Positions 1 to 64,000 of a stretch of 64,000 bases of DNA are shown here, piece by piece. Both the position numbers and the translations under genes were made by a program. Source of the DNA: Albidovulum denitrificans (GTDB lineage Bacteria; Pseudomonadota; Alphaproteobacteria; Rhodobacterales; Rhodobacteraceae); the NCBI RefSeq assembly GCF_002973535.1, contig NZ_PVEP01000008.1, positions 62,001-126,000 of the forward strand, in the 5' to 3' direction. Under the pieces are notes generated by a model that saw only the letters and a list, made by a program, of their open reading frames with translations, had not been told where the DNA came from and did no database searches. Positions within the stretch are counted from its first letter, which is position 1. Every line of letters begins with the position of its first letter.

Positions 1-2
1 TG

Positions 3-248
3 TTCGAGGCGCGGCTTGAGCCGAAGACGCCCTGGACGGCCGACAAGATGCCCGCCGAGGTGCTGTCCCGCATGATGCGGTCGATCTGCGCCGTGCGGCT
101 GACGATCGCCTCGGTCGACGGGACCTGGAAGCTGACCCAGAACAAGCCCGCGGCCGCGCGCCTTGCTGCCGCCGGGCGGTTGACAGCCGACACGCCGGGG
201 CAGGAGACTGCGGCACTTGCCGCGCTGATGCGCGATCCGCCCGCCTGA
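3..248 (+). CDS. FMN-binding PaiB-family protein, C-terminal part only (5' end outside window)
   Basis: The reading frame is open from the first bases and ends at 246-248, giving the last 81 residues of a larger protein. The stretch around KMPAEVLSRMM, then RLTIASVDGTWKLTQNK, is the C-terminal signature of PaiB-like proteins, which have a flavin-binding split-barrel fold and are usually annotated as FMN-binding negative transcriptional regulators. The family is about 200-215 residues long, so over half lies upstream. It precedes the glutathione transferase gene by only 27 bases on the same strand, so the two may be co-transcribed. Function as a repressor is a family annotation, not something visible here. 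Confidence 0.75.
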   Translation, partial: FEARLEPKTPWTADKMPAEVLSRMMRSICAVRLTIASVDGTWKLTQNKPAAARLAAAGRLTADTPGQETAALAALMRDPPA

Positions 249-275
249 CTTCACGCCCCCCTTCAGAGGTCCCAG

Positions 276-887
276 ATGCTTCGTCTCTACACATCCCCCA
301 CCACGCCCTTCGGCCGCAAGGCGATGGTCCTGATCCTCGAAGCCGGTCTGGCCGATCAGGTGGAAATCGCGCAGGCCACCGGCAGTCCGCTCGATTCCTC
401 GAAGATGCCGCTGTCGCAGAACCCGCTGGGCAAGATCCCGGCGCTGGAACGTGGCGACGGGCCTGCCGTCTATGACAGCCGCGTCATCTGCCGCTATCTG
501 GATGATCGGGCCGGAGCCGGTCTTTACCCGCCCGCGCCGCGCCTGTGGGAGACGCTGACCCTTGAGGCAACCGCCGACGGCATGATCGAGGCGGCGATCC
601 TGATGCTTTATGAAGACCGCTTGCGGCCTGAAGAGAAGCGCTTCGACGGTTGGGTGGAGGGGCAATGGGCCAAGATCGCCCGCGCGCTCGACACGCTTGA
701 GGGGCGCTGGATGTCGCATCTGAACGGGCCGCTGGACATGGGCCAGATCGCCATCGGGGTGGCGCTGTCCTACCTCGATTTCCGTTTCGACGCGCGCGGC
801 TGGCGTGAAGGGCGGCCGGAGCTTGCCCGCTGGCACGAAGCTTTCGCGGCGCGTGAGAGCATGGTGGCGACGGTGCCGCAGGGGTAG
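276..887 (+). CDS. Glutathione S-transferase family protein
   Basis: A 203-residue protein with the two-domain GST layout. Residues 1-80 form the thioredoxin-like domain, starting MLRLYTSPTTPFGRKA (the usual substrate/glutathione loop near the first strand) and carrying NPLGKIPAL followed by VYDSRVICRYLD, the conserved cis-Pro and the glutathione gamma-glutamyl contact (D-S). The rest is the helical C-terminal domain. Length is normal. It likely conjugates or reduces small electrophiles with glutathione in the cytosol; the specific substrate cannot be read. The ATG follows a GAGG-type ribosome binding site about 10 bases upstream. A strong hairpin lies some 50 bases after the stop. Confidence 0.88.
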   Translation: MLRLYTSPTTPFGRKAMVLILEAGLADQVEIAQATGSPLDSSKMPLSQNPLGKIPALERGDGPAVYDSRVICRYLDDRAGAGLYPPAPRLWETLTLEATADGMIEAAILMLYEDRLRPEEKRFDGWVEGQWAKIARALDTLEGRWMSHLNGPLDMGQIAIGVALSYLDFRFDARGWREGRPELARWHEAFAARESMVATVPQG

Positions 888-933
888 GGCGTCAGAGGCT
901 TAGGAATACGACCTGCCGTTCGCCGGGGTGCTA

Positions 934-960
934 GCCCTTTCGGGTCCCGAAAGGCCCTTT
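934..960 (+). terminator. Hairpin downstream of the GST gene, probable terminator
   Basis: CCTTTCG (936-942) pairs perfectly with CGAAAGG (948-954) around a five-base loop and is followed by a short CCCTTT run. The position 50 bases after the GST stop fits intrinsic termination. The surrounding 888-1107 interval shows no convincing gene on either strand. Confidence 0.5.
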
Positions 961-1107
961 GGGGAGAGGTCAACACCTTGTCTGCGCCCGTAGCGCGGGG
1001 GCGGCGCTTCATGAAAACCCGGAGGTCGGCAGTATGGCCTTTACGGTCATTGTTGGGGGCTGGTAGGCGGGTGTCGAATTCACCGGAACCGCCGAGGAGC
1101 AACGCCG

Positions 1108-1560
1108 ATGACAATAACCGGATCTTGCGAATGCAATGCTGTGACGTATTCGATCACGGAGAGTTCCGTCTATGTCTACGCCTGCCACTGCCTTAACTGC
1201 CAGACACGAAGCGGTAGCGCATTTGCCGAACATGCGATGGTATCGGATTCATCTTTCACATTCGAAGGGGGCACCACGGGATATAAGCGTTCAGAAAATG
1301 GCATTGAATTTGAGGAAGTATTTTGTGCGATCTGCCATACCCGTATCTTCAATCGGAACAGTCTGCTTCCCGATATGATTTTCCTTCGAGCAGGTACCCT
1401 CGCAGGCAGTCAGACCCTAGACCCGATCGCGCATATATGGATCAGCCGCAAACAGGCCTGGATCGCCCTTCCCAAGGGCATCCCGGTCTTTGCCGAATCT
1501 CCAACGCCGGAAGAGTTCGGTGCGGCAATTCATGCGGCTGAACAGCGAGGACAAGGTTAA
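1108..1560 (+). CDS. GFA-family (glutathione-dependent formaldehyde-activating-like) zinc protein
   Basis: A 150-residue protein with the GFA fold. The zinc ligands are visible: GSCECNAV near the N-terminus, [11 protein letters not shown] around residue 27, and [10 protein letters not shown] near residue 73. GFA was named from an enzyme that helps form S-hydroxymethylglutathione, but most members have unproven function, so only a Cys-rich zinc-binding role is safe. A GAGGAG ribosome binding site precedes the ATG. The gene uses many AT-ending codons (ACA, ATA, GGA, AAT) and is visibly less GC-rich than its neighbours, which suggests recent acquisition. It is flanked by short hairpin-containing intergenic DNA on both sides. 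Confidence 0.82.
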
Positions 1561-1657
1561 AGGTAAGAAGTCCGGCACTGCCGCCTTTCAGACTGCCGTC
1601 ACACGACACCATATCCACGCCAGAAAAAAGCATCTTCGTCGCCGATCCGAAGCCGGT

Positions 1658-1675
1658 CCCCGTGCTTTCACGGGG
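1658..1675. terminator. Hairpin between the GFA gene and the RsbW-like gene (convergent)
   Basis: CCCCGTG (1658-1664) and CACGGGG (1669-1675) form a perfect 7-bp stem with a CTTT loop. It lies between two convergent genes and could terminate either. No long T run follows, so efficiency is uncertain. Confidence 0.35.
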
Positions 1676-1753
1676 GGGAACGTCCGAAAAGGACAACTCC
1701 GGCACCGCTCGACATGACCGCCCTGGGGCGCCATGCCTCAGGTCAATCGCGCC

Positions 1754-2251
1754 TCACTCCGCCTGGCAATGCGGCGTCGGGCAAAGGTCGAGTGCGAAGC
1801 ACAGCCGGTTCTCTCCGCCGCGCCGGGAATAGGACAGCTCGCGCGTCAGTCGGCCGATGATATGCCAGCCCCAGCCGCCTTCCTTCAGCGCCCCGTCGGG
1901 GCCAAAGACACTGGTCCCGCCGCCTTCGGTTGTGGGCAGGAGCGCGGGCAGCGGCGTTCCGTAATCGCACACCTCACAGCTCAGCATCTGCGGATTGGCG
2001 GCCACCGACAGGCCGATCTCCCCCGCGCCGCCGCCGCGATAGGCGTGTTCGACGATGTTGTTCAGCACCTCGGCCAGCACGATCTCAAGCGTGCCAAGCG
2101 TCGGCGCGCAGATCCGCCCGCGAAGGCCGCCGGTGATCTCTTCCAGCGCGGTACGAACGGCCGGGGCCGTGGCGGGAAAACGCAGCCGCAGGTCGAAGGG
2201 GAAGAGCCCCGGATCGTGTCCGCCGCAGGGCGGTTCAGACGGTATCGGCAT
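1754..2251 (-). CDS. RsbW-like ATP-binding anti-sigma regulatory factor (GHKL kinase fold)
   Basis: A 165-residue protein with the Bergerat ATP-binding fold of anti-sigma kinases. Visible motifs are the N box LAEVLNNIVEHAY (residues about 60-72), the G1-like CDYGTPLP (about 117-124) and a GGWGWHII G2 motif (about 147-154). In the RsbW/SpoIIAB family such proteins phosphorylate a STAS partner and hold a sigma factor. The start overlaps the 3' end of the upstream STAS gene by 17 bases, the expected partner arrangement. No sigma factor gene is nearby, so the output target is elsewhere or is not a sigma factor. Confidence 0.85.
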   Translation of the reverse strand: MPIPSEPPCGGHDPGLFPFDLRLRFPATAPAVRTALEEITGGLRGRICAPTLGTLEIVLAEVLNNIVEHAYRGGGAGEIGLSVAANPQMLSCEVCDYGTPLPALLPTTEGGGTSVFGPDGALKEGGWGWHIIGRLTRELSYSRRGGENRLCFALDLCPTPHCQAE

Positions 2252-2573
2252 TGGCGGCGTCCGGGGCGGTGGGCAGGATGCGGAACACCTCGTTCATGCG
2301 GGTCAGCTTGAAGACACGCTCCACATTCGGGGTCAGGTTGGCAAGCTCCAGCTCCCGCGCCGGGGCAAGGAACTTCAGCACCCAGACGATGGCGCCAAGG
2401 CCCGAACTGTCGATGAATCGCACCTTGCCAAGATCCAGCGTCACCCGCCCCGCCGCGGTCCCGGCAAGTTCGCGCATCGCGTCCTTGAACTGGATCGCCA
2501 CGGCGGCGTCGATCCGGTCCTCCTCCACCCGGACCAGCAGGGTGTCCCTCGTGCGTGTCGATTGAAGTTCCAT
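2235..2573 (-). CDS. STAS-domain anti-sigma factor antagonist (RsbV/SpoIIAA-like)
   Basis: A single STAS domain of 112 residues. The diagnostic phosphorylation loop FIDSSGLGAIV is at residues 54-64, with Ser56/Ser57 as the candidate phospho-acceptor. The protein is the first gene of a two-gene unit and is translationally coupled to the RsbW-like kinase by a 17-base overlap. In characterised systems the unphosphorylated STAS protein binds the kinase and frees its client. No PP2C-type phosphatase is present in the window, so the switch that dephosphorylates it is not local. It is divergent from the thiolase gene across a 91-base AT-richer spacer. Confidence 0.88.
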   Translation of the reverse strand: MELQSTRTRDTLLVRVEEDRIDAAVAIQFKDAMRELAGTAAGRVTLDLGKVRFIDSSGLGAIVWVLKFLAPARELELANLTPNVERVFKLTRMNEVFRILPTAPDAANADTV

Positions 2574-2664
2574 GGCGCTCCGTCCCTCGTGATCCCGGAA
2601 ACGCTAGACGACAAAGCTTACTATTCGGTATGCCGGTTTCAGACCGCCGAGATGGAGGATGGAT

Positions 2665-3846
2665 ATGGCTGAGGATGTGGTGATCGCGGGCGCCGCGCGG
2701 ACGGCGATGGGCGGGTTTCAGGGCGTCTTCGCCGGAACCGACGCCGCGACGCTTGGTGGGGCCGCCATCGCGGCGGCGCTGGCCGATGCCGGGGCGCGGC
2801 CCGATCAGGTCGAGGAGTTGCTGATGGGCTGTGTCCTGCCCGCCGGTCAGGGCCAGGCGCCCGCGCGGCAGGCGGGGTTCCGGGCGGGCCTGCCCGAAGG
2901 GGTTCCGGCCACGACACTGAACAAGATGTGCGGCTCGGGCATGAAGGCGGCGATGGTGGCCTTCGACCAGATCGCGCTTGGTCAGACCGGGATCATGGTC
3001 GCGGGCGGGATGGAAAGCATGACCAATGCGCCCTACCTTCTGCCGAAGATGCGGGGCGGCGCGCGGCTTGGCCATGCGCAGGTCATCGACCACATGTTCC
3101 TCGACGGGCTTGAGGATGCCTATGACAAGGGCCGCCTGATGGGAACCTTCGCCGAGGATTGCGCAAGCGCGTTCCAGTTCACCCGCGCGGCGCAGGACGA
3201 CTATGCGCTCGCCTCCCTCTCCCGCGCGCTTGAGGCGCAGGCATCGGGCGCCTTCGACGGCGAAATCGCGCCGGTCACACTCACGACCCGCAAGGGTGAG
3301 GTCACCGTCACCGCCGACGAACAGCCCGCCACCGCCCGGCCCGAAAAGATCCCGACGCTGAAGCCTGCCTTCCGCAAGGACGGCACGGTGACGGCTGCCA
3401 ATTCCTCCTCGATCTCGGATGGCGCCGCCGCGCTGATCCTCGCCTCTGCCCGCGCTGCCGATGCGGCGGGGCTGAAAACCCGCGCCCGCATCCTTGGCCA
3501 TGCGAGCCATGCGCAGGCCCCGGCCGATTTCCCCACCGCGCCGGTGCCGGCCGCGCGCAAACTTCTCGACCGGCTCGGCTGGGACCATGCTTCGGTCGAT
3601 CTCTGGGAGGTGAATGAGGCGTTTGCGGTGGTTCCGATGGCCTTCATGCGGGAAATGGGCCTCGACCATGCCCGCGTGAACGTCAATGGCGGCGCCTGCG
3701 CGCTGGGCCATCCCATCGGTGCCTCGGGCGCGCGGATCGTCGTCACGCTGCTGAATGCACTGGAAAAGCGCGGGCTGAAACGCGGGGTCGCGGCGATCTG
3801 CATCGGTGGCGGTGAAGGCACGGCCATCGCCATCGAACGGGCCTGA
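2665..3846 (+). CDS. Acetyl-CoA acetyltransferase (thiolase)
   Basis: A full-length thiolase of 393 residues. The acylated nucleophile sits in LNKMCGSGMKA (Cys89); the C-terminal catalytic parts GACALGHPIGASGAR and ICIGGGEGTA supply the active-site His and second Cys. It interconverts two acetyl-CoA (or acyl-CoA plus acetyl-CoA) and 3-ketoacyl-CoA. The start at 2665 is chosen because GGAGG at 2654-2658 is six bases ahead of it; an in-frame ATG at 2659 abuts that site and is less likely. A second thiolase lies at 44 kb; the two are paralogues, not a recent duplication. Substrate chain length cannot be decided from sequence alone. Confidence 0.92.
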   Translation: MAEDVVIAGAARTAMGGFQGVFAGTDAATLGGAAIAAALADAGARPDQVEELLMGCVLPAGQGQAPARQAGFRAGLPEGVPATTLNKMCGSGMKAAMVAFDQIALGQTGIMVAGGMESMTNAPYLLPKMRGGARLGHAQVIDHMFLDGLEDAYDKGRLMGTFAEDCASAFQFTRAAQDDYALASLSRALEAQASGAFDGEIAPVTLTTRKGEVTVTADEQPATARPEKIPTLKPAFRKDGTVTAANSSSISDGAAALILASARAADAAGLKTRARILGHASHAQAPADFPTAPVPAARKLLDRLGWDHASVDLWEVNEAFAVVPMAFMREMGLDHARVNVNGGACALGHPIGASGARIVVTLLNALEKRGLKRGVAAICIGGGEGTAIAIERA

Positions 3847-3870
3847 CTTCTTCGTTGTCCAAATACTCCC
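3847..3870 (-). repeat. Intergenic repeat family A, copy 1
   Basis: On the minus strand this reads as the short element typified by GAGTATTTTTGCAACGAAGA, here with a GTTGTCC variant. It starts one base after the thiolase stop and is followed by a GC-rich hairpin (CGGGGGCA/TGCCCCCG, 3879-3897). Four further copies occur in the window, the others all between convergent genes. Confidence 0.7.
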
Positions 3871-3919
3871 AGGGGGTGCGGGGGCAGGATGCCCCCGCCC
3901 GGTTGCCAAAGGACCCGCC

Positions 3920-4375
3920 ATGCAGGCCGATTACGCCACGCTGTCCCGCACCATCGCCAGCCTGACCGAGGGCGAAAGCGATATCGTCGCCCTCATGGCC
4001 ACGGTCGCCTGTGAGGTTCACCATGCCGACGACCGCTTTGACTGGACCGGCTTTTACCGCGTGACAGGGCCGGAAATGCTCAAGATCGGCCCCTATCAGG
4101 GCGGTCACGGATGCCTCGTCATTCCCTTCTCGCGCGGTGTCTGCGGTGCCGCCGCCCGGACCGGGGCGATCCAGATCGTCCCGGATGTCGAGGCGTTCCC
4201 CGGCCATATCGCCTGCGCCTCTTCCACAAGGTCCGAGATCGTGCTGCCGGTCTTTGGCAAGGACGGGCGGCTGATCGGGGTCTTCGACATCGACAGCGAC
4301 AGGCCGGACGCCTTCACCGAAGCCGATGGCGCGGCGCTGGCCGCGATTCTCGCCTCTGTCTTCGGGCGGCTCTGA
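3920..4375 (+). CDS. msrC: Free methionine-(R)-sulfoxide reductase, GAF-domain type (fRMsr)
   Basis: A 151-residue single GAF domain with all signatures of fRMsr, which reduces free L-methionine-(R)-sulfoxide in the cytosol using thioredoxin. The motif GPYQGGHGCLVIPFSRGVCG carries Cys65 and Cys75, and FPGHIACASSTRSEIV carries Cys99; these match the three redox cysteines of the E. coli enzyme. Length is typical. The ATG at 3920 follows AAGGA at 3909-3913. The stop shares a base with the next start (TGATG), so it is translationally coupled to the tandem-GFA gene; both suggest a thiol or oxidative-stress theme. Confidence 0.92.
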   Translation: MQADYATLSRTIASLTEGESDIVALMATVACEVHHADDRFDWTGFYRVTGPEMLKIGPYQGGHGCLVIPFSRGVCGAAARTGAIQIVPDVEAFPGHIACASSTRSEIVLPVFGKDGRLIGVFDIDSDRPDAFTEADGAALAAILASVFGRL

Positions 4376-5154
4376 TGGGGCGCGGGCACAAGGGCGGCTG
4401 TCTTTGCGGCGGGGTGTCCTTCGTGGTCGAAGGGCCGCTTGATGACGTCATCGCATGCCATTGCAGCCAGTGCCGACGGTGGAGCGGGCATGTCTGGGCG
4501 GGCAGTTTCGCGCCCAAGGCCGGGTTCCGGCTGCTTTGGGACACGACGCTTTGCTGGTATCGTTCCTCCCCCGGTGTCGAACGGGGGTTCTGTTCCGATT
4601 GCGGTGCCTCGCTTTTCTGGCGGCCCGAGGCGGGGGCGGAGATGTCCATCGCCGCCGGGGCGCTCAATGCACCGACGGGTCTCAGGCTGGCGGAACATTG
4701 GCACCGCGCGGATGCGGGCGATTACTACAGCCCCGAAGGCCCTCCGCCCGCCCCGTCGGCCCCTCCGCCCGCGAAGCTTTCCTGCGCCTGTCTCTGCGGC
4801 GCGTGCCGTTTCGACATGCCCGGCCCGGCGGGGCCGATCACCGCCTGCCACTGCCACCAGTGCCGGGTGCTTTCAGGGCATTATTCCGCCTCGATAGACA
4901 CGGATGAAAGCCGTCTGACCTGGCACAGGCGCGCCACGCTGAGAGAGTTCGAGACGCCCGGCAAAGGCCGTCGCGGTTTCTGTTCGGCCTGCGGGTCGGG
5001 CCTTTGGTTCCGCTCCGCCGCAGGGGAGTTCTCGGTCGAGGCGGGCTGTGTCACCGGGGCGACCGGGGGGCGTCTGGTTGAGCATATTTTCGTCGCCTCG
5101 AAAGGCGACTACTACGACATCGACGATGGTCTGCCGCAGGCGGGCCGCTGGTAA
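4375..5154 (+). CDS. Protein with two tandem GFA domains
   Basis: A 259-residue protein made of two complete GFA-type zinc domains. Domain 1 (residues about 7-115) has GGCLCGGV, CHCSQCRRWSG and FCSDCGASLFW; domain 2 (about 140-250) has CACLCGACRF, CHCHQCRVLSG and FCSACGSGLWF. A Pro/Ala-rich linker (GPPPAPSAPPPAK) joins them. Most GFA proteins have one such domain, so this looks like an internal duplication and fusion. The start overlaps the fRMsr stop by one base. The substrate is unknown; glutathione-adduct chemistry is suggested only by the family name and by fRMsr next door. Confidence 0.87.
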   Translation: MGRGHKGGCLCGGVSFVVEGPLDDVIACHCSQCRRWSGHVWAGSFAPKAGFRLLWDTTLCWYRSSPGVERGFCSDCGASLFWRPEAGAEMSIAAGALNAPTGLRLAEHWHRADAGDYYSPEGPPPAPSAPPPAKLSCACLCGACRFDMPGPAGPITACHCHQCRVLSGHYSASIDTDESRLTWHRRATLREFETPGKGRRGFCSACGSGLWFRSAAGEFSVEAGCVTGATGGRLVEHIFVASKGDYYDIDDGLPQAGRW

Positions 5155-5165
5155 GGGGGAAAGAC

Positions 5166-6059
5166 ATGGCAGACATCACGCTTCTCGACGGTGGCATGGG
5201 GCAGGAGCTTGTGGCGCGCTCCGGCGACGCGCCGACGCCCTTGTGGTCCACGCAGGTGATGATCGACCATCCCGGCCTCGTCCGGCAGGTGCATGAGGAC
5301 TATTTCAACGCCGGTGCCACGGTGGCCACGACGAACACCTATGCCATCCATCACGACCGGCTGGCGAAGTTCGACATCGACGACCGTTTCAACGCGCTGC
5401 ACATGCAGGCGCTGGCCGAAGCCGCCGCCGCGCGGGCCGCGCACGGGGCGGGGCGCATTGCCGGATCGCTGGGGCCGCTCGTCGCCTCCTACCGGCCGGA
5501 GACGCATCCGCCGCATGACGAATCCGTGTCTAAATATGCCGAAATCGCCCGTCTTCTTGCGCCTGTGGTTGATCTTTTCCTGGCCGAGACGGTGGCCTCG
5601 CTCGCCCATGCGCGGGCGGTTCTTGAGGGCGCGCTTCTCGGCGGCAAGCCGGTCTGGCTGTCGGTGACGGTCGATGATGAGGACGGGTCGCGCCTGCGGT
5701 CGGGCGAGGCGGTGGCAGACCTCGGCCCCATCGTCGCGGGCAAGGCGGGGGCGGTTCTGGCCAACTGCTCCGCGCCCGAGGCGATGGCGGCGGCGCTGTC
5801 GGTTCTGGGGACCTTCGGCCTTCCCTACGGGGCCTATGCCAACGGGTTCCAGCAGATCACCAAGGAGTTCCTGAAGGACAATCCGACCGTGGACAGCCTG
5901 CATACCCGCCCGGAAATGACCCCCGAACGCTATGCCGATTTCGCGCTGCAATGGGTCGGCATGGGTGCCACCATCGTCGGCGGCTGCTGCGAGACGACCC
6001 CCGCCCATATCGCCGAGATCGCCCGGCGGCTGACGGCGGCGGGACACCGGATCGTGTGA
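5166..6059 (+). CDS. Homocysteine S-methyltransferase family protein
   Basis: A 297-residue (beta/alpha)8 barrel of the Pfam S-methyl_trans family. It opens LLDGGMGQEL, and zinc ligands are visible as ANCS (around residue 201) and the paired cysteines of GGCCETTP near residue 274, the arrangement used to activate homocysteine thiolate. The methyl donor (S-methylmethionine, a betaine or another onium compound) cannot be assigned. It follows the tandem-GFA gene by 11 bases and probably belongs to the same operon. Given a DMSP-lyase-type gene elsewhere in the window, a sulfonium donor is conceivable but is pure inference. Confidence 0.88.
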   Translation: MADITLLDGGMGQELVARSGDAPTPLWSTQVMIDHPGLVRQVHEDYFNAGATVATTNTYAIHHDRLAKFDIDDRFNALHMQALAEAAAARAAHGAGRIAGSLGPLVASYRPETHPPHDESVSKYAEIARLLAPVVDLFLAETVASLAHARAVLEGALLGGKPVWLSVTVDDEDGSRLRSGEAVADLGPIVAGKAGAVLANCSAPEAMAAALSVLGTFGLPYGAYANGFQQITKEFLKDNPTVDSLHTRPEMTPERYADFALQWVGMGATIVGGCCETTPAHIAEIARRLTAAGHRIV

Positions 6060-6249
6060 AAAAGGGCCGTAGGAAGGGCATAGGGTTCGCGTCGGGGACG
6101 TGTAGGGTTTTTGTAGCTACATGCGGGGGGCGTTCCCGCCCGGGCGCGGGTGGCGGGCAGAATGCCCACCCTACGGTTTTCCTGCATCCCGTCCCTTCGC
6201 AAGCCTCCCCCCGATTGCCCGCCTCCCGTGCCGCTGCTATTCCCCGCCC

Positions 6250-6903
6250 ATGACCGGCATCGACTATTCCCCGCCCGATGAACCCTTGCGCCTGATCCAT
6301 GCGGATCATGCGATCCTTGTGGTGGACAAGCCTGCCGGGCTTTTGACCGTGCCGGGGAAGGGCGCGCATCTGGCGGATTGCCTGATCGGGCGGCTCAGGG
6401 CGCTTTATCCCGAGGTGCTTCTGGTTCACCGGCTTGACCGCGATACCTCGGGCGTGATCGTCTTTGCGCTGACGCCCCATGCGCAGCGCGATCTGTCGAT
6501 GCAGTTCGAGATGCGCAAGACGAAGAAAGCCTATCGCGCGCAGGTCTGGGGGCGGGTTGAGCCGAAGACGGGCAGGGTGGACCTGCCCTTGGCGGTCGAC
6601 TGGCCGAACCGGCCGCGTCAGCATGTGGACCATGAGAACGGACGCCCCGCGCAGACCGACTGGAAGGTGCTGGGCGAGGAGGATGGCAACAGCCGGGTAC
6701 GGCTGATGCCCCTGACCGGGCGGAGCCATCAGTTGCGGGTTCACATGCAGGCGCTGGGCCATCCGATCCTGGGCGATCCGCTTTATGCCGAGGGTCCGGC
6801 GCGGGACTTTCCGCGCCTGATGCTGCATGCCGAAAGCCTGCGGCTGAACCATCCCGAGACCGGGCGGGGGGAGACCTTTACCGCGCCGGTGCCGTTCCGG
6901 TGA
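6250..6903 (+). CDS. RluA-family RNA pseudouridine synthase
   Basis: A 217-residue pseudouridine synthase of the RluA group. The catalytic loop HRLDRDTSGVIVFA is at residues about 59-72, with the middle Asp of RLDRDTSG as nucleophile; PLTGRSHQLRVHM and HPILGDPLY are the other conserved motifs. It lacks an S4 domain and has the short RluA-like length, so the target could be 23S rRNA U746 and some tRNAs, or another site. The start is set at the ATG at 6250, since the preceding 130 bases in this frame do not resemble the family. Its stop overlaps the next start by four bases. Confidence 0.9.
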   Translation: MTGIDYSPPDEPLRLIHADHAILVVDKPAGLLTVPGKGAHLADCLIGRLRALYPEVLLVHRLDRDTSGVIVFALTPHAQRDLSMQFEMRKTKKAYRAQVWGRVEPKTGRVDLPLAVDWPNRPRQHVDHENGRPAQTDWKVLGEEDGNSRVRLMPLTGRSHQLRVHMQALGHPILGDPLYAEGPARDFPRLMLHAESLRLNHPETGRGETFTAPVPFR

Positions 6904-7409
6904 TCCTGCGCGCGCATGAGGCGGGCGGCACCCGGTCCGAGGCGCTCTATTCCCGCTGCGGGCAGTATCGCTACCGCCTGACGCGGGCCTGGGCTGCGGG
7001 GCCGGTGCTGGCGTGGATCATGCTCAACCCCTCGACCGCGACAGAGGAACACAATGACCCGACGATTGCCCGCTGCGAGGGGCGGGCGCGGCGTGGCGGC
7101 TTTGGCGGGGTGGAGATCCTGAACCTGTTCGCCTTTCGCGCTACCCGCCCCGCCGACCTGCGTCGGGCGGAAGATCCGGTCGGGCCGGGGAACGGCGCGG
7201 TGGTGCTTGAGGGCGCGGCGCGGGCGGGGATGATCCTCTGCGGCTGGGGCGTTCACGGCGCCTTGCAGGGGGAGGGCGCGCGGATGCGGTCCGCGCTGCT
7301 GGATCGCGGGCTGGTCCTGCACACGCTGGGCCTGACGAAAGCGGGCCATCCGCGCCATCCGCTTTATGTCGGCAATGCCGTGGTGCCGCAGTTCTGGCCC
7401 GCGGGCTGA
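6900..7409 (+). CDS. DUF1643 protein
   Basis: A 169-residue protein matching the DUF1643 family, recognised by WIMLNPSTATEEHNDPTI followed by RCEGRARRGGF and NLFAFRATRPADLR. The family is widespread in bacteria and phages; no enzymatic activity is established. The start is GTG in a GTGA overlap with the pseudouridine synthase stop, so translation is coupled. Nothing in the sequence suggests secretion or membrane insertion. A link to RNA modification is hinted only by the neighbour. Confidence 0.85.
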   Translation: MILRAHEAGGTRSEALYSRCGQYRYRLTRAWAAGPVLAWIMLNPSTATEEHNDPTIARCEGRARRGGFGGVEILNLFAFRATRPADLRRAEDPVGPGNGAVVLEGAARAGMILCGWGVHGALQGEGARMRSALLDRGLVLHTLGLTKAGHPRHPLYVGNAVVPQFWPAG

Positions 7410-7530
7410 AGGAAAAATACCGACAATTCGCACGATCCGCCCCGATCTTCCCGGTGCGTTAACTCCGTTCCCTCAGGGTCCGTTCCGGGAAACCAGCGCC
7501 GTGTCGGGGCTGGCGGAATGGGGTAGTGCA

Positions 7531-8544
7531 ATGTTGATGTTTGCGGGACTGCTGGGCCTTGTGACGCTGGGGCTGGCCTTCGATTTCTCGGCACCGGAGC
7601 CAGAGCCGGAACCGGAGCCGACGGAACCGGACCCCGATACCGGGGCCGTCGATCTGGTGGACCCTCCGGTGACGATCGGGGATGGTCTGGTAACCTCACG
7701 GGACGCGGCCGCCGCGACCGAGATGGCCGATATCCTTTCGGGCGATGCGGGTGGCGTGGCGACGGATGACTGGATCGACGCGCTTGGCGGCGACGATCAG
7801 GTCAACGGCTATGCCGGGGCGGATACGCTTGTCGGCGGCACGGGCGACGACCAGCTTCTTGGCGATGACGGGCCGGATACGCTTCTGGGCGGCGAGGGGA
7901 ACGATACGCTTGACGGTGGCGATGGCGACGATTTCCTTGCGGGCGAGGCCGGGGATGACAGCCTGACCGGCGGTCTGGGCCGGGATGTGCTGAGCGGGGG
8001 TGACGGCGCCGACCGGCTGAACGGCGGGACCGAGGCCGATTTCCTTGATGGCGGGGCTGGCAACGACGCGCTGATGGGCTGGCTTGGCGATGACACGCTT
8101 TACGGCGGCGCGGGGGCCGATGCGCTGATGGGCGGGGATGGCAATGACTATATCGACGGCAGCGCGCAGGAAAACCCGCTGGACCCGGTGGCCGAGCGGC
8201 AGGATTACCTGAACGGCGATACCGGGAATGACACGATCGTCGCGGGGCCGGGTGACTGGGCCACGGGCGGCGAGGGCGCGGATGAGTTCGACCTGGCCGG
8301 ATGGGTTGACGAGGGCGGCGGGATCGTGACCATCACCGATTACGACCCGGCGGAGGACCGGCTGTTGCTGGTCTACGATCCGCTTGTCCACCCGGAACCG
8401 AACGTGACGGTGACGCCGCCCGAGGCGCGGGGGATGGCGGCCAGTATCCTGATCGACGGGATTGTCGTGGCCGATGTCTATGGCCCGGTCGCGCCCACCG
8501 TGGACGACATCATCCTGCGGGCGGTGATGACCGAGCCGGCCTGA
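7531..8544 (+). CDS. RTX (hemolysin-type) calcium-binding repeat protein
   Basis: A 337-residue acidic protein. It begins with a hydrophobic segment (MLMFAGLLGLVTLGLAF), then a Pro-Glu-rich linker (residues about 20-35), and then roughly a dozen glycine/aspartate nonapeptides of the GGxGxDxLx type (about residues 80-215), the calcium-binding beta-roll of RTX proteins. The C-terminal 100 residues (WVDEGGGIVTITDYDPAEDRLLLVYDP) resemble the tail seen after RTX blocks in many Rhodobacterales proteins. The start is uncertain: ATG 7531 is chosen, GTG 7501 is in frame. No type I secretion genes are adjacent. It may be an exported or surface protein of unknown role. Confidence 0.82.
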   Translation: MLMFAGLLGLVTLGLAFDFSAPEPEPEPEPTEPDPDTGAVDLVDPPVTIGDGLVTSRDAAAATEMADILSGDAGGVATDDWIDALGGDDQVNGYAGADTLVGGTGDDQLLGDDGPDTLLGGEGNDTLDGGDGDDFLAGEAGDDSLTGGLGRDVLSGGDGADRLNGGTEADFLDGGAGNDALMGWLGDDTLYGGAGADALMGGDGNDYIDGSAQENPLDPVAERQDYLNGDTGNDTIVAGPGDWATGGEGADEFDLAGWVDEGGGIVTITDYDPAEDRLLLVYDPLVHPEPNVTVTPPEARGMAASILIDGIVVADVYGPVAPTVDDIILRAVMTEPA

Positions 8545-8738
8545 GGGGCGCGGGGCTGGGTGTGAAGGGCTGGCTGCCCCCCGGACAGGCCTGCCGCCGC
8601 CCCGGCGTGATTCCCGCTTTCCTTTTCGCGCGATTGCCCCTATATGCCCCCATCCGCCGCACTGGCGGAGACTCCACGGGCCCTGCTGGACGACATCCCG
8701 GCTTGTGCCATGACCCCTAAACCCGAAAGGAGACCCCG
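8545..8738 (+). promoter_or_regulatory. Leader/promoter interval upstream of rpsO
   Basis: This 194-base gap holds no gene. It separates the RTX gene from rpsO and must contain the rpsO promoter; a TATATG at about 8641-8646 is a possible -10 element but no convincing -35 partner was found. The rpsO ribosome binding site (AAAGGAGA) lies just ahead of the ATG. Confidence 0.3.
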
Positions 8739-9008
8739 ATGTCGATCACGGCCGAAGAAAAAGCCCGCGTGATGAAGGAATTCGCGACCAAGGAAGGCGA
8801 CACCGGTTCGCCCGAAGTGCAGGTCGCCATCCTCACCTCGCGGATCTCCACGCTGACCGAGCATTTCAAGACCCACAAGAAGGACAACCACTCCCGTCGT
8901 GGCCTTCTGATGATGGTCGCGCAGCGCCGGAAGCTTCTTGACTACCTCAAGAAGAACGACGAGGGCCGCTATCAGGACCTGATCAAGCGCCTCGGCATCC
9001 GCCGCTGA
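8739..9008 (+). CDS. rpsO: 30S ribosomal protein S15
   Basis: An 89-residue protein, the exact family length. Conserved sequence includes [36 protein letters not shown] and [14 protein letters not shown], the 16S rRNA contact segments of S15. It binds the central domain of 16S rRNA early in 30S assembly. AAAGGAGA ahead of the ATG is a strong ribosome binding site. In most bacteria pnp follows directly; here an intrinsic terminator and three other genes intervene, so the usual rpsO-pnp co-transcript cannot form in the standard way. Confidence 0.98.
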
Positions 9009-9032
9009 GCCTCTACCGACAGGTGGATTTCG

Positions 9033-9063
9033 AAACGCCCGGCCGCATGGTCGGGCGTTTTGC
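9033..9063 (+). terminator. Intrinsic terminator of rpsO
   Basis: AACGCCCG (9034-9041) pairs with CGGGCGTT (9052-9059), with inner CC/GG pairs and a GCAT loop, followed by a T-rich GTTTTGC. It lies about 25 bases after the rpsO stop and just before the convergent antiporter gene. Confidence 0.85.
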
Positions 9064-9071
9064 TTTGGCGG

Positions 9072-10316
9072 TCAGACCAGCGTCTGCTGACGGCCCGTCC
9101 GTTGCGCCACCCAGCCCACGGTCAGGCCCTGCACGATGATCGAGAAGACCACGATCACATAGGTCGCGGTCAGGATCACCGGCTTCCACTCCATTTCCGG
9201 CAGTGACAGGGCAAGCGCGACCGAGATGCCGCCCTTCAGCCCGCCCCAGGTCATGATCGGCACCACGCCCGGTCCGAAGCTGGTGAAGGGTTTCAGCGCC
9301 AGCACCGGGACCACGACCGCGATCAGGCGCCCCAGAAGCGCCAGCGCGACCGATGCGGCGGCGACGGTCAGGATGCCCGCGTCAAGCGTGATGGCAAAGA
9401 TCTCGAACCCGATCATCAGGAAAAGGACGGCGTTCAGGATTTCGTCCACCAGCATCCAGAAGGCATCGACATATTTGCGCGTCTCGTCCGACATGCCATA
9501 GCGCGCGCCGACATCGCCGATCAGAAGCCCGGCGCAGACCGCCATGATCGGGCCGGAGACATGCAGCATCAGGGCCAGCTCATACCCCCCGAAGGCCAGA
9601 CCCAGCGTCAGGAGAACCTCAAGCGAGGGGTCGTCGATCAGCCGCATCAGCCGGAAAAGCGCCCAGCCGAGCGCAATGCCCAGAAGCGCGCCGCCCACCG
9701 CCTCATGCAGGAAAAGCTTTCCGGCATCGGCCAGTGTCGCGGCTTCGCCATGCCCGGCGGAAAAGGCGACGCCCGACAGGACGAGGAAGACGACATAGCC
9801 GACGCCGTCGTTGAACAGGCTTTCGCCCGAGATGATGGTTTCCAGCGATTTGCGCAGATCGGCCCCGCGCAGCACGCCCAGCACCGCGACCGGATCGGTG
9901 GGGGAGATCAGCGCGCCGAAGGTCAGCGCGACAAGGATCGGCGCGCCGGTCAGCCAGTGGAAGCCGTAACCCACGACGAGGGTCGACAGGACCACCCCCG
10001 CCGTCGCCATGATAAGGACCATGGGCCAGACGGAGCGCAGGTCGGAGACCTTCACATGCAGCGCGCCCGCAAAAAGCATCAGCCCCAGCGCGCCCTCCAT
10101 CAGCGCGTCGGAAAAGTCGATGTCCGCGATCGCCGCCTCGACCATGTCGCCGATGTGAAGGCCCAGGAAAGCGTCCCCGGCCATCATCACCAGCGAGGTC
10201 AGGAGCGCGACGACAAGGATGCCGATGGGGGCGGGCAGGCGGAGGAAGAAGTAGTTGATCGCGCCGAACGCGCCCGCCAGCACGATCAGGAGGGAGGCAA
10301 GCTGAAGCAGGGTCAT
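9072..10316 (-). CDS. Na+/H+ antiporter of the NhaP/CPA1 type
   Basis: A 414-residue polytopic membrane protein with about 12 hydrophobic segments. It carries the CPA1 signatures GALISPTDPVAVLGVL (ion-binding Asp) around residue 130 and ESLFNDGVGYVVF around residue 165. The family exchanges cytosolic Na+ or K+ for external H+ across the inner membrane. The C-terminus is short, without the large cytosolic domain found in some NhaP2-like proteins. It is the downstream gene of a minus-strand pair and sits between rpsO and pnp. Its first ten codons and upstream bases are nearly identical to those of the neighbouring gene. Confidence 0.9.
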   Translation of the reverse strand: MTLLQLASLLIVLAGAFGAINYFFLRLPAPIGILVVALLTSLVMMAGDAFLGLHIGDMVEAAIADIDFSDALMEGALGLMLFAGALHVKVSDLRSVWPMVLIMATAGVVLSTLVVGYGFHWLTGAPILVALTFGALISPTDPVAVLGVLRGADLRKSLETIISGESLFNDGVGYVVFLVLSGVAFSAGHGEAATLADAGKLFLHEAVGGALLGIALGWALFRLMRLIDDPSLEVLLTLGLAFGGYELALMLHVSGPIMAVCAGLLIGDVGARYGMSDETRKYVDAFWMLVDEILNAVLFLMIGFEIFAITLDAGILTVAAASVALALLGRLIAVVVPVLALKPFTSFGPGVVPIMTWGGLKGGISVALALSLPEMEWKPVILTATYVIVVFSIIVQGLTVGWVAQRTGRQQTLV

Positions 10317-10325
10317 CCGAACTCC
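10289..10325 (-). repeat. Duplicated translation-start segment, copy 1
   Basis: This stretch spans the antiporter start codon and its immediate upstream bases. It matches 11378-11413 at about 33 of 36 positions, including the encoded N-terminus MTL-x-QLASLL and the preceding GAGTTCSG. Both copies have the same strand and the same position relative to the ATG. Confidence 0.6.
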
Positions 10326-10406
10326 GGGAATTTGTCGGCGCGATAGTGATCGGGGCGGGAAGCGAAGGCAAGGTGGCGGCGCATCGGGCGCGCCGCCAGA
10401 GGGTTC

Positions 10407-11405
10407 CTATTGCAACGCAGCCTTCTGCGCGCTGGCCATCGCGGGCAGGAAGCAGGCGTCGATACGGGTCAATTCCGCCTTTTTGTCGGGGTTTGACAGG
10501 TCCATGTAGCCGCGCGCCAGATCGCCCTCCATCCGGGCGCTTGACCAGTAGACCTCATCCGGGATCAGGCGCTGGGACGGGCTTTCGAAGGGGAATGGCC
10601 CCTTGGGGGCAAGCGCGGCACCCAATGCGGCGCAGGTTCCGGGGCTGTCGGGGCAGTGGCGGTCGCAGAACGCGACCAGCGGCGTCCAGGCCCGGACCTG
10701 CGGTGCCGTTTCGGCGACGAGGTCGCGCATGGCCTTGTCCTGCGAGAGGTTTGCGGGCGATGGCGCCACCCAGGTGAGCGTTACGTCGACCGGCAGTTCC
10801 GGGTGCGCCGCCAGCCCCTGCGTGGCATCGGAAAAGGCGCCCGGAACGATGAAATCAAGCGCTGCGACGCCAAGAAACTTCGCCTCGCGCGGGAGGTCGG
10901 TGCGGCCGGAAATCGCCATGAGAAGCGGCTCTGCCTCACCGTAATAGAGCATGTCGAGGCCGGTCCGCATGGCGGTCGACGGCTCTCCGAGGTCGAGGAG
11001 GGGGGCGATCGCGTCCGCCCGCTTGTCGGGCTGCGCGGCGTGCAGAAGCGCGGCGGCCAGCGGTTCGGACCCTTCCGCGGCAAGCAGCCAGGACCGCCCG
11101 GACAGCCCGCCGGGTTGACGCATCAGCGCGATCCGCTCCTTGCGGGGCATGGTGGCGGAGAGATGTTTGTAGAAGGCCGCATTCTCGGAAATCCGCCCCA
11201 GCAGGATCTGCGCCGCCGTATTCCCGCCGCCCGCCAGATCCGACAGCGCGCGAAGGGCGGTGATGTCCTGCCCGCCGAGCCAGTCGGCGACGGCCGTCTT
11301 GTAGGCGGCATCCTCGCTGCCGGGAACCGGCGGAAGGGTTTCGGCGGTGGCAGCGCCCGACAGGCAAAGTGCTGTGAGGAGGGAGGCAAGCTGACGGAGG
11401 GTCAT
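10407..11405 (-). CDS. Exported protein of unknown function, helical-repeat type
   Basis: A 332-residue protein not recognised with confidence. The N-terminus MTLRQLASLLTALCLSGAATA looks like a cleavable signal peptide, so the mature protein is probably periplasmic. The body is Ala/Leu-rich and helical (GGGNTAAQILLGRI, EPLAAALLHAAQPDK), reminiscent of Sel1/TPR-like repeat proteins but without a clear repeat register. A cysteine group FCDRHCPDSPGTC lies near residue 255 and a further Cys near residue 318, possibly disulfides. The start at 11405 is preferred over an upstream in-frame extension because it begins the signal peptide. It is divergent from the phytochelatin-synthase-like gene. Confidence 0.6.
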   Translation of the reverse strand: MTLRQLASLLTALCLSGAATAETLPPVPGSEDAAYKTAVADWLGGQDITALRALSDLAGGGNTAAQILLGRISENAAFYKHLSATMPRKERIALMRQPGGLSGRSWLLAAEGSEPLAAALLHAAQPDKRADAIAPLLDLGEPSTAMRTGLDMLYYGEAEPLLMAISGRTDLPREAKFLGVAALDFIVPGAFSDATQGLAAHPELPVDVTLTWVAPSPANLSQDKAMRDLVAETAPQVRAWTPLVAFCDRHCPDSPGTCAALGAALAPKGPFPFESPSQRLIPDEVYWSSARMEGDLARGYMDLSNPDKKAELTRIDACFLPAMASAQKAALQ

Positions 11406-11413
11406 CGGAACTC
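11378..11413 (-). repeat. Duplicated translation-start segment, copy 2
   Basis: This is the partner of 10289-10325. It covers the start codon and first ten codons of the exported-protein gene plus the bases just upstream. Similarity ends abruptly on both sides, and the downstream proteins are otherwise unrelated. Confidence 0.6.
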
Positions 11414-11591
11414 TGCAATTGTTAAATGAACTGAAGCGGCGCGAGTTTGAACGGGGCGGGAAGGGAGGGCAAGGCGGGGCTTTGTCGCGGGCATCGTGGC
11501 CACCTTCCGCATCCATGTTCCCATTCTTCAGATTGACAGAGATTGCCGCGCTGGTAGCGTTGCGCATCGCAACCCTTTCGGATTGTTCATC

Positions 11592-12356
11592 ATGATACAG
11601 TTTTCCCGGTTCTGCCCCGGCGCCACCATTGGGCTTGGTCTGTCGCTTTGCCTCCTGACGCCCGCCTCGGCCGATGAGGCGCCGCTGCCGAAACTGGGGC
11701 CGAACGCCGTGCCGGTGACCGCCGACGCGGCGTATCTGCGCGAGGCATCCGCGCCGGACTACTGGGCATTTGAAGCCTTTGTGAAGCCCCAGTTCACCAC
11801 CTCGGCCTGTTCGATCGCTGCCGTGACCGGCGCACTGAACGGCATCAGGGGCCTGCCGGGCCTGGCGGAAGACACTGTAACCACCCAGCCCGAGATGCTG
11901 GACCTTGTCGGCAACGCGGAATGGAAGGCGTTATCGGCCGAGGATGGCGATGGCGTCACCTTTGCCCAGCTTGAGGAATTCACCGGGGCGGCGGTGACAG
12001 CGGCGGGGATGGAAGCCTATCGGGTGGAAAGCTACAAGCCCCGCACGCAGGATGAAGCGACCCTGACGGAGCTGCGCGCGAGGCTGGCCGCGAACGAAAT
12101 CTCATCCGCCGACGCGCTTTTGATCTATTTCAATCAGGGCGTGGTGACGGGCGATTGGGACGGCCCGCATGTGTCGGTCATCGGGGCCTATGATGCCACG
12201 GCTGACAAGGTTCTGATCCTTGAGGTCGATCAGGAATGGTACATCCCCTATTGGACCCCGGTCCCCGTCCTGCTTGAGGCCATGCTGAAACCGACCTCGG
12301 CCGAGCATGGCCCGCTTGAAGGCGAAACCGGCGGGCTTGTGCATATCGTGAAATAG
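11592..12356 (+). CDS. Secreted phytochelatin-synthase-like protein
   Basis: A 254-residue protein with an N-terminal signal peptide (residues 1-28, ending PASADE) and a phytochelatin-synthase-type papain-fold domain. The catalytic triad of that family is visible in order: Cys73 in KPQFTTSACSIAAVTGALN, His193 in GPHVSVIGAYD, and Asp213 in LILEVDQEWYIPYW. In plants the enzyme makes (gamma-Glu-Cys)n-Gly from glutathione for metal detoxification; bacterial homologues mostly only remove the glycine of glutathione. Here the C-terminal regulatory domain is absent and the protein is probably periplasmic, so glutathione or glutathione-conjugate hydrolysis outside the cytosol is the likelier role. It sits between rpsO and pnp. 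Confidence 0.82.
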   Translation: MIQFSRFCPGATIGLGLSLCLLTPASADEAPLPKLGPNAVPVTADAAYLREASAPDYWAFEAFVKPQFTTSACSIAAVTGALNGIRGLPGLAEDTVTTQPEMLDLVGNAEWKALSAEDGDGVTFAQLEEFTGAAVTAAGMEAYRVESYKPRTQDEATLTELRARLAANEISSADALLIYFNQGVVTGDWDGPHVSVIGAYDATADKVLILEVDQEWYIPYWTPVPVLLEAMLKPTSAEHGPLEGETGGLVHIVK

Positions 12357-12499
12357 CGTCAGCCAGCCGACAGACCCCGGAGAGCGGGCTATGACACCCG
12401 CGAATGGGGCGGCGGAAAACTCCCCGCTTCCCAACCGACCCGATTTCCTGTATGGCCCCCGTCCATCTGTGACGTGAGCCCATGCCCCCGGGCGCATGC

Positions 12500-12565
12500 G
12501 ATAGGATAGGGGGCGGCGGCAATGGGGCCGCCATGCAAACGGGAGACACGGGATACGCCCGTGCA
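12500..12565 (+). promoter_or_regulatory. Structured leader upstream of pnp
   Basis: The pnp upstream region can fold into two adjacent hairpins: GGCGGC (12512-12517) with GCCGCC (12527-12532), and ACGGG (12539-12543) with CCCGT (12558-12562). In E. coli a 5' stem-loop cut by RNase III lets PNPase repress its own mRNA; whether these hairpins serve that purpose is inference. Confidence 0.35.
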
Positions 12566-12587
12566 TGCTCCCCAGAGGAAACGATAC

Positions 12588-14741
12588 ATGTTCAATGTGA
12601 CCAAGAAATCCATCCAGTGGGGCCAGGAAGAGCTGACACTGGAAACGGGGAAAGTTGCCCGTCAGGCCGACGGTTCGGTCATCGCCACGCTGGGCGAAAC
12701 CTCCGTCATGGCCAACGTGACCTTCGCCAAGCAGGCGAAGCCGGGCCAGGACTTTTTCCCGCTGACGGTGCATTATCAGGAAAAGACCTATGCCGCCGGC
12801 AAGATTCCGGGTGGCTTCTTCAAGCGTGAGGGGCGTCCTTCGGAAAAGGAAACGCTGACCTCGCGCCTGATCGACCGGCCGATCCGTCCGCTGTTCGTGC
12901 CGGGCTTCAAGAACGAAGTGCTGGTGATCTGCACGGTTCTGAGCCACGACCTCGTCAACGACCCGGACATCGTCGCGATGATCGCGGCCTCGGCGGCGCT
13001 GACGATCTCGGGCGTGCCCTTCATGGGTCCGATCGGTGCGGCGCGCGTCGGCTTTGTCGATGGCGAGTATGTGCTGAACCCCGAAGTCAGCGACATGGAC
13101 CAGCTGCGCATGAACCCCGAGCAGCGGCTTGACCTTGTCGTCGCGGGGACCAAGGACGCGGTGATGATGGTGGAATCGGAAGCATATGAGCTGTCCGAGG
13201 CCGAGATGCTGGGCGCCGTGAAGTTCGGCCATGACCAGATGCAGCCGGTGATCGACCTCATCATCGACTTTGCCGAAGAGGCGGCGAAAGAGCCGTTCGA
13301 CTTCGCGGCCCCCGACTATGCCGCGCTTTACGACAAGGTGAAGGCCGCGGGTGAAAAAGAGATGCGCGCCGCCTTCGCGATCAAGGACAAGCAGGAGCGC
13401 ACCAACGCCATCTCCGCCGCCGTCACGTCCATCAAGGGCGCGCTGTCGGAAGAGGATCTGGCGGATGAGAACCTCGGTTCGGCGATCAAGAAGCTGGAAT
13501 CGGGCATCCTGCGCGGCGACGTGGTCGCCAACGGCATCCGTATCGACGGCCGGGACACCAAGACGGTCCGTCCGATCGTGTCGGAAGTCGGCATCCTGCC
13601 GCGCACGCATGGGTCCGCGCTGTTCACCCGTGGCGAGACGCAGGGCCTTGTGATCACCACGCTTGGCACCGGCGAGGATGAGCAGATCATCGACGCGCTG
13701 CACGGCAACTGGCGGTCCAACTTCCTGCTGCATTACAACTTCCCGCCCTATTCGGTCGGTGAGGTCGGGCGCTTCGGCCCTCCGGGTCGTCGTGAGATCG
13801 GCCACGGCAAGCTTGCCTGGCGCGCGCTTCAGGCGGTTCTGCCGGCGCCCACCGATTTCCCCTACACGATCCGCATCGTGTCGGAGATCACGGAATCGAA
13901 CGGCTCCTCCTCCATGGCCACGGTCTGCGGGTCGTCGCTGTCGATGATGGATGCGGGCGTTCCGCTGAAGGCGCCGGTTGCCGGTGTCGCCATGGGCCTG
14001 ATCCTTGAGGATGATGGCAAGTGGGCGGTCCTGACCGACATCCTGGGCGATGAGGATCACCTCGGCGACATGGACTTCAAGGTCGCGGGGACCGAGGCCG
14101 GGATCACCTCGCTTCAGATGGACATCAAGGTCGCGGGCATCACGCCCGAGATCATGGAGCAGGCGCTGGCGCAGGCGAAAGATGGCCGGATGCATATCCT
14201 GGGCGAGATGGCCAAGGCGCTGACCGAGGGCCGGAGCGAGTTCTCCGCCCACGCGCCGCGGATCGAGACGATGACGATCCCGACCGACAAGATCCGCGAA
14301 GTGATCGGGTCCGGCGGCAAGGTCATCCGCGAGATCGTGGAAACCTCCGGCGCCAAGGTCGACATCAACGACGATGGCGTCATCAAGATCGCCTCGGCCA
14401 ATGCCGAAGCGATCAAGAAGGCCTATGACATGATCTATTCGATCGTGGCCGAGCCGGAAGAGGGCAAGATCTATACCGGCAAGGTGGTCAAGCTTGTCGA
14501 TTTCGGCGCCTTCGTGAACTTCTTCGGCAAGCGCGACGGTCTGGTTCACGTCTCCCAGATCGCCAACAAGCGGCTTCAGCACCCGAACGAGGTTCTGAAG
14601 GAAGGCCAGGAAGTGAAGGTCAAGCTTCTGGGCTTCGACGATCGCGGCAAGGTGCGCCTTGGCATGAAGATGGTCGATCAGGAAACCGGCGAGGAAATCG
14701 CGCCGGAGAAGAAGGAAAAGGAAGAATCGGCGGAAAGCTGA
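12588..14741 (+). CDS. pnp: Polynucleotide phosphorylase
   Basis: A 717-residue PNPase, full length. Two RNase PH-like cores are present (N-terminal from [11 protein letters not shown], with [14 protein letters not shown]-terminal with [10 protein letters not shown] and TNSN-type [24 protein letters not shown]), followed by a KH domain ([15 protein letters not shown], residues about 570-590) and an S1 domain ([24 protein letters not shown]). It degrades RNA phosphorolytically from the 3' end and is a degradosome partner in many proteobacteria. The start at 12588 follows GAGGA. It is followed by a strong terminator and is apparently monocistronic here, unlike the usual rpsO-pnp arrangement. 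Confidence 0.98.
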
Positions 14742-14762
14742 TCTTTCCTTCCTGACGGATCG

Positions 14763-14794
14763 AAGGCCCCGGTGGAAACGCCGGGGCCTTTTCC
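14763..14794 (+). terminator. Intrinsic terminator of pnp
   Basis: AAGGCCCCGG (14763-14772) pairs perfectly with CCGGGGCCTT (14781-14790) around an eight-base loop and runs into TTTCCTTT. It begins 22 bases after the pnp stop. Confidence 0.9.
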
Positions 14795-14816
14795 TTTGCC
14801 GGTGCGGGGGGCAAGC

Positions 14817-14847
14817 AAAAGGCCCGCAGCGGGGCTACGGGCCTTTC
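14817..14847 (-). terminator. Hairpin, probable terminator of the DUF1127 gene
   Basis: AAAGGCCCG (14818-14826) pairs with CGGGCCTTT (14838-14846). Read on the minus strand it ends in CTTTTGC about 80 bases after the DUF1127 stop, and on the plus strand it backs up the pnp terminator, so it may work both ways. Confidence 0.65.
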
Positions 14848-14925
14848 TGAAGGCATGGGCGCGGGAGGAGGGCGCCCTGCCTGTCCCGTCGCCCGAGGGA
14901 GGGTCGGGCGGGGGAAACCTTGCGC

Positions 14926-15141
14926 TTACTTGCCGTAGGCGGCCTCATGCGCGATGTCGGCAATCTGGTCGCGGGCGATGCCGATATCGGCCAGGTCACG
15001 GTCCGTCATCGCGCTGAGTTCGCCCAGCGTGTTGGCGTAGACCGCGCGGCGGGCGCGGGCCTGACGGAAGGCGGCGATCAGGTTGGCGGCGTGGTCGCCA
15101 AGCGAAACATGCGAAACGCGGTGGGAAGCAACATATGCCAT
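14926..15141 (-). CDS. DUF1127 small protein
   Basis: A 71-residue protein with a C-terminal DUF1127 segment: RRAVYANTLGELSAMTDRDLADIGIARDQI, the arginine-rich, YjiS-like motif found in many small alphaproteobacterial proteins. Such genes in Rhodobacter and Agrobacterium are tied to stress, phosphate and RNA regulation, but no biochemical activity is fixed for this one. The ATG at 15141 is preceded by AGAGG. It stands alone between a terminator pair and the peroxiredoxin gene and is likely transcribed from its own promoter in the 15142-15280 interval. Confidence 0.85.
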   Translation of the reverse strand: MAYVASHRVSHVSLGDHAANLIAAFRQARARRAVYANTLGELSAMTDRDLADIGIARDQIADIAHEAAYGK

Positions 15142-15282
15142 TTCAGAACCTCTTTCTTCGTCGATTGGCAGGGAACATCCTGCCGTTGGCGCTAACATGG
15201 GCCTGATGCTGCACCTGCACAATCCGCTGCTTTGCCATTGTCGCTATGCGCTGAACGCATGGCTAGCTATGCGCCGGAAACG

Positions 15283-15309
15283 AAAACCCCGCGCCGGGGC
15301 GCGGGGTCC
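15283..15309 (-). terminator. Intrinsic terminator of the peroxiredoxin gene
   Basis: CCCCGCGCC (15287-15295) and GGCGCGGGG (15298-15306) form a very GC-rich stem. On the minus strand it is followed by TTTTCG and lies about 25 bases beyond the peroxiredoxin stop. Confidence 0.8.
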
Positions 15310-15333
15310 GTCGGTTCGGAAACGATGCCGGGA

Positions 15334-15987
15334 TCAGTCGGGCAGCTTCGCGTAGCGCAGGTAGGGCAGGACCTTGTTGATCTTGCCGAACTTCGCCTCG
15401 GCCGCCGCGTCGTCCAGCGACAGCGGCACGATCACGTCCTGACCCGCGGTCCAGTTGGCGGGCATCGCCACGCCCTTTCCGTTCGCGGTTTGCAACCCGT
15501 CGAGCGCGCGCAGCACCTCGGCGAAGTTGCGCCCGACATTCATCGGGTAAAGCATCGACAGCTTCAGCTTCTTGTCCGGCCCGATGATGAAGACGGCGCG
15601 GACCGTCTGGCTGTCATTGGCGGTGCGGTTGTCGGGAAGGTAGGCGTCGGCTTCGAGCATGTCGAAGGCCTTGGACACTTCAAGCCCGGTATCGGCGATG
15701 ATCGGGAAGGAGGCAGGCGCGCCGGCGGCCTTTTCGATGTCGGCCTTCCACTTCTTGTGATCCTCGACGCCATCGACCGAAAGGCCGATCACCTTGGTGC
15801 CGCGCTTCTTCCATTCCTCGGCCAGTTGCGCGACGGCGCCGAATTCGGTCGTGCAGACGGGGGTGAAGTCCTTCGGGTGGGAAAAGAGGATCGCCCAGCT
15901 GTCGCCGATCCAGTCATGGAAGGTGATCTTGCCCTGATCGGTCTCGGCGGTGAAGTTCGGGACGGTGTCGTTGATGCGCAGACCCAT
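15334..15987 (-). CDS. 1-Cys peroxiredoxin (Prx6 subfamily)
   Basis: A 217-residue thiol peroxidase. The peroxidatic Cys45 lies in HPKDFTPVCTTEFG, the Prx6 active-site motif with the PxxxT/SxxC arrangement. The C-terminal half contains the Prx6 extension (TVRAVFIIGPDKKLKLSMLYPMNVGRNFAEVLRALD). It reduces hydrogen peroxide and organic hydroperoxides in the cytosol, usually with glutathione or another external thiol. The ATG at 15987 follows AAGGAGC on the minus strand. It is monocistronic with a clear terminator. Its upstream 300-base interval (15988-16287) has no recognisable gene. Confidence 0.95.
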   Translation of the reverse strand: MGLRINDTVPNFTAETDQGKITFHDWIGDSWAILFSHPKDFTPVCTTEFGAVAQLAEEWKKRGTKVIGLSVDGVEDHKKWKADIEKAAGAPASFPIIADTGLEVSKAFDMLEADAYLPDNRTANDSQTVRAVFIIGPDKKLKLSMLYPMNVGRNFAEVLRALDGLQTANGKGVAMPANWTAGQDVIVPLSLDDAAAEAKFGKINKVLPYLRYAKLPD

Positions 15988-16287
15988 GTCATGCTCCTTT
16001 CCGGGTGATGAGATTGGCCGGACCATACGCCGCGTGGCGCGGGATGCCAGAGCGAAAGCGCGAAAACCGGCCTTTCGCGGCGCGCGACGGACCCGGACCC
16101 GCCCCAAAGCGACGTTTTTTGGGGGCGCAATGTCGCGCGGCCGACATGCCCTGCGGCCCGCGCGCCCGTAAGATTTCGGCTATACCCGGAAGGCGCCCCG
16201 GACCGGGTCCTTCTCCGCGCAAGAGGTCCCGGGGCAGGCCCGGGACAGGCAGAGCAAGACGAAACGAAAGCGAAGGTTGACCCGACC
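15988..16287. other. Gene-free interval between the divergent peroxiredoxin and flavoenzyme genes
   Basis: This 300-base stretch should hold two divergent promoters. It contains an inverted repeat GCGAC/GTCGC (16109-16136) flanking a T6G5 run, and GC-rich palindromic sequence around 16190-16250. No open frame here resembles a protein family, and no operator could be assigned. Confidence 0.4.
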
Positions 16288-18264
16288 ATGACCGCCCACC
16301 CCCACCTGATGTCCCCGATCGAGCTACGCGGCCAGACGCTGCGCAACCGGATCGTCTTCGGCGCCCATACCGCGAACATGGCCGAGATGGGCCTGCCCGG
16401 CCCGCGTTTCGCCGGCTATCTTCTGGAACGCGCGCTGGGGGGCGCGGGCATGATCGTGGCCGAACCGATGCCGGTTCACCGCACCGGCGTTTTGACGCGC
16501 GGCAACTTCCTGCATTCCACCGATGAGGTGATCGCGCATTTCCGCAAGGTGACGGAGCCGGTGAAAGAGGCGGGCGCGGTCCTTCTCCAGCAGCTTTACC
16601 ATATCGGCGCGCATGGCGATTCCGACCTCAGCTTTTCGCCCCATTGGGGGCCGTCGGGCGGGCCGTCCTATCACGACAGCGACGGGTCCCATGCCATGAC
16701 GGAGGCCGAGATCGAGGAGCTGATCGCGGCCCATATCGCCGCCGCTGTCCGCTGCAAGAAGGGTGGCTTTCAGGGGGTGGAGGTCTGGGGCGCCTATCAC
16801 TCGCTTCTGGATCAGTTCTGGACGCCCTGGTCGAACCGGCGCACGGACAAATGGGGCGGCAGCCTTGAAAACCGCACCCGCATGTCGCGGCGGATCATCG
16901 AGGGCATCCGCAAGGCATGTGGCGAGGATTTCATCATCGGCCTCGCCATCTCCACCTCCGACAGCCACGACGTGCTGTTGCAGGGCGAGGCGCTGGCCGA
17001 GGTCGTGGCGCTGCATGACGCCACAGGCCATGTCGATTACGTCACCTGCGGACATGGCGGTTACCTCGATTTCGAACGGCTGATGCCGACCTTCCTTTAT
17101 GCCGACAAGCTGACCGCGCCCTTTACCGAGGAACTGAAAAAGGTCGTCAAACACGCAAAGATCACGTCGGAGGCGCATGTCAGGACGCCGGAGAACGCCG
17201 AAAGCGTGATCGCGTCGGGTCAGGCGGATATGGTCTCCATCGTGCGGGGCCAGATCGCCGATCCGCATCTGGCGCGCAAGACGGCTGAAGGCCGGGCCGG
17301 GGATGTGCGCGGCTGCATCTCCTGCAACCAGATGTGCTGGGGGCGGCGGTCGCGCGATTACTGGATCTCCTGCCTCATCAACCCGTCCGCTGGGCGTGAA
17401 TTCGAATGGGGTGGCGACCGCTTCACCCCCGCCGACAAACCCCGCCATATCGTCGTCGTGGGCGCCGGTCCTGCGGGGCTTGAGGCCGCCCGCGCCGCCG
17501 CCGAACGCGGCCACCGCGTCGATCTGTTCGAGGCGCAACCCCGGATCGGCGGGCAGTTCCGGCTGGCGGGCGAACAACCGCGCCGGGCGCAGATTCTTGA
17601 CCTGCTCGACTGGTATGAACGCCAGTTCGAAAAGCTCCAGGTCCGCGTCCACCTGAACAGTTACGCCGAAGCCGACGACATCCGCGCGCTGTCACCCGAT
17701 GCCGTCATCCTCGCCACCGGATCGCTGCCCGATGAGGACGGGTTCCAACGCTGGCTGCCCGGCCATGACCGGCTGCCCGGTATCGACAAAGGCAATGTCT
17801 GGTCGCCCGAAGAGGTCATGCGGCGCGAGGCGAAGCTGGGTGACAGCGTGATCCTTTATGACGAGGGCGGTCACTGGCGCGGCCTCGGCACCGCCTGGGC
17901 GCTGGCCGAACAGGGCAAGCAGGTCACCATCGTCACGCCGGAACCCTTCATCGGCAAGGAACTTGCGCGCACCTCGTCGGATATCGGCCTGCGCCCGCGG
18001 CTTGCGAAACTGGGCGTCAGGGTCCTGACCGAACATCTCGTCGCCGAATGGCACGGCGACGCGGCCACACTGCGCAACATGCTGACCGGGGCGGAAACCC
18101 GCCACGGCGCCTCCGCGCTCGTCATGTCCACGACCAACCGCGCCTTCGACCCGCTTTCGGCGGAACTGGAAGGGATCGAGACCCACCTGATCGGCGATGC
18201 CGCCGCCCCCCGGCAGGCGCCCTATGCCTTCCACGAGGGCCGCAAGACCGCGCTCATGCTCTGA
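16288..18264 (+). CDS. Old-yellow-enzyme/4Fe-4S/FAD oxidoreductase (2,4-dienoyl-CoA reductase or amine demethylase class)
   Basis: A 658-residue two-part flavoenzyme. Residues 1-370 are an FMN-binding OYE barrel (HLMSPIELRGQTLRNRIVFGAH; WGGSLENRTR), residues 343-362 hold the cluster motif C-x2-C-x3-C-x11-C, and residues about 387-658 are an FAD/NAD(P) module (VVVGAGPAGLEAARAA). This architecture is shared by 2,4-dienoyl-CoA reductase, trimethylamine/histamine dehydrogenases and proposed N-methylproline demethylases. The usual OYE His-x2-His or Tyr catalytic set is not clear-cut here, so the substrate is open. It is a single gene, ending in a repeat element convergent with truB. Confidence 0.85.
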   Translation: MTAHPHLMSPIELRGQTLRNRIVFGAHTANMAEMGLPGPRFAGYLLERALGGAGMIVAEPMPVHRTGVLTRGNFLHSTDEVIAHFRKVTEPVKEAGAVLLQQLYHIGAHGDSDLSFSPHWGPSGGPSYHDSDGSHAMTEAEIEELIAAHIAAAVRCKKGGFQGVEVWGAYHSLLDQFWTPWSNRRTDKWGGSLENRTRMSRRIIEGIRKACGEDFIIGLAISTSDSHDVLLQGEALAEVVALHDATGHVDYVTCGHGGYLDFERLMPTFLYADKLTAPFTEELKKVVKHAKITSEAHVRTPENAESVIASGQADMVSIVRGQIADPHLARKTAEGRAGDVRGCISCNQMCWGRRSRDYWISCLINPSAGREFEWGGDRFTPADKPRHIVVVGAGPAGLEAARAAAERGHRVDLFEAQPRIGGQFRLAGEQPRRAQILDLLDWYERQFEKLQVRVHLNSYAEADDIRALSPDAVILATGSLPDEDGFQRWLPGHDRLPGIDKGNVWSPEEVMRREAKLGDSVILYDEGGHWRGLGTAWALAEQGKQVTIVTPEPFIGKELARTSSDIGLRPRLAKLGVRVLTEHLVAEWHGDAATLRNMLTGAETRHGASALVMSTTNRAFDPLSAELEGIETHLIGDAAAPRQAPYAFHEGRKTALML

Positions 18265-18265
18265 A

Positions 18266-18288
18266 CTTCTTCTGTTCGAAAATACTCC
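18266..18288 (-). repeat. Intergenic repeat family A, copy 2
   Basis: This is a CTTCTTC...AAATACTCC copy starting one base after the flavoenzyme stop. It is followed by the hairpin CCGGGGG/CCCCCGG (18295-18312), which lies between convergent genes and probably ends transcription from both sides. Confidence 0.7.
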
Positions 18289-18320
18289 GGGGGTCCGGGG
18301 GCTGGCCCCCGGCCTTGCCG

Positions 18321-19223
18321 TCAAAGATTGAACACCCGGCTCGGGTGCAGCTCGCCCGATTTGTAGACGCCGACCGCCACCGCGCGGCCCTGATAGCTCG
18401 CCCAGGCTTCCTCGCCCCAGTCCATGTCCGAGGCGATCACCATCCCCGGATTGCCGTTGCGAAGACGTGCCGCGCCCTCTGGCGTCGCCTTCAGCTCGGG
18501 CAGCTCCGCCAGCCCGACCTCAAGCGGCAGCAACCGCGCGTCGAGCGCACCGGTCTTGGCTTCGGCGTCGATCACCTCGACCGACACGCCATCGGTGGCC
18601 TCGAACGGCCCCGACCATACGCGGCGCAGCCAGAGGACATGGCCATGACACCCCAGCGCCGCCCCCAGATCGCGGGCGATGGAGCGGACATAGCCGCCCT
18701 TGCCGCAGACCATTTCCAACTCGACCGTATCGGCATCGGGCCGCGCCACGACCTCAAGGCTTTCGACCCAGAGGGGCCGCGCGGCCAGGTCCATTTCCTC
18801 CCCCGCGCGGGCCAGCGCATAGGCGCGTTCGCCATCGACCTTCACGGCGGAGAATTGCGGCGGGACCTGCATGATCTCGCCCCGAAACGCCACCAGCGCG
18901 CTGGCAATATCTTCGTCCGAGGGACGCGCGTCCGAGGTCGCGATCACCTCGCCTTCCGCGTCGTCGGTGTTGGTGGCGATCCCAAGGCGCACCGCGAAGC
19001 GGTAGCATTTCAGCGCGTCGGTGATGTAGGGGACGGTCTTCGTCGCCTCGCCCAGGGCCACCGCCAGAACGCCCGTCGCGGCGGGGTCGAGCGTCCCGGC
19101 ATGGCCCGCCTTCTTCGCGTCCAGCGCCCAGCGGACCTTGTTCACGACCGAGGTGGAGGTCATGCCCGCCGGTTTGTCCACCACCAGCCAGCCCGAGATG
19201 TCGCGGCCCTTCTTGCGTGCCAT
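18321..19223 (-). CDS. truB: tRNA pseudouridine(55) synthase
   Basis: A 300-residue TruB. The catalytic motif [15 protein letters not shown] contains Asp46; [13 protein letters not shown] opens the fold, and the thumb/PUA-like C-terminus is present ([21 protein letters not shown]). It makes the universal pseudouridine at position 55 in the T loop of tRNAs. It is the last gene of a minus-strand group rbfA, DUF2233, truB, an arrangement linked with translation-related genes in this family of bacteria. The gap to the upstream gene is 52 bases. Confidence 0.96.
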
Positions 19224-19275
19224 GTCCTGCCCTTCCGATCCGAAGCGCGCCGATTAGCGAAAGCCCGCGCGGCCG

Positions 19276-20022
19276 TCAATCCGCCGGGGCGGTCAGGCCG
19301 ACCATCGGCCCCATGGCAAAGCCAAGATCGTTGCGCCCCAGATCGGGCGCATAGAGGCGGGAGATATTGCCATCGAAGTAAAGCGCATCGGGCGCGCCGA
19401 GCGCATCGCGGAAGAAGCGGGCGAAGGTGTGGAAATTCACCTTCGCGTCCGAGATCGCGAACCAGGCCGTCGCGCCGTCGGCGCTGACCCCGACGCCGTT
19501 GCGGTAGTAAAGCGAATCCGAGCCCGGCAGGAATTTCGGGTGCAGCTTGCCGCCGATGACCAGCATCGGGCCGGACTGGGTGGCATAGCGGCACTCGGGC
19601 GTGGTTTCGGCATAGCGGCGCGATTCGATCACCGCGAAACGGTCGGGGGCGATGCAGAAGACGCCGTTCGGCAGAAGGCCGAAATTCCCCGGCCCGTCCG
19701 AGGTGATGATGCGCTGCGCCTCGGCCCCGTTTTCCACATAAAGCCCGACCGGGCTGCGGTCGGGGTGGTACATGCCCGCATTCATCGCAAAGACCAGCTT
19801 GCGCCCCTCGGTGGCCAGCGCCGCATCGACCCGTTCGAAACCCAGAAGCGGCTGGCCCTCGGCATCCTTCAGGAACAGGCGCAGGTCGTCGCCCGCGTGG
19901 GCCTCGCAGACCGAAAAGGTCAGGTCCTCGAAGGGGACGGTACGGCAGGCGGGATCGGCCGCGGCCTGAACCGGGGTGGCCAGCAGAAGGGCCGCCAGTG
20001 TGTCAGTCCAGAGCTTCGTCAT
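19276..20022 (-). CDS. Phosphodiester glycosidase (NAGPA/DUF2233) family protein
   Basis: A 248-residue protein with an N-terminal signal sequence (LWTDTLAALLLATPVQAAA) and a DUF2233-type catalytic domain, marked by VFAMNAGMYHPDRSPVGLYVENG and NGVFCIAPDR, then SGPMLVIGGKLHP. The family includes the mammalian uncovering enzyme that removes GlcNAc from phosphodiesters; bacterial substrates are unknown. Probable periplasmic location. The start at 20022 overlaps the rbfA 3' end by 20 bases, so translation is likely coupled to rbfA despite the unrelated function. An upstream in-frame extension reads into rbfA and was not used. Confidence 0.85.
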   Translation of the reverse strand: MTKLWTDTLAALLLATPVQAAADPACRTVPFEDLTFSVCEAHAGDDLRLFLKDAEGQPLLGFERVDAALATEGRKLVFAMNAGMYHPDRSPVGLYVENGAEAQRIITSDGPGNFGLLPNGVFCIAPDRFAVIESRRYAETTPECRYATQSGPMLVIGGKLHPKFLPGSDSLYYRNGVGVSADGATAWFAISDAKVNFHTFARFFRDALGAPDALYFDGNISRLYAPDLGRNDLGFAMGPMVGLTAPAD

Positions 20023-20428
20023 CCCGGTCATCCGTCGCGGCGATGTCGCGCTGCACCCGTTCGTCGGCCAGCAGTTCGCGCATCCGGTCCATGCGGTCGA
20101 AGGTTTCGTCAATGCGGAAGCGCAGCTCGGGGGCGAATTTCAGTTGCAGGTCGCGCGCGACGACATGGCGAAGCTCCCCCTGCGACCGGCTGAGCGCCTT
20201 CAGCGCCGCCTCGGCCCCGGCACCGCCCAAGGGCAGCACATAGGCGGTCGCGACGCGCAGGTCGGCAGAGACCTTGACCTCGCCCACCGTGATCGACATG
20301 CCTGCCAGATCGTCGTTATGGATCTCGCCCCGCATCAGCGCTTCGGAGAGCTTGCGCCGGATCGCCTCGCCGACGCGAAGCTGACGTTGCGAGGGGCCTT
20401 TGCCCGAAGAGGTGCGGTGATGTGCCAT
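20003..20428 (-). CDS. rbfA: Ribosome-binding factor A
   Basis: A 141-residue RbfA with the KH-type fold. It starts SQRQLRVGEAIRRKLSEALMRGEI, includes ITVGEVKVSADLRVATAYVLPLG, and ends with the RIDETFDRMDRMRELL helix and an acidic tail. It binds the 30S subunit during late 16S processing and cold adaptation. It heads the minus-strand rbfA-DUF2233-truB group and is divergent from dapB across 98 bases, a conserved neighbourhood in Rhodobacteraceae. Confidence 0.95.
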   Translation of the reverse strand: MAHHRTSSGKGPSQRQLRVGEAIRRKLSEALMRGEIHNDDLAGMSITVGEVKVSADLRVATAYVLPLGGAGAEAALKALSRSQGELRHVVARDLQLKFAPELRFRIDETFDRMDRMRELLADERVQRDIAATDDRDDEALD

Positions 20429-20526
20429 TGGCCCGGTTTAGGCCAAGCCCGCGCGCCCCGCAACGGGGCTTTGCCAACGCTTGCGTGACCGGCTAAACCG
20501 GGCCGGTCGCAAGAAGGAGCGTGGAG

Positions 20527-21345
20527 ATGCAGCCAGAGCAGGATCTGCCGGGCGTCGTGGTGACGGGGGTGTCGGGCCGGATGGGCCAGATGCTCGTCAA
20601 GCTGATCGGGGCTTCGGAGAAGCTGCGGCTGGTCGGCGCGGTGGAACGCGAAGGCACGCCCTGGATCGGGCGCGATCTGGGCGAGGCGATGGGCGGGGCG
20701 GCCAATGGCGTGCGGGTGACGGACGATCCGCTTGAGGCTTTCGCGAAGGCGCAGGCGGTGATCGACTTCACCGCCCCGGCCGCGACGGTCGAGTTTGCCG
20801 CGCTGGCCGCGCAGGCGCGCGCGGTCCATGTCATCGGCACGACGGGGTTCGAGGCAGGGCAACTGGCGAAGTTGACCGCCGCGTCGCGTCACGCCGTCAT
20901 TGTGCGCGCGGGCAACATGAGCCTTGGGGTCAACCTGCTGACGCGGCTGACGCGCAAGGTGGCCGAGGCGCTGGATGCCGACTGGGACATCGAGATCGTC
21001 GAGGCGCATCACCGGATGAAGGTGGACGCGCCGTCCGGCACCGCGCTGATGCTGGGGCAGGCGGCGGCCGAGGGGCGCGGCGTGGCGCTGGAGGGCCATC
21101 GCGACAGCGGGCGCGACGGGCTGACCGGGGCGCGCAAGCGCGGCGATATCGGCTTTGCCGCGATCCGGGGCGGCGACATCGTGGGCGAGCATGACGTGAT
21201 CTTCGCGGGCGAGGGCGAGCGGATCATCCTGCGCCATGTCGCGACCGACCGGGCGATCTTTGCCCGCGGTGCGCTGAGGGCCGCGCTTTGGGGGCAGGAC
21301 CAGAAGCCCGGCGAATATGACATGATGGATGTGCTTGGCCTTTGA
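20527..21345 (+). CDS. dapB: 4-hydroxy-tetrahydrodipicolinate reductase
   Basis: A 272-residue DapB. The nucleotide-binding motif [14 protein letters not shown] is near the N-terminus; the catalytic/DAP-binding signature [19 protein letters not shown] is at residues about 158-176. The enzyme reduces HTPA to tetrahydrodipicolinate with NAD(P)H in the lysine/meso-diaminopimelate pathway that feeds peptidoglycan. The ATG at 20527 is favoured because AAGGAG at 20514-20519 is spaced properly; the in-frame GTG at 20521 is too close to that site. Confidence 0.96.
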
Positions 21346-21410
21346 GGGCGGGCCGTCTCGGGGGGCGTCGAGCCCCCGCTCGCCGGGGCCGCGCGCGGCC
21401 TGCCTCCGGC

Positions 21411-21434
21411 GGGAGTATTTTGGCAACGAAGAAG
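21411..21434 (+). repeat. Intergenic repeat family A, copy 3
   Basis: GGGAGTATTTTGGCAACGAAGAAG lies between convergent dapB and the SdhAF4 gene (positions given; sequence read in the plus direction). Ahead of it is the hairpin GGGGGC/GCCCCC (21361-21377). Confidence 0.7.
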
Positions 21435-21463
21435 CCGGGGCGGGAAGACGTCGGGGGGCGTGG

Positions 21464-21643
21464 TCAGAAGTCGACCGCGATGCCCTTCTTTTCCCAATCG
21501 CCGTAGCGGACAGGTTCCGGCCCGTCGCGGCCGCCGAGTTCGGTCGGACGGTCGGCGGGCTTTGCCTTTCTGCGACGCTCCGCCGCCTCGGCCAGCGCGC
21601 GTTTCGCGGCGTCTGGAAGGTTATCCGTGCGCGGGTCGGTCAT
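21464..21643 (-). CDS. DUF1674 / SdhAF4-type succinate dehydrogenase assembly factor
   Basis: A 59-residue protein ending in RYGDWEKKGIAVDF, the conserved C-terminal signature of DUF1674/SdhAF4. In yeast and animals SdhAF4 protects flavinylated SdhA and promotes its pairing with SdhB; bacterial members are inferred to do the same. The ATG at 21643 gives the expected short length, and a longer in-frame reading upstream does not resemble the family. It is divergent from rsmB by 67 bases. Confidence 0.85.
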   Translation of the reverse strand: MTDPRTDNLPDAAKRALAEAAERRRKAKPADRPTELGGRDGPEPVRYGDWEKKGIAVDF

Positions 21644-21710
21644 GGTGCTGTCCTTGTCCGGGGTCGCGCCATGATATAGGCGGCGAGGGGTCAAGGCAAA
21701 CGGGGCGGGA

Positions 21711-22988
21711 ATGGCGCAGGTAACGGCAAGGGCGGCGGCGGCGCGGCTGGTTCTGGGGGTTCTGGAGGACCGGGTGTCCCTGGTCGAGCAGGTGCAGCGC
21801 GGGGCGTTGGACAGGCTCGCGCCGCCCGATCGGGCGCGGGCGCAGCGGCTTGCGCTGTCGGCGCTGCGCAACCTGTCGCGGGCCGACGGGGTGTTGAAGC
21901 CCTTGATGCGCAAGGTGCCGCCCGCGCCGGTGCGGGCGATCCTGCGGGTCGCGGTCAGCGAGATGATGGAGGACGGCGCCGCCCCGCATGGTGTCGTAGG
22001 CGAGGCCGTGGCGGCGACGCGGGCCCTGGGCGCCGGGGGCGAGCGGTTGACCGGGTTGGTCAATGCCGTTTTGCGGCGCGCCTCGGAGGTGTCGGTTGAG
22101 CGTTGGGCGGCGCTGCCCGCGCCGGAGATGCCGGGCTGGCTGCGCGGGCGGATCATGTCGGCCTATGGCAAGAAGGCGGCGCAGGCGATGGAGGCCGCCC
22201 ATGCGCGCGGCGCGCCCATCGACCTGACACCGAAGGATGGCGATGCGGCGGGGCTGGCCGGGCGGCTGGGCGCGGTGGTGCTGCCGACCGGGTCGGTACG
22301 GCTGACCGCCGGCGGGCAGGTGAGCGAGCTGCCGGGCTATGCGACCGGCGACTGGTGGGTGCAGGACGCCGCCGCCGCGCTGGCCGCGAAGGCGCTGGCG
22401 GTGCGGAAGGGGGAGCGGGTGCTGGACCTTTGCGCCGCGCCGGGGGGCAAGACCTTGCAGCTTGCGGCGGCGGGGGCGGAGGTGACCGCGCTTGACCTGT
22501 CGGAGGAGCGGCTGGTGCGGCTGCGGGAGAACCTTGCGCGCTGCGGGCTGTCGGCGACGGTCGTTGCGGCGGATGCGCTGAGCTGGGAGGGGGCGGGCGA
22601 TTTCGATGCGGTGCTGCTTGATGCGCCCTGTTCGGCGACGGGGACGATCCGGCGCCACCCGGACCTGCCTTACCTGCGCGACGGGACGGGCATTCGCGAG
22701 ATCGCCCGCCTTCAGGCCGATCTGATCGACAGCGCCGTCGCGCGTCTTGCGCCCGGCGGGCGGCTGGTCTTTGCGACCTGTTCGCTTCTGCCCGATGAGG
22801 GGGAGCGGCAGGTGGCGGCGGCGCTTGAGCGCAACAGCGCGCTTGCCATCGACGCCGGGGCGCTTGACCTCGCCGGTGCCGCGCCGCATTGGAGAACGGC
22901 AGAGGGCGGGCTGAGGACGCGGCCGGATGACTGGCCGGAGCTTGGCGGGCTGGACGGGTTCTATATCGCGGCCCTCCGCCGGTCCTGA
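21711..22988 (+). CDS. rsmB: 16S rRNA (cytosine(967)-C(5))-methyltransferase
   Basis: A 425-residue RsmB. The N-terminal ~130 residues are the NusB-like RNA-binding domain (VLGVLEDRVSLVEQVQRG); the C-terminal SAM domain has VLDLCAAPGGKTLQLA, LLDAPCSATGTIRRHPD and VFATCSLLPDEGE, which hold the two cysteines of the m5C mechanism. It methylates C967 of 16S rRNA. It probably opens the co-oriented block that continues with the heparinase-like gene and purH, although 88 bases separate it from the next start. Confidence 0.94.
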   Translation: MAQVTARAAAARLVLGVLEDRVSLVEQVQRGALDRLAPPDRARAQRLALSALRNLSRADGVLKPLMRKVPPAPVRAILRVAVSEMMEDGAAPHGVVGEAVAATRALGAGGERLTGLVNAVLRRASEVSVERWAALPAPEMPGWLRGRIMSAYGKKAAQAMEAAHARGAPIDLTPKDGDAAGLAGRLGAVVLPTGSVRLTAGGQVSELPGYATGDWWVQDAAAALAAKALAVRKGERVLDLCAAPGGKTLQLAAAGAEVTALDLSEERLVRLRENLARCGLSATVVAADALSWEGAGDFDAVLLDAPCSATGTIRRHPDLPYLRDGTGIREIARLQADLIDSAVARLAPGGRLVFATCSLLPDEGERQVAAALERNSALAIDAGALDLAGAAPHWRTAEGGLRTRPDDWPELGGLDGFYIAALRRS

Positions 22989-23076
22989 GGCAGTGGGGCC
23001 AGAGCGCCCGTGACAGGGCGCGGGGGCGCGGATAGTCTGCCTCCGGGCAGATATCGGGGCTTTCGGGCCCTGGACA

Positions 23077-24846
23077 ATGACAGGGACGTGGGGCGTGGCG
23101 CGATCGGAAAAGCAGACCGGGGCGAAGGTCGGTGGCTTCGACCGCATCCATGCGCGTCTTGCGGCGCTGGCGCGGCCCGCGACCGGGTTCGTCAGCCAGC
23201 CGGAGCCGAAGACCATCGGGTCTTTCGCGCGGGGGCGTCAGCTTATTGCCGGGAATTTCCTGTTCGCCGGGTTCCTGATCGAATCCAAAGACCGCTCCAT
23301 CTGGGATCTGCCGGTCCCCGATCCGCGGTTCGAGGAGGCGATTCACGGCTGCGCCTGGCTGGACGATCTGGCCTCGGTCTCCGATCTTCCGGCGCGCAAG
23401 CGGGCGCAGGACTGGGTCTTTGACTGGATCGCGCGGTTCGGGCGCGGATCGGGGCCGGGCTGGACGCCGGACCTGACCGGGCGGCGGCTGATCCGCTGGA
23501 TCAACCATGCGATCCTGCTGCTGAACGGACGGTCGCGGGCCGATTCCGACGCGTATTTCCGTTGCCTTGGGCGGCAGACGATTTTCCTTGCGCGGCGCTG
23601 GCGCACCGCCGCGCCGGGCCTGCCGCGGTTCGAGGCGCTGACCGGGCTGATCTACGCGGGCCTTGCCCTGACCGGGATGGAGCGCCATGTCGGCCCCGCC
23701 GCCGAGGCGCTGGGCCGCGACTGCGCCAGCGAGATCGACGCCGAAGGCGGCGTGCCGACGCGCAACCCAGAGGAATTGCTTGAAGTTTTCACCCTGCTGA
23801 CCTGGGCCGCCGCCGCGCTGGCCGAGGCCGGGCGGGTGCCGCATCCCGATCATGTCGCCGCCATCGACCGGATCGCGCCGACCTTGCGGGCGCTGCGCCA
23901 TGCCGATGGCGGGCTGGCGCGGTTCCATGGTGGCGGGCGGGGCCTTGAGGGGCGGCTGGATCAGGCGCTGGCCAATCTGCGCGGCCGGGCGATGACGGCG
24001 CACGGGCTTGCCATGGGCTATGCGCGGCTGGCCGCCGGGCGCACCACCGTGATCGTCGATGCCGCGCCGCCGCCGTCGGGGCGCGCGTCGGAGAACGCCC
24101 ATGCCTCTACCCTGGCGATGGAGATGACGTCGGGGCGCCGCCCGCTGATCGTCAATTGCGGATCGGGGGCGAGTTTCGGGCCGGACTGGCGCCGCGCGGG
24201 GCGGGCGACGCCATCGCATTCGACGCTCTGCGTGCAGGGGTTTTCGTCGTCACGGCTTGGCGCAGAAGGGCCGTTCAGCGCCCGCAGTCAGTTGATGGAT
24301 GCCCCCGATCAGGTCTGGGCGCAGCCCGAGGATGACAGCGACAGCCATCGCCTGATGGCCGGGCATAACGGTTATGTCCCGACCCATGGCCTGACGCATA
24401 TCCGCCACCTGACGCTGTCGATCGACGGGCGGTCCCTTGCGGGCGAAGATACGCTGGGCGCGATGACGGTGGGCGACCGGCGGCGCTATGAGACGATCAT
24501 GGAGCGGACGCGGCACAAGGGCATCGCTTTCGATCTGCGCTTTCACCTGCATCCCGATGTCGACGCGACCGTCGATCTTGGCGGCACGGCCATCTCCATG
24601 GCGCTGAAAAGCGGGGAGATCTGGGTGTTTCGCCATGACGGCGTGGGGGAATTGCGGCTGGAGCCTTCGGTCTACCTTGAAAGCGGGCGGCTGAAGCCGC
24701 GGGCGACGAAGCAGATCATCCTTTCCTCGGTCGTTCTCGATTATGCCTGCCAGTTGGGCTGGACCTTGGCCAAGGCACAGGATACCCCGGCGGCGATCCG
24801 TGACACGCTGCGCGATGGCGATGCCGACGCGCCCCAGGACCCATAG
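23077..24846 (+). CDS. Heparinase II/III family protein
   Basis: A 589-residue protein. The first ~300 residues form an all-helical toroid (TGRRLIRWINHAILLLNGR; RNPEELLEVFTLLTWA), and the second half is the heparinase II/III-like beta domain with ENAHASTLAMEMTSGRRPLIVNCGSG and HSTLCVQG. No signal peptide is seen, so the protein may be cytosolic. Such proteins lie between rsmB and purH in many Rhodobacterales; the polysaccharide substrate is unknown and polymer lyase activity has not been shown for this subgroup. The ATG at 23077 is used; GTG codons shortly after are alternatives. Confidence 0.82.
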   Translation: MTGTWGVARSEKQTGAKVGGFDRIHARLAALARPATGFVSQPEPKTIGSFARGRQLIAGNFLFAGFLIESKDRSIWDLPVPDPRFEEAIHGCAWLDDLASVSDLPARKRAQDWVFDWIARFGRGSGPGWTPDLTGRRLIRWINHAILLLNGRSRADSDAYFRCLGRQTIFLARRWRTAAPGLPRFEALTGLIYAGLALTGMERHVGPAAEALGRDCASEIDAEGGVPTRNPEELLEVFTLLTWAAAALAEAGRVPHPDHVAAIDRIAPTLRALRHADGGLARFHGGGRGLEGRLDQALANLRGRAMTAHGLAMGYARLAAGRTTVIVDAAPPPSGRASENAHASTLAMEMTSGRRPLIVNCGSGASFGPDWRRAGRATPSHSTLCVQGFSSSRLGAEGPFSARSQLMDAPDQVWAQPEDDSDSHRLMAGHNGYVPTHGLTHIRHLTLSIDGRSLAGEDTLGAMTVGDRRRYETIMERTRHKGIAFDLRFHLHPDVDATVDLGGTAISMALKSGEIWVFRHDGVGELRLEPSVYLESGRLKPRATKQIILSSVVLDYACQLGWTLAKAQDTPAAIRDTLRDGDADAPQDP

Positions 24847-24861
24847 CGAAGGACCCCGCCC

Positions 24862-26478
24862 GTGACCGTTACCGCGCCCGAAAACCAGCATTCCGACCTT
24901 GCGCCGATGCGGCGCGCCCTGATCTCCGTCTCGGACAAGGGCGGGCTTCTCGATTTCGCCAGGGCGCTGGCGGCGCGGGGGGTGGAGCTTTTGTCGACCG
25001 GCGGCACCTCGACCATGCTGCGCGAGGCGGGGCTGGCGGTCCGGGATGTGGCCGATGTGACCGGCTTTCCCGAGATGATGGACGGGCGGGTGAAGACGCT
25101 GCATCCGATGGTCCATGGCGGGCTTCTGGCGCTGCGCGACAATCCCGACCATGCGAAGGCGATGGAAGACCACGGCATCGCGGCGATCGACCTTCTGGTG
25201 GTGAACCTCTATCCGTTCGAGGCGACGGTGGCCAAGGGCGCCGATTACGCGACCTGTGTCGAGAATATCGACATCGGCGGCCCGGCGATGATTCGGGCGG
25301 CGGCGAAGAACCACGCCTATGTCAGCGTGGTGACCGACGCACAGGATTACGCGGCGGTGGTGGCCGAACTGGACGCCAACGGGGGCCAGACGCGCTATGC
25401 TTTCCGTCAGGTGCTTGCGCAGCGGGCCTATGCGCTGACGGCGGCCTATGACGCGGCGGTGTCGGGCTGGATGGCCGGTGCGCTGGGCGAAACGGCGCCG
25501 CGCCGCCGGGCTTTTGCCGGGACGCTGGCGCAGACGCTGCGCTATGGTGAGAACCCGCACCAGTCGGCGGCCTTCTACACCGACGGATCGGACCGGGCGG
25601 GCGTTGCCACCGCGAAGCAGTGGCAGGGCAAGGAGCTGTCCTACAACAACATCAACGACACCGACGCGGCGTTCGAGCTGGTGGCAGAGTTCGATCCGGC
25701 CGAGGGACCGGCCTGTGCGATCATCAAGCACGCGAACCCCTGCGGCGTGGCGCGGGGTGAAACGCTGATCGACGCCTATCGCGCGGCCTATGATTGCGAC
25801 CGGACTTCGGCCTTCGGGGGGATCGTGGCGCTCAACCGCCCGCTTGATGCCGCGACGGCGGAAGAGATTTGCCAGATCTTCACCGAGGTCGTCATCGCGC
25901 CCGGTGCGGACGATGCGGCGAAGGCGGTCTTTGCGGCCAAGAAGAACCTGCGCCTTCTGACGACGGACGGGCTGCCCGATCCGACATCGGCGGGCCTGAC
26001 CTTCCGCCAGGTCGCGGGCGGCTTTCTGGTGCAGGACCGCGACAACGGCATCATCCTGCCCGCCGACCTGAAGGTGGTGACGAAACGCGCCCCCAGCGCG
26101 GCGGAGATCGCCGATCTTCTCTTTGCCTGGAAGGTCGCGAAACACGTCAAGTCGAATGCCATCGTCTACGTCAAGGGTGGCGCGACCGTCGGCATCGGCG
26201 CGGGGCAGATGAGCCGGGTGGACAGCACCCGCATCGCGGCCCGCAAATCCGCCGATATGGCCGAGGCGCTGGGTCTGTCGGAACCGACGGTCAAGGGATC
26301 GGTCGTCGCCTCTGACGCCTTCTTCCCCTTCCCCGACGGTCTGCTGACGGCGGCGGAGGCCGGGGCGACGGCGGTGATCCAGCCAGGCGGGTCGATGCGC
26401 GATGCCGATGTGATTGCGGCGGCCGATGCGGCCGGGCTGGCCATGGTCTTTACCGGCCAGCGCCATTTCCGGCACTGA
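24862..26478 (+). CDS. purH: Bifunctional AICAR formyltransferase/IMP cyclohydrolase
   Basis: A 538-residue PurH that performs the last two steps of IMP synthesis. The N-terminal IMP cyclohydrolase ([44 protein letters not shown]) is followed by the AICAR formyltransferase ([23 protein letters not shown], with the catalytic Lys-His pair). The start is GTG, 15 bases after the heparinase-like stop; GAAGGA lies ahead of it. lspA follows after 7 bases, so this is likely one transcript. Confidence 0.97.
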
Positions 26479-26485
26479 GGGCGGG

Positions 26486-26956
26486 ATGCGCCTTGTCGTC
26501 CTGACCGCCGCCGCGACCTTTGCGCTGGACCAGATCACGAAATTCACCGTGGTCGAGGTGATGGACCTTTCCGCGCGCCATCAGATCGACGTGCTGCCGC
26601 CCTGGCTGACCTTCCGCATGGCATGGAATCAGGGGATCAACTTCGGGCTGATGTCCCATTCCTCGGACCTTGCGCGCTGGGCGCTGATCGCGCTGGCGGT
26701 GGTAATCTCCGCCTGGGTCTGGCTCTGGGTCCGGCGCGAGCCGCACAGCACCATCGTCAAGCTTTCGGCCGGGATGCTGATCGGGGGCGCGGCGGGCAAT
26801 GTCATCGACCGGATCATCTATGGCGCGGTGGCCGATTTCCTGAACATGTCGGTGCCGGGGTTTCAGAACCCCTATTCCTTCAATGTCGCCGATATTGCCA
26901 TCTTTGCCGGCGCCATCGGGCTGGTGATCTTTACCGGGCGGGAGAAGACTAGGTGA
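26486..26956 (+). CDS. lspA: Prolipoprotein signal peptidase (type II)
   Basis: A 156-residue inner-membrane aspartic protease with four hydrophobic segments. Catalytic aspartates are Asp108 ([10 protein letters not shown]) and Asp136 ([10 protein letters not shown]). It removes signal peptides from diacylglyceryl-modified prolipoproteins, and the very next gene encodes a predicted lipoprotein. The ATG at 26486 gives the standard length, 7 bases after the purH stop. Confidence 0.95.
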
Positions 26957-27008
26957 CGGCGCCGATCAGTTGGGCTAAGACGACATCAGGCAGGTGAGGG
27001 AGAGACGG

Positions 27009-27572
27009 ATGCAGCCGAGGCTGACTCTGGGCAAAATAACGCTTGGTGCGGTGCTGTTGCTGACGCTTTCAGCCTGCGGCGGCATGTTTGGTGGCAATGA
27101 CAAGGACCCGCGCCTGATGCATGTCCGCAGCCAGACGCGCAGCCCCGACGAATTCGCCGTGGTTCCGACCAAGCCCTTGCAGATGCCCGAGGATCTGGCG
27201 CAGCTTCCGGCGCCGACGCCGGGCGGTGCCAACATCACCGACCCGACGCCCGAAGCCGACGCCATCGCGGCGCTGGGCGGCAATCCGGCGGCGCTGGGCC
27301 AGCAGACCATCGCGGCGGCCAGCACGACGCTGGTCAACTATACCGGCCGTTACGGGCGCTCGGCGGGGATCCGTCAGACGCTGGCGGCCGAAGACTTGCA
27401 ATGGCGGCGTGACCATGACGGGCGGCTTCTGGAGCAGATCTTCAACACCAACGTCTATTACCGCGCCTATGCGGGCATGTCTCTCGACCAGCATGCCGAG
27501 CTTGAATACTGGCGCGCGCGCGGTGTGAAGAACGTCGGCGCACCGCCCAAGGGGCTGAAGAAGGCGAAGTAG
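27009..27572 (+). CDS. DUF3035 lipoprotein
   Basis: A 187-residue predicted lipoprotein. The N-terminus MQPRLTLGKITLGAVLLLTLSAC ends in an LSAC lipobox, so Cys23 would be lipidated after LspA cleavage. The body is Pro/Ala-rich with SPDEFAVVPTKPLQMPEDL, the diagnostic DUF3035 motif, and a basic C-terminus (PPKGLKKAK). The family is largely restricted to Rhodobacterales; no activity is known, though an outer-membrane or periplasmic scaffold is plausible. It directly follows lspA and precedes the M16 peptidase pair, a conserved order in the group. Confidence 0.87.
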   Translation: MQPRLTLGKITLGAVLLLTLSACGGMFGGNDKDPRLMHVRSQTRSPDEFAVVPTKPLQMPEDLAQLPAPTPGGANITDPTPEADAIAALGGNPAALGQQTIAAASTTLVNYTGRYGRSAGIRQTLAAEDLQWRRDHDGRLLEQIFNTNVYYRAYAGMSLDQHAELEYWRARGVKNVGAPPKGLKKAK

Positions 27573-27603
27573 TAGGATCACCTCTGCGTCAGCCCGCGCG
27601 CCT

Positions 27604-27637
27604 TTGACTTGACGCTTGCCATTCAGCCGCTACCAAT
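27604..27637 (+). promoter_or_regulatory. Candidate sigma-70-type promoter of the M16 peptidase pair
   Basis: TTGACTTGACG (27604-27614) offers two overlapping -35 hexamers, with TACCAA (27631-27636) as a weak -10 about 16-17 bases further on. A GGGAGGAAGG ribosome binding site and the peptidase ATG follow. Based on pattern only. Confidence 0.35.
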
Positions 27638-27662
27638 TCGCCCATCCTGTTGGGAGGAAGGC

Positions 27663-29018
27663 ATGTTCCTGCGTATTCTGCGCCCCCTCGTGCTTGCCGC
27701 GGTCTTCGCAAGCCCCGCCGCGGCGGGAGAGGTCACGTCCTTCGACCTAGATAACGGGCTTCAGGTCGTCGTGATCGAGGATCACCGCGCGCCGGTCGTC
27801 GTCCAGATGGTCTGGTACCGCGCCGGGGCCGCCGACGAAAAGCCGGGCGTCTCGGGCGTGGCGCATTTTCTGGAACACCTGATGTTCAAGGGGACGGATA
27901 CCGTTCCTTCGGGTGAGTTCTCGAAGATCGTGGCGGCCAATGGTGGGTCGGACAACGCCTTCACCTCATGGGATTTCACCGCCTATTTCCAGCGTATCGC
28001 CTCGGACCGGCTGGAGCTGGTGATGAAGATGGAGGCGGACCGGATGCGCCATCTCAAGCTGTCGGAAGACGACTGGCAGACAGAGCGCGAGGTCGTCATC
28101 GAGGAACGCAACCAGCGCACCGACAGCGATCCGGGCGCCATCTTCGGCGAACAGAAGCAGGCGGCGCAGTACCTCAACCACCCCTATGGCACGCCGATCA
28201 TCGGCTGGCGGCAGGAGATGGAGAAGCTGACCCGGCAGGACGCGCTGGACTGGTACAAGACCTATTACGCGCCCAATGACGCCGTGCTGATCGTCGCGGG
28301 CGACGTGACGCCGGATGAGGTGAAGGCGCTGGCCGAGAAATACTATGGCCCGCTGGCGCCGACGCCGGGGATCGGCCCGCGTGCGCGGCCGCAGGAGCCC
28401 GTCCAACGGGCCGAGCGGCGGCTGAGCTACCGTGACCCGCGCGTCGCGCAGCCCTATCTGTCGCGCAGCTATCTGGCCCCCGAACGCGATCCGGGCGACC
28501 AGAAGACGGCGGCGGCGCTGACGATCCTTGCCGCGGCGCTGGGCGGCAGCCCGCAGACCTCGATCCTGGCCAAACGGCTTCAGTTCGACAGCAAGATCGC
28601 GCTTTACACCGCCGCCGATTATGACGGTCTGTCCTATGACGACACGACCTTCAGCCTTGTCGTCGTGCCTGCGCCGGGTGTCGGGATGGCCGAGGCCGAA
28701 AAGGCCATGGACGGCGTTCTGGACGATGTGGCGAAGAACGGCATCGACGCGGAGCAGTTCGCGCGGATCAAGACCCAGATCCGCGCCGACAACATCTATG
28801 CCGAGGACAGCGTGATGGGTCTGGCCAAACGCTATGGTGAGGCGCTGACCACCGGGCTGACGATCAAGGACGTGCAGGACTGGCCCGCCGTTCTGGATGC
28901 CGTCACCGTGGATGAGGTGCGGCAAGCCGCGCGCGACGTGCTGGACAAGCGCCACGCTGTCACCGGCTGGATGATGCCCGAAAGCGCGGGCGATGACACG
29001 ACGGAGTTGATGCAATGA
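27663..29018 (+). CDS. M16 zinc metallopeptidase, active subunit
   Basis: A 451-residue M16B peptidase with a signal peptide (cleavage probably near SPAAAGE). The inverted zinc motif HxxEH is present as His68-Phe-Leu-Glu71-His72 in GVAHFLEHLMFKGT, with the distal acidic region REVVIEERNQR supplying the third ligand. It should be periplasmic and form a heterodimer with the next gene product, as in bacterial and mitochondrial processing peptidases. It carries a strong GGGAGGAAGG site before the ATG. Its stop overlaps the next start by four bases. Confidence 0.93.
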   Translation: MFLRILRPLVLAAVFASPAAAGEVTSFDLDNGLQVVVIEDHRAPVVVQMVWYRAGAADEKPGVSGVAHFLEHLMFKGTDTVPSGEFSKIVAANGGSDNAFTSWDFTAYFQRIASDRLELVMKMEADRMRHLKLSEDDWQTEREVVIEERNQRTDSDPGAIFGEQKQAAQYLNHPYGTPIIGWRQEMEKLTRQDALDWYKTYYAPNDAVLIVAGDVTPDEVKALAEKYYGPLAPTPGIGPRARPQEPVQRAERRLSYRDPRVAQPYLSRSYLAPERDPGDQKTAAALTILAAALGGSPQTSILAKRLQFDSKIALYTAADYDGLSYDDTTFSLVVVPAPGVGMAEAEKAMDGVLDDVAKNGIDAEQFARIKTQIRADNIYAEDSVMGLAKRYGEALTTGLTIKDVQDWPAVLDAVTVDEVRQAARDVLDKRHAVTGWMMPESAGDDTTELMQ

Positions 29019-30328
29019 TCCGCGCCCTCATCACGGTTGCCGTTGTCCTTATGACCGCGCTGCCCGCCCTCGCGGCAGTGAAGATACAGGAGATCACCTC
29101 GCCCGGCGGCATCCGCGCCTGGCTGGTCGAGGAACATTCGCTGCCCTTCACCGCGCTTGAACTGCGGTTCGAGGGCGGGGCGAGCCTTGATGCGCCGGGC
29201 AAGCGCGGGGCGACCACGCTGATGACCTCGACCCTTGAGGAAGGGGCGGGCGATCTGGACTCGCAGGGCTTCGCCGCCGCGCGTGAGGCGCTGGCGGCCG
29301 ATATTTCCTTCGACGTGGGCGATGATGCGGTCTCCGTCTCGGCGCAGATGCTGACCGAGAACCGCGATCAGGTTGTCGCCCTTCTGAAATCCGCCCTGAC
29401 AGAGCCGCGCTTCGATCAGGACGCCATCGACCGGGTGCGGGCGCAGATCGATTCGCTTATCCGGCAGGACGAAACCGATCCGGGGCGCATCTCCAGCCGC
29501 ACCCTCGACCGCCTTGCCTTTGGCGATCACCCCTATGGGACCGTGCGCAACGGCACGCTGGACAGCCTTGCCGCGCTGACCCGCGACGACCTGATCGCCG
29601 CCAAGGACGCGGTTCTGGCGCGCGACCGGGTGTCGGTCGCCGCGGTCGGCGACATCACGCCCGAGGCGCTGGGCAAGCTGATCGACGAGGTGCTTGGCCC
29701 GCTGCCCGCCAAGGGCGCGCCGATGCCGCCCCATGTCACCCCGGACCTGACCGGGGGCGTGACCGTCGTCGATTTCGACAGCCCCCAATCGGTGGTGAAT
29801 TTCGGCCAGCCGGGCATCACGCGCGACGACCCGGATTTCTTCGCCGCCTATGTGCTGAACCACATCATCGGCGGGCAGGGCTTTTCCGCCCGGCTGATGG
29901 ATGAGGTGCGTGAAAAGCGCGGGCTGACCTACGGGATCGGAACCTTCCTGATGCCGCTGAACCTGGCCGAGACCTGGCAGGGGACGTTTTCGTCGGCGAA
30001 CGAAAAGGTGGCCGAGGCGATCGGCGTGGTGCAGGACGTCTGGGCCGACGTGGCGGCCAACGGCGTGACGGAGGCAGAGCTGGACGCCGCCAAGACCTAT
30101 CTGACCGGCTCCTTCCCGCTGCGCTTCGACGGCAATGACCGGATTGCTGGCATCCTCGTCGGCATGATGGCCGAGGGGCTGCCTGCCTCCTATGTCAACG
30201 ACCGCAACGGCTATATCGAGGCGGTGACGCTGGACGATGTGAAGCGGGTGGCACAACGGTTGATGACACCCGGTGGCTTGCGTTTCGTGGTCGTGGGCAA
30301 GCCCGTCGGACTTCAGACGACGAACTGA
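29015..30328 (+). CDS. M16 peptidase homologue, non-catalytic partner
   Basis: A 437-residue M16 family protein with a signal peptide ([12 protein letters not shown]). The HxxEH zinc motif is absent: the aligned region reads [25 protein letters not shown]. The second-domain signature [13 protein letters not shown] (Arg/Tyr pair that binds substrate) is kept. This is the pattern of an alpha-type, substrate-gripping subunit that completes the catalytic chamber of the upstream protein. ATGA coupling with the upstream gene supports equal synthesis. Tandem active/inactive M16 pairs are common in proteobacteria. Confidence 0.92.
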
Positions 30329-30384
30329 CGCAAAGCCTTCGCCGGGCATGGCCGAATCTGCCGGAACCTGCTAATTCTGGTAGG

Positions 30385-32229
30385 ATGAACGCCGAAAGCC
30401 CCAATATCCTGCCTGATCGGCCTGTTATTCGGCAGCTGGATGAGGCCGCCGTCAACCGCATCGCTGCGGGTGAGGTGGTCGAACGTCCGGCCTCGGCCGT
30501 GAAGGAGCTGGTCGAAAACGCGCTGGATGCCGGGGCGCGGCGGATCGAGGTTTCTTATGCCGATGGCGGCAAGACGCTGATCCGCGTGGCCGATGACGGC
30601 TGCGGGATGAGCGCTGGCGATCTGCCGCTGGCGCTGGCCCGGCACGCAACGTCCAAGATCGACGGATCGGACCTGCTGAACATCCGCACCTTCGGCTTTC
30701 GGGGCGAGGCGCTGCCGTCGCTGGGCGCGGTCGGGCGGCTTCGCATCACCTCCCGCGCGGCGGGGGAGGCGGCGGCGGAGATTGCCGTCTCTGGCGGACG
30801 GGTCGATCCGGTGCGCCCGGCGGCCCTGTCGAAAGGCACCGTCGTCGAGTTGCGCGATCTTTTCTTCGCGACACCCGCGCGGCTGAAGTTCCTGCGCTCT
30901 GACCGGGCCGAGGCGCAGGCGATCCGCGACGTGGTGCAGCGTCTGGCGATGGCAGAGCCTTTCGTCGGGTTCACGCTGCGCGACGTGTCGGGCGGTGGCG
31001 AGGGCCGTGTGATCCTGCGGGCGGACCCTGAGCAGGGCGATCTCTTTGACGCGCTGTCGCACCGGCTCGGCACCCTGATCGGCAGGGAGTTCGCCGAAAA
31101 CGCCCTGCCGATTGATGCGGAGCGTGAGGGCATCCGCCTGACCGGCTTTGCCGCCTTGCCGACCTATTCGCGCGGCGCGGCGGTGGAACAGTTCCTGTTC
31201 GTCAACAGCCGCCCGGTCCGCGACAAGCTGCTGATCGGGGCCCTGCGCGCGGCCTATATGGATGTGCTGAGCCGTGACCGGCATCCGGCGGCGGTGCTGA
31301 ACCTGATCTGCGACCCCGAACGGGTGGACGTGAACGTGCATCCCGCCAAGGCCGAGGTGCGGTTCCGCGAACCCGGCGTGGCGCGCGGCCTGATCGTGTC
31401 GGCGCTGCGCCATGCGCTGGCCGAAGCGGGGCATCGCGCGTCCTCCACCGTCGCGGCGGCAACGCTGGGGGCGCTTCGGCGCGAACCGCAAGGCGCGGCG
31501 CCGCGTATCTATCAGATGGACCGGCCGTCGCAGACGACGCTTCACCATGTCCGCGACTGGCAGGCGCCGCTTGCCCGCGATTTCGCCGAGGCCAGCGCGC
31601 GGTTCGATCCGGCGCCGATGCCCGAGGTCACGGATCGCGGTCAGGAGCAGAACCCCCTTGGCGCCGCCCGCGCGCAGGTGCATGAGAACTACATCATCGC
31701 CCAGACCGAAACCGGCATCGTCATCGTCGATCAGCACGCCGCCCATGAACGGCTGGTCTATGAACGGCTGAAGCGGCAGCGCGACGCGAACGGCGTGGCG
31801 GCGCAGGCGCTTCTGATCCCCGAGATTGTTGAGCTTTCGGACGCCGATGCGGGCCTTTTGCTGGACCACGCGGCGCCGCTTTCGGCGCTGGGGCTGACGG
31901 TTGAGCCCTTCGGCGGTGGCGCGGTGGCCGTGCGCGAGACTCCCGCGCTCTTGGGCGAGGTCAATGTGACGGCGCTGATCCGCGACATTCTGGACGAATT
32001 GCACGACCTCGGCAGCAGTCAGAAGCTGCAATCGCGGATCGACGCGGTTCTCAGCCGGATGGCCTGTCATGGATCGGTTCGCTCCGGCCGCCGGATGCGG
32101 CCCGAGGAGATGAACGCGCTTCTGCGCGAGATGGAGGCGACGCCGCTGTCGGGGCAATGCAATCACGGGCGGCCGACCTATGTCGAGTTGAAGCTTTCCG
32201 ATATCGAACGGCTTTTCGGGCGCACATGA
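30385..32229 (+). CDS. mutL: DNA mismatch repair protein MutL (with endonuclease motif)
   Basis: A 614-residue MutL. The GHKL ATPase is intact ([40 protein letters not shown]). The C-terminal domain contains DQHA at residues 449-452, Glu455 and Glu460, which fit the DQHA-x2-E-x4-E nicking-endonuclease motif found in MutL of bacteria lacking MutH, plus the CNHGRP element. The protein therefore probably nicks DNA during mismatch repair. The Pro-rich linker (residues ~340-430) is normal. Its stop overlaps the rmuC start by four bases. Confidence 0.95.
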
Positions 32230-33395
32230 TCACGGTCAACGGACAGAGCTATGCGCTGGGCGACCCGCTGGTGCTTGCCATCCTCGGCGGCGCGGTGCTG
32301 GTGCTGGCGCTCTTTATCCTCATCATCCTGACCATGCGCGCTGCTGCCCGGTCGGCCCGGATGACCGAACCGCTGTCCTATCACCTCAGCCAGCTTGGCC
32401 AGCGGGTGCAGTCCCTGTCGGACGGGCAGCAGCAGCTTGCCGGTGGCCTGACCCATGTGTCCGAGGCGCAGGCGACCTCACAGACCAAGGTCCTGCACCT
32501 GATGGAGCAGCGGCTGGCGGAAGTGTCCAAGGGCATGACCGAAAGCCTTCAGGGCGCCGCGACGCGCACCGCCCGGTCGCTGGGCGATCTTCAGCAGCGG
32601 CTTGAGACGATCGACAAGGCGCAATCGAATATCGAAAAGCTGTCAGGTGACGTCCTGTCCTTGCAGGACATTCTGTCGAACAAGCAGACGCGCGGCGCCT
32701 TTGGGGAAATTCAGTTGAACGACATCGTCCGCAAGGCGATGCCGCCCGATTCCTATTCGATGCAGGCGACGCTGTCGAACGGGCGGCGGGCCGATTGCCT
32801 GATCCACCTGCCGAACCCGCCCGGCCCCATCGTGATCGACAGCAAGTTCCCGCTGGAAGCCTATGAGATGCTGCGCCGGGCCGAAAACCAGTCGCAGTTG
32901 ATCGAGGCGCAGCGCAGCCTGCGGATCGCGGTCAGAAGCCATATCAAGGCGATCTCGGAACGCTATATCCTCGACGGGGAAACGGCGGATGGCGCGCTGA
33001 TGTTCCTGCCGTCGGAGGCGGTCTATGCCGAGCTGCACGCGAACTTCCCCGAGTTGGTGCGCGAAGGCTTTGACGCGCGGGTCTGGATCGTGTCACCGAC
33101 GACCTGCATGGCGACGCTGAACACCATGCGGGCGGTCTTGAAGGACGCGCGGATGCGGGAACAGGCGGGGGCGATCCGCGCGACGCTGCGGCTGTTGCAC
33201 CGCGACGTGGAACTGGTGGTTGAGCGGGTGGACAAGCTTTCCACCCATTTCAACCAGGCGCGCGGCGATCTGGAGGGCATCACCACGGCTGCCGAACGCG
33301 CGGGCAAGCGCGCGGCAAAGCTCGACAATTTCGACTTTGAGGAGCTTTCGCCCGAGGCTGAGGATCAGCGCGTGGTGCCATTGGCCAAGATCTGA
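32226..33395 (+). CDS. rmuC: DNA recombination protein RmuC
   Basis: A 389-residue RmuC homologue. Residues about 10-37 are a membrane anchor ([21 protein letters not shown]), 50-150 are coiled coil ([18 protein letters not shown] ... [18 protein letters not shown]), and the C-terminal part holds the restriction-nuclease-like core ([38 protein letters not shown]). RmuC limits inversions between short inverted repeats in E. coli, but its exact activity is not settled. The ATGA overlap places it in one operon with mutL. Confidence 0.9.
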
Positions 33396-33464
33396 CTGGT
33401 ATTCGCCGCATTCCGGGCGGATTTCATCCGTAACGGTCAACAATGACCAGTGCGGAGAGGGCAA

Positions 33465-35663
33465 ATGCAGAGGGTTGAGACGGGTCCCGTGTCGACGGCG
33501 AGATTCATCGTTCCGGTGCTTTTCACCGTCACGATCTTCATCAGCGCGTCCCTGCTGTTCTTCGTGCAGCCGCTTTTCGCCAAGATCGTGCTGCCGCAGA
33601 TCGGCGGCGCGCCTGCGGTCTGGACGACCGCGATGCTGTTTTTCCAAAGCGTTCTGATCGGCGGTTACCTTTATGCCCATCTGGTGACGCGCTATCTGCC
33701 GGTCTGGGCGCAGCTTTTCCTGCATCTGCTGCTTTGGGGGGCGGCGCTGTTCTTCCTGCCGCTGGCGATCCCCGAAGGCTGGCAGTTCGCGGCGGAGAGG
33801 TCCGCCGTGGTACAGACGCTGGTCCTCTTTGCGCTGGGCGTCGGGCTGCCCTTCGGTGTCTTGTCGGCCAACGCGCCGCTGATCCAGTCCTGGTATGCGC
33901 GCAGCGACGGCCCTTCGGCTGATGATCCCTATTTCCTTTACGGGGCGAGCAATCTTGGCTCGCTCATCGCGCTTCTGGGCTTTCCCCTTGTCGCCGAACC
34001 GCTTCTGGGCGCGCGGCGGATCGGGGAGCTTTGGGCGCTGGGCTTTGTCACCTTCGGCGCCTTCCTTCTGATCTGCGGCCTTCTGGTGCTGCGCGGCCCC
34101 AACGCACGCGCGGCACGGGCCGAGGGCGCGGCCGGGCCGATCACGGCGGGCCAGGTCGGCTGGTGGCTGCTTTTGTCCTTCGTGCCGTCCTCGATGATGC
34201 TGGCGGTCACGACGAAGATCAGTACCGACCTGGGCGCCGTGCCGCTGGTCTGGGTGGTGCCGCTGTCGCTGTACCTTCTCAGCTTCGTCCTGACCTTCGC
34301 GAAACGGCCCATCGGGGCCAGCCCGGTCCTGCGTCTCCTTTACCTGATCGCGCTTGGCGGGCTTGGCGCGGCTTTCGCGGGGCTGACGGGCGGGCATCTG
34401 GATGTCTGGGGGGCGGCCGGGCTGGTCCTTGCCTTCTTCGTGGTGGCGCTGTTCGGTCATGCAAGGCTTTATGCCGAGCGCCCCGATGGCCGTCACCTTA
34501 CCGTGTTCTATCTGGTCATGTCCGTCGGTGGTGCGCTGGGCGGGATCTTCAACTCCATCCTCGCGCCGATCCTGTTCAACACGCTGGCCGAGGGCGGGGT
34601 GACCGTACTGCTGGCGGCGGTCCTGATCCTCAGCCGCGCCATGCGGCCGACGCGGGCGCTGGCGCTGAAGGGGGCCGCCCTCGGGCTGATCGCGGTGGTG
34701 CCGATCGTGGTGATGACGCGGGTCTACGGTGTCGATGACTGGCTGACGCTGCGCCTGACGATGTTCGCGCTGGCCGGTGGCGTGGCGATCTGGTTCCGCC
34801 ATCAGCTACCGGCCGCGGCGATTTCCATGGGGATCGTGACGGGGATCAGCCTTTATGAAATGCCTTCGGGCGATGTCTTTCGTGATCGCAGCTTCTTTGG
34901 CACCCACCGGGTGATGGAGGCGGACGGGATGCGCCAGTACGTCAACGGCACGACCATTCACGGGTCGGAAAAGCTGGCCGATTTCGGGCGCGACCGGCCC
35001 GAACCGCAGCTTTACTATCACCGCAACGCGCCGATGGCGCGGGTCCTTGGCTCCCCCGTCGGGCAGCGCGCGAAGCGTGTCGGGATCGTGGGGCTGGGTG
35101 TCGGGGCGCTGGCCTGCTACAGCCAGCCGGGGCAGGACTGGACGTTCTATGAGATCGACGCGGCGGTGGATCGGATCGCGCGCAATCCGGCCTACTTCAC
35201 CTTCCTGTCTGCTTGCGCACCAGACATGACGACCCGTCTGGGTGACGCGCGGGTGGTGTTGTCGCAGGAAGGCGGCGAGGCGCCCTATGACATCCTGGTG
35301 ATCGACGCCTACGGGTCCGATGCGGTGCCGATGCACCTGACGACGCTGGAAGCGATGGAGCTTTACATGGGCCGTCTGGCCCCGGACGGGCTGCTTATCT
35401 ACCACATCTCGAACCGCTACTACGCCATCGACCGGCCGCTGGGCCGCAGCGCCGCCGCGCTGGGCCTGACGGCGCGGATCGAGGAGTATGACGGCAATGC
35501 CGACCGCGACCCCGGCGATATCGGATCGCGCGTGGTGATGATCGCACGGGATGAGGGTGTCTTTGGCCCGCTGGCGGCGGACCCCCGGTGGCGGGTGCTG
35601 CGCTCAGACGGCGGGCCGGTCTGGACCGACGATTTCGCGAACCTGCTGTCGGTGCTGAACTGA
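33465..35663 (+). CDS. Membrane-embedded spermidine-synthase-like fusion protein
   Basis: A 732-residue protein with an N-terminal transporter-like part of about 10-12 hydrophobic helices (residues 10-440) and a C-terminal Rossmann domain of the spermidine/spermine synthase class (VGIVGLGVGALACYS ... FYEIDAAVDRIA; LVIDAYGSDAVPMHL). The helical portion resembles the fused MFS-like half seen in this group. The aminopropyl donor pocket is diverged, so polyamine synthesis is unproven; it may act on another amine or be non-catalytic. ATG 33465 is chosen over GTG 33450 because GGAGAGGG lies just upstream of the former. Confidence 0.83.
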   Translation: MQRVETGPVSTARFIVPVLFTVTIFISASLLFFVQPLFAKIVLPQIGGAPAVWTTAMLFFQSVLIGGYLYAHLVTRYLPVWAQLFLHLLLWGAALFFLPLAIPEGWQFAAERSAVVQTLVLFALGVGLPFGVLSANAPLIQSWYARSDGPSADDPYFLYGASNLGSLIALLGFPLVAEPLLGARRIGELWALGFVTFGAFLLICGLLVLRGPNARAARAEGAAGPITAGQVGWWLLLSFVPSSMMLAVTTKISTDLGAVPLVWVVPLSLYLLSFVLTFAKRPIGASPVLRLLYLIALGGLGAAFAGLTGGHLDVWGAAGLVLAFFVVALFGHARLYAERPDGRHLTVFYLVMSVGGALGGIFNSILAPILFNTLAEGGVTVLLAAVLILSRAMRPTRALALKGAALGLIAVVPIVVMTRVYGVDDWLTLRLTMFALAGGVAIWFRHQLPAAAISMGIVTGISLYEMPSGDVFRDRSFFGTHRVMEADGMRQYVNGTTIHGSEKLADFGRDRPEPQLYYHRNAPMARVLGSPVGQRAKRVGIVGLGVGALACYSQPGQDWTFYEIDAAVDRIARNPAYFTFLSACAPDMTTRLGDARVVLSQEGGEAPYDILVIDAYGSDAVPMHLTTLEAMELYMGRLAPDGLLIYHISNRYYAIDRPLGRSAAALGLTARIEEYDGNADRDPGDIGSRVVMIARDEGVFGPLAADPRWRVLRSDGGPVWTDDFANLLSVLN

Positions 35664-35694
35664 CCCGCAGCGGCCCGGCCGGACCCGCGCGGCG

Positions 35695-36222
35695 TCAGTT
35701 GGCGCAGCGCTTGGCGGCCTCGTCGAGCGCGGCGGTGATCCCGAGGAGCGAGAAGCTGTCCTTGGTCTGCGTCCCGCGCGCCGAACGTGCGGTCAGCGAG
35801 ACGCTCGCCCCGGCCTTCAGGGCGGCGATGATCTTTGCGTCGTCGTCACGCGATCCGGCCCAGGCCCATTCGCCATCGGTGAAAAGGTCGAACTTCGTAT
35901 CGCCGATCATCAGATCCACGGTCGAGCCGCCCGCGAAGGGGTAGCCGCCGGTGAACGACACCTCGCCCGCGGCCGAGCCGGGGCGGAAGGTGACGAAAAG
36001 CAGGATGTCGCCGCGCCGCACCGACACGGCCTTGCCGTCGCGCGTGTTCACGGTTTCCTTCGGGGCCGAGACGCCCCAGCATTCCTTCGGGCTGTCCTCG
36101 ACGAAGACGCTCCAGTCGGTTTCGGCCGCCACCCTGTTGGTCGAGACCTGTGCCTGCGCGCCCGTGGTCGTGCCAATTGCCAGAACCGTAGCGCCCAGGA
36201 TGCGCAGCATCGCCGATGTCAT
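35695..36222 (-). CDS. IalB-like (invasion-associated locus B) periplasmic protein
   Basis: A 175-residue protein with a signal peptide (residues 1-24) and the IalB fold signature: DWSVFVEDSPKECWGVSAP, GDILLFVTFRPG and FTDGEWAWAGSRDD. Two conserved cysteines (one in KECWG and one near the C-terminus in KRCAN) probably form a disulfide. The name comes from Bartonella; free-living alphaproteobacteria carry many copies of unknown function. The ATG at 36222 is preceded by GGAGGGAG on the minus strand, a strong site that fixes the start. It is divergent from the asparaginase gene. Confidence 0.83.
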   Translation of the reverse strand: MTSAMLRILGATVLAIGTTTGAQAQVSTNRVAAETDWSVFVEDSPKECWGVSAPKETVNTRDGKAVSVRRGDILLFVTFRPGSAAGEVSFTGGYPFAGGSTVDLMIGDTKFDLFTDGEWAWAGSRDDDAKIIAALKAGASVSLTARSARGTQTKDSFSLLGITAALDEAAKRCAN

Positions 36223-36389
36223 TGGATCTGCTCCCTCCAACCGTATTGTCTTTGCCTCCTGCCCCGTCGCTGTTGCCGATCGACTTTTGGGTGGCAGGAA
36301 ACCCTATCACTGAGTATGGGTGTCATAACGCGAATTCCTTGGACGGGGAAAGCCCCGGCGGCAGAAAATCGCGCAATGGTGAGGGTGAT

Positions 36390-37385
36390 TTGGCAGCGAT
36401 TCCCTTGATAGAACTCTGGCGCGGCGGGATGTTGGAAAGCGTCCATGCCGGTCATGCGGTGATCTGCGACGAGAGCGGCGCGATTGTCGAGGCCTGGGGC
36501 GACCCCGAGGCGGTGATCTTTCCGCGGTCCTCCTGCAAGATGATCCAGGCGCTGCCGCTGATCGAAAGCGGCGCGGCGGAGGCCTTTGGTCTGGCCGAGG
36601 CGCAGCTGGCACTGGCCTGCGCGAGCCATAATGGCGCGCATATCCACACCGATCCGGTCAATCGCTGGCTCGCCGATCTGGGGATGGGCGACGACGATTT
36701 GCGTTGCGGGACGCAGATGCCCGACGACCGCGACGCGCGGAAGGAGCTGATGTGTTCGGACGCCGCGCCCTGTCAGGTCCACAACAACTGCTCCGGCAAG
36801 CATGCGGGCTTCCTGACGCTGGGCCGGCACCTGAAGGCGGGGCCGGATTATGTCGAGGTCGACCATCCGGTGCAAAAAGCCGTGCGGGCGGCGTTCGAGG
36901 AGGTGACGGGCGAGGCCTCGCCCGGTTACGGCATAGATGGCTGTTCGGCGCCGAATTTTGCGACCTCGTTGCATGGGCTGGGGCGCGCCATGGCGGGGTT
37001 TGCCGCCGCCAACCCCGAGGGGAACGCGCGCGAACGGGCCATGGCGCGGCTTTGGCGCGCGATGGTGGCCTATCCCGCGCTGGTCGCCGGTGAAGGGCGG
37101 GCCTGCACCAACCTGATGCGGGCGATGGGCGGCAAGGTTGCGGTCAAGACCGGGGCCGAGGCGGTGTTCGTGGCGATCCTGCCGGAGATGAAGCGCGGCG
37201 TCGCGGTGAAGATCCTCGATGGCGGGACGCGGGCCTCGGAAGCGGCGATCACGGCGCTTCTGGTGCGGCTTGGCGCGCTGGAGGCCGGGCATCCGGTCGT
37301 CGGGCGTTACCTGAGCGACCCGATGCTGAACCGGCGCGGGATCGCGGTGGGCGAGATGCGGCTGGCCCCCGGTTTCGCGGCCTGA
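36390..37385 (+). CDS. L-asparaginase, R. etli AnsA/type II-like (AnsII) family
   Basis: A protein of about 331 residues belonging to the AnsII asparaginase family, which is unrelated to the E. coli type. Hallmarks are ELWRGGMLESVHAGHAV, PRSSCKMIQALPLIESGAAEA, LACASHNGAHIH and VHNNCSGKHAGFL; the SxxK serine and zinc-linked cysteines are retained. It hydrolyses L-asparagine to aspartate. No ATG or GTG in this frame fits the family's N-terminus; TTG at 36390 with GAGGG just ahead is the best start (TTG 36405 is the alternative). No signal peptide, so cytosolic. Confidence 0.87.
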   Translation: MAAIPLIELWRGGMLESVHAGHAVICDESGAIVEAWGDPEAVIFPRSSCKMIQALPLIESGAAEAFGLAEAQLALACASHNGAHIHTDPVNRWLADLGMGDDDLRCGTQMPDDRDARKELMCSDAAPCQVHNNCSGKHAGFLTLGRHLKAGPDYVEVDHPVQKAVRAAFEEVTGEASPGYGIDGCSAPNFATSLHGLGRAMAGFAAANPEGNARERAMARLWRAMVAYPALVAGEGRACTNLMRAMGGKVAVKTGAEAVFVAILPEMKRGVAVKILDGGTRASEAAITALLVRLGALEAGHPVVGRYLSDPMLNRRGIAVGEMRLAPGFAA

Positions 37386-37386
37386 C

Positions 37387-37447
37387 CTGAAGCATGTTGC
37401 ATGAAAAGTGGGAGCCGGTTTTCGTGCTTCCCGAACATGCGAAATCA
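37387..37447 (+). repeat. Intergenic repeat family B, copy 1 (palindromic element)
   Basis: A 61-base element beginning just after the asparaginase stop. Its ends are inverted (GCATGTT 37392-37398 and AACATGC 37434-37440), and the centre reads AAGTGGGAGCCGGTTTT. The reverse complement of 42323-42381 matches it at about 90% with two one-base indels. It resembles palindromic intergenic repeats widespread in alphaproteobacteria. Confidence 0.8.
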
Positions 37448-37529
37448 AAGGGCGGGGCGCCCGTACCGGGCGCACGATCTTCCCCTCAGGCCCGCCGCTT
37501 GCGCGGCAGACCTTCGCGACGCCTCCGGC

Positions 37530-37553
37530 GGGATTATTTTTGCAACGAAGAAG
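37530..37553 (+). repeat. Intergenic repeat family A, copy 4
   Basis: This copy (GGATTATTTTTGCAACGAAG) lies just before the serB stop, between convergent asparaginase and serB. It is preceded by the conserved CCTCCGGC run shared with copy 3. Confidence 0.7.
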
Positions 37554-37562
37554 CCCGTGGGG

Positions 37563-38435
37563 TCAGGCGAAGTCCTCGACCGTGTAGCCCTGGATGTAGA
37601 GCAGCGCCGTCAAGTCGCCGTGATTGATGCGGATGTCGCATTGGGCGGCGACCGCAGGCTTGGCGTGAAGCGCGACACCGGCACCGGCGCGGTGCAGCAT
37701 CCCGAGGTCGTTGGCGCCGTCGCCGACGGCCATTACATCGGCATGGGCAAGGCCGAGGCGGGCGGTGATCTCTTCCAGCGCGGCGATCTTGGCCTCACGC
37801 CCGAGGATGGGGCGGGCGACGTCGCCGGTGAGGGTGCCGTCTTCGGCCAGAAGCGTGTTGGCGCGGTGTTCGTCGAAGCCGAGTTCCCGCGCCACGGCGG
37901 TGGTGAAGGCGGTGAAGCCGCCCGAGACGAGGGCCGCGTAACCGCCATTGGCCTTCATCGTGGCGAGAAGCTCCCGCCCGCCGGGGGTGAAGGTGATGCG
38001 CTCGGCCAGGACCTTGTCGATCACGGCTTCGGGCAGGCCTTTGAGAAGGCCGACCCGTTCGATCAGCGCGCCTTCGAAATCCAGTTCGCCGTTCATGGCG
38101 CGTTTCGTGATCTCGGCCACGCGGGGGCCGACGCCCGCCATGTCGGCCAGTTCGTCGATGCATTCCTGGCCGATCATGGTCGAATCCATATCGGCCAGCA
38201 GCATCTTCTTCCGCCGCCCCTCGGCGGGCTGGACGATGAGGTCGAGCCCCATCTCCTGCAAGCCCTGCCAGTTGTCCCATCTGTTCGCTGGCACGATTTC
38301 TACCGGGAATTCGGCGGCGATGCCGGGGTTGAGCCAGCGCGCCGTGTCGCCGCCCCAGGCGTTCTGAAGCGCCTCGACCGCGGCGGTGTCGAGATCGGCG
38401 CGGTCGGGATTGGCAAGCAGGGTCACGATGAACAT
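37563..38435 (-). CDS. serB: Phosphoserine phosphatase
   Basis: A 290-residue HAD-family phosphatase. Motif I is LLADMDSTMIGQECID (nucleophile Asp82, acid/base Asp84), motif II LVSGGFTAF, and motif IV AVGDGANDLGML. An N-terminal ~70-residue extension precedes the core, as in other SerB proteins. It carries out the last step of serine synthesis, O-phosphoserine to serine. The gene is divergent from serC across 252 bases, so serB, serC and serA form a complete 3-step pathway at one locus. Confidence 0.96.
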   Translation of the reverse strand: MFIVTLLANPDRADLDTAAVEALQNAWGGDTARWLNPGIAAEFPVEIVPANRWDNWQGLQEMGLDLIVQPAEGRRKKMLLADMDSTMIGQECIDELADMAGVGPRVAEITKRAMNGELDFEGALIERVGLLKGLPEAVIDKVLAERITFTPGGRELLATMKANGGYAALVSGGFTAFTTAVARELGFDEHRANTLLAEDGTLTGDVARPILGREAKIAALEEITARLGLAHADVMAVGDGANDLGMLHRAGAGVALHAKPAVAAQCDIRINHGDLTALLYIQGYTVEDFA

Positions 38436-38639
38436 GGTGGGCCGCTCCGGTGGTTTCGGGGTCTTTCGGGACCTCTAGTGCGAACCGGCGCGGGAGGCCA
38501 GAGGGGTTTCTGGCGAGAGGCGGCGGGGTGGTGGAGTTTCCGATAGTGGATGGCGTGTTGCGGATCGGGGCGCGAAAGCGACGCTTCGGCGCGATTTTCC
38601 GGCTTGTGCGGCGGTCCGGGCCGCTTTATCCCCGGCGGC

Positions 38640-38687
38640 GGGACACCCCTCCCCAACGAGGGGCGTATATCTGGAAGGATACCAGCA
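38640..38687 (+). promoter_or_regulatory. Structured serC leader, resembling the alphaproteobacterial serC RNA motif
   Basis: Just before serC, CCCCTC (38646-38651) pairs with GAGGGG (38658-38663), followed by a second small hairpin in which CTGG (38671-38674) and CCAG (38682-38685) enclose the AAGGA ribosome binding site, two bases before the ATG. Position and two-hairpin layout match the published serC motif, a candidate cis-regulator of serine genes. Ligand and mechanism are unknown. Confidence 0.6.
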
Positions 38688-39836
<1,149 letters not shown>

Positions 39837-39917
39837 CCCCTCGCGCGCCAAACCGAACATGAGGTCCCGGATCAGGTCCGGGACAGCGTTCCCCAAGACA
39901 TATCAAGGATTTGCCCC

Positions 39918-41513
39918 ATGGCACCCAAAGTTCTCGTATCCGACAAGCTTTCCGAAACCGCCGTCCAGATTTTCCGCGACCGGGGGGTCGATGTCGATTA
40001 CCTGCCCGATCTTGGCAAGGACAAGGAGAAGCTTCTGGAGGTGATCGGCCAGTATGACGGCCTTGCCATCCGCTCGGCCACCAAGGTCACCGAAAAGGTC
40101 CTTGCCGCCGCGGCCAACCTCAAGGTCATCGGCCGGGCCGGGATCGGGGTCGACAATGTCGATATTCCCGCCGCGTCGAAGAAGGGCATCATCGTGATGA
40201 ACACGCCCTTCGGCAACTCTGTCACCACGGCCGAACATGCCATCGCGATGATGTTCGCCGTCGCCCGGCAATTGCCGGAGGCCAGCGCCTCCACCCATGA
40301 CGGGAAGTGGGAGAAGAACCGCTTTATGGGGGTGGAGCTGTTCAACAAGACGCTGGGCGTGATCGGTGCGGGCAATATCGGCGGCATCGTCTGTGACCGG
40401 GCGCTGGGGCTGCACATGAAGGTGGTGGCCTATGACCCGTTCCTGAGCGAGGAGCGCGCCAAGCAGATGGGCGTGACCAAGGTGGAACTGGACGAGCTTC
40501 TGGCGCGGGCCGATTTCATCACGCTGCATGTGCCGCTGACCGACAAGACCCGCAACATCCTGTCGAAAGAGAACATCGCGAAGACGAAAAAGGGTGTGCG
40601 GATCATCAACTGCGCCCGTGGCGGGTTGGTGGATGAGGCGGCGCTGGCCGAGGCGCTGAAATCCGGCCATGTCGCCGGGGCCGCCTTCGACGTGTTCGAG
40701 ACCGAGCCCGCGACGGCAAGCCCGCTTTTCCACCTGCCGAACGTGGTCGTCACGCCGCATCTGGGGGCCGCCACGACCGAGGCGCAGGAAAACGTGGCGC
40801 TTCAGGTGGCCGAGCAGATGTCGGACTACCTGCTGACCGGGGCGGTACAGAACGCGCTGAACATGCCTTCGGTCACCGCCGAGGAAGCGGCCGTCATGGG
40901 GCCGTGGTTGAAGCTTGCGCAGCATCTGGGCGCCTTTGCCGGGCAGATGACGGATGAGCCGGTCAAGGCGATCAACATCCTTTACGACGGCACGGTCGCC
41001 TCGATGAACCTGTCGGCGCTGAACTGCGGCGCGATTGCCGGGATCATGAAGGCCACCAACCCGGACGTGAACATGGTCTCTGCCCCCGTCATCGCCAAGG
41101 AACGCGGTATCCAGATTTCCACCACGCATCAGGAGAAGGGCGGCGTCTTTGACGGCTACATGAAGCTGACCGTCGTCACCGCGACGCGGGAACGGTCGAT
41201 CGCCGGGACGGTCTTTTCCGACGGCAAGCCGCGCTTCATCCAGATCAAGGGCATCAATATCGACGCCGAGATCGGGCAGCACATGCTTTACACCACGAAT
41301 GAGGACGTGCCGGGGATCATCGGGACACTGGGCCAGACGATGGGCGAAAACGGCGTCAACATCGCGAACTTCACCCTTGGCCGGTCGGCGCGCGGCAATG
41401 ATGCGATCGCGCTTCTTTACGTCGACGATCCGATCCCGCAGCCGGTCATCGACAAGCTGATGAAGACGGGGCTTTTCCAGCAGGTGAAGCCGCTGGAGTT
41501 CGAGGTCGCCTGA
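39918..41513 (+). CDS. serA: D-3-phosphoglycerate dehydrogenase
   Basis: A 531-residue long-form PGDH. N-terminal catalytic and NAD domains are present (VIGRAGIGVDNVDIPAA; LGVIGAGNIGGIV; INCARGGLVDEAAL), with HLGAATTEAQENVA holding the catalytic His. The following ASB domain and a C-terminal ACT domain (TTNEDVPGIIGTLGQTMGENGVNIANF) allow serine feedback in related enzymes. It is the first step of serine synthesis. An intrinsic terminator lies 21 bases after the stop. Confidence 0.97.
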   Translation: MAPKVLVSDKLSETAVQIFRDRGVDVDYLPDLGKDKEKLLEVIGQYDGLAIRSATKVTEKVLAAAANLKVIGRAGIGVDNVDIPAASKKGIIVMNTPFGNSVTTAEHAIAMMFAVARQLPEASASTHDGKWEKNRFMGVELFNKTLGVIGAGNIGGIVCDRALGLHMKVVAYDPFLSEERAKQMGVTKVELDELLARADFITLHVPLTDKTRNILSKENIAKTKKGVRIINCARGGLVDEAALAEALKSGHVAGAAFDVFETEPATASPLFHLPNVVVTPHLGAATTEAQENVALQVAEQMSDYLLTGAVQNALNMPSVTAEEAAVMGPWLKLAQHLGAFAGQMTDEPVKAINILYDGTVASMNLSALNCGAIAGIMKATNPDVNMVSAPVIAKERGIQISTTHQEKGGVFDGYMKLTVVTATRERSIAGTVFSDGKPRFIQIKGINIDAEIGQHMLYTTNEDVPGIIGTLGQTMGENGVNIANFTLGRSARGNDAIALLYVDDPIPQPVIDKLMKTGLFQQVKPLEFEVA

Positions 41514-41534
41514 GCCGGGCGAAGTGACCAGGGA

Positions 41535-41561
41535 CCGGGCCGCATCATCGGCCCGGTTTCC
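41535..41561 (+). terminator. Intrinsic terminator of the serC-serA operon
   Basis: CCGGGCCG (41535-41542) pairs perfectly with CGGCCCGG (41549-41556) around CATCAT, followed by TTTC. It separates serA from the DMSP-lyase-type gene. Confidence 0.85.
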
Positions 41562-41573
41562 CATCTCTGCCGC

Positions 41574-41622
41574 GCGTCGAAAAGCGACGGGTCCCTGTCG
41601 CTTGCGTCGAAGAGCGAGGGGT
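41574..41622 (+). repeat. Two 19-bp direct repeats upstream of the DMSP-lyase-type gene
   Basis: Copies at 41574-41592 and 41604-41622 share 17 of 19 bases (GCGTCGAARAGCGASGGGT) with starts 30 bases apart, about three helical turns. They lie 50-100 bases before the next start codon, a place where a repressor or activator could bind. Function is inferred from geometry only. Confidence 0.5.
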
Positions 41623-41672
41623 GATTCTTCATCACATCTGCTTCCATTCCGCCCGCTGGACAGGACGCAGCG

Positions 41673-42281
41673 ATGTACAGCCCCGAATTCGACGCGCTCT
41701 TGTCGGCGCTGGCCGCACTCTACCGTGACGAGGGCCGGGATGAAGCGGCGCGCACCGCGCAGGCGCTTTTGACCACACCCGCGCCGGAGGCCATCGGCAA
41801 GCGGGAGGCCTGTGCCTTCGACATTCTGATCCGCGATGTGTTGTCCACCTCGGACATGGCGGCGGCGCGGGCGCTTCTGGCGGTGCAGGACATGATCCCC
41901 TGGGGGACGAACCCGGTGGCCGGGCAGATGACCGACGATGCGGCGGCGATCTGCGCCGTGGCCGAACTGATGGGGCCGGACGGGCCGATCCCGGCGCCGG
42001 ACCTTCGGCTGGGCCTGCTGTTCCAGCGGCCGGACAGCTACTACCCGCTTCACAACCACGACGCGGATGAAACCTATGTGATCCTCGCCGGTGAGGCGCT
42101 TTGGACCGCGGGGGAGGATGTCAGGCTGCGCGGCGCGGGCGAGATGATCCACCATCCAAGCCTGATGCCCCATGCGTTCCGCGCCGGGCCGAAGGGCTTT
42201 GTCGCGCTCTACCGCTGGAGCGGGGATATCAACGCGGCTTCCTACGCCTTTCTCGACGATCCCGCGGTTTTCGCCGTTTGA
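41673..42281 (+). CDS. DMSP-lyase-family cupin protein (DddL/DddQ/DddW-like)
   Basis: A 202-residue protein with a C-terminal cupin of the dimethylsulfoniopropionate lyase family. Motif 1 is YYPLHNHDADETYVILAGEALW, placing metal ligands at His127, His129, Glu133 (and Tyr135); motif 2 is LMPHAFRAG with His167; LYRWSGDI follows. Marine Rhodobacterales enzymes of this family split DMSP into acrylate and dimethylsulfide. Residues fit a metal-dependent lyase, but the same family contains proteins without proven DMSP activity, and no acrylate-use genes are adjacent. It stands alone after a terminator, and a repeat element follows it. Confidence 0.72.
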   Translation: MYSPEFDALLSALAALYRDEGRDEAARTAQALLTTPAPEAIGKREACAFDILIRDVLSTSDMAAARALLAVQDMIPWGTNPVAGQMTDDAAAICAVAELMGPDGPIPAPDLRLGLLFQRPDSYYPLHNHDADETYVILAGEALWTAGEDVRLRGAGEMIHHPSLMPHAFRAGPKGFVALYRWSGDINAASYAFLDDPAVFAV

Positions 42282-42322
42282 ACGCGCCGCATTGCGGCAT
42301 CCCGGTGCTTTGGCTAACCCAA

Positions 42323-42381
42323 TGATTTCGCATGTTCGAGAAGCACAAAACCGGTTCCCACTTTTGTGCAACATGCTTTAG
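42323..42381 (-). repeat. Intergenic repeat family B, copy 2 (inverted relative to copy 1)
   Basis: A 59-base element, nearly the reverse complement of 37387-37447. It lies between the DMSP-lyase-type gene and the metallophosphoesterase pair. The two copies thus enclose serB, serC, serA and the cupin gene in a 5-kb segment with inverted ends. Confidence 0.8.
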
Positions 42382-42411
42382 GGTCGCGGCGCAACGGAAA
42401 GCGGGCGAACC

Positions 42412-43152
42412 ATGCGGATCTATGCTATCGGCGATATTCACGGGCATCTTGCCAAGCTGCGCGAGGCGCATGACCTGATCGCCGAGGATCGCGGCATGGC
42501 CGGCGACCCTGCGGCAGAGGTCGTGCATGTCGGCGACCTTGTCGACCGGGGACCGGACAGCCGGGGGGTGATCGACTTCCTGATCGAGGGCATGGCGCGG
42601 GGTGAGCCCTGGGTCGCGCTGAAAGGCAACCACGACCGGATGTTCGAAGGGTTCCTGGGCGATCCCGATCACTACGATCCGGGCCTGCGCGCCGGGCTGC
42701 ACTGGACCGATCCGCGCCTTGGCGGGGGGGAAACGCTTCTGTCCTACGGTGTCGCGGGCGCGGGGGAGCGGATGCTTTTCGACCTGCACGACGACGCGGT
42801 GCAGGCGGTGCCTGAGGCGCATCGGCGGTTCGTCCGGGGGCTGGCGCTGATGCACCGGGCCGGGGACCTTGTCTTTGTTCATGCCGGGGTACGCCCCGGC
42901 GTGCCGCTGGATCGGCAGGCCGAGGATGACCTGCTCTGGATCCGGCGCGAGTTTCTGGAGGATACCCGCGATCATGGCGGTCTTGTCGTCCATGGCCATA
43001 CGCCGGTCGATGCGGTCACGCATTACGGCAACCGGCTGAACCTTGACACCGGGGCGGGCTATGGCCGCCCGTTGAGCGTGGTGGTGATCGAGGATGGCGC
43101 CGTCTGGCAGTTGACCGCGTCCGGGCGGGTCGAGGTCCGGCCACCGCGATGA
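42412..43152 (+). CDS. Metallophosphoesterase, PPP/ApaH-like serine/threonine phosphatase type
   Basis: A 246-residue metal-dependent phosphatase. The five PPP motifs are visible: GDIHGH (residues 7-12), VGDLVDRGPDS (40-50), KGNHDRM (71-77), FVHAG (154-158) and VHGHTPV (193-199). Closest are bis(5'-nucleosyl)-tetraphosphatase-like and small protein-phosphatase-like enzymes; sequence alone does not separate them. The stop overlaps the next start by four bases, and the next gene encodes another metallophosphoesterase, so the pair is made together. Confidence 0.87.
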   Translation: MRIYAIGDIHGHLAKLREAHDLIAEDRGMAGDPAAEVVHVGDLVDRGPDSRGVIDFLIEGMARGEPWVALKGNHDRMFEGFLGDPDHYDPGLRAGLHWTDPRLGGGETLLSYGVAGAGERMLFDLHDDAVQAVPEAHRRFVRGLALMHRAGDLVFVHAGVRPGVPLDRQAEDDLLWIRREFLEDTRDHGGLVVHGHTPVDAVTHYGNRLNLDTGAGYGRPLSVVVIEDGAVWQLTASGRVEVRPPR

Positions 43153-43997
43153 CGCCGCCGCCGCGCCTTCGCCGCCACTACGCGCCCGCCACGATGCTGA
43201 GCTTTCCGCGCCTGACCTCCCATAAGGTCGCGCATCCGGGCTGGCATCTGCCCGACCTGACCATCGCCGTCGTCGCGGACCTGCATGTCTGCATCCCCTG
43301 GACGCCGCTGGCCCGTGTCGAACGGATCGTCGCGGCGGTCAATGCGCTGGGCGCCGACCTGATCCTGTTGCCGGGCGATTTCCTGATGGACCGCAACCTT
43401 CCGGGCCGCGCGGTCCCGGCGGCCCCGATCATCGACCGGCTGGGGCATCTGCGGGCGCCCCTTGGCGTCGCGGCGGTGCTGGGCAATCACGACTGGTGGG
43501 ATTGCCACCTGTCGCGGCAGACCGATTTCGCCCGCAACTCTGTCGCGGAAGCTTTGGAGGGGAGCGGTATCCATCACCTCGCCAACCGGGCGATGAGGAT
43601 CGGGCATGGGGGTGACGCCTTCTGGCTGGTGGGGTTCGACAGTCAGGGCGCGCGCAAGCATCTGCGCCTGCCGGGGTTTCACCGGCCTGACGACGCTTTT
43701 GCCGCGGTGCCTGACGGCGCGCCCGCGATTCTGATGGCGCATGAACCGGACTATTTCGCCGAAGGCGACGCGCGCGCTTTTCTCCAGATCTCCGGCCATA
43801 CCCATGGCGGGCAGGCGAACCTGTTCGGCTGGCGGCCGATGACGCCCTCGGCCTATGGCGGGCGCTATGCCTGGGGCCATATCCGTGACGGGGCGCGGCA
43901 CATGATCGTGTCGGCCGGGATCGGCTATTCCGGTGTGCCGCTACGTCTTTTCCAGCCGCCCGAGATCGTGATGGTCACGGTGACGGGGGGCGGCTAA
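43149..43997 (+). CDS. Metallophosphoesterase, YkuE-like
   Basis: A 282-residue calcineurin-type phosphoesterase. Motifs are AVVADLHVC (residues ~40), LPGDFLMD (~75), LGNHDWWD (~115) and ISGHTHGGQ (~217), all metal-binding. A weakly conserved basic N-terminus (PRLRRHYAPATM) precedes the core, with no clear membrane anchor. YkuE-like proteins act on lipid-linked or other phosphodiesters; here the substrate is unknown. It is coupled to the preceding phosphatase gene by ATGA. Confidence 0.85.
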   Translation: MTPPPRLRRHYAPATMLSFPRLTSHKVAHPGWHLPDLTIAVVADLHVCIPWTPLARVERIVAAVNALGADLILLPGDFLMDRNLPGRAVPAAPIIDRLGHLRAPLGVAAVLGNHDWWDCHLSRQTDFARNSVAEALEGSGIHHLANRAMRIGHGGDAFWLVGFDSQGARKHLRLPGFHRPDDAFAAVPDGAPAILMAHEPDYFAEGDARAFLQISGHTHGGQANLFGWRPMTPSAYGGRYAWGHIRDGARHMIVSAGIGYSGVPLRLFQPPEIVMVTVTGGG

Positions 43998-44043
43998 CCT
44001 TGGCGGTGAACGCAAGACGGCGACCAGATCTGGAGGCACTGAA

Positions 44044-45222
44044 ATGAGCGACGACATCGTGATCCTGTCCGGGGCGCGGACGGCTATCGGCACCTTTGGC
44101 GGCAGCCTGTCGGGCATGGCGCCGATCGACACGGCGACCGTGGCGGCCAAGGCCGCGATCGAACGCGCCGGGGTAGGGGCCGCGCAGATCGGTCATGTGG
44201 TCTTTGGCCATGTCATCAACACCGAACCGCGCGACATGTATCTTAGCCGGGTGGCGGCGATACAGGCGGGTATTCCGAACGGGACGCCCGCGATGAACGT
44301 GAACCGGCTGTGCGGCTCGGGCGCGCAGGCCATCGTCTCGGCCGCGCAATCGCTGATGCTGGGGGATGCCGATTTCGCGCTGGCGGGCGGGGCCGAAAGC
44401 ATGAGCCGGGCGCCCTACATCCTTCAGGCCGCGCGCTTCGGGCAGAAGATGGGGGATACAAGGGCGCTTGACATGATGACCGGGGCGCTGAGCTGCCCCT
44501 TCGGCACCGGCCATATGGGCGTGACGGCAGAGAATGTCGCCAAGGAACACGGCATCACCCGCGACGCGCAGGATGCCTTCGCGATGGAAAGCCAGACCCG
44601 CGCGGCCAAGGCCATCGCCGAGGGGCGGTTCCGGGACCAGATCGTGCCGGTTGAGATCGCCTCGCGCAAGGGAACGGTGGTGTTCGATACCGACGAGCAT
44701 CCCAAGGCCACAAGCCTTGAGGCGCTGGCGGGGCTGAAGGCGGTGTTCCAGAAGGACGGGACCGTGACGGCGGGCAATGCTTCGGGCATCAATGACGGGG
44801 CGGCGGCGCTGGTTCTGGCGCGGGCCTCGGCGGCCGAAAAGGCGGGCTTGAAGGCGCGCGCGCGGATCGTCGGCTATGCCCATGCGGGCGTGCGGCCCGA
44901 GGTGATGGGCATCGGCCCGGTCCCGGCGGTCGAGGCGCTGATGAAGCGCACCGGCCTGACGGTCGGCGATTTCGACGTGATCGAGTCGAATGAGGCCTTT
45001 GCGGCGCAGGCGCTGGCCGTGTCGCAGGAACTGGGTTTCGATCCCGCGAAGGTGAACCCCAATGGCGGGGCGGTGGCGCTGGGCCATCCGGTCGGGGCGA
45101 CCGGGGCACTGATCACCGTGAAGGCGCTTTATGAGCTGGAGCGGGTGGGCGGCCGGATCGCGCTTGTCACCATGTGCATCGGCGGCGGGCAGGGGATCGC
45201 GCTGGCGATCGAGCGTCTGTAG
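44044..45222 (+). CDS. Acetyl-CoA acetyltransferase (thiolase), second copy
   Basis: A 392-residue thiolase with the acyl nucleophile Cys90 in [11 protein letters not shown], and catalytic [14 protein letters not shown] and MCIGGGQG. The sequence is of the beta-ketothiolase/acetoacetyl-CoA thiolase type used for polyhydroxybutyrate or for fatty- and amino-acid breakdown. CTGGAGG lies 8-10 bases before the ATG. It is a single gene ending convergent with pbpC; no phaB or hbd neighbour helps pin the pathway. It differs widely from the 2.7-kb thiolase. Confidence 0.93.
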
Positions 45223-45277
45223 CGCCGCGACCGGGCAGGGGGGCGTTGCCCCCCGTCCCCGCCGGGGACTCCCCCCA

Positions 45278-45299
45278 GAGTATTTTTGCAACGGAGAAG
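45278..45299 (+). repeat. Intergenic repeat family A, copy 5
   Basis: GAGTATTTTTGCAACGGAGAAG lies between the convergent thiolase and pbpC stops. A GGGGGGCG...CCCCCCG hairpin precedes it (about 45239-45254). Confidence 0.7.
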
Positions 45300-45300
45300 A

Positions 45301-47343
45301 TCAGGGACGGAGCGTGACCTTCGCGGTCGCGCTTTGGCCCATCGCGTCGATCACCGAGAGGTTGAGAAAGCCCGCGCCGGGCGTCGGCATCGCGGTTTCG
45401 CGGGCGCGGTCGGCAAGGATGACCGGCGCGCCGTTGGCAAGCCAGGTGAAGGGCGGGGTGCCGCCCCGGACCTTGAGCGGCAGCGGGCCGTTCGCCTCGA
45501 TCTCCGCCCCGTCGGGCGGGAAGGCAAGCTCGGGGCCGGTCGGGGCCTTGGCCAGCGCCGCGCCGCGCGGGCGGAAGTGCTGAAGCGGCAGGGGCAGGCG
45601 GGCGTTCGGCAGGATCAGCGTCGCGGGGGGCGGGGGCGGCAGCGGATCGGGCTGGGCCTTCAGCCGCGCGAAGGTGTCGAAAAGGACCGGCGCGGCCAGA
45701 TCGCCGCCAAAGGCGCCAGGGACCGACGCGCCATCGGCGCGGCCCATCCAGACGCCCGCGACATGGGCGCCGTCGAAGCCCACCGCCCAGGCGTCGCGGT
45801 GGCCGTAGCTGGTGCCGGTCTTGTAGGCGATCCGCCCGGCGGGCGCGTTGGCGGGTGGCGGCAGGCCCGCGAGGATGTCGGCGGCCATCCAGGCGGCCTC
45901 GGGCGAGACAAGGCGTTGGCCTTGCTGTGCGTCCCGGGTGGCAAGCGCGGAGAGGGTGACGGGGTCGCCGAGCCGCGCGAGGGCGGCGTAGCTTTGCACG
46001 AGGTCGGTCAGCGTGATGCCGACGCCACCAAGCGCCACGGCGAGGCCGGGCTGGCCGCCGGGGATGACCGGCCTTGCCCCGGCGCGGCGGAGGGTGGAGA
46101 TCAGGCGCGCCGGGCCGATGGCCTCGGTCAGGGCGACGACGGGGATGTTGAGCGAGAGTTGCAGCGCCTGGCGCACCGGAATCGTGCCGCGAAACTCTCG
46201 GTCGAAGTTCTGGGGCGCGTAGGTGCCAAAGGCGGTGGGGCGATCCTCGATCAGCGTTTCGGGATGGGCGAGGCCGTCGTCGAAGGCCAGCGCATAGACG
46301 AAGGGTTTGAGCGTGGAACCGGGGGAGCGGAGCGCCTCGGTCATGTCGATGAACCCGGCGCGGCGGTCGTCGGTCCAGTCGGGAGAACCGACGGAGGCGA
46401 GGATCTCTCCGCTCCGGTGGTCGGCGACGAGGATGGCAAGCGAGAGCCGCGCGCTCTGCGCGCTGGCGGCGCGGGCGGCAAGGGTTTCAAGGCTGCGCTG
46501 AAGCCGGGCGTCGATGGTGGTTTCGATCCGCGGGTCCAGCGGGCGGGCGGCGTGGAGCCGGGCGGCGAGATGGGGCGCGAGGGCGGGGAAGTCGCGTCGC
46601 GCGGTCGGGATCGTTTCGCGGCGGGCGGCATCGGCACGCTCTGCCGTCAGGACGCCGGCCGTGACCATGCGGTCGAGGACGCGGTCACGGGCGGCACCGG
46701 CCGCGTCGGGAAAGCGGTCGGGTCGGCGGGTTTCGGGCGATTGCGGCAGCGCGACGAGGAACGCGGCCTCGGCCGGGGTCAGGCGGCGCGGTTCCTTGCC
46801 GAACCACGACAGGCTTGCCGCGCGGATGCCTTCCAGATTGCCGCCATAGGGGGCGATGCGCAGGTAGAGGTCGAGGATCTGGGCCTTGGTCAGGTGCCGT
46901 TCCAGCGCCAGCGCGACGCGGATCTGGCGCAGCTTGCCAGAAAGCTTGCCGGTGCCGCTGTCTTCCATCAGGCGCGCGACCTGCATCGACAGCGTGGAAC
47001 CGCCCGAGACGATGCGCCCGGCCAGAAGGGATTGCCCGGCGGCACGCAGCATGGCGCGCGGATCGACACCGGGATGGTCGGCAAAGCGACGGTCCTCATA
47101 GGCGATCAGCATCCGGGTGAAAAGCGGATCGACCGGGCCGGGGTCAAGCCGCCAGCGGCCATCTGCGACGGTGAAGGCGCGCAGAAGCGTGCCGTCGCGG
47201 GCGGTGATCTCCGCCCCCGTCTCGACGGCAAGGGGCGGCAGGGCGGTGGTGTCGATCCAGCGGTCGGTCGCATCCCGCGCCAGCCCCGCGGCGAAGAGAA
47301 ACACCGCGGCGAGGGTCGGAAGGCGCCAGCCGGGCCGGATCAC
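45301..47343 (-). CDS. pbpC: Penicillin-binding protein 1C
   Basis: A 680-residue class A PBP of the PBP1c type. After an N-terminal membrane anchor, the glycosyltransferase domain has YEDRRFADHPGVDPRAMLRA and GGSTLSMQVARLM; the transpeptidase has SPGSTLKPFVYAL (SxxK), SLNIPV (SxN) and YKTGTSYGHRDAW (KTG). The last ~85 residues are the BiPBP_C domain (PFTWLANGAPVI). It polymerises peptidoglycan in the periplasm. Its start overlaps the upstream A2M stop by four bases, matching the pbpC-A2M pairing known from many proteobacteria, where the A2M is thought to guard the periplasm when the wall is breached. Confidence 0.94.
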   Translation of the reverse strand: MIRPGWRLPTLAAVFLFAAGLARDATDRWIDTTALPPLAVETGAEITARDGTLLRAFTVADGRWRLDPGPVDPLFTRMLIAYEDRRFADHPGVDPRAMLRAAGQSLLAGRIVSGGSTLSMQVARLMEDSGTGKLSGKLRQIRVALALERHLTKAQILDLYLRIAPYGGNLEGIRAASLSWFGKEPRRLTPAEAAFLVALPQSPETRRPDRFPDAAGAARDRVLDRMVTAGVLTAERADAARRETIPTARRDFPALAPHLAARLHAARPLDPRIETTIDARLQRSLETLAARAASAQSARLSLAILVADHRSGEILASVGSPDWTDDRRAGFIDMTEALRSPGSTLKPFVYALAFDDGLAHPETLIEDRPTAFGTYAPQNFDREFRGTIPVRQALQLSLNIPVVALTEAIGPARLISTLRRAGARPVIPGGQPGLAVALGGVGITLTDLVQSYAALARLGDPVTLSALATRDAQQGQRLVSPEAAWMAADILAGLPPPANAPAGRIAYKTGTSYGHRDAWAVGFDGAHVAGVWMGRADGASVPGAFGGDLAAPVLFDTFARLKAQPDPLPPPPPATLILPNARLPLPLQHFRPRGAALAKAPTGPELAFPPDGAEIEANGPLPLKVRGGTPPFTWLANGAPVILADRARETAMPTPGAGFLNLSVIDAMGQSATAKVTLRP

Positions 47344-50300
47344 TCCGTCACCGTCACGCGGCCTGCCTCGGTCCGGGCGCGGTAGTCGGGGCGGTACATA
47401 TCCTCGACCGTCGCGGCGGGCTGATGGAAGCTGCCCGGAGAGATGGCGCGCAGGATATAGGCCAGCCGGAAGGGCCGGTCCGACCGCCAGTCGAGCGCGG
47501 CGAGGAAGCGGTCCTGCCGGAACTCGGTCATCCGCGTGTCATCGACGGTGTCGAGCCAGTCGAGCGCGCCGATGTCGCCCGCGCGGATCAGCGAGGGGTT
47601 GTCGATCTCGAACCCGGCCGGAAGCGGGTCGTTCACCATCAGCCGCGCTTCGCCCTTGCCATGGGGCGTGACCTCGATCACCGCCACCAGTCGGGTGCCT
47701 TGCGGGACCGTCGCGATGTCCACCGGCGTACCTTCGGGCGTGTAGTAGCTGCGCGCGATGGTATAGCCGCGCCCGCCTGCGGGCTCGGGGTCGGACGGGA
47801 CGCCGAAGGTGGTCAGTGTCACCGTGGCGGCCTTGCCGGTGGCGTTGGTGATGCTTTGCGGGGTTGTCGCCTCGGCTTCGGATAGCGCGATGACAGGGCT
47901 TTCGGCGGGGGAGCCGTTGACGGTAAAGCCCGCCGTGTCGGGCCGGTCGATCAGCGCGTGGGTGGCCAGCAGCGCCCAGGTCGCCTCTTGTGTGGAAAGG
48001 TGCTGACCTATCATCCCGGATGCGACGGCGTTCGTCAGGTCATCGGGGTCGAAGGCGGTCGATCCGGCCTCGGACGCGAGCGCCAGAAGCGCGGTCGCGT
48101 CGCGCAGGCGGGTGCCGTAATCGGCGCGCCAGAGGCGGGATTCCTCGCCGGCCCCGTGCAGGGCCACAAGCCCTGCGGCCTTGGCGAACATCGCGTCCGC
48201 CCGCCGTTGGTCGCCGTAGGAGGCCAGCGCCGCGCCAAGCTGGGCGGCGGCCATGGGCGTGTCGAAGGCGCCGCTTTTCACATCGGCATAGTAGCGCAGA
48301 TCGCCGATCGCCGCCGCGCCTTCGCGGGCCAGCACCATCAGCGCATAGGCGTAAGGCCCGCCGTGATCGTCGAAATCGGGGGCGTAGTTGATCTGGTTGC
48401 GCAAGTTGTCAAGCGCGTTGCGGAAGGCGGTGTCGGGGACCGCATAGCCCTGCGCCCGCGCGCGGCTGAGGAAGTCGGTCACATAGGCGTCCAGCCAGAG
48501 ATCGCCGGTATCGGGATACCAGAGGCCGAAGGCGCCGTTGGAGGACTGGTTGAGCAGGATTTCCGAGATGCTTTCGGTCACGCGCTTGGACACGTCACCC
48601 TTCTGCGACACGCCGAGCGCGGTCGAGACATCTGAGAAATAGAGCAGCGGCAGCGCCCTGGACGTCAGCTGTTCGGTGCAGCCATAGGGATAGGCGTCCA
48701 GCGTGGCCAGAAGTCCCGGCGCGTCGAACCGGGCGAGGGGACCCGCGGCCAGCGTGGCGCGGCCGCTGCCGGGGACGAGGCCCGCGAAGGCGTTGCGGTC
48801 CAGCGTGAAGGTCGCACCGGCGGCCAGTTCGAAGCGGCTTTGATGCGTGGTTTCGGGGTCATGCGTTTCGACCGGGATGGTCACAGTCTTGACCAGCTGC
48901 TTGCCCGCCGGGGTGGTCAGGGCGATGCGGAGGGTGGCGTTGCCTTCCTCCTCCGTCGCGGTCAGGGGGACGGTGACGCTGGCCTTGCCAAGCTCTGCCA
49001 GATCGACGCCGGACGGCGCGCTGCCAAGGGTCAGGCCGTCGGCCGTGACGTCAAGGCCCATGCGTCCCGCCGGGCCGGTGGCGTGGACGATCTCAAGCAG
49101 TACGCGGCTTTCGTCGCCGGGCGACAGGAAGCGCGGGACCGAGGCGGTGACGACAACCGGGTCACGAACCAGAACATCGGTTTGCGCCTGCCCGATGGCG
49201 GATTTCGACCAGGCGACGGCCATCACCCGGACGGTGCCGTTGAAGGAGGGCAGGTCGAAGGAGGTGCGGGCATAGCCATCCGCTCCGACGGTGAGGGGGC
49301 CGTCGAAATAGGCGACAAGTTCCTCGGTCGGTGGCGGGGCCTGCATCTTCAGCCCTGTGGCGGCATCGCCACCGGAACGGATGCTGCCCGGCGTGCCATT
49401 GGCGCCGTCGATCAGGCGGCCATAGATGTCACGGATGCCGACACCCAGCTTGCGCTGGCCGAAATAGTGATCTTCCGGGTCCGGTGCGGTGAAGCCGGTC
49501 AGGTTCAGGATACCCAGATCGACGGCGGCGATGGTGGCATGGACCGTCTCGCCCTCTGCCGCGCCCTCGATCTTCAGGGCGACGGGCAGCGGGCCGCGCG
49601 GATCGACCTCTGCCGCGACGTCAAGCGTCGTGGTCAGCTTGCGGGGGCCGGGATCGACCGGCGCGTAGGACAGGCCAAGCGCGCGGACGGGGGTGCGACC
49701 GGCGTCGGCGCTGACCGGGCGGATGACCGAGGCGGTGACATAGGCGCCCGCGCCCCAGTCGTCGGTCACGGGCAGGTCGATCACGTTTTCGCCCGCCGTG
49801 ACCGGCACCGCCTTCATGTCGATCAGCCGGTTCGACAGGACGGAGATCAGCGCGATCCCCTCGGCGCGCGGTTCGATCCGTATCTTCGCCGTCTCACCCG
49901 GCCGGTATGCGGGCTTGTCGAGCGACAGTTGCAGCGTGTCGGGCGTGCTGGCGGCATCGGCAGGGGCGTACCAGCCCGCGTAGAACTCTGTCGCGCTGGC
50001 GGTATAGGGGCCGTCCACCGACTCCACCACAAGCTCATAATTGCCCCAGTCGACGGGGGCGGAGACCACCTGCGGCCCCTCGGCGGTCAGGTCCAGATCG
50101 CCCGAGGCGACGCGGCTGCGGGTGGTCGTCACCTCCCAGTTCCACTGGCCGTAAAGCGCGTACCACTGGTAACGCGTCTCAAGCCGGTTCAGCGTCCAGT
50201 GGGCCTTGCGCGCGGCGGGGCTCTGGTCCGGGCCGACGGCGATCACCTGGAACGTCGCCTCATCGCCCTGCGGGACGACGCCGCCCTCAAACCCCGGCTT

Positions 50301-52793
50301 GATGCCGAGGACGGGGCTTTCGGGCATGACGGTGCGGGCGATGTCGCGTTCGACCGGGCGGCCGGAGCCTTCCTTGACGCGGACGCTGACACGGGCCTCA
50401 AGCGGGCGGTTCGCGGCCTCGCCCGGATCGGGCAGGGCGACGGGCAGGGTCGCCTGGCCCCGCGCGTCGGTCGTGCCTGCACCGGAAAGCGCGTCGCGAT
50501 AGGGTGTGAAGGGCGTGTCATAGCGGCCGAAGGCGTAGCCAGGGAAGGGGGGGAGGGCCGTCAGCGCGGTCAGCCTGATATCGCCCTCGACCTCCAGATC
50601 GGCGCCGGGTGCGCCGAAAAGATAGCGCGCCTCGACCCCCAGGGGCACGGTGTCGCCCAGACGCAGCGCCATATCGGGCAGCGACAGCGCGACGTCGATG
50701 CGCTCGGGCAGGAAATCCTCGACAAGGAAGGTCTGCGAGGCGAGGGGCTTGTTCTCCTCAAGGAAGCTTTCCACGCGCCAGGTGCCGCGCGGGGCGTTGC
50801 CCGCAAGGGGCAGGTTCGCGACATGGCCGCCCGCCCCGGCCTCGGGCGTCAGGAGGCGTGAATATTCCACCCCGTCGGGCCGGATCAGGCGCAGCGTCAG
50901 GGGCAGCCCCTCGATCGCGTCCATCTTGCCGTCGCGGGTCAGCGCGGTGATGTTCACCGTTTCGCCCGCGCGATAGGCGCCGCGATCGGTGGTCAGGAAG
51001 ACATCGACGGCGGGCGCGGCCTCATGCCCCGTGACGCCGCGATCGGAGAGGTCGAATTCCGCCTCGCTCAGCGACAGGAAGGCGAAGTCGTCACCCTTGG
51101 CGACGGTCAGAAGCGCGGGCGCGCCGCCGCCGGTCCCTGCGGTCAGGGCCGCGTCGAACCGGGCGTAGCCCAGCGCATCGGTCGGGACGCGGGCCAGAAC
51201 CGCGTTGGCGCGCGACAGAAGCGTGACCTCTGCCCCTTCGACCGCCGCCGCGTCGGACAGGCCGCGGATGAAGACGTTGAGGCCATCCGCGCCGCTGAGG
51301 CTGGTCATGCCAAGGTCGGAGATCACGAACCACTGCGTCGCCGCCGGATGGTCATAGGGATCAAGCCCCGGAACCGCCGCCTGAAGCGCATAGATGCCCG
51401 GACCCAGATCGCCCATCACGCCGTCCAGCGGAAGAAGGGTGGTCATGTCGCGGTTGACCTCCATCGCGACGGTGCCGGTGCCTTTCCACACCTCCTCGGC
51501 GATCTCGGATTTGAGGTTGTCGCTGGCCCATTGATCCAGCGGGCGGCCGAAATAGTCGGCCTGGATGGTGCGGATCAGGTTGCGGTCGGAGACGCGCAGA
51601 AGGGTAAGGTCGAGCGTCTCGGTATTCACCGTGCGGACCGGAATCCCGCCTTGCCCCACGCGCGGCAGGACATAGGCGCGGCCGGGAAAGCGGGCCTCGG
51701 GGCCACGGTCGCGGACATATTGGGTGACGGCGATGTCCTTCTCCAGTACCTCACCATCGGCGGCGGGCAGGCCCTGCCGGAAGGTCAGCGTGTAGCGCTT
51801 GCCATGTTCCACCCCGCCGACGCAGATCTGGTTGCCCGAAGGTTCCACCGACAGGCCGCTTTCGGGCAGTTTCACGAAGGGCGCATAGTCGGTCCCGGCG
51901 CGGATCAGTTCGGTGTTGAAGGTGGCGCAGATGCGCGGGCTTGCGCTGTCGCTGTCGACCTGCGTTTCGGTGACGCGGAAGCCGTATTTCGCGATCGCGT
52001 CGTCAAGTGCTGCGGCGGTGTCGTCGCGCGGCTGAAGCGTCTGGGCCAGGCGCAGTGCGGGGATCATGTCGCGGCCCCGGTTCGTGATCTCGAAGGCGCG
52101 GGCGAGGGTGGCGAGCGCGGTGGCGCGGATCGCCGGGCTGTCGGTGCGCAAGGTCGCGTTGATCGCGGCGGCGGCGGCATCGTTGGCAAGGGCGCGACGG
52201 TCGCTGCTGTTCTCTGTCGGGATCGCCAGCGCGAGGTCGGCGTAGTCGGCCCAGAGGTCTGCCGCGTCGGTCAGGTTGATCGCGGCGCCGGTCAGGCGCA
52301 TGGCGCTGCGCGTGCTGCCGGAACGGCGCGCGTCGGCCGCCGCGTCCAGCAGCTCTTCGGCGGTCGCGGTGCCGGTCACATGGCGTGCGGCAAGGCCCTC
52401 TGCCTGCGACAGCGCCCTGTCGAAATCGGCGGGGTCCAGGAACGCCATCTCTGCCGCGCGGGTTGCGGCGCGGGCGGCGGTTCCCGCCTCGGCCCGGCGG
52501 ATCCAGCCCGACACCGCGCCCTGATAGGGCTCTTGCCGGGTGATCTCGGATTTGAGGAAGCAGGAATTGGCGCGGCCGTTGAAGGTGAAGGCGTTGCAGG
52601 CCGCCTCGGCCACGCAGGCGGTTTCGCAGGCGTCGCGGGTGGTGTCGAAGATCGAGCGCAGATCAGAGCCGTAGAAATCGAGGTCCTGCACCAGAACGGC
52701 CCGGCGTTCGGGGACATAGGTCCTTTGCTGCGCGTGGCTGACGGTGCCGATGCAGGCGGCGGCGAGGACAAGAACGGCACGAACAATCTGCAT
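47340..52793 (-). CDS. Alpha-2-macroglobulin family lipoprotein-like protease inhibitor with PAN domain
   Basis: A 1,817-residue bacterial A2M. Residues 1-22 are a signal peptide (IVRAVLVLAAACIGTVSHAQ), without a lipobox at the cleavage site. Residues about 30-85 form a PAN/apple-like Cys-rich module (SDLRSIFDTTRDACETACV ... NAFTFNGRANSCFL). Macroglobulin domains follow, and the thioester GCTEQ is intact at residues 1371-1375 with Cys1372. Such proteins trap proteases by bait cleavage and covalent thioester capture. It is longer than E. coli YfhM (~1,650). The ATG at 52793 is chosen because an upstream in-frame extension lacks a signal peptide. It is translationally coupled to pbpC. Confidence 0.93.
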   Translation of the reverse strand: MQIVRAVLVLAAACIGTVSHAQQRTYVPERRAVLVQDLDFYGSDLRSIFDTTRDACETACVAEAACNAFTFNGRANSCFLKSEITRQEPYQGAVSGWIRRAEAGTAARAATRAAEMAFLDPADFDRALSQAEGLAARHVTGTATAEELLDAAADARRSGSTRSAMRLTGAAINLTDAADLWADYADLALAIPTENSSDRRALANDAAAAAINATLRTDSPAIRATALATLARAFEITNRGRDMIPALRLAQTLQPRDDTAAALDDAIAKYGFRVTETQVDSDSASPRICATFNTELIRAGTDYAPFVKLPESGLSVEPSGNQICVGGVEHGKRYTLTFRQGLPAADGEVLEKDIAVTQYVRDRGPEARFPGRAYVLPRVGQGGIPVRTVNTETLDLTLLRVSDRNLIRTIQADYFGRPLDQWASDNLKSEIAEEVWKGTGTVAMEVNRDMTTLLPLDGVMGDLGPGIYALQAAVPGLDPYDHPAATQWFVISDLGMTSLSGADGLNVFIRGLSDAAAVEGAEVTLLSRANAVLARVPTDALGYARFDAALTAGTGGGAPALLTVAKGDDFAFLSLSEAEFDLSDRGVTGHEAAPAVDVFLTTDRGAYRAGETVNITALTRDGKMDAIEGLPLTLRLIRPDGVEYSRLLTPEAGAGGHVANLPLAGNAPRGTWRVESFLEENKPLASQTFLVEDFLPERIDVALSLPDMALRLGDTVPLGVEARYLFGAPGADLEVEGDIRLTALTALPPFPGYAFGRYDTPFTPYRDALSGAGTTDARGQATLPVALPDPGEAANRPLEARVSVRVKEGSGRPVERDIARTVMPESPVLGIKPGFEGGVVPQGDEATFQVIAVGPDQSPAARKAHWTLNRLETRYQWYALYGQWNWEVTTTRSRVASGDLDLTAEGPQVVSAPVDWGNYELVVESVDGPYTASATEFYAGWYAPADAASTPDTLQLSLDKPAYRPGETAKIRIEPRAEGIALISVLSNRLIDMKAVPVTAGENVIDLPVTDDWGAGAYVTASVIRPVSADAGRTPVRALGLSYAPVDPGPRKLTTTLDVAAEVDPRGPLPVALKIEGAAEGETVHATIAAVDLGILNLTGFTAPDPEDHYFGQRKLGVGIRDIYGRLIDGANGTPGSIRSGGDAATGLKMQAPPPTEELVAYFDGPLTVGADGYARTSFDLPSFNGTVRVMAVAWSKSAIGQAQTDVLVRDPVVVTASVPRFLSPGDESRVLLEIVHATGPAGRMGLDVTADGLTLGSAPSGVDLAELGKASVTVPLTATEEEGNATLRIALTTPAGKQLVKTVTIPVETHDPETTHQSRFELAAGATFTLDRNAFAGLVPGSGRATLAAGPLARFDAPGLLATLDAYPYGCTEQLTSRALPLLYFSDVSTALGVSQKGDVSKRVTESISEILLNQSSNGAFGLWYPDTGDLWLDAYVTDFLSRARAQGYAVPDTAFRNALDNLRNQINYAPDFDDHGGPYAYALMVLAREGAAAIGDLRYYADVKSGAFDTPMAAAQLGAALASYGDQRRADAMFAKAAGLVALHGAGEESRLWRADYGTRLRDATALLALASEAGSTAFDPDDLTNAVASGMIGQHLSTQEATWALLATHALIDRPDTAGFTVNGSPAESPVIALSEAEATTPQSITNATGKAATVTLTTFGVPSDPEPAGGRGYTIARSYYTPEGTPVDIATVPQGTRLVAVIEVTPHGKGEARLMVNDPLPAGFEIDNPSLIRAGDIGALDWLDTVDDTRMTEFRQDRFLAALDWRSDRPFRLAYILRAISPGSFHQPAATVEDMYRPDYRARTEAGRVTVTE

Positions 52794-52932
52794 CGGAAAC
52801 CCCTTGGCAATGAAACGCCGCCATGCTGGCGGGGCGGGGCCGGATTCGCAAGCGGTGTGTGGGCGAATATCGTCGTTAAGAGATCGTTCACCACATCGTT
52901 TCATGGTGACCGCGATCGTTTCGGAGGTGCGG

Positions 52933-55121
52933 GTGAATTTCGTTGATCGGCTTGCGAAGGAGCGGCGCGGGCGGCTCGCGGCGGAGCGTTTGCTGGAGCA
53001 GAAGCAGCGCGAGCTGTTCGCGGCCAATGCACAGCTTGCCCGCCATGCGCAATCCCTGACCGCCCAGATCCGGGAACAGCGCGACGGGCTGGAAAGCGCC
53101 CGGCATGAGGCCGAGGCGCTGCGCGGCCAAAGGTCGCAGGCGCTGAGCGAGCTTGAGCGTGCGACCGCCGCCGCGCAGATCGCCGAGCGGCGGCTGTGGG
53201 AAGCGCTTGAGACGATCCGCGACGGGTTCGCGCTTTTCGACGAAAAGCAGCGGCTGATCGCGGCGAACGGGGTCTATCTGTCGATGATCGGCGCGGGGGA
53301 GGAGTTGCCGCGCGGGCTGGGCTATGCCGACGTGATCGCAAGCCTTGCCGAACGCGCGCTGCCGGAGGCCGACCCCGATATGCGCCGCGACTGGCAATCC
53401 CGCATGATCGCCCGGATCGACGGTGAGGAGATAGAACCCGAGGTGCTGGACCTTGCCGATGGCCGCCACTTTCGCCTGATGGACCGGCGCGGCGCCTTCG
53501 GCGACCTCGTCAGTCTGGCGCGTGACATCACCCAGGCCGTCGCGCGCGAGGGGGAGCTGCGCGAGGCCCGCGAACGGGCCGAGGCGGCGAGCCGGGCGAA
53601 ATCCGCCTTCCTCGCCAATATGAGCCATGAGATCAGGACCCCCATGAACGGCGTCGTCGGCATGGCCGAGCTTTTGTGCGAAACCGATCTGACCGAGGAC
53701 CAGCGGCTTTGCGCCGAGACGATCCGCACCTCGGGCGAGGCGCTTTTGACCATCATCAACGACCTTCTCGACTATTCGAAGATCGAGGCGGAGAAGCTGA
53801 AGCTTTACCCCGAGCCGTTCGACCTTGAACGCTGCCTGCATGAGGTGATGCTGATCCTGCAACATACCGCGCAGGACAAGGGCGTCGCGCTTCTGGCCGA
53901 CTACGACATGTTCCTGCCGACGCGCTTTATCGGCGACCGGGGCCGGGTGCGGCAGATCCTGACCAACCTTCTGGGCAATGCGGTGAAGTTCACCGCCCGT
54001 GGTCATGTCCTTGCCCGCGTGGTGGGGATCGAGCGGGAGGAGGCGTTCGAGCTTCATATCTCGGTCGAGGATACCGGGATCGGCATCGCGGCCGAGAACC
54101 TCGAGGCGATCTTTGGCGAATTCAACCAGGTCGACAGCCAGTCCAACCGCCAGTTCGAGGGGACCGGCCTTGGCCTGTCCATCACGCGCCAGCTTGTCGA
54201 CATGATGGGGGGGCAGATCTGGGTCGACAGCGAGCTTGGCCATGGCTCCTGCTTCGGGTTCCAGATCATGCTGCCTGCCGCCGAGCCGGGGCTGGCGCCC
54301 AGCCGCGACCGCAGGCCGATCCTGCTGAAACGTGCGCTCGTCATCGCCGATGTGCAGATCGACCGTACCATCCTTCAGCGTCAGTTGCAGACCTTCGGGA
54401 TCGAGGTCACCGCCTGCCGCCGGATCGAGGATGCCGTGGAGACGCTTGACGCGACCGATGTCGACCTGATCCTTGCCGAACCGGCCGAGGCGTCGGCGGC
54501 AGGTGATCTGGTCCGCGCCATCCGTGCGCGCGATGGGACGGTCCCTGTCGCCTTCGTCCTGCCCGACGATGCGGAGCTGCACGAGGGGCCGGGGCTCTAC
54601 CGCCTGACCCGGCCGGTCCTGCGCAACGCGCTTTTCGACCTGATCGAGGTGCTGTCCTATCCCGGCCTCGCCCTGCCCGTCCCGGTGGAGGAGGCGCCGC
54701 CCCCGGTGCCGGTGGCGCGCCGGATGCGGGTACTGGCGGCCGAGGACAACCGCACCAACCAGCTTGTCTTCCGCAAGATGGTCGAGGATCTGGACATCGA
54801 CCTGGTCTTCGCGGTCAACGGGCGCGAGGCGGTTGATCTGTGGCAAAGCTTCCGCCCCGATCTGATCTTCATGGATATCTCCATGCCCGGCATGGATGGC
54901 TGCGAGGCGGCCGAGGCGATCCGGGCGGCCGAGGCGGCGCAAAACCGGCGACGGGTCGCCATCGTCGCGCTGACCGCCCATGCGCGGGAAAGCGACAGCG
55001 AGGCGATCATGGCGGCGGGCCTTGACCGTTTCCTGACCAAGCCGCTGAAGAAGGCCGAAATCCTGTCGGCCGTCGATGCCTTCGCGCCCGAGGGGGTGCT
55101 GCCGCCGCGCCGGGCGGAGGG

Positions 55122-55143
<22 letters not shown>
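52933..55143 (+). CDS. Hybrid histidine kinase with pseudo-receiver and receiver
   Basis: A 736-residue cytosolic hybrid kinase with no transmembrane helix. In order: coiled coil (residues 1-90), PAS (90-200), HisKA with phospho-His232 in NMSHEIRTPMNGVVGM, HATPase (N box, then DTGIGI and GTGLGLSI), a degenerate receiver (475-590) lacking the acceptor Asp, and a true receiver (612-730) with Asp648 in LIFMDISMPGMDG. GTG 52933 is chosen because GGAGG at 52923-52927 is spaced properly; ATG 52903 and GTG 52906 are in frame. The signal is likely intracellular (PAS). The partner regulator is unknown. Its 3' end overlaps convergent recQ by 22 bases. Confidence 0.87.
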
Positions 55144-57164
<2,021 letters not shown>

Positions 57165-57226
57165 CGTCTTTGGGCTGGCTGCTCGTTTCCGGGGAAACTG
57201 TCACAGCGCCCGGACGGGGGCAAGGC

Positions 57227-57520
57227 TCAGTAACCCAAGAAGGCGCCCGCGTTGTTGATCAGCGCGCGTTGAAGGATGATGAGGATGATGAACGCCACCA
57301 AGGGCGCGAAGTCGAGGCCGCCGGTCGCCGGAAGGATGCGCCGGATCGGGCCGTAGACGGGTTCAAGGACGCGGTTCAGCCCGTACCAGATCTGCGCGAC
57401 CATCGGCTGACGGGTGTTCAGCACATTGAAGCTGATCAGCCAGGACATCACGATATGCGCGATCATGATGAACCAGATCACGTTGAGGATAACCATCAGT
57501 GCCTGAAACAGCGTCACCAT
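57227..57520 (-). CDS. YggT family membrane protein
   Basis: A 97-residue membrane protein with two hydrophobic hairpins: ALMVILNVIWFIMIAHIVMSWLIS and DFAPLVAFIILIILQRALIN. The motif LEPVYGPIRRILPATGGLDFAPLV is the YggT/Ycf19 hallmark. Proteins of this family help membrane protein or cell-division complexes in cyanobacteria and are tied to osmotic stress in E. coli, but the exact role is unsettled. The ATG at 57520 is used because the upstream reading is unrelated. It is divergent from the thioesterase-like gene. Confidence 0.88.
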   Translation of the reverse strand: MVTLFQALMVILNVIWFIMIAHIVMSWLISFNVLNTRQPMVAQIWYGLNRVLEPVYGPIRRILPATGGLDFAPLVAFIILIILQRALINNAGAFLGY

Positions 57521-57659
57521 CGTCCGCTCCGTTCTTGAACCGGGACCAGAGGTAAGGGCTGGGCGGGCCTTGCGCAACCGCGTAACGCCACGTTCCCCGT
57601 TGACCTTCGCGTCAGGCTGGGTCACCCGAAGGGCAGAGGCCGACCGGGAAGGAGCCGCG

Positions 57660-58193
57660 ATGTATCCCTTCGTTCGCATGTTGAAGGAGATGTGGAAGTA
57701 CCGCAACGCGGCGCCGCTTGGCCTGACCGAGCCGCATGTCTCCCATCACATTTGCTGGCCCTGGGATCTTGATATCTGGGTCGAGCTGAACAATGGCCGG
57801 ACGCTGACGCTTTACGATCTTGGCCGTATTCCGATGGCGCAGCGCACCGGGTTGATCCCGATCCTGAAGGCGGAGCGCTGGGGGATCACGGTGGCGGGCA
57901 ATACCACGCGCTACCGCCGCCGGGTGCGGATGTTTCAGAGGGTGGAGATGGTCAGCCGCCTGATCGGCTGGGACGCGCGGTTCTTCTACATGGAACAAAG
58001 CATGTGGCGGAAGGGCGAGTGTACCAGCCACATGCTGCTGCGGTCGGCCTTCACCGACCGGAACGGCATCGTCCCCTCGGCGCGTGTCATTGCTGCGCTG
58101 GGCCATGACGGGCCGTCGCCCGCGCTTCCCGACTGGGTGAACGCATGGATCGGGGCCGATGCGGACCGGCCCTGGCCACCCGAACGGCCCTGA
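57660..58193 (+). CDS. Acyl-CoA thioesterase-like (4HBT/THEM6-type) protein
   Basis: A 177-residue protein with a hotdog-fold pattern: GLTEPHVSHHICWPWDLDIWVELNNGRTLTLYDLGRIPMAQRTGL, then RVRMFQRVEMVSRLIGWDARFFYMEQSMWRKGECTSHMLLR. This resembles the thioesterase-like/THEM6 family, where an Asp/Asn near the helix start acts on CoA thioesters. The catalytic set is not certain. A basic N-terminus (MLKEMWKYRNAAPL) is present. GGAAGGAG precedes the ATG. The next gene begins 80 bases later on the same strand. Confidence 0.7.
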   Translation: MYPFVRMLKEMWKYRNAAPLGLTEPHVSHHICWPWDLDIWVELNNGRTLTLYDLGRIPMAQRTGLIPILKAERWGITVAGNTTRYRRRVRMFQRVEMVSRLIGWDARFFYMEQSMWRKGECTSHMLLRSAFTDRNGIVPSARVIAALGHDGPSPALPDWVNAWIGADADRPWPPERP

Positions 58194-58273
58194 CCGCCAC
58201 CCCCGGTTGCAAGCGCGCGCTTGCGCCGCCTGCCGTTTTCGGGCTTCATCGGCGCAACGCAAGGGGCAGGCAC

Positions 58274-59644
58274 ATGACGGTATCGGCGAAGAAGCGCATC
58301 TGGGGCTGGTGGTTCTTCGACTGGGCCAGCCAGCCTTACAACACGCTGCTTCTGACCTTTATCTTCGGCCCCTATTTCGCCGAACTCGCGCGGGCGCATT
58401 TCGGTGCGCAGGGCCTTGATGCCGAAGCCGCCAGCGCCGCGTCGCAGGCCTATTGGTCGGCAACCCAGACCGTGACCGGCATCATCATCGCCATCCTCGC
58501 GCCGCTTCTGGGCGTCATCGCCGACGGGCGCGGGCGCAAGATGCCGTGGATCTGGCTGTTTTCGGCCATGTATGTCACCGGGGCCTTTGTGCTGTGGTGG
58601 GCGGTGCCGGGGATGCCGACGCTGTTCTGGGCGGCCTTCTGGTTCGCCTTCGGCTTCATCGGGATGGAGCTTGCGACGAACTTCACCAATGCGCTGATGC
58701 CTTCGCTGGCGGCGGAGGAGGAGATGGGCAAGGTCTCCGGCTCGGGCTTTGCCTTCGGCTATCTGGGGGGTGTGCTTGCGCTTTTTATCTTCCTTCTGTT
58801 CTTCGCCGACGATGCGAAGACCGGGAAGACGTTCGTGGGACTCTCGCCGGCCTTCGGACTTCTCGATCCGGCGACGCGGGAAGGGACGCGGTCGGTCGGT
58901 CCGTTCACGGCGATCTGGTATGTCGTCTTCATGGTCCCGTTCTTCCTGTGGGTGCGGGAACCGGCGGTTGCGGGCGGCAAGAAGATCGGCGCGGCGATTG
59001 CCGGGCTGGGCGATGCGATCCGGGGGCTGAGGCACCGGCGCAGCCTGCTCTTTTTCCTGCTCGCCTCGATGTTCTACCGGGATTCGCTCAATGCGACCTA
59101 TGCGCTGGGCGGGGCTTTTGCCTCGAACGTCATGGGTTGGACCGTGATCCAGAGCGGGGTTTTCGGCATCGTCGCAGCTATCGCGGCCACTTTCGCTTCA
59201 TGGCTGGGCGGCAAGCTTGACGCCTCGGTCGGGCCAAAGCCGGTGATCGTGCTGGCGGTGGTGTTCCTGACGCTGACCATCATCGTGATGATGAACCTCA
59301 CCCCGGTCAGCTTCTTTGGCCGGGTGCTGCCCGACGGCTCCCCCCTGCCGAACATGATCTTTTATGGCTGCGGCGTGGTCATCGGCGCCTGCGGCGGTAT
59401 CGCGCAGGCGGCCAGCCGGACGCTGATGGTGTTCCATACCAGCGCCCATGACGCGGCGGGCGATTTCGGCTTTTACGGCCTGTCGGGCAAGGCGACGGCC
59501 TTCCTTGCGCCCGGCCTCATCACGCTGGCGACCACCATGACGGGCAGCGCGCGGCTTGGCATTGCGCCGCTGGTGGGGCTTTTCCTGATCGGCCTGATCC
59601 TTATGCTATGGGTGAGTCCGAAAGGGGAGCGTCCGGTGAAATGA
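58274..59644 (+). CDS. UMF1/Atg22-type MFS transporter
   Basis: A 456-residue membrane protein with about 12 hydrophobic segments. The N-terminus KKRIWGWWFFDWASQPYNTLLLTFIFGPYF is diagnostic of the UMF1/Atg22-like major-facilitator branch; GVIADGRGRKMPWI is the MFS loop 2-3 motif. Substrates are unknown (Atg22 exports amino acids from vacuoles in yeast). ATG 58274 is favoured over an in-frame extension into the previous gene. Its stop overlaps the mepA start by four bases. Confidence 0.87.
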   Translation: MTVSAKKRIWGWWFFDWASQPYNTLLLTFIFGPYFAELARAHFGAQGLDAEAASAASQAYWSATQTVTGIIIAILAPLLGVIADGRGRKMPWIWLFSAMYVTGAFVLWWAVPGMPTLFWAAFWFAFGFIGMELATNFTNALMPSLAAEEEMGKVSGSGFAFGYLGGVLALFIFLLFFADDAKTGKTFVGLSPAFGLLDPATREGTRSVGPFTAIWYVVFMVPFFLWVREPAVAGGKKIGAAIAGLGDAIRGLRHRRSLLFFLLASMFYRDSLNATYALGGAFASNVMGWTVIQSGVFGIVAAIAATFASWLGGKLDASVGPKPVIVLAVVFLTLTIIVMMNLTPVSFFGRVLPDGSPLPNMIFYGCGVVIGACGGIAQAASRTLMVFHTSAHDAAGDFGFYGLSGKATAFLAPGLITLATTMTGSARLGIAPLVGLFLIGLILMLWVSPKGERPVK

Positions 59645-60534
59645 TTGTGCGTTTGCTTGTGATCCTGTTCCTTGCGCTGCCCTCGGCGGCGCTGTCCGCG
59701 CCCTTGGCCAAGGACCTGTTCGGGGCGCAGCGCGGCCCGTCGCAGCAAAGGCCCGAGGCGATCGGGACCTATGCCAACGGCTGCGGCGCGGGCATGGTGC
59801 AACTGCCCGAAAGCGGGCCGACCTGGCAGGCGATGCGGCTTAGCCGCAACCGCAACTGGGGACAGCCGGAGCTGGTGCAATACCTGATGGACCTGTCGGT
59901 CCAGGCGCGGCGGATCGGCTGGGCCGGGCTATACATCGGGGATATGAGCCAGCCGCGTGGCGGGCCGATGAAATCGGGCCATGCCAGCCACCAGATCGGC
60001 CTCGACGCCGATATCTGGATGCTTCCGCCAAAGCGCCTGAACCTGAGCCGGGGGGAGCGGGAGAAGATCAGCTCCATCTCCGTGCGGACCGAGGATCAAA
60101 CTCGTATCAACGGCAACTGGACCCCGGCGCATCAGGCGCTGTTGCGCGCCGCCGCGTCGGACCCGCGGGTGGACCGGATCTTTGTCGCCGCCGCGGTCAA
60201 GATCGCCATGTGCAACGCCACCCCGCGCAACGACCGCGACTGGCTTCAGAAGATCCGCCCGCTTTACGGCCATAACACGCATTTCCATGTCCGCCTGAAA
60301 TGCCCCCGTGGCGCGCGCTACTGCAAGACGCAGAAGCCGACGGTGGCGGAACTGTCCAAGGGCGGGGATGGCTGTGACGAGACGCTGAACTGGTGGGTCA
60401 CGACCTATCTGGAAGAGCTTCGCAACCCGCCCAAGGCCACGAAGAAGAAGCCGGGCAAGCGCAAGAAGACCGCGCGCGAATTCACGATGGCCGATCTGCC
60501 GCGCGCATGTACCTCGGTACTGTCCTCGGACTGA
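59641..60534 (+). CDS. mepA: Penicillin-insensitive murein endopeptidase
   Basis: A 297-residue periplasmic LAS-type metalloendopeptidase that cuts D-Ala-mDAP cross-links in peptidoglycan. After a signal peptide (residues 1-20), zinc ligands are visible in SGHASHQIGLDADIW (His114, Asp121 region) and in NTHFHVRLKCP near residue 220. Several Cys pairs (residues 48, 191, 220s, 253) probably form disulfides as in E. coli MepA. The C-terminus carries a Lys/Arg-rich extension (KATKKKPGKRKKTAREF). It is coupled to the UMF1 gene by ATGA, and its 3' end overlaps the next gene by 28 bases. Confidence 0.93.
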   Translation: MIVRLLVILFLALPSAALSAPLAKDLFGAQRGPSQQRPEAIGTYANGCGAGMVQLPESGPTWQAMRLSRNRNWGQPELVQYLMDLSVQARRIGWAGLYIGDMSQPRGGPMKSGHASHQIGLDADIWMLPPKRLNLSRGEREKISSISVRTEDQTRINGNWTPAHQALLRAAASDPRVDRIFVAAAVKIAMCNATPRNDRDWLQKIRPLYGHNTHFHVRLKCPRGARYCKTQKPTVAELSKGGDGCDETLNWWVTTYLEELRNPPKATKKKPGKRKKTAREFTMADLPRACTSVLSSD

Positions 60535-61391
60535 TCGCGGCGCTGGCCGCTGCTCCCGCCTTTGCCGCGCCCCGCGCGGTGGAGGTGGGGCTTTATGTCT
60601 GGCAGGAGGGCATGGCGGATTTCGGCGGCCTTTCGGCGATTGAACTGTCCCCGGACGGGGCGGCGTTCGTCGCCGTGTCGGACCGCAGCGCGATCTTCTC
60701 TGGCCGCTTCACACGCGGGGACAAGGGGCAGGTCACCGCCGTCACCCTCGCGCCCGAAATGCCGGTGCTGCCCCGGACCGGGACCGGCGGGCCGGTGACG
60801 GGGGAGGCGGTCGATTCCGAAGGTGTCGCCCTGTTGCCCGACGGTGATTTCTACGTCTCCTACGAAACCGTGGACCGGATCGTGGAATATGGCGACGCGG
60901 GCCGGACATGGCTGGCGGAGGACCGGGCGGAGGCGTTTGCCCATTTCAATCTCAACGCCGGGATCGAGGCGCTGGCGATCGACGCGAAAGGACGGCTCTG
61001 GGCCATGCCCGAGGGCGGTCCGGCAGAGACGAAGATCCCCGTCTACCGGCGTGAGGGTGACCGCTGGACCCGCCCGATCCTGCTGCGCCGGGACGGGAAC
61101 TGGCGCGCGGTCGGGGCGGATTTCGGGCCGGACGGGCGGCTTTATCTGCTGGAGCGCGATTACTGGCCGCTGCTGGGCTTCATGAACCGCATCCGGCGGA
61201 TCGCCTTCGACGGCGACCGGGTGGCCGAGGACCTTGTGCTGATGCAAAGCGAGGCCGGGACCTATGACAACCTTGAAGGGCTGGCGGTCTGGCAGGACGG
61301 GCAGGGGGCAATCCGGCTGACGGCGGTTTCGGACGACAATTTCCTGCCCACCCAGCGGACCGAGCTTGTGGATTTCCGCGTCACGGAATGA
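60507..61391 (+). CDS. Exported esterase-like activity of phytase family protein
   Basis: A 294-residue protein with a signal peptide (residues 1-20, TVLGLIAALAAAPAFA) and a beta-propeller of the esterase-like-activity-of-phytase family (PF13449): FGGLSAIELSPDGAAFVAVSDRSAIFSGRF, EALAIDAKGRLWAMPEGG, and a tail ending NLEGLAVWQDGQG. Some relatives act on phosphate esters; here the substrate is unknown. The ATG at 60507 lies 28 bases inside mepA, in another frame, so translation is coupled. Confidence 0.84.
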   Translation: MYLGTVLGLIAALAAAPAFAAPRAVEVGLYVWQEGMADFGGLSAIELSPDGAAFVAVSDRSAIFSGRFTRGDKGQVTAVTLAPEMPVLPRTGTGGPVTGEAVDSEGVALLPDGDFYVSYETVDRIVEYGDAGRTWLAEDRAEAFAHFNLNAGIEALAIDAKGRLWAMPEGGPAETKIPVYRREGDRWTRPILLRRDGNWRAVGADFGPDGRLYLLERDYWPLLGFMNRIRRIAFDGDRVAEDLVLMQSEAGTYDNLEGLAVWQDGQGAIRLTAVSDDNFLPTQRTELVDFRVTE

Positions 61392-61485
61392 CTTGACCTG
61401 TGAAAGGCAAGGGCGTAGACGCCGCCCGTTCCGGCACGGGCCGGGACCAAGTCTCCGCGACCTTGCCAAAACGGAAAAACAAGAC
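61392..61485 (+). promoter_or_regulatory. Candidate structured RNA leader of the queuosine-precursor transporter gene
   Basis: A perfect 7-bp outer stem, GGCAAGG (61406-61412) with CCTTGCC (61461-61467), encloses three hairpins: GCG/CGC (61413-61422), GCCCGT/ACGGGC (61424-61441) and GGGAC/GTCTC (61443-61455). This drawn fold is a four-way junction 19 bases before the ATG, with no strong Shine-Dalgarno. Genes of this transporter family are often under preQ1 riboswitches, but no known preQ1 consensus was recognised. Confidence 0.45.
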
Positions 61486-62109
61486 ATGACCCGCAATCTG
61501 ATCCCCGGCATTCTTGCCATGGCCGCCATTGTCGTGGCCTCCAACATCCTTGTGCAGTTCCTGTTCGGCCAATGGCTGACCTGGGGTGCCTTCACCTATC
61601 CCTTCGCCTTCCTCGTCACCGACCTGACGAACCGCTTCCAGGGCGCCGCCGCCGCGCGCAAGGTGGTCGTGGCGGGTTTCGTCGTCGGCGTGATCTGTTC
61701 GCTGATCGGTACGCAGATCATGGGCGAATTCGGCCCCCTCGTGACGCTGCGCATCGCGCTTGGCTCGGGCCTAGCGTTCCTGACGGCGCAGTTGATGGAC
61801 GTGCAGGTCTTCAACCGCCTGCGCAAGGGAAGCTGGTGGCGCGCGCCGCTGGTTTCCACCCTGATCGGGTCGTCCCTCGATACGATCCTCTTCTTCACCG
61901 TCGCGTTTTCGGGCGCGCTCGCCTTCATCGAACCGGCCAATGACGTGTCCTGGGCGACTGAGGTTCTGCCGCTTCTGGGCGCCGGGCCGATGGTGCCGCT
62001 TTGGGTGTCGCTCGCGACGGCGGACTGGCTTGTGAAACTGTCGCTCGCCATTGTGGCATTGGTGCCGTTTCGCGTGATTGTGGGCCGATTGACGGAACGC
62101 ATTGCGTAA
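61486..62109 (+). CDS. yhhQ: Queuosine precursor transporter (YhhQ/VUT family)
   Basis: A 207-residue polytopic membrane protein with six hydrophobic segments. It carries the COG1738/YhhQ signatures FTYPFAFLVTDLTNRFQG and WWRAPLVSTLIGSSLDTILFFTVAF. E. coli YhhQ imports preQ0 and preQ1 for tRNA queuosine synthesis. No que genes are adjacent. The ATG at 61486 fits the family N-terminus; the ribosome binding site before it is poor, which fits control by the upstream leader fold. Confidence 0.92.
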   Translation: MTRNLIPGILAMAAIVVASNILVQFLFGQWLTWGAFTYPFAFLVTDLTNRFQGAAAARKVVVAGFVVGVICSLIGTQIMGEFGPLVTLRIALGSGLAFLTAQLMDVQVFNRLRKGSWWRAPLVSTLIGSSLDTILFFTVAFSGALAFIEPANDVSWATEVLPLLGAGPMVPLWVSLATADWLVKLSLAIVALVPFRVIVGRLTERIA

Positions 62110-62115
62110 AAACGT

Positions 62116-62155
62116 TTGACAGACACAAAATCTGTGGCAGCCTGTGGATAACGGC
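62116..62155 (+). promoter_or_regulatory. TTGACA -35-like element, small inverted repeat and a perfect DnaA-box match
   Basis: TTGACA is at 62116-62121. ACAGA/TCTGT (62119-62123 and 62131-62135) is an inverted repeat overlapping it. TGTGGATAA (62143-62151) is the exact reverse complement of the DnaA consensus TTATCCACA and occupies the place where a -10 would be. No standard -10 was found, so the promoter call is tentative. Confidence 0.4.
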
Positions 62156-62179
62156 AACGCAGAGAAAGGAGGTGATCCA

Positions 62180-62236
62180 GTGTCTAGAGTGATATTGGAG
62201 AGAGGTGTCGGGACAGTCAGGGGGGCCGTGGCCTAA
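62180..62236 (+). CDS. 18-codon GTG-start peptide VSRVILERGVGTVRGAVA with perfect Shine-Dalgarno
   Basis: The GTG at 62180 is seven bases after GGAGG, within the 18-nt anti-16S match, and the frame ends at TAA 62234-62236. The peptide has three Arg and many Val/Gly residues and no hydrophobic anchor. The second half of the ORF forms the 5' arms of both long stems, so a translating ribosome would prevent their folding. This looks like a leader peptide or small-protein gene inside a structured RNA. Whether it is translated is untested. Confidence 0.45.
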   Translation: MSRVILERGVGTVRGAVA

Positions 62237-62316
62237 GGGCAGACCCATGGGTTAAGAACCCTGACTGGGCCTTGTCGATCTTCGACACCCTAACTGGCCC
62301 ATCTCCGTAGATCTCG

Positions 62317-62348
62317 AAGGGCTGCTCCCACCCGGAGCAGCCCTTTCC
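62317..62348 (+). terminator. Intrinsic terminator of the small transcript
   Basis: AAGGGCTGCTCC (62317-62328) pairs with GGAGCAGCCCTT (62334-62345), 12 perfect base pairs with a five-base loop, followed by a short T/C tail. It is among the strongest terminators in the window and ends the unit before the amidase gene. Confidence 0.88.
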
Positions 62349-62417
62349 GTTTGGCGCCTCTGGTCAAGGCATCGGGGCGGCGCTACCGTCCGCCCGATGG
62401 GCAGTGGAGGGCGGATC

Positions 62418-63746
62418 ATGGACGGTGACCTGAGGGCGACGGCGGGCGATCTTGGCCGGGCGATTGGTGCCGGAACGGTCGATCCGGTGGATCTGGCCGA
62501 ACGCTATCTGACCGCTATTGCCGCCCATCCCGACGCCGACCGCATCTATGCCCGCATGACACCCGATCGCGCGCGGGCCGAGGCGAAGGCCGCGGCCGAA
62601 CGCGCGAAGGCGGGCCTGCGCCTGTCGCCGCTCGATGGGGTGCCGATATCCTGGAAAGACCTGTTCGACAGCGCGGGTGTCGCGACCGAGGCCGGGGCGG
62701 CGCTTCTGAAGGGCCGCGTGCCTGACGCCGACGCGACCGTGCTGGCGAATGCGACCAGCCTTGGCCTGATCTGCCTTGGCAAGACGCATATGACGGAACT
62801 TGCCTTTTCCGGCCTCGGACTGAACCCGGTTACCGCGACGCCGCCGAACGTGAACGATCCGGCGCTGGTGCCGGGCGGGTCGTCCTCGGGCGCCGCGACC
62901 TCGGTCGGGTTCGGGCTGGCCGCCGCCGCCGTGGGGTCCGATACGGGCGGGTCGGTGCGCATCCCGGCGGCGTGGAACGATATTGTCGGGCTGAAGACCA
63001 CCTCGGGCCGGCTGCCCCTGACCGGCGTCGTGCCGCTTGTCGCCAGCTTCGACACGGTCGGCCCACTGACCCGCAACGTCGAGGATGCGGCGCTGCTGTT
63101 CGCCGCGCTTGAGGGCGCAAGGCCCGCCGATCTGCGCGGCGCAGGGCTGCATGGCGCGCGGCTCGCCATCCTCGACACGCTTGCCTTCGACGACATCCGC
63201 GACGCCCCCGCCCGCGCCTTCGACAGCGCCGCCGCGCGCCTGTCGGCCGCCGGGGCGCGGATCGACCGGCTGACCTTCCCGGCGCTGGATGAGGCGATGG
63301 CGCTGGCCGGTATCCTTTTCACGGCTGAGGCCTACGCGACCTGGCGCGAGAAGATCGAGGCCGCGCCGGACCTGATGTTCCCGCCGGTGCGTGAACGTTT
63401 CCGCGCGGGCGCCGCCTACAACGCCGCCGATTTTGTCGCCGCCTGGCTGCGGCTAAGGGCGATCCGCGCCGAATGGTCCGATACCACCGCCGCCTATGAC
63501 GCGGTGCTGATCCCGACCTCGGCCATCCTGCCGCCGAATGCCGCGCGGCTTGTCGCTGACCACGACTATTTCGTGACCGAGAACCTGCTGGCGCTGCGCA
63601 ACACAAGGATCGGCAACCTTCTGGGCGTTTCGGCGCTGACCCTGCCCAGCGGAACACCGTCTTGCGGTATCATGCTGATGGGCAAGCCTTTCGGGGAAGA
63701 GGCGCTTTTGCGTCTTGGTGCGGCGGCGGAAAAGGCCCTGGGGTAA
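62418..63746 (+). CDS. Amidase (amidase-signature family)
   Basis: A 442-residue serine amidase with the Ser-cisSer-Lys triad: Lys near residue 75 in VPISWKDLFD, and the serines in PGGSSSGAATSVGFGLAAAAVGSDTGGSVRIPA. It hydrolyses C-N amide bonds; substrates range widely (indoleacetamide, aryl amides, glutamyl-tRNA in GatA). It is not GatA, since gatC/gatB are absent and the sequence is divergent. ATG 62418 is chosen over the in-frame ATG at 62397 because GGAGGG lies ahead of the former. It stands alone. Confidence 0.88.
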   Translation: MDGDLRATAGDLGRAIGAGTVDPVDLAERYLTAIAAHPDADRIYARMTPDRARAEAKAAAERAKAGLRLSPLDGVPISWKDLFDSAGVATEAGAALLKGRVPDADATVLANATSLGLICLGKTHMTELAFSGLGLNPVTATPPNVNDPALVPGGSSSGAATSVGFGLAAAAVGSDTGGSVRIPAAWNDIVGLKTTSGRLPLTGVVPLVASFDTVGPLTRNVEDAALLFAALEGARPADLRGAGLHGARLAILDTLAFDDIRDAPARAFDSAAARLSAAGARIDRLTFPALDEAMALAGILFTAEAYATWREKIEAAPDLMFPPVRERFRAGAAYNAADFVAAWLRLRAIRAEWSDTTAAYDAVLIPTSAILPPNAARLVADHDYFVTENLLALRNTRIGNLLGVSALTLPSGTPSCGIMLMGKPFGEEALLRLGAAAEKALG

Positions 63747-63871
63747 GGACGCAAAAGCCACAATCGGTGCTTTCAAGCGGCGGAATCGCCTCGGTTTTTC
63801 TGGACCCGGCCCGCGCGCGCCGTTAATCTGGCGGCAAAACGGGGCGCTACGACCCCGCGACTGAGGCAGAC

Positions 63872-64000
63872 ATGGCATTTCCCGAGCGGTTTTCGAACCT
63901 GCCTGAATACGCATTTCCGCGCCTGCGCGCGTTGCTTGACGCCCATGAACCGGGCGCCGACCCGATTGCCATGTCGATCGGCGAACCGCGCCACCCGATC
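63872..64000 (+). CDS. Class I/II aminotransferase, N-terminal fragment (DapC-like)
   Basis: The first 43 residues of a gene that continues past the window. The start reads PERFSNLPEYAFPRLRALLD followed by MSIGEPRHPI, which resembles the N-terminus of fold-type I PLP aminotransferases annotated as succinyldiaminopimelate or aspartate aminotransferases in Rhodobacteraceae. GAGGCAG precedes the ATG at 63872. With only 43 residues no active-site residue is visible, so the assignment rests on the N-terminal motif. Confidence 0.6.
   Translation, partial: MAFPERFSNLPEYAFPRLRALLDAHEPGADPIAMSIGEPRHPI

What the first reader, a model, noticed from the sequence alone, without database searches (positions are those of the whole stretch)
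62156..62350. Compact structured transcript with an 18-nt exact complement of the 16S rRNA 3' end and an 18-codon ORF
Seen in sequence: AGAAAGGAGGTGATCCAG at 62163-62180 is complementary, base for base, to the expected alphaproteobacterial 16S 3' end (CTGGATCACCTCCTTTCT). Ordinary ribosome binding sites use 4-7 of these bases. It sits seven bases before a GTG that opens an 18-codon frame whose codons form the 5' arms of two perfect long-range stems, and a 12-bp terminator ends the unit. Inference: either a translation-dependent switch (ribosome passage melts the stems), a highly expressed micro-protein, or an RNA that captures 30S subunits. No known RNA family was recognised. This is the best candidate for an undescribed element in the window.
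Basis: partly seen in the sequence, partly recalled or inferred. Interest (0 to 1): 0.85.

Follow-up and report, generated by a model that had tools for sequence, protein, structure and literature searches.

The report
Known ribosome-capturing small mRNA, rreR
A short bacterial RNA with an unusually long ribosome-binding site and an 18-codon reading frame looks like an already published gene (rreR); new here is that evolution seems to guard where translation starts and stops rather than the peptide made, and that in most relatives examined the RNA sits just before a ribosome-rescue gene.

Summary
AGAAAGGAGGTGATCCAG (62163-62180) complements the 16S 3' end of a relative; 17 of its 18 positions are conserved. 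An 18-codon ORF (62180-62236) and a 12-bp terminator follow. The unit is not undescribed: RF01867 (CC2171) matches end to end at 43.2 bits, below its cut-off of 75. SD and ORF fit rreR of Hahn et al. 2017 (citation verified; content recalled). It matches in 164 of 198 family genomes.

New here: the stop stays at codon 19 in 115 of 130 homologues, switching among TGA, TAG and TAA at least 33 times, while pN/pS is about 0.9. So a fixed-length translation appears selected, not the peptide. One of the two long-range stems covaries; the other is not conserved. A 3' anti-SD can pair with the SD. An ArfB-like ribosome-rescue gene follows in 100 of 125 family loci, though not in this window.

Best mechanism: a small mRNA whose folding, and probably stability, is set by 30S capture and ribosome passage. 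Function is unproven.

The parts
62116..62121 (+). -35-like TTGACA of the unit's own promoter; no convincing -10 element was identified
   Evidence: TTG[AC]C lies 45-50 nt before the 18-mer in 85 of 125 family homologues, anywhere in the 60 nt before it in 89 of 125
62156..62344 (+). full-length match to Rfam RF01867 (CC2171)
   Evidence: 43.2 bits, E 5.3e-8, model 1-159/159, below gathering score 75
62163..62180 (+). extended Shine-Dalgarno sequence, 18 nt complementary to the 16S 3' end, 17 positions conserved (one as A/G)
62180..62236 (+). 18-codon ORF (GTG start, TAA stop)
62176..62199 (+). hairpin holding the start codon: UCCAGUGUC (62176-62184) with GAUAUUGGA (62191-62199)
   Evidence: 98.1% of cells paired in 46 family sequences, slid controls 36-47%; no two-sided changes, so no covariation evidence
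62214..62267 (+). helix between ORF codons 12-15 (CAGTCAGGG 62214-62222) and the 3' region (CCCTGACTG 62259-62267)
   Evidence: covariation score 0.324 against 0.204 shuffled, 0 of 500
62237..62246 (+). possible small hairpin right after the stop codon (GGG 62237-62239 with CCC 62244-62246); weakly supported
   Evidence: inner helix 90.1% paired, outer helix 51.1%; the control slid by +1 pairs more than the structure itself (76.3 against 67.6%)
62290..62297 (+). CTAACTGG; CTAACYG is near-invariant in the family, partner unknown
62300..62306 (+). CATCTCC, internal anti-SD able to pair with SD GGAGGTG (62168-62174); resembles the 16S tail CACCTCC
   Evidence: 7 of 7 pairs, G-U allowed, in 117 of 125 family sequences; 97.8% of cells paired, slid 52-68%, one-sided changes only
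62317..62345 (+). intrinsic terminator, 12-bp stem
   Evidence: a terminator-like stem by a loose rule (6 bp or more, 3 T or more) in 125 of 125 family homologues tested
61486..62109 (+). upstream neighbour, Vut_1 transporter family
   Evidence: Pfam PF02592 E 1.8e-27; upstream in 28 of 30 family loci
62397..63746 (+). downstream neighbour, amidase; 1 of 30 family loci has it
   Evidence: Pfam PF01425 E 3.2e-76

Best explanation
This is rreR, a small mRNA of its own transcription unit and the Rhodobacteraceae branch of a class-wide family that also covers Bradyrhizobium rreB and Rfam CC2171. Shown by sequence: a 17-nt SD, a start codon, a frame of fixed length, a covarying helix joining the ORF to the 3' half, an anti-SD able to close the SD, and a terminator. 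Inferred: a 30S subunit captured by the long SD opens the start hairpin and the SD:anti-SD closure. One ribosome then runs a frame of fixed length and stops at a set place in the fold. Which helices exist, and so how long the RNA lives or which 3' segment is free, reports ribosome availability. The peptide is largely a by-product.
For: In 125 family homologues (5 of 130 with indels or misplacement left out) the SD positions are kept at 96-100%, except the first G (91%) and one site that is A 76, G 44, C 5. Start codon ATG or GTG in 29 of 29 best-scoring class loci found by covariance model. Stop at codon 19 in 115 of 130, as TGA 54, TAG 39, TAA 22, no TGG. At least 33 parsimony switches among stops in 114 tips of a tree made from the element itself; codons 16-18 show 35, 37 and 29 different codons with one stop in total. 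pN/pS 0.90, 1.30 and 1.87 in three groups, higher than in their shifted frames. Covarying ORF:3' helix in the family. Outside the family, codons 2-6 pair with the segment before their own terminator better than with others' (48 representatives of 110, 0 of 2000 permutations, z -8.0; control segment z -0.6). Predicted SD:16S pairing outweighs the unfolding cost in 125 of 125. RF01867 hits in 12 of 12 loci scanned, 6 of which that model had not brought in, among them a 14-codon Bradyrhizobium form. SD-plus-start pattern in 37 of 67 same-class and 0 of 182 other same-phylum genomes.
Against: No expression data were available. The helices differ between orders: the codon 2-6 helix has no support in Rhodobacteraceae (5 representatives of 57, z 0.5), and a self-complement to the SD is clear there and in Bradyrhizobium, intermediate in one Rhizobiales group, weak in the others. 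SD-helix and start-hairpin changes are one-sided, so they cannot show covariation. In the covarying helix the number of pairs with two-sided change is not above shuffles (5 against 4.7; 292 of 500), though cells and score are. The window's second long-range stem is not conserved. RNA constraint on synonymous sites can push pN/pS to 1 even if the peptide matters. In the CC2171-like, SSDF and remaining groups ORF lengths run from 20 to 35 codons. A ribosome-profiling study of Caulobacter says its ncRNA regions, mostly intergenic, are not translated; whether that covers CC2171 is unknown. The SD alone may give up to 28 bits of the CC2171 score. Most class genomes sampled show no hit at the thresholds used (61 of 289 with a hit; 54 of 289).
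Confidence: 0.6

Rival explanations
1. A gene for a functional 18-residue micro-protein, made strongly from a very good ribosome binding site.
For: Start and stop are conserved; the first 13 residues look alike within Rhodobacteraceae.
Against: pN/pS about 1 or above in all groups computed, 0.89 to 1.87, and not lower than in shifted frames except in one group of 4 pairs where the comparison is mixed; codons 16-18 free; no shared peptide between orders beyond Met-Ser; several conserved codons are fixed at all three positions, as RNA would be.
Confidence: 0.12
2. A 30S decoy: an RNA that ties up small subunits through a 17-bp duplex to lower translation.
For: Predicted duplex -32.2 kcal/mol in the window, net favourable in 125 of 125. 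Recalled: rreB RNA co-sediments with 30S and is weakly translated.
Against: A decoy needs neither a start codon nor a stop fixed at codon 19; it would have to rival ribosomes in number, which is untested.
Confidence: 0.15
3. A translation-sensing attenuator leader for the ribosome-rescue gene arfB: impaired translation of the ORF lets polymerase pass the terminator into arfB.
For: ArfB-like gene (RF-1 domain; the name ArfB is my label from recall) on the same strand after the unit, within the stretch fetched, in 100 of 125 family loci. Where a start could be assigned (43 of 100) the gap after the terminator is a median 39 nt, 21 of 43 at most 35 nt, an SD-like tetramer in 8 and TTG[AC]C in 11 of 43. 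Works like the S. meliloti uORF leader (PMC12218461, passages).
Against: The window's own copy precedes an amidase, and its third RF-1-domain gene lies on another contig. Outside the family the linkage is absent: 0 of 29 class loci; of 87 named-scan loci with other peptides one has an ArfB hit, not downstream on the same strand. The ORF is as well kept in unlinked loci, 23 of 25 against 91 of 100. Terminator T-tracts do not differ (6.72 against 6.48 T). No antiterminator was seen, without a systematic search, and a leaderless arfB promoter overlapping the terminator is possible.
Confidence: 0.15
4. Fragment of a 16S gene or an assembly artefact.
For: The SD equals the 16S complement.
Against: Only the tail complement matches, in the antisense direction; Rfam finds no rRNA here; conserved as a unit, match in 164 of 198 genomes.
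Confidence: 0.01

Closest known systems
rreR / rreB small mRNAs (Hahn et al. 2017, RNA Biol 14:1353-1363; citation seen in the reference list of PMC7298713; content recalled, paper not held)
   Same: SD of 16 nt or more against the 16S 3' end, 18-codon ORF in the Rhodobacter/Roseobacter lineage (14 in Bradyrhizobium), GTG start, small separate transcript
   Different: Nothing seen contradicts identity. Added here: stop-codon evidence, anti-SD, covariation, presence also in Sphingomonadales (not in the recalled list), arfB linkage
Rfam RF01867 CC2171 (described by Rfam as a Caulobacter sRNA)
   Same: Full-length covariance match; consensus contains GAAAGGAGGUGAUCCAGUGUCU; terminator; in members outside Rhodobacteraceae a helix from early ORF codons to just before the terminator
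   Different: Filed as an sRNA gene; window copy below gathering score; the early-ORF helix is not supported in Rhodobacteraceae
uORF leader of the S. meliloti DUF1127 gene (PMC12218461, passages read)
   Same: Short translated ORF whose ribosome occupancy is proposed to sense translation and control what lies downstream
   Different: Proposed Rho-dependent attenuation with C-rich codons; no extended SD was named in the passages read (term search 'extended' found none)
Extended SD of rpsU in Flavobacteriales (PMC9976891, start of abstract in the search listing only)
   Same: An extended SD on one special mRNA, discussed with sequestration of the 16S tail
   Different: A ribosomal-protein mRNA in Bacteroidia, not a free small RNA
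Extended SD-aSD initiation in Staphylococcus aureus (PMC13009471, passages)
   Same: Extended SD pairing with the 16S tail; a leader-peptide uORF among its examples
   Different: A feature of many of that species' mRNAs (about 30% of initiation sites by its estimate), not of one small RNA

Membership tests
rreR (Hahn 2017; defining features recalled) | At least 16 nt complementary to the 16S 3' end upstream of a small ORF | tested here: met
   18 nt in the window, checked against a relative's 16S
rreR (Hahn 2017; defining features recalled) | 18-residue ORF conserved in the Rhodobacter/Roseobacter lineage | tested here: met
   18 codons in 115 of 130 family homologues
rreR (Hahn 2017; defining features recalled) | Identity with the published rreR sequence | not testable with these tools
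   Paper not held
rreR (Hahn 2017; defining features recalled) | RNA binds 30S and is regulated at the ribosome | not testable with these tools
   Needs wet work; only predicted energies here
RF01867 CC2171 | Score at or above gathering score 75 | tested here: not met
   43.2 bits; so named a relative, not a member by Rfam's rule
RF01867 CC2171 | Match to the model beyond the SD motif | tested here: inconclusive
   1-159/159 aligned; of 4 loci with SD and start judged unrelated, 3 give no CC2171 hit and one (L133) gives 28.3 bits, so roughly 15 bits may lie beyond the SD
RF01867 CC2171 | Helix between early ORF codons and the segment before the terminator | tested here: not met
   Supported outside Rhodobacteraceae (z -8.0), no support within (z 0.5, but only 5 representatives)
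Transcription-attenuator leader | Conserved regulated gene directly downstream | tested here: not met
   Window: amidase, in 1 of 30 family loci. In relatives an ArfB-like gene in 100 of 125
Transcription-attenuator leader | Mutually exclusive antiterminator structure | not tested
   No systematic antiterminator search was made; folds inspected by eye only

The most novel reading that the evidence does not exclude
An RNA in which evolution keeps the start, the stop and the ribosome's path but not the peptide: a free-standing ribosome-occupancy sensor that carries both a 17-nt SD and, in Rhodobacteraceae, an imitation of the 16S tail to close it. In that family it would be wired to arfB, so that failing translation switches on ribosome rescue.
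Probability: 0.25. Interest if true: 0.8.

Novelty: new member of a known kind. Interest (0 to 1): 0.5.

Why it matters
The function of the rre/CC2171 RNAs is, as far as I know, open. The stop-codon pattern turns the question 'peptide, RNA or act of translation?' into a direct mutational test, and the arfB linkage gives a concrete output to measure. Linking rreB, rreR and CC2171 would also join a 'small mRNA' and a 'non-coding sRNA' literature.

Tried and rejected
Rfam at gathering score finds only a serC leader elsewhere in the window. A first per-sequence helix test with shuffled 3' segments had little power: 18 of 177 at p 0.05 or less; replaced by the cognate/non-cognate test. A general anti-SD in all groups was tested and not borne out: mean z -2.10 in Rhodobacteraceae, -2.18 in Bradyrhizobium, -1.64 in the SSDF group, -0.46 to -0.96 in the others. 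A 13-nt 16S-tail mimic is not clear outside Rhodobacteraceae; within, 9 or more of 13 match in 70% against 6% of shuffles, as expected from pairing with the SD. Codons 7-11 were meant as a control but also pair (z -8.4), so they are no control. The ORF GGTGTCG:CGACACC stem is not conserved. Greedy ORF calling for neighbours gave artefacts and was replaced by tblastn. Terminator T-tracts do not differ between arfB-linked and unlinked loci: 6.72 against 6.48 T. A literal search for the SD letters in papers found 946 papers; the 40 listed look, by title and abstract start, like primer and genome papers, and none was opened.

Rows dropped: 8 loci as unrelated, truncated or odd (L086, L102, L105, L111, L112, L133, L160, L199) and 3 skipped (L089, L148, L158), leaving 177; of these 167 kept by terminator position and used; 5 of 130 family loci with insertions or deletions near the SD, or misplaced, left out (125). 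One search aligned 46 of the 116 non-redundant family sequences. Of 164 family genomes with a match I read 130. Of 34 without a match I tested 20 and found the motif in 6.

Full report
1. What is there. The 18-nt complement to the 16S 3' end sits at 62163-62180, as reported. It is the only exact match of its 15-base core in the window. The 16S tail was not taken on trust: two loci of a complete genome of the same family (G045) end in CTGGATCACCTCCTTTCT, and the one scanned is a full SSU rRNA match. The window's own assembly shows no 16S gene. The unit runs from a TTGACA (62116-62121) through the SD, a GTG-started 18-codon frame ending in TAA (62180-62236), several helices, and a 12-bp terminator (62317-62345). 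It folds much better than shuffles (z -4.13).

2. Is it known? At Rfam's default threshold nothing is reported here. At E-value threshold the whole unit aligns end to end to RF01867, CC2171, a Caulobacter sRNA, at 43.2 bits against a gathering score of 75; the CC2171 consensus itself contains GAAAGGAGGUGAUCCAGUGUCU. How much of this is the SD alone? Of four loci that carry SD and start but look unrelated, three give no CC2171 hit and one gives 28.3 bits. So the match goes beyond the motif, but not by much. From memory, the unit fits rreR of Hahn et al. [quoted passage not shown] I could verify the citation only (reference list of PMC7298713); the paper is not held. Two loci named Bradyrhizobium (L150, L159) carry a 14-residue frame ...KRCHLAGIAR, and L150 is also a full-length CC2171 relative at 43.6 bits. 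I therefore take rreB, rreR and CC2171 as one family. Searches of the held library for CC2171, RF01867, rreB/rreR and related words found no paper that says so; most subscription papers are not in that library. Rfam 15 lists CC2171 among families whose structure gained a covarying pair (PMC11701678, passage), and a Mesorhizobium sRNA table lists one candidate as CC2171 (PMC5596092, passage).

3. Distribution. A DNA search with the window element finds a match in 164 of 198 genomes of the family, the own genome included. Of 34 without a match, 20 were tested by pattern and 6 have a divergent copy. RF01867 finds 61 of 289 class genomes, 9 over the cut-off. The pattern AAAGGAGGTGRTCNNRTGTC finds 54 of 289, with none for the reversed control in the rows listed. 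In the phylum sample the 37 positive genomes are all among the 67 of the same class and none among the 182 others (my count of its rows). Four shown ones stand apart (L105, L111, L160, L133); three read into frames of 100 codons or more and one, a Gemmatimonadota MAG, has 21 codons.

4. What is selected. 130 family homologues were fetched by similarity, not by start or stop. In the 125 without indels or misplacement near the SD, its positions are kept at 96-100%, except the first G (91%) and one site that is A 76, G 44, C 5; A and G can both pair with the 16S U. The start is GTG in 126 of 130 as aligned; of the rest two have a shortened SD followed by ATG, one has TTG and one is a misplaced alignment (my reading of the rows). 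In the 29 best-scoring class loci found by covariance model the start is ATG or GTG in all. The stop lies at codon 19 in 115 of 130, as TGA 54, TAG 39 and TAA 22, never TGG. On a tree of 125, built from the element itself, this needs at least 33 changes among the three stops (114 stop-bearing tips), while codons 16-18 show 35, 37 and 29 different codons with one stop in all. Yet pN/pS is 0.90 in 53 distinct Rhodobacteraceae frames, 1.30 in 15 sphingomonad frames and 1.87 in 6 Bradyrhizobium-type frames, higher than in their shifted frames; two CC2171-like sets with 8 and 4 usable pairs give 1.15 and 0.89. Structure constrains synonymous sites, so the ratio alone is not proof. Together with free codons before a fixed stop it points to selection for where translation ends rather than for what is made.

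5. Fold. In 46 family sequences the helix between ORF codons 12-15 and 62259-62267 covaries: score 0.324 against 0.204 shuffled, 0 of 500 shuffles, best slid control 0.114; the plain number of pairs with two-sided change, 5, is not above shuffles. The start hairpin and the SD:anti-SD helix are paired in 98.1% and 97.8% of cells (slid 36-47% and 52-68%) but change on one side only, so shuffles say nothing. The hairpin at the stop codon is doubtful: a slid control pairs more. The anti-SD heptamer pairs fully with the SD, G-U allowed, in 117 of 125 sequences. Outside the family a different helix closes the RNA: codons 2-6 with the segment just before the terminator. Own partners pair at -9.17 against -6.64 kcal/mol for foreign ones, 48 representatives of 110 sequences, 0 of 2000 permutations; the next segment upstream shows nothing (z -0.6). 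That helix is not supported in Rhodobacteraceae. So the fold differs between orders, while a theme (initiation region closed by a 3' segment next to the terminator) recurs.

6. Energetics, predicted only. The SD:16S duplex is about -31 kcal/mol on average and opening the SD and first codons costs about 15, net favourable in 125 of 125 family sequences. In the CC2171-like (SHC) group, 38 sequences, 30S occupancy raises the predicted openness of the pre-terminator segment from 0.24 to 0.49; in Rhodobacteraceae the change is small, 0.41 to 0.46. This weakens the idea that 30S binding alone frees the 3' segment in the window's own family.

7. Neighbours. In the family the order is Phytase-like (26 of 30), Vut_1 (28 of 30), rreR, and an RF-1-domain, ArfB-like gene follows on the same strand in 20 of 30 loci. 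In the 125 family loci, 100 have it within the stretch fetched. Where the start could be assigned (43 of 100) it lies a median 39 nt after the terminator. In the window's genome an amidase follows instead, and the third RF-1-domain gene is on another contig. The ORF is equally kept in linked (91 of 100) and unlinked (23 of 25) loci, and the linkage was not seen outside the family (0 of 29 class loci). So arfB control, if real, is a family-level addition and not the ancestral role.

8. Verdict. Identity as rreR: about 0.9 likely, resting partly on recall. Mechanism: a small mRNA governed by ribosome capture and passage, 0.6. A functional peptide is the least supported of the biological readings. 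Ribosome profiling in Caulobacter is reported to have re-classified two earlier ncRNAs as translated (PMC4117421, passage); whether CC2171 is one could not be checked, and the same paper says that the ncRNA regions, mostly intergenic, are not translated.

Noticed in passing
downstream of 62345 in relatives, e.g. L006, L015, L182: In 100 of 125 Rhodobacteraceae loci an ArfB-like ribosome-rescue gene follows rreR, in several starting within about 15 bases of the terminator; in the window's genome and its same-genus relative G010 the RF-1-domain gene lies on another contig.
   Followed up: partly
38636-38687: serC leader RNA (RF00517), 72.9 bits, the only Rfam gathering-level hit in the window.
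   Followed up: no
62290-62297: CTAACYG motif nearly invariant in Rhodobacteraceae rreR without an obvious covarying partner; possible protein site or target seed.
   Followed up: no
genome handles G209, G474, G467 (G209): Some alphaproteobacterial genomes show two or three matches to the element.
   Followed up: no
L133:5042-5234: A Gemmatimonadota MAG contig has the SD, a GTG and a 21-codon frame with a weak CC2171 hit (28.3 bits); chance, transfer or contamination.
   Followed up: no
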